Shown here piece after piece: positions 1 through 25,359 of a DNA stretch of 25,359 bases. Positions within the stretch are counted from its first letter, which is position 1. Each line of letters opens with the position of its first letter. Where the stretch lies: the IMG/VR virus record IMGVR_UViG_3300024255_000146, positions 1-25,359 of that record, one strand, 5' to 3'. Both the position numbers and the translations under genes were made by a program. This stretch comes from a virus. Under the pieces are notes generated by a model. It saw only the letters and a list, made by a program, of their open reading frames with translations. It was not told the origin of the DNA and ran no database searches.

Positions 1-3000
1 TCTATTAGTAAATATTGGTTGTGGTAGTACACCGTCAAATATTCTCGGTTGATTTAACCCTTCTATTGTTTTTTCAGGATCGACTATTAATATTCCTGGA
101 ACTGTTGTATAGTTTGCGCCCGGATCATACATTATAAATTTTTGAAGTCTACTTGAACTTACTGTAACTCTAGCAATTGCTCCTGCGCCAGATTGTAAAG
201 TTATTATTGAATTTCCAGCACTACCAGCGCCGCCATCGCCGCGAATGAACCATGCGCCTTCAGGTGTACTTGTTGATCCTGCAAGACTATGCCCAGCATC
301 ATTTAATGAGTATGCTGTACTATCTTCAGAGAACCATTGCCAAGCAAATCCGTCTTTTGATTTTGCCATATAATTTGTCAAAGCTGAGTTTACAGTTGTT
401 GTAGCAATAAACTCTCCATGAGCATATATAATATCGGTCAAGCCAGTTGCTGCTGGCAATGTTTCTAAATGTGCATCATCGGAATACCAAGTTGCACCGT
501 CAAAACTATATGCAGCATTTTTATCGCCAACTGCTACAAATCTACCATTACCATACGTAACATCAGTCCATGTAACAGATGTGTCTAATACTCCAGTCTG
601 TAATGTCCAGTTCACACCTTCATTTACACTTGTTAGTGCAGTGCCATTGGTTTGTAACAATACCCAAATACCGTTTCCGTATGCAACACCTATTATACTA
701 CCACCAGAAGAAATGCCGCCGATAACTTGATTAGTAACGCCGTCTGGTGTAAATCTAGTAACTCCACCAGTGCTCGATAACATACTAAGACCTGTTGATT
801 GATTTGTTGCTAACCCTGTGTAGGCGAAGTTTGAAATTGCAAAGTTAGTCCATGTTGATGTTGATGTATCATAGTTGTAAACTACTGGACCGTTTTGGAA
901 GAACATATTAGTCCCTGAAGCTCCAGTAGGGCCAAAGCCCCATGCTACATTTAAATCTTCGCCTGCTGTAAACGTTGTGCCGTCAGTACTTATTGCTGTT
1001 TCTCCTAAGCGATTTATTACTACATACGTTCCGTTTGAGTATTGAATTGCTGATGCCCATTTGCCGCCTTCGCCGGCTGTTAAAAAGTCTGCAGGAAAAG
1101 TTTTTGATGTGTTATTGTTTATAGTTACACCTGGGTCATCTATTATAACTCTTGGCTCTAAACTATATCTAGTTGTTGCATCTAATGTTGTTTCAATTGG
1201 TCTTCCGGGATATAAATTTTCCCAACCACTAGTATCGTTATATTCTTTACTAACAATTGCAACTTTGGTCAATTCGTCGTACCCAGTAATGTACCCGTAT
1301 TGACCTACACCTTTACCTGAAACAATTACAATTCTCATACCTATATATTTTTCAGGTGTCCCTGTGCTGTCCGAAGCAGCTAGCGTTATTGATCCAGTAT
1401 TGCCGCCTTGAGCATTGTTCAGCAAGTATTGATAATTTAGTCCGCCTGGCGTACTTGAATCAGAAGGATCAATTAATCTAATTTGTGATATAGCGTTATT
1501 TCTATATTCATCATATGCTACTGTAGCATTAATACCTGGTCCTGATATAGTAGAAGTTGCACTGGTGTAACTTTGACCAGCATGATCATAACCAAATGCT
1601 ACTAATTCATTACCATTAGTATGTACAATATTTACTTGTGCTTCTAATGTGCGGTTGTCTATTTCAGCTGTGATCGGTGTTTCGTTAGCATCAAATCCTT
1701 CTGCTACACTTCCGTATGTACCATAACTGTTGTTGCCGTTAGTAGCACGTAATACGCCGCCGTTTTCAGCCAAATAACCGATATGACAGAAATACGTAAA
1801 CACTGATACAAGTTCTGATCTACCACCATTAAGTGCCCAATATCCAATACCGTCACTTAATACTTGTGTAAAGTCATTAGCAACAACTGATTTGTTTCCG
1901 CCGTTGTGTAATGATCCATCAATTTTCATACCTATACATCCAGTACCGAATGTAGTTACATTTTGTACATAGCATGATTTATTAGTAATCCAAACAGAAG
2001 TGTCAGCTGGGCCAGTGCCCGGATCAAGACTTACAAATGCGCCAGCTGTTGGACGTTGAGTAAAATATTGATTTGGCGTACCTAATGTTCCTGTTAACCC
2101 TTGAAGCGTCATATTTCTAATACCACTACCATTGTTTACTAGAAACATGTTTATTAGTTCATAACCAGCAGCTGGTTGAATAACAGTACTTCTTAATTCG
2201 TCTCCTACCAATGCACAGTTTCTTGGAACTTTAATAGGCAACTGTTCGTTATATTGTCCAGTTTTAATAAAAATAGTAGTGTTTACGTTGCTAGTATCTA
2301 TGTTAGCTTGGATATACTCGCATGCATATTTTACTGTTTGAAACGGTGCGTTTAGAGTTAAGCCTGCTCCGGCAACATTTATTCCTTCTGGTGCTACATA
2401 AAATACTTTGGTTACTTCTTCAAAGTTTTGCCAAAGTATATCACCAGCCGAAGCTTTTAAAAGATTACCAGCCGAGCCAATTGCAAAGCGTGTAGTTTCA
2501 GTACCGTCGTGTGTTCTTAAATCACCTCTGTAAGCTAGTACATTACTAGCAGTACCTTGGATCAATACTGTCCAATAATTGTCTGTTAGATTTTCAATAT
2601 CTAAATCAGGACGATTATCACTTTCTGTACCTAAGTGGCGAGCAATACAAATATATGCAGTGCCTGCATATGTTACAACGTCACCTAAATGATACTCTAC
2701 ATTGTCAATCCATGCGTTTTTCCACTTGCGTCCAGTAACTAATACTTGCCATTTAGTATCATCAGTATCTGGTTTTATTCCTGTACTGTCACCTATTGCA
2801 ATATAAAGATATCCCTGGTCTCTTATAACACTTCCTGTTTTATAAGCAGTAGCTGATAACCAGTCGCCTAAATGTTTGTAACCAGCAACAAGTAGTTCCC
2901 AATCGCCTGTATCTTGTAGTATTCCATTTACACTAGGAACACTATTTAAACTAGCATTTAATGCAGTGTACGCATATCCGCCGTACATAACAATATCGCC

Positions 3001-3924
3001 TGCATCATACTCAGCATCGGCTTCCCATATAGCTTCGAATTCAAGTCCTGGAACATAAATTTCCCAACTAGCTATATCACTTCTTAGAGCGGATCCAGCT
3101 GTGTGTCCTTGAATTGCTCTCCATAATGATCCGCCTGATTTTACAACATCATACTTTTTATACCGTATTGCAGATGTCCAGTTGCCTTTGTATTCAATAC
3201 CTTCTAAGAATATTTCCCATTTTGACTGATCATTTTCGAGACCGTCATCAATGTCATCTGTGCTTGTATGACCTTCTAAACATCTATAACTAATAGCACC
3301 ATATTTTACAATATCATCTACGGTATATCGAGTACTTATAGTCCAATCAGTTCTCCAATTATCGCTTCTTGAAACAATATTCCATTTGCTTTGATCATCT
3401 TCAAGTCCTAGAGCATACGAATTTGCAGCAACATGTTTTTCAATACAAATATAAGTTATACCATTGTATATTACAACATCGCCTAAATTATAATATTGAA
3501 AAACAGCTGGGTTAGCAGTTGGATCACTAGGTGTCCACGTGTTTAACCAATTGTATGTTGTTGCAACAATTGTCCATTTTTCAATATCTTGTATTAGTCC
3601 TTGTGATACAATGTTAGTAGATGAATGTTCAACAATACATTGATATACATAGCCACTGAATTTAACTAAATCGCCTCTGTTGTAATAGGTGCTGTATAAC
3701 CAATCACTGCGCCATTGTGTGCCGTCGAACATTAATTCCCAGCGTGTATTAGGGGCTGCTAGATTTAAATCTGCATAAATGTTGCCTGCGGCTGATTCAT
3801 GTCCGATTAAACATACATATGTTTTACCTTGGAATCTAACAATGTCGTCTTTAACGTAGTTAGTTGAGGCAATCCAATCGCCTTTCCATCTAAACCTAAT
3901 TCGTTCTAAATTAAACTCTGCCAT
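1..3924 (-). CDS. Giant virion/tail-fibre-like protein with eight tandem aromatic modules, beta-helix and BNR-like repeats (C-terminus outside window)
   Basis: This is an open frame of at least 1308 codons with no stop before the left edge, so the protein is 3'-partial. It starts at the ATG at 3922-3924, preceded by AGAAGG. Residues ~10-460 are eight tandem modules of about 50-64 residues with the pattern W-x5-Y-x2-GD-x-V-x3-G-x2-Y-x-C/A, each ending in a W. This spacing recalls small CBM5/12-type carbohydrate-binding folds, by inference only. At ~505-700 it has a pectate-lyase-like start (FYVAPEG) and repeated short beta strands that read as a right-handed beta-helix. At ~950-1210 it has repeats of the form W-x3-YGNG-x-FVAVG and S-x-DG-x2-W, as in BNR/sialidase-type propellers. 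It lies at the end of the fibre cluster, 12 bases after the 123-aa gene. A receptor- or polysaccharide-binding virion protein is likely; enzymatic activity is not shown. Confidence 0.8.
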   Translation of the reverse strand, partial: MAEFNLERIRFRWKGDWIASTNYVKDDIVRFQGKTYVCLIGHESAAGNIYADLNLAAPNTRWELMFDGTQWRSDWLYSTYYNRGDLVKFSGYVYQCIVEHSSTNIVSQGLIQDIEKWTIVATTYNWLNTWTPSDPTANPAVFQYYNLGDVVIYNGITYICIEKHVAANSYALGLEDDQSKWNIVSRSDNWRTDWTISTRYTVDDIVKYGAISYRCLEGHTSTDDIDDGLENDQSKWEIFLEGIEYKGNWTSAIRYKKYDVVKSGGSLWRAIQGHTAGSALRSDIASWEIYVPGLEFEAIWEADAEYDAGDIVMYGGYAYTALNASLNSVPSVNGILQDTGDWELLVAGYKHLGDWLSATAYKTGSVIRDQGYLYIAIGDSTGIKPDTDDTKWQVLVTGRKWKNAWIDNVEYHLGDVVTYAGTAYICIARHLGTESDNRPDLDIENLTDNYWTVLIQGTASNVLAYRGDLRTHDGTETTRFAIGSAGNLLKASAGDILWQNFEEVTKVFYVAPEGINVAGAGLTLNAPFQTVKYACEYIQANIDTSNVNTTIFIKTGQYNEQLPIKVPRNCALVGDELRSTVIQPAAGYELINMFLVNNGSGIRNMTLQGLTGTLGTPNQYFTQRPTAGAFVSLDPGTGPADTSVWITNKSCYVQNVTTFGTGCIGMKIDGSLHNGGNKSVVANDFTQVLSDGIGYWALNGGRSELVSVFTYFCHIGYLAENGGVLRATNGNNSYGTYGSVAEGFDANETPITAEIDNRTLEAQVNIVHTNGNELVAFGYDHAGQSYTSATSTISGPGINATVAYDEYRNNAISQIRLIDPSDSSTPGGLNYQYLLNNAQGGNTGSITLAASDSTGTPEKYIGMRIVIVSGKGVGQYGYITGYDELTKVAIVSKEYNDTSGWENLYPGRPIETTLDATTRYSLEPRVIIDDPGVTINNNTSKTFPADFLTAGEGGKWASAIQYSNGTYVVINRLGETAISTDGTTFTAGEDLNVAWGFGPTGASGTNMFFQNGPVVYNYDTSTSTWTNFAISNFAYTGLATNQSTGLSMLSSTGGVTRFTPDGVTNQVIGGISSGGSIIGVAYGNGIWVLLQTNGTALTSVNEGVNWTLQTGVLDTSVTWTDVTYGNGRFVAVGDKNAAYSFDGATWYSDDAHLETLPAATGLTDIIYAHGEFIATTTVNSALTNYMAKSKDGFAWQWFSEDSTAYSLNDAGHSLAGSTSTPEGAWFIRGDGGAGSAGNSIITLQSGAGAIARVTVSSSRLQKFIMYDPGANYTTVPGILIVDPEKTIEGLNQPRIFDGVLPQPIFTNR

Positions 3925-3936
3925 TTACCTTCTCTC

Positions 3937-4308
3937 TTATAATCCGTTTGATGATGAATTTTCATCATATGTAAAGCTGTGATTTACTCTTGCTATTAAT
4001 TCGCCTTCTGAATTAATGTAGTAAGATATATTTCTACCATCCCAACGTAGTTGTTCATAATTTAAATTTTCATAAACTAAATTATGATTAACATCTCTAC
4101 CTTCGTAAAAGTCTTGACCTTCTTGAAAACTAGGATAATTTTTTGTTGGGTCGCCTGGGTTGTTTATTGTAACACCATCAGTTGTTGACATTTGATCCAT
4201 TTTTCCGATAAACAATTCGCCTTGGTCAGTTCTGCGTAATCCATAAAAATATCTATCTGGAATTGCTCCGTCTAAATGATCTGGTGTTGTACCTGTGTAA
4301 TTTGACAT
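3937..4308 (-). CDS. Small virion-associated protein, unknown function (123 aa)
   Basis: The 123-residue frame starts at an ATG preceded by AAGGAATAAATT, a good ribosome binding site. It is acidic and rich in Tyr, Asn and Asp, with no membrane segment or signal peptide. The C-terminal half (YENLNYEQLRWDGRNISYYI) looks like short beta strands ending in a low-complexity tail NSSSNGL. I cannot assign a family. It sits between a small beta-rich protein and the giant modular protein, with 10-12 base gaps, so it is almost certainly cotranscribed with the tail-fibre genes. A role as a fibre connector, chaperone or small virion component is inference from position only. Confidence 0.7.
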   Translation of the reverse strand: MSNYTGTTPDHLDGAIPDRYFYGLRRTDQGELFIGKMDQMSTTDGVTINNPGDPTKNYPSFQEGQDFYEGRDVNHNLVYENLNYEQLRWDGRNISYYINSEGELIARVNHSFTYDENSSSNGL

Positions 4309-4318
4309 AATTTATTCC

Positions 4319-4648
4319 TTATACAATATCTACGTAACTAATAACTGCATCTAATGCTGCATCGGTGCTAGCAACTATATATAATTCATTATCCGGAGCA
4401 AGTATTAATTTTTCTCCTGCTGCTAGTGCTTTTAAACTACTATTTGGCGGTACCATAACGTCTTTCATTAGATAACCTTCAACACTTGTGTCATCGTGTA
4501 CTAGTATACTTGCGTAAACTATAAAATCTGTTAGGTTAGCTAAGTTGAGACCAATAATAGTTGATCTTGTAGCTGCATCTGTTTCTAGTACAAGTATAGG
4601 AACTGGTCCTACTTCTTTTACTACTTTGTTTTTAAATTGTGTTGCCAT
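4319..4648 (-). CDS. Small beta-rich virion protein, paralogue-like to the 110-aa protein at 11226-11558
   Basis: The 109-residue protein starts at an ATG behind GGATAAGAAACG. It has alternating hydrophobic stretches typical of a beta sandwich (IIGLNLANLTDFIVYASILV, LILAPDNELYIVAS) and ends in ISYVDIV. The 110-aa protein upstream in the cluster has the same length, an equivalent AGE followed by a strand and a D-x-ISFVA stretch, and ends in VSYLEV. This suggests that the two share a fold and perhaps an origin by duplication. Each lies next to a large fibre gene (the 1108-aa gene here). A connector or fibre-tip role is a guess from context; no catalytic motif is visible. Confidence 0.7.
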   Translation of the reverse strand: MATQFKNKVVKEVGPVPILVLETDAATRSTIIGLNLANLTDFIVYASILVHDDTSVEGYLMKDVMVPPNSSLKALAAGEKLILAPDNELYIVASTDAALDAVISYVDIV

Positions 4649-4654
4649 CGTTTC

Positions 4655-7600
4655 TTATCCTAGTGTTAGTACGTATTCAATTGCTAAATCTTCTGCTGCT
4701 GAAAAACTAATCGAGCCTGTTGCGCCTGCAACTGATACCCAGCTAAATCCGTCCCATATTTCTAAATATCTTTGTTCTGTGTTGTAACGAACCATTCCTG
4801 TTTCTCTATATGCTTGCGCAGGACGTTGAACATTTGATCCAACAGGAACAATAAATCCTCCTGTGCCATCAATTTTAAAGTAGCCAGAACCTTGCTGTTC
4901 AAAATTAAAAACTCCATCTACTTCAGTGTTTGTAACAGTCGAGTCTTTAAATGCAATATTATCAATTACAACTGATCCTGTGCCATTTGCACTCAATGTT
5001 AAATCAGTATTTGCTGTTTCAGTAGTTATAGAATTACCATCAATACTTATATCATCAACTTCTATTCTCGGAGTAGATAGTTTATCTGCATCAATTGTAG
5101 TAACTACGCTGTCTTGAATGTAGAATCTAATTACGCCATCGTTTGCGCCAGGAGTAAGTTCTGCTGTAATACGTGTGTCTAAATCTAAATCGTAAACACC
5201 GTTAAGTGCCATCCAGTTGCCGTCATAGCCTTCATACAAATTAGTATCAGTATTATAACGAATCATACCAGTGGCTGGTGTAGGTCTAGATGCTGTGTTG
5301 CCTTTTGGAAGTTGTAGAGCACTTGTTGAATTAATTCTAACAGTGCCGCTGTCTGCGTCTAAGTTGATATCTCCAGTTAAACTTTCAATAGTGTTGCCAC
5401 TTAATCTTAAATTACCTGTATCAATCTTTTCGCCAGTAATAGTTGTTTGACTTCCGCCTGTAGTAATTGTTATACCACTTGACGTATTAATGTTAAATGT
5501 TGAACTACTAAAGTCTACAGTACCGTCTTCTTGATTAACATAAAATAAATCTCCAACTCTAAAATCACCTTTGTGATCTACTGAGCTGTATCTTATTTGT
5601 GCATTATTTAATTCAACAACTTCGTTTGCTTGTATTACATTATTATCATCGTTGTCTACTTCTTTACCTACACCAATGTATGCTAAGTTTTGACTTATCA
5701 AGTACATTAGTACACCTGGTCCATCACCAACTATACCAAAATTGCCGTAAACACAAGCACTCGCAATTGAACGAACTTCTGCGCCGAACTCTGTTTGATC
5801 TGCTAGTGTAACAAAATTAGCAGTAGAACCGTTACTGAATCTTAAATCTTGTGAGTTAAGTGTATCGTCAACAATTGTAGTTGCACCATCTACTGCATTA
5901 TTAAAATGTAGTAATAGTTTAGTATCAGTATCACTTGCAAATTCTGATGCAGGTACTACAAAGTTTCCTGTATATCTTGCTAGGTCTTTTGTAACTCTAA
6001 ATTCATCTACGTAGCCGTCTAGTTTATTTGCACCATCCCAACGGGCACCAATAATAAGAGGTTTAGCAATATCATAATCTACCGGAGATACTGTCCATGT
6101 TCCTTGACTCGAACCGTTTAAAAATAATCTTGTATCGTTACCGTTGCGACTGATTGCAATGTGGTACCATTGTCCTGTTGTTAGTGTTGCACCTGTAATT
6201 CTATCTGCACTATATGAGTAAAAGCGCAGTTCGCCGCCGGCATCAATATAAACTACTGGTGCTACGTCTGATCCTGCACCTGCTCTAAAATCGAATAAGT
6301 TTGTAATAGCAGCTACACTATTAAAATAAAACCAACCTTCTACAGTATAATTGCCTGTACCAAACCCAAAATCATTGTTTGATGCTATTCCGATATAATC
6401 AGTAGTACCATTAAGTTCTAAGCTACTAGTTCCAAACTTTTTAATTGTAGTATCTGTTGTTGGTGTTCCGTATTTGGTTATTATTTTTCCGCCACGTTCA
6501 CCAGCAGTTTCTAATCCTGTTAAATTACCTGGTATATAAAATTTACCATCTGAATCAACACTATCAATTGTTCCTGTTGCAAGAACTGTAACACCATCTG
6601 TATCATAGTAGGTGAATGTGTTTCCAGGAGTAATTGTTCCGCCTGATAGTCCTCCTACTCTAACTGCTGTTTTGCCTGTGCCACGTAAACCTGTTGCGCC
6701 ATCAACGCCATAAATGCCTCTATTAGCAAAATATGTAAATGAATTTAACCATTCTATTCTAGCGCCATTTGTTGCTGTAATAGCGTCTACACCGGGTGTA
6801 ATAAATGTAGCACTATGGAACAGCATAGTAGCTTCCAAGCTTGTAGCGCCTGCTACAGCGCCGTCTATGTACGCTCCTTTGCCAGCATCGCCTTCGTTAA
6901 AGCCTCTAGGATCAGCGGCGCTTGTAACGCTGCCTTGTGTGATAACACTGATATTTCTAATGTAGGGTGAACGATTATTTCCTGATACTGTGAATCCTGT
7001 TGCTAGTTTAAATGCGTATCCTGTGTAAAATCCTGAAATAGTTAAATCTTCTATTGTGCTGCCACCGTTGAGCAAGAATGCATCATTACTCTGTGTAGCA
7101 ACTGTTGGAGTAATATTAACTCCACGTATGCTGTGACCTTTTACAGTAACGCCTGTAGGCACAGTCATCGGAAATGCTTCTTGATACACGCCTGGATAAA
7201 TGTGTATTGTGTCGCCACTTGTAGCTTGACTTAGGGCATATTTTAGAGTGCCAAATGGATCGTTAGGATGATCGCCTGTATAAGTATCGTCACCGTTTTC
7301 AGCAACATAATAAATATTGCCTTGACGTAGTGCAATATCAACACCGTCTACTATAATAGAATCTGTGGTAACTGTTCCTGCATAAAAATTCTGTGTGTGA
7401 ACATCTGCCCACGTTTTTCCAGATTCGCCTAGTTTGTATGTGTTGTCAGCATCTGGTATAATATCTGAATTAATTTCTGCGTTAAATGTAATATTATCAG
7501 TATCAGCATCACCAATAGTAATGTTACCATCTGCTGTAATATTACCTGTTGCTGTAATATTACCTGTTACATTTGTATCTGCAAATATTTCTACAGTGCC

Positions 7601-7981
7601 AGTGCCGTTAGGATTAAATTCAATGTTTGCATTAGTTTCATTTGAACTAATGACATTGTTTTCTAAATCTAAACTGTCAATTGTTAATTTGTTTTGGTAT
7701 ATAACATTATCAGCAGCACCTAAATTAAGTGTAGGCTGATTTGTTGAAATTGTTGTACCTGTGATAGTTACATTGCCAATATTAGCAAGTGTGCTAACTT
7801 CTAGAGAAGGTGCTCTAGTTGTACCAGTTACGTCTAAATCGTATTGAGGGTCTGATTTGTTAATGCCGATACGACTGTTAACAACATCTAGATATAATAA
7901 GTCGTTCTCAAATGCAAGATTTACTCCTTCACGAAGTAAGTTTGCTTTTAAGAGCGGACCCGATATGCGACCGATAGCCAT
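4655..7981 (-). CDS. Tail-fibre-like structural protein, beta-helix with inserted LamG-like domain (1108 aa)
   Basis: The ATG at 7981 follows GAGGAGAAGAG. The N-terminus (IGRISGPLLKANLLREGVNL) matches that of the 833-aa neighbour, followed by short repeated beta strands with N/T-rich turns. Residues ~222-430 form a pectate-lyase-like beta-helix beginning IYYVAENG. Residues ~430-730 are an insertion absent from the 833-aa paralogue. The insertion contains a concanavalin/LamG-like domain at ~515-690 (SLELNGTTDYI, YTVEGWFYF, WYHIAISRNG, LFLNGSSQGTW, GYVDEFRVT). The helix sequence resumes at ~731 (FGAEVRSIASACVYGNFG). Two copies of an RP-x4-G-x2-RYNT-x5-E-x-(Y/W)-DG module lie at 891-923 and 1045-1081. 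The C-terminus YVLTLG resembles the paralogue's YTLVLG. It is likely a receptor-binding fibre or spike, with LamG as a possible glycan-binding module. The function is inferred. Confidence 0.85.
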   Translation of the reverse strand: MAIGRISGPLLKANLLREGVNLAFENDLLYLDVVNSRIGINKSDPQYDLDVTGTTRAPSLEVSTLANIGNVTITGTTISTNQPTLNLGAADNVIYQNKLTIDSLDLENNVISSNETNANIEFNPNGTGTVEIFADTNVTGNITATGNITADGNITIGDADTDNITFNAEINSDIIPDADNTYKLGESGKTWADVHTQNFYAGTVTTDSIIVDGVDIALRQGNIYYVAENGDDTYTGDHPNDPFGTLKYALSQATSGDTIHIYPGVYQEAFPMTVPTGVTVKGHSIRGVNITPTVATQSNDAFLLNGGSTIEDLTISGFYTGYAFKLATGFTVSGNNRSPYIRNISVITQGSVTSAADPRGFNEGDAGKGAYIDGAVAGATSLEATMLFHSATFITPGVDAITATNGARIEWLNSFTYFANRGIYGVDGATGLRGTGKTAVRVGGLSGGTITPGNTFTYYDTDGVTVLATGTIDSVDSDGKFYIPGNLTGLETAGERGGKIITKYGTPTTDTTIKKFGTSSLELNGTTDYIGIASNNDFGFGTGNYTVEGWFYFNSVAAITNLFDFRAGAGSDVAPVVYIDAGGELRFYSYSADRITGATLTTGQWYHIAISRNGNDTRLFLNGSSQGTWTVSPVDYDIAKPLIIGARWDGANKLDGYVDEFRVTKDLARYTGNFVVPASEFASDTDTKLLLHFNNAVDGATTIVDDTLNSQDLRFSNGSTANFVTLADQTEFGAEVRSIASACVYGNFGIVGDGPGVLMYLISQNLAYIGVGKEVDNDDNNVIQANEVVELNNAQIRYSSVDHKGDFRVGDLFYVNQEDGTVDFSSSTFNINTSSGITITTGGSQTTITGEKIDTGNLRLSGNTIESLTGDINLDADSGTVRINSTSALQLPKGNTASRPTPATGMIRYNTDTNLYEGYDGNWMALNGVYDLDLDTRITAELTPGANDGVIRFYIQDSVVTTIDADKLSTPRIEVDDISIDGNSITTETANTDLTLSANGTGSVVIDNIAFKDSTVTNTEVDGVFNFEQQGSGYFKIDGTGGFIVPVGSNVQRPAQAYRETGMVRYNTEQRYLEIWDGFSWVSVAGATGSISFSAAEDLAIEYVLTLG

Positions 7982-8117
7982 CTCTTCTCCTCAATACGGG
8001 GATCCTGTCCCTCTAGCCAAATTCGCAGCCTTTCGGCTCTTTGCTGGTTAACCACAGTATGACACTTCAATACAATGGTCGCTGTATTGCAGTAATAGTA
8101 TTTATCGTTTTTGGGTA
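7982..8117 (-). promoter_or_regulatory. Structured 5' leader of the 1108-aa fibre gene
   Basis: This 136-base gap lies between the two fibre paralogues. Read on the minus strand it starts with a late-promoter-like GATAAATAC. It then has a 7-bp hairpin CAATACA/TGTATTG (8068-8089), a short AGCC-GAAA-GGCT hairpin with a GNRA tetraloop (8027-8038) and a GGGA/TCCC stem (7999-8011), before the GAGGAG ribosome site. None has a U-tract, so it reads as a structured leader rather than a terminator. Confidence 0.45.
8099..8106 (-). promoter_or_regulatory. Candidate late promoter GATAAATA
   Basis: Minus-strand GATAAATACTA differs from the T4 late consensus TATAAATA only at the first base. It lies ~118 bases before the ATG of the 1108-aa gene. 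The same 11-base string occurs before the 134-aa gene (13100-13107). Confidence 0.45.
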
Positions 8118-10619
8118 TTATCCTAGTACAAGGGTATAGATATCAACCAGTTCTTTTAGAATAGGATCAGTTACTTCTTCGCCTTCGCCTGCTGCTCGTT
8201 GCCATGCACCTAGCTCATCTTCGCCGCCAGTTTCGTTATATACTTCTAAAAATCCTAATCCTGCGCCAGCTTCTGTATTGTATCTAGTTTCGCCAGTAAC
8301 AGCTGAACTATTTCGTTCTGCATTATTACCAAATGGAACAACAAGTCCTGTAGTTCCGTTAAATTTTACATATCCTAAACCTGTTGTAGCAAGTGTTAGT
8401 AAATTATTAGATGTATTAGAAAAATTATTATCTTTCAAATCTATGTCAAAGACATTAACAACATTTGTTGCTGTAGCTCTTCTAAGTTCTAAATCTGAAT
8501 TTGATAATGTTGTTGTTATAAGGTTGTTGTCAAACAACACATCGCCAGTAGATAATCCATGTAAGTTAGTACTGTTACTATCAATTGAACCTATTTGGGT
8601 GCCGCCTACTGTTAATACTATTGTGTTGTTAGTATCATGTGCGTCTACACCTTCTTGTCTATCGCTTGAATATATTCCACCAAAACTTAAATTACCGCTT
8701 GAGTAACCTTCAAATAAACTTGTATCAGTATTAAATCTAAAGTCAGCAGTTTCGTTGTTCTGTTGTAGTGTTGTACCTCTACTTACAATCAATGCTGCAT
8801 TGTTATCTGTATTAAATAGTTCAGTTTGCGGGCTTAGATTTAAGTCGCCGTCGAGGGTAGTAACTGTATTTCCAGTAATTCTTATATTACCAGTATCAAC
8901 TCTTTCACCATCAATAAAAGTAACTTCTAAACCATTGTTTACAGTTATGTTGCCGATTCCACTAAAGTCAATAGAGTTTGCATCAATACTTGTTTCGCCC
9001 GTATCAAAGTCTACAAAGAAATTTTCGCCTACGCTAAATTTACCTTTTTGATCTGTAAGAGTATATACAATGCTGCCAGAATTTAATTCAACTACCTCTT
9101 GACTAGGTATTGCAAGTGTGTTATCATTAGTTGTGTCTTTACCGGTACCAATATAAGCAAGATTATGACTAATTAAATACATCAGTGTATTTGCGCCGTC
9201 TGCTACTACACCAAAATTTCCGTATACATTTGCTGAGCCAATTGACCTAACTTCTGCACCGTAACGTATCGAAGCATCAGGCATTAGTTTGCCACTAGCA
9301 CCTTGTGTAGCATACAATCCTCTATTAGCAAAGTATGTAAAGCTGTTAAGCCACTCTACTCTTACACCGTTTGTCATTGTAATACAATCAACGCCGGGCG
9401 TAATAAATGTTACACTATGAAATAACATACTAGCTTCTAAACTTGCACTGTCTAATGTTGCACCGTCAATTAATGCGCCTTTGCCTGCATCGCCTTGTGC
9501 AAAACCTCTTGGGTCACTTGCACTTGTTACACTGCCTTTTGTAATAACTGTTACGTTTCTAATATACGGTGAACGTGTGTTTACTAAGCCGCCGGCAGTA
9601 AATTGAAATGCATATCCATTATAAAAATCTTTAATAGTTAAGTGTTCGATTGTAACATCATCTTCTAAATAAAATGCACTATTAGTTTGTGTTGCAACTG
9701 TGGGTTTAATAATAACATTTCTTATATCTTCACCAACAATATCTGTATGAGAAGGAACAGTTAGTGGAAATTCTTCTTCGTATTCACCTGGAAATACGTG
9801 TATAACTGTTGGGCCAGAAGTACTTCCATCTATTACACTTAGTGCGTGTTTAAGTGTACGAAACGCACCGTGTTGATGATCACCTACATTTGTATCACTA
9901 CCTAATGTACTAACATAAAATGTATTTCCTTGACGTCTTGCTAGGCTGGAGTCGCCGCTGCCAACAATTACTTCATCAAGAACAACTGCTCGCGAGTTTA
10001 ATAGATTACTGTAAATATCTAACCATTTTTTACTAAGCGAGCCTAAATCGCTTGTGTTAGTTTGATCTGGTATAATATCACTATTAACGTCAGATGCAAA
10101 CGTTACATTATCTTCGTCATCGTTGCCAAAAGTAAAATCGCCAGTAGTTTGTATATTGCCTGTTGCATGTAATGCTCCTGTAATATTCCAGTCACTTTGA
10201 ATATTTACTGTACCATTTCCATTTGGACGGAGCTCTATATTAGTATCTGTAGTTGTTGTGCTAATAGTATTAAAATCTAATTTTAAATTATCAGTTGCAA
10301 TCGAAGTAGCAGAAATGTTATTTGCAGCATTAAAGTTAATAAAGCCGTCGCCGCCGAGCGCAACAATTTGACTGGTGTCAATTGTAAAATTTGCAATATT
10401 ATTGTAGGTTGAAATTAAATTTGTTGACGCTAATGTTGTTGGTATAGTAAGTGCATCAGATGCAGCTTCTGTATTAATACCAATTTTAGAATTGTTAACA
10501 TCAAGGTGTAAGAGTGCAGTATTACCACTAGTGTTTTTAAAATTAAGATTAATACCTTGACGTAAAAGATTGTCTTTTAATACGCCGCCGCCAATGCGGC
10601 CATTTTGTGCTTCTGGCAT
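8118..10619 (-). CDS. Tail-fibre-like structural protein with beta-helix (833 aa)
   Basis: The ATG at 10619 follows AGAGGAGAAGTAGGGC. It is a paralogue of the 1108-aa gene next door. The N-terminus GRIGGGVLKDNLLRQGINL corresponds to GRISGPLLKANLLREGVNL. The beta-helix segment from ~234 (FYVSTLGSD) to ~440 is nearly identical in places (SVTFITPGVDCITMTNGVRV against SATFITPGVDAITATNGARI). The chain then passes directly into RYGAEVRSIGSANVYGNFG, where the paralogue carries its LamG insertion. Two weaker RYNT-type modules lie at ~611-645 and ~761-806. There is no signal peptide or membrane segment. It is probably a virion fibre or spike subunit for host attachment. Whether the two paralogues form one heteromeric fibre or two separate ones cannot be told. 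Confidence 0.85.
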   Translation of the reverse strand: MPEAQNGRIGGGVLKDNLLRQGINLNFKNTSGNTALLHLDVNNSKIGINTEAASDALTIPTTLASTNLISTYNNIANFTIDTSQIVALGGDGFINFNAANNISATSIATDNLKLDFNTISTTTTDTNIELRPNGNGTVNIQSDWNITGALHATGNIQTTGDFTFGNDDEDNVTFASDVNSDIIPDQTNTSDLGSLSKKWLDIYSNLLNSRAVVLDEVIVGSGDSSLARRQGNTFYVSTLGSDTNVGDHQHGAFRTLKHALSVIDGSTSGPTVIHVFPGEYEEEFPLTVPSHTDIVGEDIRNVIIKPTVATQTNSAFYLEDDVTIEHLTIKDFYNGYAFQFTAGGLVNTRSPYIRNVTVITKGSVTSASDPRGFAQGDAGKGALIDGATLDSASLEASMLFHSVTFITPGVDCITMTNGVRVEWLNSFTYFANRGLYATQGASGKLMPDASIRYGAEVRSIGSANVYGNFGVVADGANTLMYLISHNLAYIGTGKDTTNDNTLAIPSQEVVELNSGSIVYTLTDQKGKFSVGENFFVDFDTGETSIDANSIDFSGIGNITVNNGLEVTFIDGERVDTGNIRITGNTVTTLDGDLNLSPQTELFNTDNNAALIVSRGTTLQQNNETADFRFNTDTSLFEGYSSGNLSFGGIYSSDRQEGVDAHDTNNTIVLTVGGTQIGSIDSNSTNLHGLSTGDVLFDNNLITTTLSNSDLELRRATATNVVNVFDIDLKDNNFSNTSNNLLTLATTGLGYVKFNGTTGLVVPFGNNAERNSSAVTGETRYNTEAGAGLGFLEVYNETGGEDELGAWQRAAGEGEEVTDPILKELVDIYTLVLG

Positions 10620-10642
10620 GCCCTACTTCTCCTCTGACAATG

Positions 10643-10650
10643 TATTTATT
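10643..10650 (-). promoter_or_regulatory. Candidate late promoter AATAAATA
   Basis: Minus-strand AATAAATAC overlaps the stop codon of the 192-aa gene and lies 24 bases before the ATG of the 833-aa gene. The spacing would give a short leader of ~18 bases containing GAGGAG. Confidence 0.4.
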
Positions 10651-11224
10651 TGTCTAGGTTATGAATTACAGTAACTGGTTTGCCAGTAGGCACAGGACTT
10701 GTAAATTTAATCCACCAACCTGTACCTGTTTCAGTATAAGGATGATTAGGACCTTCTTCTGCGCCACCGCTTGTAACTTCTGCTGTTTGATGTATTGTAT
10801 AGTTTGTAGTGGGTATTTGTACTACATTTTCAATTAATACAATAATATTATTAGCAGTTGCAGGAACAGGATAATCTGGATCATTACTTTGTAATTCGCC
10901 AAACACAGTTTCGTCTGCTGCTATGTTACCAACGCCTAGATTTTGCCAAACAATTCCAGGATCTTGATTAGGTTCTTTAAAGCGCACTTCTCTCCATGCA
11001 CCGTTTTGGTATACTTCTAATTGATTGTCGGTACTGTTATATCTTAGTTGTCCTGCACTTGAACTAGTATCAATTCCTGCTTCGCCAGGACGTTGTGCCA
11101 AAGTTCCAACTGGAACTTTCATAGCACGAGTACTATCGACAACTACTTGGTCGTCAATATCATACTTTACTCCTTTAGAGTAAATACCTCTTAGATTTGT
11201 ACTTTGTGCTTTGATTAATCTCAT
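10646..11224 (-). CDS. Virion structural protein with RYN(T/S)-type fibre module (192 aa)
   Basis: The ATG at 11224 lies one base after the stop of the 110-aa gene, with GAAG upstream, so the two are translationally close. Residues ~35-79 hold the module VPVGTLAQRPGEAG...LRYNSTDNQLEVYQNGAW, the same as in the two big fibre proteins. The rest (IIVLIENVVQIPTTNYTI, WWIKFTSPVPTGKPVTVIHN) reads as beta strands. That segment resembles the small domain, seen in many phage fibre proteins, with the pattern V-x-VxI-N-G-V-x-Q-x-P-x-x-D-Y. This is family resemblance only. It is likely a tail-fibre-associated virion component. Confidence 0.75.
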   Translation of the reverse strand: MRLIKAQSTNLRGIYSKGVKYDIDDQVVVDSTRAMKVPVGTLAQRPGEAGIDTSSSAGQLRYNSTDNQLEVYQNGAWREVRFKEPNQDPGIVWQNLGVGNIAADETVFGELQSNDPDYPVPATANNIIVLIENVVQIPTTNYTIHQTAEVTSGGAEEGPNHPYTETGTGWWIKFTSPVPTGKPVTVIHNLDK

Positions 11225-11225
11225 G

Positions 11226-11558
11226 TTATACTTCCAAATAACTCACTGTCGCTGCAAGGTCAGTTAGTGCTGCTCCAATGTCAGGTTCAGCAACAAATGA
11301 AATTTTATCGCCAACTTCTAATACAATTTTTTCACTATCAAATGTAAAAGTTTCGCCTGCAGGTAATTCTAAGTTATTAATAACTCTTGTTACAGTATTA
11401 CTCAAACTTGAACTTTGTGGAATTAAATGCATATCAAATGATGCCGCTGCTGTACCATTATTACAAACTAAAATATTTGTAATTGCATACGACTTACTAG
11501 CTGGAACTGTTATCATATCTAGTTGTGTAGTCGTTAATTGTTGGTTTACTATTGCCAT
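11226..11558 (-). CDS. Small beta-rich virion protein (110 aa)
   Basis: The ATG at 11558 follows AAGGATTAAAA. The sequence alternates hydrophobic strands (YAITNILVCNNG, ASFDMHLIP, GDKISFVAEPD) with polar turns and ends in VSYLEV. It resembles the 109-aa protein at 4319-4648 in length, AGE turn and C-terminus. It is spaced tightly between the 325-aa fibre-like gene and the 192-aa gene. It is probably a small structural part of the tail-fibre apparatus; the exact role is unknown. Confidence 0.75.
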   Translation of the reverse strand: MAIVNQQLTTTQLDMITVPASKSYAITNILVCNNGTAAASFDMHLIPQSSSLSNTVTRVINNLELPAGETFTFDSEKIVLEVGDKISFVAEPDIGAALTDLAATVSYLEV

Positions 11559-11567
11559 TTTTAATCC

Positions 11568-12545
11568 TTAAAATAACATTCCGTATAGGAGTGCTCTGTT
11601 ATTACTTACTAACTCGTCTCTGTTTCCTTCGTCATTTACGAAATAAATTCCAGAGTTTCCAGTGTACTGATCTGCTATATATATTTTAGTACCATCTAAT
11701 GCTTGTGCAGGTTCTAAACTAGGGTCGCCTACACTAGGAACTTTATTTAAATGTAATGTATCATCTATTCTAATATTACCAGTACCTGCAGATCTTAGTA
11801 CTAAGTCTTCATTACTTGAAATTGTTTCAATTGTTGATCCAGCAATTCTTACTTCGTCAAATTCCCAACGGTCAGCATACAACTGACTTACAACGTTGCC
11901 ATCAATTGTAAATTTAATTACACTATCAACACCAGTATTTTCTTCATCATCAATTTCAATACTACTAGGTGTTGAATCGCCATCACCAATTTGACGTAAG
12001 AAAACATTTGCAAAGTTAAATGCAACATAGTCAACTACTGCCTGTGCGTTCGGTATTACATCTGCCTTTGTAGCATTATATCCTGTTAAGGTGCCACCAC
12101 CATCGTATGTAAATACCTTTCTTTCGTAATCAACAGTAGGACTTACATTTACAGTGCTTGTTCCAGCATTTAATATTAAATTTTGACTTCTTGAATCGAT
12201 TTGATTTGTTGCTAATGATATTAAGTTACTACTTTCATCGATTGCTATAAATCCGCTTACATCTTCATCATATTTAAAAAATGAATCAGGCAATGAACCA
12301 CGATTGATTCTAATACCTGCTTCATTCAATGTAATGCCAGCGCCAGTTTCTCCACTGTTTAGTAATATAATATTATCTTCAATATTTAATTCAGCGGTAT
12401 TTACTGTTGTTGTTTCGCCTCTAACTAATAAATTGCCAGATATTTCAACTGTACCCGTTTCAAAACCAGTATCCAAATAGATTTTTCCGCCAGTCTTAAC
12501 GTTTATTTTATAATTACCATTGGGTACATTTAGATATTTTGACAT
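11568..12545 (-). CDS. Tail-fibre-like virion protein (325 aa)
   Basis: The ATG at 12545 follows ATAGGATTAAAGA. The N-terminus (NYKINVKTGGKIYLDTGFE, VEISGNLLVRGETTTVNTAE, DNIILLNSGETGAGITLNEA) is a pattern I associate with fibre proteins of marine T4-like phages. It has repeated short beta strands followed by DNII-x-LN-x-GE-x-GAG. A second strand-rich part contains DDEENTGVDSVIKFTIDGN and the IETISSNEDLVLRSAGTGNI type of repeat, which also appears in the 1108-aa protein (TDLTLSANGTGSVVI). It is the first gene of the fibre cluster after the terminator at 12567-12592. It is probably a structural fibre subunit. Confidence 0.78.
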   Translation of the reverse strand: MSKYLNVPNGNYKINVKTGGKIYLDTGFETGTVEISGNLLVRGETTTVNTAELNIEDNIILLNSGETGAGITLNEAGIRINRGSLPDSFFKYDEDVSGFIAIDESSNLISLATNQIDSRSQNLILNAGTSTVNVSPTVDYERKVFTYDGGGTLTGYNATKADVIPNAQAVVDYVAFNFANVFLRQIGDGDSTPSSIEIDDEENTGVDSVIKFTIDGNVVSQLYADRWEFDEVRIAGSTIETISSNEDLVLRSAGTGNIRIDDTLHLNKVPSVGDPSLEPAQALDGTKIYIADQYTGNSGIYFVNDEGNRDELVSNNRALLYGMLF

Positions 12546-12566
12546 TCTTTAATCCTATTTAAAAGT

Positions 12567-12592
12567 TTATGGGGGAACTTAATCCCCCATAA
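12567..12592 (-). terminator. Rho-independent-type terminator after the 134-aa gene
   Basis: The minus strand reads TTATGGGGG, an 8-base loop, then CCCCCATAA: a perfect 9-bp stem followed by ACTTTT. It starts 7 bases after the stop of the 134-aa gene. The U-tract is short, so termination may be partial and leave read-through into the fibre genes. Confidence 0.65.
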
Positions 12593-12598
12593 CTAATC

Positions 12599-13003
12599 TT
12601 AGTCAGCTTCGAAATCGTCTGCGCCAGTGAAGTCATCAGCTGTACCAGCTTCTTCCATTTCAACTTTAGCATCGTCTGCTGCGTTATCAAAAGTCCAAGC
12701 AATACTTGCGCCTGTGTCAAGTGTTACTTTACGTCCTGCAATTTTAGTAACTTGACGAGCTGTGCCGCCGTCGTCTTTTACAGTAATAGTCATATCAGCC
12801 ACAGCTAATGTACCCTGTGCTTTATCAGCTAGGGTGCAATCTTCTGTGTTTGTGCCGTCTGTGCAACGGAACTTTTTAGATCCTAATTGCTTAACGATCC
12901 AGCCGTTTGCTTCTGCTTGTCCTGTAGCACGAAAACGTACTTTAATTTCGTTGCCGTTTGCTGTTGGCTCTCCGAAATTTCTTTTATTTAGTGGTCTTCC
13001 CAT
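12599..13003 (-). CDS. Small virion protein, MGRPLNKRNFG type (134 aa)
   Basis: The ATG at 13003 follows TATAGGAGAAAAAA, a strong ribosome site. The basic N-terminus MGRPLNKRNFG is one I associate with a conserved small protein in marine T4-like phages. The middle is beta-rich (IKVRFRATGQAEANGWIVKQ, TRQVTKIAGRKVTLDTG) and the C-terminus is very acidic (EMEEAGTADDFTGADDFEAD). A structured leader and flanking terminators make it an almost independent, probably highly expressed transcription unit next to the capsid gene. A capsid-decoration or other abundant virion role is plausible but unproven. Confidence 0.75.
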   Translation of the reverse strand: MGRPLNKRNFGEPTANGNEIKVRFRATGQAEANGWIVKQLGSKKFRCTDGTNTEDCTLADKAQGTLAVADMTITVKDDGGTARQVTKIAGRKVTLDTGASIAWTFDNAADDAKVEMEEAGTADDFTGADDFEAD

Positions 13004-13099
13004 TTTTTTTCTCCTATAAAAAGTAGTCCTATGCCCGTTCTATGAGCTACGCTGTGGGTACAGCATAAGTCCGCCTTGCGGCACACTATTTGACATTAG
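13004..13099 (-). promoter_or_regulatory. Structured 5' leader of the 134-aa gene
   Basis: On the minus strand, after GATAAATACTA, there is a small hairpin readable as GCC-GCAA-GGC (13073-13082). An 8-bp stem TATGCTGT/ACAGCGTA with loop ACCC (13048-13067, one G-U pair) follows. The TATAGGAG ribosome site comes last. It may stabilise the mRNA or tune translation. Confidence 0.4.
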
Positions 13100-13595
13100 T
13101 ATTTATCAATTCTTTAGAGTAACGTCTAATACCTAAAACCTTACTAGGAGAATAGAAGTCATATCTCACTTCGTTGCGTTGATTGCCGCCTAGTATGATC
13201 CAATATTCTCTACCGTTGTGTGTTTGGGTGTCAACATAGAATCCTACATGTCCTTCCCATCCTTGGTTGCCTCTTGGAAACACCACAACATCTCCACGCT
13301 GTATGTCTTCACGAGTTACAGGTTCTCCCCAATACAAAAAACTTCTAGCCATTAGTGGAGGATATTTAGTTTGATTGTTTAGGTTAGGAATGTTATCTAT
13401 TTCTAATACACTGTTGACAAATGCTGCACACCATTCTATACGCACAGGATCTATGTCCAACAGTTCTTTTAGTTCTGCTCTGTGGGACCTTTCTTCTAAT
13501 CCAATATAAGGCTGTGCTGTTACTACACTGTCAATTGAAATTGCTGGGGAAGAACAAGCTGCTAAAAAAGATAATAAAAAAATTAAACGTTTCAC
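13086..13595 (-). CDS. Lipoprotein NlpC/P60/CHAP-like (TIGR02594-type) cell-wall hydrolase
   Basis: The longest frame begins at a TTG at 13625 inside the capsid terminator, so I place the start at the GTG at 13595, giving 169 aa. No good ribosome site is seen. The N-terminus MKRLIFLLSFLAAC is a lipoprotein signal with lipobox L-A-A-C and lipidated Cys14. The catalytic features of papain-like peptidoglycan hydrolases follow: WCAAFVN (Cys56), GHVGFY (His116) and ILGGNQ (Asn138). The family cleaves peptide bonds in murein. In a phage this suggests lysis, or wall opening during entry, from a membrane-anchored form. Placement between the capsid gene and a virion-protein gene implies late expression. 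A lipid-anchored lysin is unusual, and the exact role is inferred. Confidence 0.75.
   Translation of the reverse strand: MKRLIFLLSFLAACSSPAISIDSVVTAQPYIGLEERSHRAELKELLDIDPVRIEWCAAFVNSVLEIDNIPNLNNQTKYPPLMARSFLYWGEPVTREDIQRGDVVVFPRGNQGWEGHVGFYVDTQTHNGREYWIILGGNQRNEVRYDFYSPSKVLGIRRYSKELINTNVK
13100..13107 (-). promoter_or_regulatory. Candidate late promoter GATAAATA inside the hydrolase 3' end
   Basis: Minus-strand GATAAATACTA lies in the last codons of the hydrolase gene, ~97 bases before the ATG of the 134-aa gene. It matches the element before the 1108-aa gene over 11 bases. Confidence 0.4.
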
Positions 13596-13606
13596 AGAAT
13601 ATTTAG

Positions 13607-13636
13607 TCAAAAAAATAGGCCCCAAAGGGCCTATTT
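13607..13636 (-). terminator. Strong terminator after the major capsid gene
   Basis: The minus strand has AAATAGGCCC, loop TTTG, then GGGCCTATTT: a perfect 10-bp stem (13613-13636) continuing into a run of seven T. It lies 22 bases after the capsid stop codon and would insulate the highly expressed capsid message. Confidence 0.85.
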
Positions 13637-13657
13637 CAGTTTACTATAAAGTAAAAC

Positions 13658-14836
13658 TTAGCTGAAGGTTACTGATGTGTCAGTAATAGCAACGTTACCT
13701 AAGTAATCAGCTGCGTTACCAAGCGATGATGCTGTGTTGTTTAACTCAACATATCCGTAACGTGTCATAAATGACACTGTTGGTTCGAATGATGTTGGGT
13801 CAAGCACAACGCCTGAGCTCATTAGCGGGATGTATGGGCAATAGAATGCCGCTGCATCTGATTCGCTTGAACCTTTGTAGCCGATTAGTACTGCTGCATC
13901 GTCTGCTGCATATGTGTTTACATATACTTTCATTGCATTGTTCAATGTACCAACCATTTTAGTGTTAGTTGGTGCTTCGAATGTACCTTCTGTTGTTCTT
14001 GCGAACGCTGAAGTTGTAGCAGACTGTAGGATAGTTAGTGCGAATGGTGATACCACTGCCCAGTTACCTGCGCCTCTACGTGTACGCTGTGCAATCAAGT
14101 TACTTACGCGGTTGATTTGTACTGCTAGTGCAGCATGCTCATCACCTACGAAAGTAGCTGTACCTGATACTGCGCCTTGGTTGTATGTTTGTGCCGCTGC
14201 GCCAGATAGTGTTGTAAGCGATCCAATTACTTCTTGGTCGATTTCAGCAGTAATCTCTTGAGCAAGTGCTGCCATGATTTCTGCTTCAACGTCAATACCG
14301 TGCATTGACTGCGCATCTTGAGCAGCTTCAAAAGTCCAACGAGCACTCAACTTACGAGTTTTCGCTTCAACTGTCTGCTTTAAGATTTGGATTGACATTT
14401 TACGTCCAGCTGCACCTTCTAGTGTTGCTGTACTGTCTGCTTTGCCTGTGTTTGCACCTGAATACTGTTCAGCAATTTTGAATGGGCTTAGAGCTTCTTC
14501 ACCTGCTGTAGTACCAACAATCGCACCGTTAGCTGCGACTGTGTCACTGTAACGTACACGTAATGTGTGGATCTGACCAACTGGTCCAGTCATTGGCTGT
14601 ACGCCGACTAGTTCGTTAGCAATAACTGTTGGCATAACACGTCTGATAACTGGTAGGATAACACGGTTAAGTGTTGCTACGTTACCTGCACTTGTTGCGC
14701 CTGCTGTTGCACTCTCTGACAAATACTTGCGAGTGTTTTCTAGTGTAGCAGCCATCACAGACTTCTTGTTGCCTTGCAGGCCTTCAAGAAGAGCAGTTTT
14801 GGTGTCTACCCAGCGTGATTCTAGTAGTTCTGACAT
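13658..14836 (-). CDS. 23: Major capsid protein, T4 gp23-like
   Basis: The frame opens ATGATG; the second ATG (14836) has the better spacing to GGAG, giving MSELLESRW and 392 aa. The order of gp21-, gp22- and gp23-like genes, and sequence such as NVATLNRVILPVIRRVMPTV and GPVGQIHTLRVRYSD, identify the gp23 family, which forms the hexameric shell. It is shorter than T4 gp23 (521 aa). A likely prohead-protease site, LSE|SATAG, lies after Glu41. It fits the gp21 rule (L/I)-x-E before a small residue and would release the N-terminal scaffold-binding peptide. No gp24-like vertex gene follows in this window. A strong terminator directly downstream fits high expression. Confidence 0.95.
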   Translation of the reverse strand: MSELLESRWVDTKTALLEGLQGNKKSVMAATLENTRKYLSESATAGATSAGNVATLNRVILPVIRRVMPTVIANELVGVQPMTGPVGQIHTLRVRYSDTVAANGAIVGTTAGEEALSPFKIAEQYSGANTGKADSTATLEGAAGRKMSIQILKQTVEAKTRKLSARWTFEAAQDAQSMHGIDVEAEIMAALAQEITAEIDQEVIGSLTTLSGAAAQTYNQGAVSGTATFVGDEHAALAVQINRVSNLIAQRTRRGAGNWAVVSPFALTILQSATTSAFARTTEGTFEAPTNTKMVGTLNNAMKVYVNTYAADDAAVLIGYKGSSESDAAAFYCPYIPLMSSGVVLDPTSFEPTVSFMTRYGYVELNNTASSLGNAADYLGNVAITDTSVTFS

Positions 14837-14846
14837 CATAATCTCC

Positions 14847-15950
14847 TTAATTTAATCCAGCAAGACGGCGTATGTCTAAGACATTGTTGTTTGAGTCGTC
14901 TGCTTTAGTTGTCATTGTTTTTGTTTCGGGTCTGTTGCCTGTTACTTCTGTGCCTTCTGTAATTACTGCCTTACGCTTTGCTGGAGTATTTCCGTCAATA
15001 ACTGATGGTAAGTACTTATCGAAAGACTTTTGTAGTCTATCTGTCTGTACTGATTCCAGTAAGTCTGTCATAATCTCACGCTGATCTTTGCCTAGTGGCG
15101 AAATCAATGAGTTCATAATCTTAGTTCTCTTTGCTGATTCAACTAAACGAGATTTCTCTTTGTTTGCTGATTCTGCAAGAGTTTTTGCTTTTGTAGCAAA
15201 TGCTTTGGCTTCTGCTAGTTGCTTGTCTTTAGCAGCTAGTACACCCATTAGTTTACTTACTTCTGAATTTTCATTCAAGTGTGAAGAAGTATACTCGTTT
15301 GCAAATGCTTCAAATATCTTACGACCAAAGTCGTTGCTTCGTGCTATATCAATATCTTCTTTCAATGAAGCAATTTCACCTTTAAGTGATTTACCGACCA
15401 TTTCAGATACTGCTGTAGCACTTCTTTCGATAAAGTTAGCTTTAACTTTAGCGAAGTGTGTTTTAGCTTCACGTACTAAACGTACTTTTGTTTCAGCTAA
15501 GTCTTTTTTGTCTTCTGCAAATTCTGCAATTTCACCTGCTAGAGATTCAACAACAAACTCTTCAAGCTTGGCATATGATTCAGCCATTGCTTTCTTGTCT
15601 GCTCTTAATTCTTTAATTTCGTTTGCTAAGTTTTCAGCAACGAAACCCTTCAGTAGATCTGCATTTTCACGTTGGGCAACAGCATATTTTGCTTTTGCTT
15701 CTGCTAGTTGTTTGCGGTCCTCTGCAAACTCTGCGATCTCTTCAGCAAGACGCTCAGATAGTAGTGAGTCAATAGCTTCAACCATAGTTGACTTATCGTG
15801 CTCATACTTTTGTGCAAATTCTTCGCGTAACTCAGCAGTTACCTGCATTTTGTTTTCTTGAATCTTTGCTTCCCAAGCTTCTTCAATTTGTTCTCTAACC
15901 TCAGATGAAACAACATCGTTTTCAAATAGAGTTTTTATTGCATCTATCAT
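14847..15950 (-). CDS. 22: Prohead core scaffold protein, T4 gp22-like
   Basis: The longest frame starts at 15968, overlapping the gp21 stop as ATGA. The ATG at 15950 is preceded by CAGGAGAAAGTA, so MIDAIKTLFEND (367 aa) is the preferred start. The protein is highly charged, almost all helical and Gly/Pro-poor, as expected of the internal scaffold. A ~22-residue unit (xLAxEIxEFAED-K-x-LAE) recurs at about residues 71, 111, 140 and 191 of the long frame. Several L/I-x-E sites could be cut by gp21 when the core is degraded. The C-terminus holds a more compact part (LISPLGKDQREIMTDLLESV, RLQKSFDKYLPSV). It lies between protease and capsid genes exactly as in T4. Confidence 0.93.
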   Translation of the reverse strand: MIDAIKTLFENDVVSSEVREQIEEAWEAKIQENKMQVTAELREEFAQKYEHDKSTMVEAIDSLLSERLAEEIAEFAEDRKQLAEAKAKYAVAQRENADLLKGFVAENLANEIKELRADKKAMAESYAKLEEFVVESLAGEIAEFAEDKKDLAETKVRLVREAKTHFAKVKANFIERSATAVSEMVGKSLKGEIASLKEDIDIARSNDFGRKIFEAFANEYTSSHLNENSEVSKLMGVLAAKDKQLAEAKAFATKAKTLAESANKEKSRLVESAKRTKIMNSLISPLGKDQREIMTDLLESVQTDRLQKSFDKYLPSVIDGNTPAKRKAVITEGTEVTGNRPETKTMTTKADDSNNNVLDIRRLAGLN

Positions 15951-15964
15951 TACTTTCTCCTGTT

Positions 15965-16588
15965 TCATTGGAGTTTACTAATCATGTTGATTAGTGATTC
16001 CTTAAGATACTTTTGTGCCTTTGTGTCGTGCTTAGTTGCCTGTGCTAATTCGTATGCCTTCATTCCCCCACGTGCATTCATAAGTGTTTCATAAATTGGT
16101 GTTGGATATGCACCAGGGGCGCTAGGCTGAGCCACAACGTCCACAGTGATTATTTCAAAATCAGAGACGGTATTGCTACCGTCATCTGCTACATTACCGC
16201 TACCACGTGACGAGACGCCTAGTTTAACTCCGCTTTCAAGCATTGTTTTAACTAGGTTCCCCATCGGTGTTGGTAAAATTTTCAGTTTTCCATAACCGTT
16301 ATCGCCATCCATCCAACATTCAGTTATCATATGGCTAACACGGTCAATATTGATATTAAGACCTTCGGGATGATCAACTTCTCCGAGAACACTGTATCCT
16401 CCAGTAATTTGATCATTGAGAGTTTTGACAGCCCTGCCGATTTCATCTACAGGATACACTCGCTGATTAGCGTTGCGAACACCACCTTGGATCATAATAC
16501 CTTTTAAATAAAGGTCTTTTCCTTCGTTGGCATTCTCAAGCACTATATTAGCTTGGTCGAATGTCAAATGCTCTTGTAAGTTTTTCAT
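15965..16588 (-). CDS. 21: Prohead maturation protease, T4 gp21-like (peptidase U9/S78-related)
   Basis: I use the ATG at 16588, with TAAGGA upstream; a TTG three bases earlier is less likely. The 207-aa protein has the fold and active-site signature of herpes/HK97-like prohead proteases. His73 lies in GEVDHPE, and one of the Ser pair lies in LGVSSRG (126/127), followed by the beta strand FEIITVDVVAQPSAPGA. It cleaves the scaffold, capsid protein and core proteins after (L/I)-x-Glu during head maturation. Its C-terminal helix (AQKYLKESLINMISKLQ) includes a possible autocleavage LKE|S. The stop overlaps the first ATG of the scaffold frame, indicating coupled expression. Confidence 0.95.
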   Translation of the reverse strand: MKNLQEHLTFDQANIVLENANEGKDLYLKGIMIQGGVRNANQRVYPVDEIGRAVKTLNDQITGGYSVLGEVDHPEGLNINIDRVSHMITECWMDGDNGYGKLKILPTPMGNLVKTMLESGVKLGVSSRGSGNVADDGSNTVSDFEIITVDVVAQPSAPGAYPTPIYETLMNARGGMKAYELAQATKHDTKAQKYLKESLINMISKLQ

Positions 16589-16611
16589 CAATTAGTCCTT
16601 ACTATCGCTTC

Positions 16612-17577
16612 TTATTTGCCTACAACAGATTTTTTGTTGTCAGCAGTCTCTGGCTTCGACTTCTTTTCAGCGCCGTGTCCAGGTTCGGTTTTGCCAGCTT
16701 TTGCTGCCTTACCACCAGGAACGTTAACGTTCTTGGTATTCATGTCCTTTGCACCTGTATCACTTAAAGCATTACCTTTAACTGTACTTCCTGCTCCGGC
16801 TTCTGCGCTTGCATCTGAACCAGCTTGGTTTAAATTACCTGCTGTTCCGCCCATGTTGTTTGCGCCTGCTACTGATGACTTGGTGTTTGCACCGTTGTCG
16901 CCCATTGTAGCTGATACTTTTTCTACATACTCACGCATTGTTTCGCCTGCTGACTTTTCAGTTTCTTCAACTTCTTCGTCTGCTGCTTCTTCAACTTCTT
17001 CGTCAGCTGCTTCTTCAACTTCTTCGTCGCTTGCTTCAAACGCGAATGATTCTTCTTCTGGCTCTTCTTCAGCGTCCATATCCATGTCGCCTTCGTCATC
17101 GCCTTCGTCACCAGCCATCATTTTTTCAAATTCAGCTTTTAGGTCGTCTAGCGCATCTTCTAGGTCTTCTACACGATCTTCAACATCGCCTTCTTCGTCG
17201 CCTTCTTCACCTTCATCATCCATGTTCATGCCTAAGTCATTAGCTAAGTCGCCTGTCTGGTCTGTTGGACCCATGTCGTCGTCTGCTTCAACTTCAAATG
17301 TATCCAAGTCAAAGTTTTCTTCTAAGTCATCATCTGATTCATCTAGGTCTTCGTCTGACTCATCTACTTCTTCATCTGACTCATCTACTTCTTCGTCAGT
17401 AGCTTCATCTACTTCTTCGTCAGTAGCTTCATCAACTTCTGCTTCGTCTTCTAGTAGTGATTCATAAATGTCACGTGATTTTTCAACTACAATCTCGTGG
17501 AATAATTCTTGTGCTGCTGCTTTGTCTTCGTTAACAAGTAGCTCTAGCATCTTTTCAAATTTGTTTTGATCTGCCAT
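16612..17577 (-). CDS. Acidic prohead-core-like protein (gp67/gp68 position)
   Basis: The open frame extends to 17637, but the ATG at 17577 has TATAGGAGTTTAAAA before it. It starts MADQNKFEKMLELLVNEDKA and gives 321 aa. The N-terminal ~45 residues are a helical block (ELFHEIVVEKSRDIYESLLE) resembling short prohead-core proteins of T4-like phages. Two runs of acidic eight-residue repeats follow (TDEEVDEA type, then DEEVEEAA type), separated by a coiled-coil-like stretch VEDRVEDLEDALDDLKAEFE. The tail is Gly/Ala/Asn/Lys rich and probably disordered. Its place directly before the protease equals T4 genes 67/68, whose products help build the prohead core. The equation with gp68 is by position and N-terminal character only. 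Confidence 0.75.
   Translation of the reverse strand: MADQNKFEKMLELLVNEDKAAAQELFHEIVVEKSRDIYESLLEDEAEVDEATDEEVDEATDEEVDESDEEVDESDEDLDESDDDLEENFDLDTFEVEADDDMGPTDQTGDLANDLGMNMDDEGEEGDEEGDVEDRVEDLEDALDDLKAEFEKMMAGDEGDDEGDMDMDAEEEPEEESFAFEASDEEVEEAADEEVEEAADEEVEETEKSAGETMREYVEKVSATMGDNGANTKSSVAGANNMGGTAGNLNQAGSDASAEAGAGSTVKGNALSDTGAKDMNTKNVNVPGGKAAKAGKTEPGHGAEKKSKPETADNKKSVVGK
16964..17035 (-). repeat. 24-bp tandem repeat, three copies, in the acidic protein gene
   Basis: The plus strand repeats tcttcaacttcttcgtc plus a seven-base tgctgct-type ending three times with few changes. It encodes DEEVEEAA units. Confidence 0.85.
17356..17443 (-). repeat. 24-bp/18-bp tandem repeat array in the acidic protein gene
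   Basis: The plus strand repeats units built around tcatctacttcttc, with either gtcagtagct or an atctgac ending. It encodes TDEEVDEA and SDEEVDE units. Copy number is likely variable through slippage. Confidence 0.75.
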
Positions 17578-17671
17578 TTTTAAACTCCTATAAATGTTTT
17601 TGTTGCACAGAAGAAGTCTCCTGTACGGGGCTGTCATAATATATTTACTCTATTAACAGAAAAGTACGTAG

Positions 17672-17695
17672 AAATAGGCCCAAAACAGCCCATTT
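17672..17695 (-). terminator. Possible weak terminator after the GT42-like gene
   Basis: Minus-strand AAATGGGCT pairs with GGGCCTATTT across a six-base loop, with G-U pairs, and is followed by only a short T-rich tract. Its right arm matches the right arm of the capsid terminator. It lies 9 bases after the stop of the 194-aa gene. Confidence 0.45.
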
Positions 17696-17703
17696 TACAA
17701 ATA

Positions 17704-18288
17704 TTAGGTAAGATTGAACAGTTTTTTAAACTCTTCAATCGAAATATGCGATAAATTGTCGATTCTAGTCAACTCATTTGGTATAAAAGCGTTTTCTCCT
17801 AACACTCTTATATATCTTTTTTGATTAAATTTTTGACAAGTAATACAGGTTTGATTAAGCCAATTTCCGTGATATGTTGCACGGTCATGGCTTTTTTTGT
17901 AGTTTGGAGTGCTTGCATATATGTTATTAATTTTTTCTTCGATTCCTTGATAATCAAAACCTAATATATAAACATCACTAATGTCATGTGTACTAGCTAA
18001 CCAAAGTGCTGTAGGACCACTACTCCATCCCTTGCTAGGATTAAAAAAATTAAATCCATTCATTCCTCTAAATGCACGATTGGGATTAGTCCATACTTCA
18101 TGACTGTGTTGATATCCTGCTTTGTTAATTTCTAAAATCATTTTAGTATCAACTGCAACAAGATAATCAGGTTCAAAGTCTCTATACAATGCATTGCATC
18201 CGTATAAAGTTCCAAAAGATTTTAATTGATGTAGATCAATAGGTTTTCGACTAGTGCCGTTTCCAAGCACGAACGCTATTTTTTGCAA
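17704..18288 (-). CDS. GT42/DUF115-like Rossmann-fold protein, possible glycosyltransferase (194 aa)
   Basis: The protein begins MQKIAFVLGNGTSRKPIDL. GNG-(P/T)-S at residues 9-13 is the nucleotide-sugar-binding turn seen in GT42 sialyltransferases (CST-I/II) and in DUF115-type proteins. YGCNALYRDFEPDYLVAVD (29-47) and WSSGPTALWLA...VYILGFDYQG (88-115) correspond to the later signature of those families, which has the form TSG-x-YA-x-AIAL...YL-x-GIDF. A His/Tyr-containing stretch SHDRATYHGNW follows at 133-143 and could carry a catalytic base. It lies inside the head-assembly operon between the small post-portal gene and the acidic core gene. A virion- or envelope-glycan-modifying enzyme is the best guess; the substrate is unknown, and a non-catalytic Rossmann protein is possible. 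Confidence 0.6.
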   Translation of the reverse strand: MQKIAFVLGNGTSRKPIDLHQLKSFGTLYGCNALYRDFEPDYLVAVDTKMILEINKAGYQHSHEVWTNPNRAFRGMNGFNFFNPSKGWSSGPTALWLASTHDISDVYILGFDYQGIEEKINNIYASTPNYKKSHDRATYHGNWLNQTCITCQKFNQKRYIRVLGENAFIPNELTRIDNLSHISIEEFKKLFNLT

Positions 18289-18291
18289 TTA

Positions 18292-18537
18292 TCATACTCC
18301 GGATTCTGCATTTGCTGCTATACCATACATTTGCTTTACGAACGTTTGTTCTTTACGCTTTTCTTCTGTATGTAGCTCACTTGCTTTCCGGATTCGATTA
18401 ATTTGACTTAGAGATAGTCTTGTTTTACGGGTATCTTTTTTATCCATAGGAGAGTCATCATAGTCTGCCTCGTAGCGTTTGTCTTCTACAGAGTCAACAG
18501 TTTCTGGGTCGTGATAAAATATTTCTCTAAGTATCAT
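18292..18537 (-). CDS. Small conserved head-operon protein after the portal (81 aa)
   Basis: A longer frame reaches a TTG at 18582 inside the portal gene, but the first ATG is at 18537, giving MILREIFYHDPETVDSVED. The protein is charged and probably helical (TRKTRLSLSQINRIRKASEL, FVKQMYGIAAN), with no membrane segment. It follows the portal gene and ends three bases before the GT42-like gene, the place of the short prohead-core gene in T4. I cannot confirm homology to gp67. A TATAAATA late promoter overlaps the portal stop and ends only five bases before this ATG. Its own transcript would be leaderless, and there is no nearby Shine-Dalgarno sequence. Confidence 0.75.
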   Translation of the reverse strand: MILREIFYHDPETVDSVEDKRYEADYDDSPMDKKDTRKTRLSLSQINRIRKASELHTEEKRKEQTFVKQMYGIAANAESGV

Positions 18538-18541
18538 ATTG

Positions 18542-18549
18542 TATTTATA
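18542..18549 (-). promoter_or_regulatory. T4-type late promoter TATAAATA overlapping the portal stop codon
   Basis: Minus-strand TATAAATAC is a perfect match to the T4 late consensus and contains the portal TAA. The expected start site lies at about the A of the next ATG (18537). Confidence 0.6.
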
Positions 18550-20311
18550 TCGTTTGTTCAGTTCCTGGGGCCGGCGCTCCAAGTTCTTGTCCTGTTACAG
18601 TATCCGGTGCAGTTCCGTCTCCGCCGTCTTCACCACCAGCACCTTCTGGTGCTTCGTCTTCTATGCCACCTAAATCGTCAGCAATGCCTGCACTGCTAAT
18701 GCCTGCGTCACGCATTTCTGCACTTGGATCTCCTGGTGTTGGTTCTAAGTTTTCTTCATTCTCTTCGCGCCACAACCGTTCGTTTTCTGCAAGTTCTTCT
18801 TCTGACATGCCTAAGAAACGTTGCATTGCAAATCTATTTGAAATGTAAGGTATTGCACTCATCTGTGTAAATGTCGGTATACGTGCATTATCAATTTCAC
18901 TTTGTCTATAACTTGCAAAGTTTTGTGGAGGCTGAAACTTTAAATCAAACATTGCTGTATCAATGTTTACACCTTTGTCAAGTAAGTAGCGTTTAAATTC
19001 TGTATCAAATTCTTCTGCTACTAGATTTTGTAAACGTTCGCAATATGTATTAAATCTTAATTCTTGTATGTAAGCAGTTCCGACTCGTCCGTCATTGTAC
19101 TGACTAGCACTGTCGTCAGCGCCTGTAGGCAAGTAACTGCTAGGAATTCGTAAACCGCGTACGAGCTTATTAGTAAAATATCTAAGGTCATCAATCTCTC
19201 CTAGGTTAGTACCGCCTGGTAGTGTTTCAACTTTTGATCCTCTACCTTCAGCAGTTTGTGGGAAAAAGTAATCTTCGTTAATTGACAACGGATTGTAAGA
19301 ACTGTCTATGACATTTTGGCCTCCGCCTGTTGACGATGGGATACGTCTTTGATGTATTTCCGTTTTAACACGTTCCACAAACTGCATAGCAAGGTGTGAA
19401 GGCATGTTGCCCACATCAACGTAGAATACTCTGCGCTCAGGCGCACGTTGGACGCGATAGATAATAATCGCATCTTCAAGCAGTTCTTTCTGCTTGTATA
19501 CTTTGAAAATAGTTTCTAATAAACTATTACCAAAAGGATAATTGTTGTCTAAGCCTTCTGAAAGACTTAAATGTACAACATGTTCTGCATCAACAGTAAA
19601 TTCACTATCATCAGTTGTAAAACGTGAACCACTCATACTTGACTGTGGCCCTACCATACCTTTGGCTCCGCCACCGCCTACTGTACTAGAACTATTATAT
19701 TGTCCGCCGCCTGCTGGACTCATGTTGCCATTGTTTACATATGGAGTTGTTGCAACACCGTCTTTAAAATTAAAGTTTACATTTTTAATTACATATTGCT
19801 CAGGAACTTTACCTTCGCTCTCATTTACGATAATACGTGTTACGTTTGCAGGATCAACATGAAACCATTTTTTAGTTTCTGGATCTCTTAGGAAAAATTG
19901 ATCTCCCATTTTAAATACATTGCGTAGTATTCTAAATATTTTTGTTTCAAAATTTTGTAGTTTATTCCACTGTTGCAAATACTGTCCAATAATAGTAATT
20001 TCACTATTAGTTGCAGGTTTGCCTCTATAATCTACAATAAACGGAGTATTGTTTTGTTTGTTTTTTTGTGTACAAAACTCAGCAAGAATATCAAGAGCAG
20101 CATTAACTTCACTGTCTTGATCCATTGTGTTATATTGTCCGTAGCGTTCAACTCTATTTGGACTACCAACATAAACATCAGGCAAATAGCTCGAATAATT
20201 AGAACGTGCCGGGCCAGCCATATTACCATTACCGCGGCTTGTAAACGGAGAATAACTTCCGTTTTGGTTATCACCTGTCGGTACTGGTGTAAAATATTTT
20301 TTCCACGACAT
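18545..20311 (-). CDS. 20: Portal vertex protein, T4 gp20-like
   Basis: The ATG at 20311 follows AAGGAGCAATAAAAG. The N-terminus has MSWKKYFTPV, and residues 53-80 contain RVERYGQYNTMDQDSEVNAA, the characteristic gp20 portal start. Further motifs are YRVQRAPERRVFYVDVGNMP and EIDDLRYFTNKLVRGLRIPSSYLP. The C-terminal ~90 residues are acidic and Gly/Pro rich (GGIEDEAPEGAGGEDGGDGT) and likely disordered. At 588 aa it is slightly longer than T4 gp20 (524 aa). It forms the dodecameric portal for DNA packaging and tail joining, and nucleates prohead assembly. It lies between the tape-measure-like gene and the small head protein, with a 13-base gap upstream. Confidence 0.95.
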   Translation of the reverse strand: MSWKKYFTPVPTGDNQNGSYSPFTSRGNGNMAGPARSNYSSYLPDVYVGSPNRVERYGQYNTMDQDSEVNAALDILAEFCTQKNKQNNTPFIVDYRGKPATNSEITIIGQYLQQWNKLQNFETKIFRILRNVFKMGDQFFLRDPETKKWFHVDPANVTRIIVNESEGKVPEQYVIKNVNFNFKDGVATTPYVNNGNMSPAGGGQYNSSSTVGGGGAKGMVGPQSSMSGSRFTTDDSEFTVDAEHVVHLSLSEGLDNNYPFGNSLLETIFKVYKQKELLEDAIIIYRVQRAPERRVFYVDVGNMPSHLAMQFVERVKTEIHQRRIPSSTGGGQNVIDSSYNPLSINEDYFFPQTAEGRGSKVETLPGGTNLGEIDDLRYFTNKLVRGLRIPSSYLPTGADDSASQYNDGRVGTAYIQELRFNTYCERLQNLVAEEFDTEFKRYLLDKGVNIDTAMFDLKFQPPQNFASYRQSEIDNARIPTFTQMSAIPYISNRFAMQRFLGMSEEELAENERLWREENEENLEPTPGDPSAEMRDAGISSAGIADDLGGIEDEAPEGAGGEDGGDGTAPDTVTGQELGAPAPGTEQTI

Positions 20312-20324
20312 CTTTTATTGCTCC

Positions 20325-23297
20325 TTATTGTCCAACATTACTTACCCCGCCACGGGCCAAATTACTAGACTGTATGTTTTTAGTGTTATTGGCTGTTCTT
20401 TCTTCAAAATCTTTTATATCCGAAAGTACTGCCAATACCTGTTGCATAGTACTATTTAACTGTTGAGAGCTCTGATTTGTCCCACTTGTGGACATACTAA
20501 TGCCGTTTAATAGCTCACCAGCATCAGCTCTACTAGTAAACAAAGTATCATTGTCTTTACTTAATTCTTCGTTTAAATTGGAAAGTGTTTCAACTAAAGC
20601 ATCCATAGCTTCAGTATAACTTCTAATTCCAGATGTGTCAAGTGTATTAACTGCATTAAGTTGTGTTTGCAGATTTGGTATTTCAGCAAATGTTTTTAAT
20701 CCGGTTGCAAAATCTGTAAAGTCTATGCCTGAAATACGCGAAAGCTTGTTTGGATTTAATCTGTTCATGCTTGTATTAAATTGATCAAAGCTTATTACAG
20801 AGACTCGTTCCATTCGACTTACTTGATCTTCTGTTAGCATTGCTGCTGCTGCTGAGCCTGCTGGCGCTGGGTTGACTGGAGGTGTTGGTGTGCCTGCTGG
20901 CGCGGTTTCGCCATCGCCTACTATCGCCTCGCCTGCTTTACCACCTAACCAACTACCACCAAAATAACCAAGAGCTCCGCCTATAGCGCCGCCGATAGCA
21001 GTACCAATAATCGGTACAAATGATCCTGCAATAGCGCCTGCTGCTGCGCCTGCTAATGCGCCGGTGCCGCCTCCGGCTGCTGATGAAACTCCAACAGTTT
21101 TTTCATCTCTGGTTAACGAATCGTCTGTTGCAATCATTCCAATTTCAGCAATACTTAGTAATGCTGCTAATGGGCCTAACAATCTAGATGCGCCGCGGCC
21201 TAAACCTGCTGCTGTTTTGCCCATTCCGCTGCCGCTTGTGCCTGGTGCATTATTTAAACTTGTAAATCTACCTGTTCTAGGATCTCTGCCAACAGTTGCG
21301 CCAGTTCCTGGAGCAACAGGAGTAGTACGAGGCATTACCATAGCCCTAGCACCTCTAGCCATCATCTTAGATGCGCCAGCCACCATTGCTAATGCCAGCG
21401 GACCACCGCCTGCAAATAGTACACCTGCGCCTACTACCATTGCTTTTGTAACGAGGCTTTGCTCACCCCACCAACTGGTAATGCCTTCAACTAATGCATC
21501 TCTAGCCTGATATAGCAATCCGCCTTCGCGATCAACTTCAACTTCCTTTTCACCGTCAGGTGTGTTTATCATTTTAGTATTAGGACCTAAGAACACATCT
21601 TTTATTAAATCAAATGTGAAAGCACCTATACCGCTTATTGCATCTTTAAAGAAATCTTTTATAAACACCATAGGATCTTCAGCTTCTTTAAAGTCAGTAA
21701 TAAATTGTTTAATTGCAGGACCTACAGTGTCACGTAACATATCTCCTATTGTTTGGAAGTGTCTAGCAATTCCTGTGCCTTCGATGTCATTTCCGTCTTC
21801 GTCTTTGTCAGGAGCAATCATTCCTGCTATTTCTCTCAGTGCAGGACCTATTGCTTCCATTAGAGGAGTAACAACTTCAGTTTGGAATGCTGCCTGCAGA
21901 GTTGCCAAACTTGCAGTAAATTCTGCCATAGTCTGTGTACTGGCAGCTCGTCTGTCTGCTTCAGCTTGTGCATCTTTTGCTGCTTGAAGGGCTCTTGCTG
22001 TATCAAGGTCACCGGTTACAGTAAGGTAGTCAGTATACTTTAAGCTTGCATCATTAAAGAATCCAGCAATGATGCCCAGGTCACCCTCAACACCAACTGC
22101 TGCTGCATCTAGCAGTGTTCCAAATTGAGTTGCTGAGTTTTTGTTTGCTTCCATCAATGCTACATTGTCAGTAAGAATTTTTGTTGACATATCACTAACT
22201 GATATTGCTTTATCTTGCGCCGTGTTCAAGCTGTTTGTTAGTATGCCCATTTGTGTGCCCATGGTTGCAGTATACAAACGAGCCTCTTCTGTAACAGGAG
22301 GCATATTTAAGAATTCAGCTGCTAGTGCATCTACAGCAGCTTTGCCGCCAGCTGCTTGTGCTTGCTGCATAGCCATGTTTACTTTGGCTTGTTCGTCTGC
22401 GCTCATTGTTGCAAGTTTTCGTTGGAAGGCTACCTGTTGCAATTTTTGTTGAATTTCTGCTTCAGCTGCTTTTGCTTCTTTGCCAGACAGCTTGGCAAGT
22501 GTGGTCAAATGTTTTGCATAATCTCCTGCAACTGCTGCTGTTCTTTTTAGTTCTTCACCTTCTAAACGCTTGCCTCTGTTACCAGCTCGTGTTAGATATT
22601 GGAAGTCTAGCATTGCTTCATTGATTTCTTCAAAAGTAAAACCCATGTTCAACATGCTGTCTACCATGTCCCTATTACTAGCTGTCATTCTAGCAACCAT
22701 TTTTGCACCTTGGGTTGCTGTTCCTCCAAACGCTGCTAGCTTGTCAGTGTTTGCTGAAATAAATCCAACAAATTCATCAAGACCTAAACGAGCAGTGGCT
22801 GCTGAATTTCGCAATTCAACCAAACTATTGTTAAATGCTGCTCCAGATGTTGCTACATTCTGAAATGCAGCAAAGCTTTCATCAAATAAGCCAGTAAGTA
22901 TACCAAGTTTTCCGCCGATCAATGGTAATTGTCCAGCAAATGCAGTTAGTGATTTTTCACCAGCAACAAATGCTTTTACCATCTCTGTGCCGCTTCTTGC
23001 AACACTTGCAAATGCACCCAACAGTGCTCCGCCTGCAACACTGCTTAATTTTTTAAGAGCATTTGTTGATGCAGTGACTGCTTTGCTATTTGTTTTTATT
23101 GCATCTCTATTTTTGGTGCTTACAACAATGTTATCACCAGTTGCTTTACTAAGTGCAGTAAGTTTCTTGTTGACATCTTTGGGATCAATGCCAGCTTTTT
23201 TAGCCATGGCTTCTGTTACTGATATAAGACGTTGTAGTGTAACTTCACTAGCTACGCCATTGCCGCCTACATTGCCAATTTCTACTTCTTCAGCCAC
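20325..23297 (-). CDS. Tape-measure-like large tail protein (990 aa)
   Basis: It starts at GTG (23297) with TAGGAAACAAATA upstream: MAEEVEIGNVGGNGVASEV. The first ~350 residues are Ala/Lys/Glu-rich helices typical of tape-measure proteins (LTALSKATGDNIVVSTKNRD, EIQQKLQQVAFQRKLATMSA). A DKDEDGNDIEG stretch near residue 500 looks like an EF-hand-type DxDxDG loop. Hydrophobic helices follow at ~620-660, and a glycine-zipper stretch (GAIAGSFVPIIGTAIGGAIG) at ~742-790 could enter the host membrane. The C-terminus is helical and Asn/Ser rich. T4's own tape measure is gp29 in another cluster, so I call this by character, not by orthology. A structural tail or baseplate-hub protein is the alternative. 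Confidence 0.7.
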   Translation of the reverse strand: MAEEVEIGNVGGNGVASEVTLQRLISVTEAMAKKAGIDPKDVNKKLTALSKATGDNIVVSTKNRDAIKTNSKAVTASTNALKKLSSVAGGALLGAFASVARSGTEMVKAFVAGEKSLTAFAGQLPLIGGKLGILTGLFDESFAAFQNVATSGAAFNNSLVELRNSAATARLGLDEFVGFISANTDKLAAFGGTATQGAKMVARMTASNRDMVDSMLNMGFTFEEINEAMLDFQYLTRAGNRGKRLEGEELKRTAAVAGDYAKHLTTLAKLSGKEAKAAEAEIQQKLQQVAFQRKLATMSADEQAKVNMAMQQAQAAGGKAAVDALAAEFLNMPPVTEEARLYTATMGTQMGILTNSLNTAQDKAISVSDMSTKILTDNVALMEANKNSATQFGTLLDAAAVGVEGDLGIIAGFFNDASLKYTDYLTVTGDLDTARALQAAKDAQAEADRRAASTQTMAEFTASLATLQAAFQTEVVTPLMEAIGPALREIAGMIAPDKDEDGNDIEGTGIARHFQTIGDMLRDTVGPAIKQFITDFKEAEDPMVFIKDFFKDAISGIGAFTFDLIKDVFLGPNTKMINTPDGEKEVEVDREGGLLYQARDALVEGITSWWGEQSLVTKAMVVGAGVLFAGGGPLALAMVAGASKMMARGARAMVMPRTTPVAPGTGATVGRDPRTGRFTSLNNAPGTSGSGMGKTAAGLGRGASRLLGPLAALLSIAEIGMIATDDSLTRDEKTVGVSSAAGGGTGALAGAAAGAIAGSFVPIIGTAIGGAIGGALGYFGGSWLGGKAGEAIVGDGETAPAGTPTPPVNPAPAGSAAAAMLTEDQVSRMERVSVISFDQFNTSMNRLNPNKLSRISGIDFTDFATGLKTFAEIPNLQTQLNAVNTLDTSGIRSYTEAMDALVETLSNLNEELSKDNDTLFTSRADAGELLNGISMSTSGTNQSSQQLNSTMQQVLAVLSDIKDFEERTANNTKNIQSSNLARGGVSNVGQ

Positions 23298-23323
23298 TAT
23301 TTGTTTCCTAAGTTATGTGCGCA

Positions 23324-23331
23324 TATAAATA
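23324..23331 (+). promoter_or_regulatory. T4-type late promoter TATAAATA for the baseplate cluster
   Basis: Plus-strand TATAAATA is a perfect consensus match, 43 bases before the gp26-like ATG. It faces the minus-strand late promoter at 23356-23363. Confidence 0.65.
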
Positions 23332-23355
23332 ATAGAGATACATACTTATACATTG

Positions 23356-23363
23356 TATTTATA
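23356..23363 (-). promoter_or_regulatory. T4-type late promoter TATAAATA for the tape-measure/head operon
   Basis: Minus-strand TATAAATAC is a perfect consensus match ~58 bases before the GTG of the 990-aa gene. No terminator hairpin is seen before the acidic-core gene, so it may drive the whole head operon. Confidence 0.65.
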
Positions 23364-23374
23364 CGGAGAACTTA

Positions 23375-24256
23375 ATGCCAGAATTTAACCCAGAACAGTT
23401 TAGTAGCAATATTGAACAAAATCCTTTAAGAAAATATTTTAGACAACCTAAAGTGTATATCACACTGCCTTCGAGAGGTGAGTTTTACCAAGAAGGTGTG
23501 CTTGAAATGACTGAAAACAAAGAATTTCCAGTTTTTGCAATGACTGCCAAGGACGAATTAATTATTAAAACTCCTGATGCGTTATTGAACGGACAAGCAA
23601 CTGTTGATGTAATACAAAGTTGTATTCCTAATATAAAACATGCATGGCAGATGCCTAGTGTTGATCTAGACGCATGTTTGGTAGCAATCCGTATAGCTAC
23701 ATACGGCGAAAGCTTAGATATCACCACCAAAGTTCCAGTGTTGGGCGAAGATAGACAATTCACTGTAGATCTTAGACAAGTACTAAACAAGTTGGTAACA
23801 CCTACGTTTGACTACAAGTTGAAGATTGGTGACATCAGTGTTGAGCTACGTCCATTAACCTACAAAGAATTCACTGAAACCAATTTGAAGACTTTTGAAG
23901 AACAAAGAATATTTCAACTTGTAAATGATGACGAATTGGATGATGCAGAAAGACTTAATAGATTTGGACAAAGTTTTAAAAAACTTACAGATCTAACAGT
24001 GGGAATGTTGACCAAAAGTATTGCTAAATTAACAATCGGCGACGAAGAAGTTACCAATCCTACATTTATCAACGAATTTATTGACAATGTTGATAAAGAA
24101 TTTTTTAAATCAATCACTGACCACTTGGAAAAGCAGCGTAAGAAGTTTGCAATTGAACCAATTAAAGTAGAAAGCAACGAAGAAGATGTAGCTGCTGGCG
24201 TTCCTAAAACTTGGGAAGTGCCTATCACATTTGACCAATCAAATTTTTTCGTATAA
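23375..24256 (+). CDS. 26: Baseplate protein, T4 gp26/gp51 family
   Basis: The ATG at 23375 follows ACGGAGAACTTA. The N-terminal PLRKYFRQPKVYITLPSRGE and FY (residues ~18-38) is the hallmark of the T4_baseplate family (PF12322), which contains gp26 and gp51. DELIIKTPDALLNGQATVDV and IPNIKHAWQMPSVDLDACLV follow, also typical. At 293 aa it is longer than T4 gp26 (208 aa), like its marine relatives. In T4 these proteins assist assembly of the baseplate hub. It is on the opposite strand to the rest of the head and tail genes, with its own late promoter, and is followed by a 68-aa gene. Choosing gp26 over gp51 rests on the usual annotation of this form. Confidence 0.88.
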   Translation: MPEFNPEQFSSNIEQNPLRKYFRQPKVYITLPSRGEFYQEGVLEMTENKEFPVFAMTAKDELIIKTPDALLNGQATVDVIQSCIPNIKHAWQMPSVDLDACLVAIRIATYGESLDITTKVPVLGEDRQFTVDLRQVLNKLVTPTFDYKLKIGDISVELRPLTYKEFTETNLKTFEEQRIFQLVNDDELDDAERLNRFGQSFKKLTDLTVGMLTKSIAKLTIGDEEVTNPTFINEFIDNVDKEFFKSITDHLEKQRKKFAIEPIKVESNEEDVAAGVPKTWEVPITFDQSNFFV

Positions 24257-24273
24257 GGATCTTAGCTTGGACA

Positions 24274-24480
24274 GTGGCTGAGATCCTGGAAGAAGTCAAA
24301 AACTACGAAAACCAACAAAAAGAAATAAAATCTGACATAATGAAACTGTGCTGGTACATGCGCGGTGGCATGACGCTTGAAGAAGGTTTTAGTATAAGTT
24401 TTGAAGATAGACAACTTATCAATGATATTGTTAAAGACAATTTAGAAACAACAAAGAAAACCCAACTACCGTTCTTTTAA
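24274..24480 (+). CDS. Small conserved protein downstream of gp26 (68 aa)
   Basis: It starts at GTG (24274), with AAGGAT overlapping the end of the gp26-like gene. It reads MAEILEEVKNYENQQKEIKS, LCWYMRGGMTLEEGFSISFE and ends KTQLPFF. It is helical and charged, with no membrane segment. I recall similar small proteins after the gp26-like gene in marine T4-like phages. A baseplate or tail-assembly helper role is inference from that pairing, and the GTG start is not certain. The stop lies within the loop of the shared terminator hairpin. Confidence 0.7.
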   Translation: MAEILEEVKNYENQQKEIKSDIMKLCWYMRGGMTLEEGFSISFEDRQLINDIVKDNLETTKKTQLPFF

Positions 24481-24497
24481 GTTGTTGGGTTTTTTCT
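24457..24497. terminator. Bidirectional terminator shared by convergent genes
   Basis: AAAACCCAAC (24457-24466) pairs with GTTGGGTTTT (24484-24493) across a 17-base loop. T-runs follow on the plus strand (TTTTTTC) and on the minus strand (TTTTCTTT). Both stop codons lie in the hairpin, as the genes overlap by four bases (24477-24480). Confidence 0.8.
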
Positions 24498-24989
24498 TGC
24501 ATTAGAATTAATATTTTTTTCAAGTTGAGCAAGTAGTCGCCTTTTCTCTTTCATATTAAGTTTGTCAAAGTTAGCCTTTGTTTGAGCATACACCGTCTTT
24601 AAAACTTTAGGATCAGTAGCAGGTTTCGGTGTGCCTTTGCTAACAGGTGCGGAAGCACCGCCCGCAATATTTTTGCCTGACATTTTATCTTTAACCAATG
24701 TAGTAAAAATAGTCTGCATTCTTTTGGCATCCATTGGCTGAGTTGTGTCAATTTTTTTAGTATCTACATTTTTAGATTGTAAAAACTTAATAACATCATC
24801 TGTAGTAGCAGTCTTAAACTTTTTTCCTTGACTTCCCAATATACCGGCAAACTCAGTTTCCATGTCCTTAACTGTTTGTTTTACATCAGCAGCACCTGCT
24901 TTTTCAGCTCGACGAATAGCCCTAGCTTGTTTGGTAATAGGTATAAATTCATCAAGTTGTGATTCAGTCAGAATATCATTCAATTTCAT
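24477..24989 (-). CDS. Possible internal head protein with capsid-targeting N-terminus (170 aa)
   Basis: The ATG at 24989 follows CTAAGGATCTTTGTA. The protein begins MKLNDILTESQLDEFIP. LTE|S fits the gp21 cleavage rule (L/I)-x-E before a small residue. The short amphipathic leader resembles the targeting peptide of T4 internal proteins (MKTYQEFIAE). The rest is basic and helical (QARAIRRAEKAGAADVKQTV, LNMKEKRRLLAQLEKNINSN) with a Ser/Thr/Pro/Lys-rich linker. This is compatible with a DNA-associated protein packed in the head, though no family is recognised. It has its own AATAAATAC promoter and converges on the baseplate cluster. An alternative is a non-virion regulatory protein. Confidence 0.65.
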   Translation of the reverse strand: MKLNDILTESQLDEFIPITKQARAIRRAEKAGAADVKQTVKDMETEFAGILGSQGKKFKTATTDDVIKFLQSKNVDTKKIDTTQPMDAKRMQTIFTTLVKDKMSGKNIAGGASAPVSKGTPKPATDPKVLKTVYAQTKANFDKLNMKEKRRLLAQLEKNINSNARKNPTT

Positions 24990-25014
24990 TACAAAGATCC
25001 TTAGTTGTTATATG

Positions 25015-25022
25015 TATTTATT
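25015..25022 (-). promoter_or_regulatory. Candidate late promoter AATAAATA
   Basis: Minus-strand AATAAATAC is 25 bases before the ATG of the 170-aa gene, giving a ~20-base leader with AAGGA. Confidence 0.5.
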
Positions 25023-25095
25023 AGTTTTGAATAGTTACTTCGTAACTATTAGTTTTCGCTAACGCTCAAACTACAATACTTCGTTTTGATTAAAT

Positions 25096-25103
25096 GATTT
25101 ATA
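25096..25103 (-). promoter_or_regulatory. Candidate secondary late promoter TATAAATC
   Basis: Minus-strand TATATAAATC differs from the consensus at the last base. It lies 107 bases upstream of the 170-aa gene, among hairpins. Confidence 0.3.
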
Positions 25104-25238
25104 TATACAACATTCATTATCACGTAAGTGATAATGTTTAAGTTTCATGTAGATTGTTTCAGTCAGACGGAACCTTTTACGGTTCCATCTAATCTCAAAA
25201 TGCGCTTCATGTGAGTCTGCACCAGCCGAGACTTGGAA

Positions 25239-25292
25239 GTAGGTAATTGTTTATACACAAAGTACAATGGGCTCTGACCTTTCCCAACCTAC
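25239..25292 (-). ncRNA. Candidate structured RNA with three-way junction
   Basis: On the minus strand GTAGGT/ACCTAC closes a domain with two inner stems, TGGG/CCCA (25268-25286) and ATTGT/ACAAT (25246-25268, sharing one base). A GNRA-capped hairpin (GCTG-GAAA-CAGC) lies ten bases 5' of it. The family is unknown and the evidence is by eye only. Confidence 0.3.
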
Positions 25293-25359
25293 GTCGACAT
25301 CGCTGTTTCCAGCTACCTCTCGCTTCGTTCCTATTGCTAAAGAGTTTTTATGTACTGTG

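Follow-up and report, generated by a model that had tools for sequence, protein, structure and literature searches.

The head-assembly operon of a marine T4-like jumbo phage contains a gene whose 194-aa product almost certainly belongs to the GT42/DUF115 superfamily, as sequence profiles and a predicted fold agree in indicating. The best explanation overall, which we advance tentatively, is a late GT42/DUF115-type transferase acting on a component of the phage head. Our search of the literature found no described phage GT42-like head gene.

Results

The Gene within the Head Operon

The window, the whole stretch of 25,359 nucleotides that was analyzed, is a 25-kb IMG/VR fragment, and the neighbors of the GT42-like gene form a T4-type head operon on the minus strand. 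The operon runs from the portal protein gp20 (18545..20311; PF07230, E = 3.5e-109) through a 96-aa ORF that overlaps or abuts the portal gene and is a conserved synteny partner (18292..18582; phrog_13986), the GT42-like gene (17704..18288), an acidic, core-like protein of 341 aa (16612..17637), the prohead core protease gp21 of the peptidase S77 type (15965..16591; PF03420, E = 9.6e-27) and a scaffold-like protein in the gp22 position (14847..15968; phrog_10922, 1.7e-81, with a weak T4_CASP match) to the major capsid protein (MCP) gp23 (13658..14839; PF07068, E = 1.6e-98). The preliminary description had set the gene between portal and scaffold genes. Its location inside the head operon stands, while the immediate 3′ gene is the acidic core-type protein, followed by the protease and only then by the scaffold. 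Directly 3′ of the MCP gene, at 13086–13625, lies a gene for a CHAP/NlpC-like peptidoglycan hydrolase that is present in some relatives only and matches part of PHROG 1259 (hub/tail lysozyme).

The ORF at 17704–18288 was confirmed on the minus strand among the ORFs of the window. It begins with a TTG codon shortly after a GGAG, 3 nt beyond the stop of the 96-aa ORF, whose own true start is likely the ATG at 18535–18537, and the TTG is kept in short-form relatives. The gene is under purifying selection, with dN/dS of 0.05–0.20 against relatives. Many family members carry a basic N-terminal extension of ∼45–65 aa, which the window clade does not have. The extension is conserved as M/L-A-K-x-D-K-S-x-Y-x-K-x-E-W...RR in L004, L052, L055, L063, L065, and other loci, and in a related 335-kb contig a second protein (L176:13058) begins with the same type of sequence as that contig's head copy; one may guess at a head-targeting or nucleic-acid-binding tail.

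A T4-type late promoter –10 element, TATAAATA, is found at 23356..23363 on the minus strand, ∼60 nt upstream of the first gene of the operon (20325–23297), and among 25 relatives, some of them near-duplicates, 20 have it at the matching position. The count of the element by itself is uninformative (3 seen vs. 3.07 expected), and the weight is therefore carried by its conserved position and not by its number. Together with the operon context, the element supports the late expression of the head operon, the GT42-like gene included, that had been proposed earlier. The region 23298–23374, which separates the minus-strand head operon from a plus-strand gp26-like gene, holds a divergent pair of such elements, partly kept on both strands in relatives.

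Relationship to GT42 and DUF115 Proteins

The preliminary description had based its suggestion of GT42/DUF115 kinship on the motifs VLGNGTS, CNALY...DYLVAVD, and SSGPTALWLA...VYILGFDYQ. All of these are present in the ORF, and the resemblance goes beyond chance. As a single sequence, the protein matched the Pfam CST-I family (PF06002, GT42) at 15.1 bits and did not reach the gathering cutoff of 25, and NCBIfam profiles returned nothing useful, while PHROG 30607 matched at 1.8e-38 (133.5 bits). Among 34 family members, CST-I matches at E ≤ 1 occurred in 19 (best 3e-4) and MptE-like/DUF115 matches in 2. A paralog of 30% identity and the group of the Pelagibacter phage HTVC008M were then added to give a diverse alignment (A4). 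In a relative, the best MptE-like score was 19 bits, with the gathering score of PF01973 (34.6 bits) unreached, and a weak MptE-like Pfam match of 0.0013 was found in L314. When the A4 profile was searched against PDB sequences with hmmsearch, the best nine matches were all GT42 sialyltransferases (E = 0.00097–0.011), and these enzymes gave the only significant matches (E about 1e-3).

In profile–profile comparison with hhalign, the family scored 50.9 with a GT42 enzyme of Pasteurella and 48.5 with a bacterial DUF115 protein (L215) that is itself above the Pfam cutoff; among 222 unrelated phage proteins used as decoys, the maximum was 24.8. The single Pasteurella enzyme was taken as the GT42 reference because no GT42 protein above the cutoff was found among 295 genomes of one bacterial class. 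Weakly MptE-like ORFs of 205–220 aa, probably thiamin pyrophosphokinases (TPK), had scores at the decoy level.

An AlphaFold2 model based on the A4 alignment had a mean pLDDT of 90.4 and a pTM of 0.89. In a Foldseek search of the PDB, the top three matches were GT42 enzymes (E = 5.5e-4 to 1.2e-3): 9c08, a Pasteurella sialyltransferase; 1ro7, CstII with a CMP substrate analog; and 2p56, CST-I. Comparison with CstII had been named in advance as a test of the idea, and the predicted fold, with its putative pocket, places this enzyme among the closest structures. The TM-scores were moderate (0.39–0.51), and the likeness is therefore one at the superfamily level. MptE (8sd5) was fourth with E = 1.8e-3, and the human GT29 enzyme ST6GALNAC2 ranked lower. 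A first model, built from close relatives only, had ranked human GT29 and MptE/TPK above GT42, an order that the model from the diverse alignment reversed; among viral predictions, the matches of the first model include DUF115 and MptE-like phage proteins.

The family thus shares with the GT42 enzymes CST-I and CstII of Campylobacter and the Pasteurella multocida lipooligosaccharide α-2,3-sialyltransferase a Rossmann-type fold and the order and spacing of motifs, yet the window protein is shorter (194 aa vs. 258–303 aa). With DUF115/MptE-like proteins such as L215 and the Methanocaldococcus jannaschii HPPK (8sd5), it shares the fold and the elements GNGPS, N-A, P-x-Y/D...D, and GxD, yet it falls below the Pfam cutoff, and the C-terminal H-F...Y-F-G...W-H-P of the DUF115 proteins L215 and L216 is replaced by NNxY...NWxxQ. 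The phage proteins of PHROG 30607 (HTVC008M AGE60341.1 and the related Mosig QOI69104.1) belong to the same family, with the invariant columns common to the HTVC008M group, but are 267–281 aa long, with an insertion, and encoded near ssb/gp59.

Conserved Residues and the Putative Active Site

Twenty columns are invariant across 34 diverse members in A4, HTVC008M homologs included: G9, N10, G11, S13, R14, C31, N32, R36, V46, D47, W88, G91, A94, G110, D112, N121, N122, Y130, W143, and Q146. On the secondary structure of the model and the alignment, most of them would directly follow strands or sit at helix N termini, which we infer to be the nucleotide pocket of the fold. The motifs assigned to this pocket are G9-N10-G11-x-S13-R14, C31-N32, D47, S90-G91, and G110-x-D112. 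The GNG, CN, SG, and GxD elements (the first as GNGxS in the GT42 loop) align with G8-N9-G10, N31, S132-G133, and D154 of CstII and are invariant or nearly so; the loss of conserved residues across homologs, which would have spoken against the earlier idea, was not seen at these positions.

The canonical catalytic residues fared differently. In CstII, His188 is the general base and Arg129 contacts the (sialylated) acceptor (PMC4202792). His188 falls at or adjoining column 140 in two alignments, a column occupied among 108 members by F (41), H (36), and Y (27), with His in the window protein; for this reason, the canonical GT42 mechanism cannot apply across the family. Arg129 aligns with G87, and the arginine is absent. 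The family has instead its own invariant signature, N121-N122-x-Y124...Y130...N142-W143-x-x-Q146, and a phage head-operon context, both of which set it apart from CST-I and CstII. A proposed equivalence of Y124/Y130 with CstII Y156/Y162 was dropped, as Y156 aligns with the variable column 114. The alignments thus suggest that the family retains features of the donor site but neither the canonical base nor the acceptor features. The earlier interpretation is upheld as to fold and pocket, and not as to canonical catalytic residues: the protein is homologous to GT42/DUF115 proteins but should not be classed as a GT42 sialyltransferase. Sialic-acid synthesis was likewise dropped as a source of the donor, since a search of four related records found no NeuB.

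Distribution and History

The family is present in 160 loci overall. The order of portal, 96-aa ORF, GT42-like gene, acidic protein, and gp21 is kept in ∼80 of ∼80 IMG/VR loci, where the contig permits its reading; synteny in related phages had been named in advance as a check. The window gp21 is closest to the gp21 of jumbo phages (Sinorhizobium phage Phosso, Pseudomonas phages Cassandra and PA5oct, Agrobacterium phage Atu_ph07, and Salicola phage SCTP-2), and in the operons read of these phages no GT42-like gene lies between portal and protease; in PA5oct-type phages, no family member turned up close to the head genes. Among 56 gp21 relatives with readable portal and gp21, the gene is found between the two in 15 and is absent there in 41. 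The gp21 tree implied four changes as counted, with two rows (L283 and L290) labeled positive though their gene is 3′ of the MCP gene; without these, the tree requires either two gains or a single gain with a single loss, the loss clade being that of L252, L289, L301, and L304, and the gene was gained about once in the window clade.

In a sister lineage, 25 loci have the family gene a short distance 3′ of the MCP gene on the same strand. The head operon has thus acquired the family at least twice, at two independent positions. Two copies stand side by side in one locus (L112). In the cultured Pelagibacter phages HTVC008M and Mosig, the gene is near gp59/ssb, outside the head operon; the HTVC008M homolog (L082:1306-2751) has a carbamoyltransferase gene at a distance of ∼1.5 kb and two genes of the phytanoyl-CoA dioxygenase type nearby. 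The 335-kb contig also encodes a paralog of 28–32% identity (L176:11417-12530), beside genes for a 6-pyruvoyl tetrahydropterin synthase (PTPS) and a cupin/JmjC-like protein.

Sugar-Nucleotide Genes in Related Phages

The 335-kb contig, which lies in the bin of a Neomarinimicrobiota MAG, has the same head operon on board and is on this account a phage contig. It carries sugar-nucleotide genes and a PF02348 gene. Two contigs, PBPT01000016.1 (335 kb, G008:C57) and PBPT01000082.1 (153 kb, G008:C77), are binned in this GTDB MAG (RS350); their gene copies match the query equally, PF02348 is present in both, and they are likely a misbinned jumbo phage. On the minus strand at 160–192 kb of the 335-kb contig (L181:868 to L182:12457), ∼30 codirectional genes form an extensive cluster of sugar type that adjoins tail genes, with four radical SAM proteins, a UDPG/GDPM dehydrogenase, a DegT aminotransferase, a hexapeptide transferase, and tail collar and Peptidase_G2 domains.

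KdsB was found in all five contigs spanning both the head operon and the kds loci, with an adjacent KdsA in three; all five belong to a single clade, and a kdsB search was what brought up two of them. In the 335-, 155-, and 120-kb contigs, KdsB is next to KdsA, 74–88 kb downstream of the head operon. The two make a pair for CMP-Kdo synthesis, which was read at L343:1411-2839, L344:1408-3520, and L345:705-2205. KdsA scores above curated cutoffs, while KdsB matches essentially KdsB models only, below their cutoffs; for the 335-kb copy, PDB matches agree. Among 14 further contigs picked for kdsB, two have the head operon, and the transferase gene is present in both. No PF02348 match was obtained in five jumbo phages, complete or near-complete, that are without the GT42-like gene, in HTVC008M or Mosig, or on the other gene-bearing contigs tested (58–138 kb), which at the observed spacing would end short of the kds position. 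This kdsB is encoded by at least 131 viral stretches, and the metabolic genes reported from marine viruses include kdsA/kdsB (PMC10653327).

Discussion

The window protein is very likely an active enzyme, and a sugar transferase is the probable form of it. In the model that we propose, a small GT42/DUF115-superfamily transferase with a Rossmann-type fold that binds nucleotide sugars, located in the cytoplasm, would be made late, within the head transcription unit. Through the GNG-S, CN, SG, and GxD loops at the C-terminal edge of the sheet, it would bind an acidic sugar linked to CMP and move the sugar to a component of the assembling head, be it a portal, core, capsid, or decoration protein. 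The location of the gene and the CMP-Kdo genes make glycosylation of capsid or envelope plausible. The presence of the gene at two independent sites in the head operon favors a role in the virion, and a virion or head target is our tentative choice, slightly short of an even chance. Glycans on the capsid and tail-tube subunits of mycobacteriophages provide a precedent (Freeman et al. 2023, as cited in PMC12619734), though in different phages. CMP-Kdo comes into question as the donor because KdsB is encoded by these phages, next to KdsA wherever the adjoining sequence was read; it may perhaps be the donor, but this is doubtful, and the kds genes could instead serve the host LPS. The full combination, a CMP-Kdo-dependent new GT42-like subfamily that puts Kdo from the phage KdsA/KdsB on a jumbo-phage head protein by means of a catalytic residue other than the GT42 His, is improbable as a whole.

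A late transferase could also be directed at the envelope, altering LPS or capsule sugars of the host, for example by adding Kdo, and thereby blocking superinfection or the sticking of progeny to debris; the operon would then provide the timing only. Many DUF115 genes are located in polysaccharide clusters, the related phage encodes KdsA/KdsB and sugar-nucleotide clusters, and the HTVC008M homolog has its place outside the head operon, near a carbamoyltransferase gene. GT42 enzymes act on lipooligosaccharide (PMC4202792), and glycosyltransferase clusters of jumbo phages have been interpreted as O-antigen modifiers (Iyer et al. 2021, PMC7824862). An enzyme of this kind is nevertheless difficult to reconcile with a gene placed twice in the head operon and not in the phage's own sugar clusters, or with the lack of conservation at Arg129, the contact of CstII with a sialylated acceptor, and we consider it unlikely, if with appreciable weight. 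Modification of DNA at packaging would require hypermodified phage DNA, and DNA-modifying phage glycosyltransferases are known (cited in PMC12619734). The gene sits with head genes, however, not with those of replication, and no modified-base pathway was identified in this analysis. To our knowledge, GT42 is not a DNA glucosyltransferase family, and a DNA-glycosylating enzyme is highly improbable.

The same fold would also permit a nucleotide enzyme without glycosyl transfer, such as a pyrophosphotransferase of the MptE/TPK type or one of other nucleotidyl chemistry. The fourth rank of MptE in Foldseek, the high rank of MptE/TPK with the first model, the weak MptE-like Pfam matches, and the variable general base are all consistent with such an activity, as is the PTPS pterin gene adjoining the paralog. 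That neighbor belongs to the paralog and not to the head copy, however, the diverse profile matches GT42 and not MptE/TPK among PDB sequences, and the weakly MptE-like ORFs score like decoys, all of which makes this activity quite unlikely. We give similarly little credence to a catalytically dead descendant retained as a GT42-fold factor of head assembly or cargo. The general base is missing in about two thirds of the members, the location in the head operon is constant, and many members have the short basic N-terminal extension, yet many of the twenty invariant positions are polar (Asn, Asp, Arg, Tyr, and Gln) and placed at strand ends and helix starts, as expected for a ligand pocket, and the same set is invariant in the HTVC008M homologs outside the head operon.

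The finding places a predicted sugar transferase, fixed in the capsid-assembly operon, in a widespread group of aquatic jumbo phages, and PHROG 30607, filed as of unknown function, acquires a fold and a pocket together with candidate donors. Were the envelope its target, the transferase would be an enzyme against superinfection encoded in the head operon. If it acts on the virion, as we tentatively prefer, a sugar coat would be a built-in step of head assembly with an identifiable donor, and were Kdo the sugar placed on a head protein, a sugar of the bacterial LPS inner core would be found on a phage capsid.
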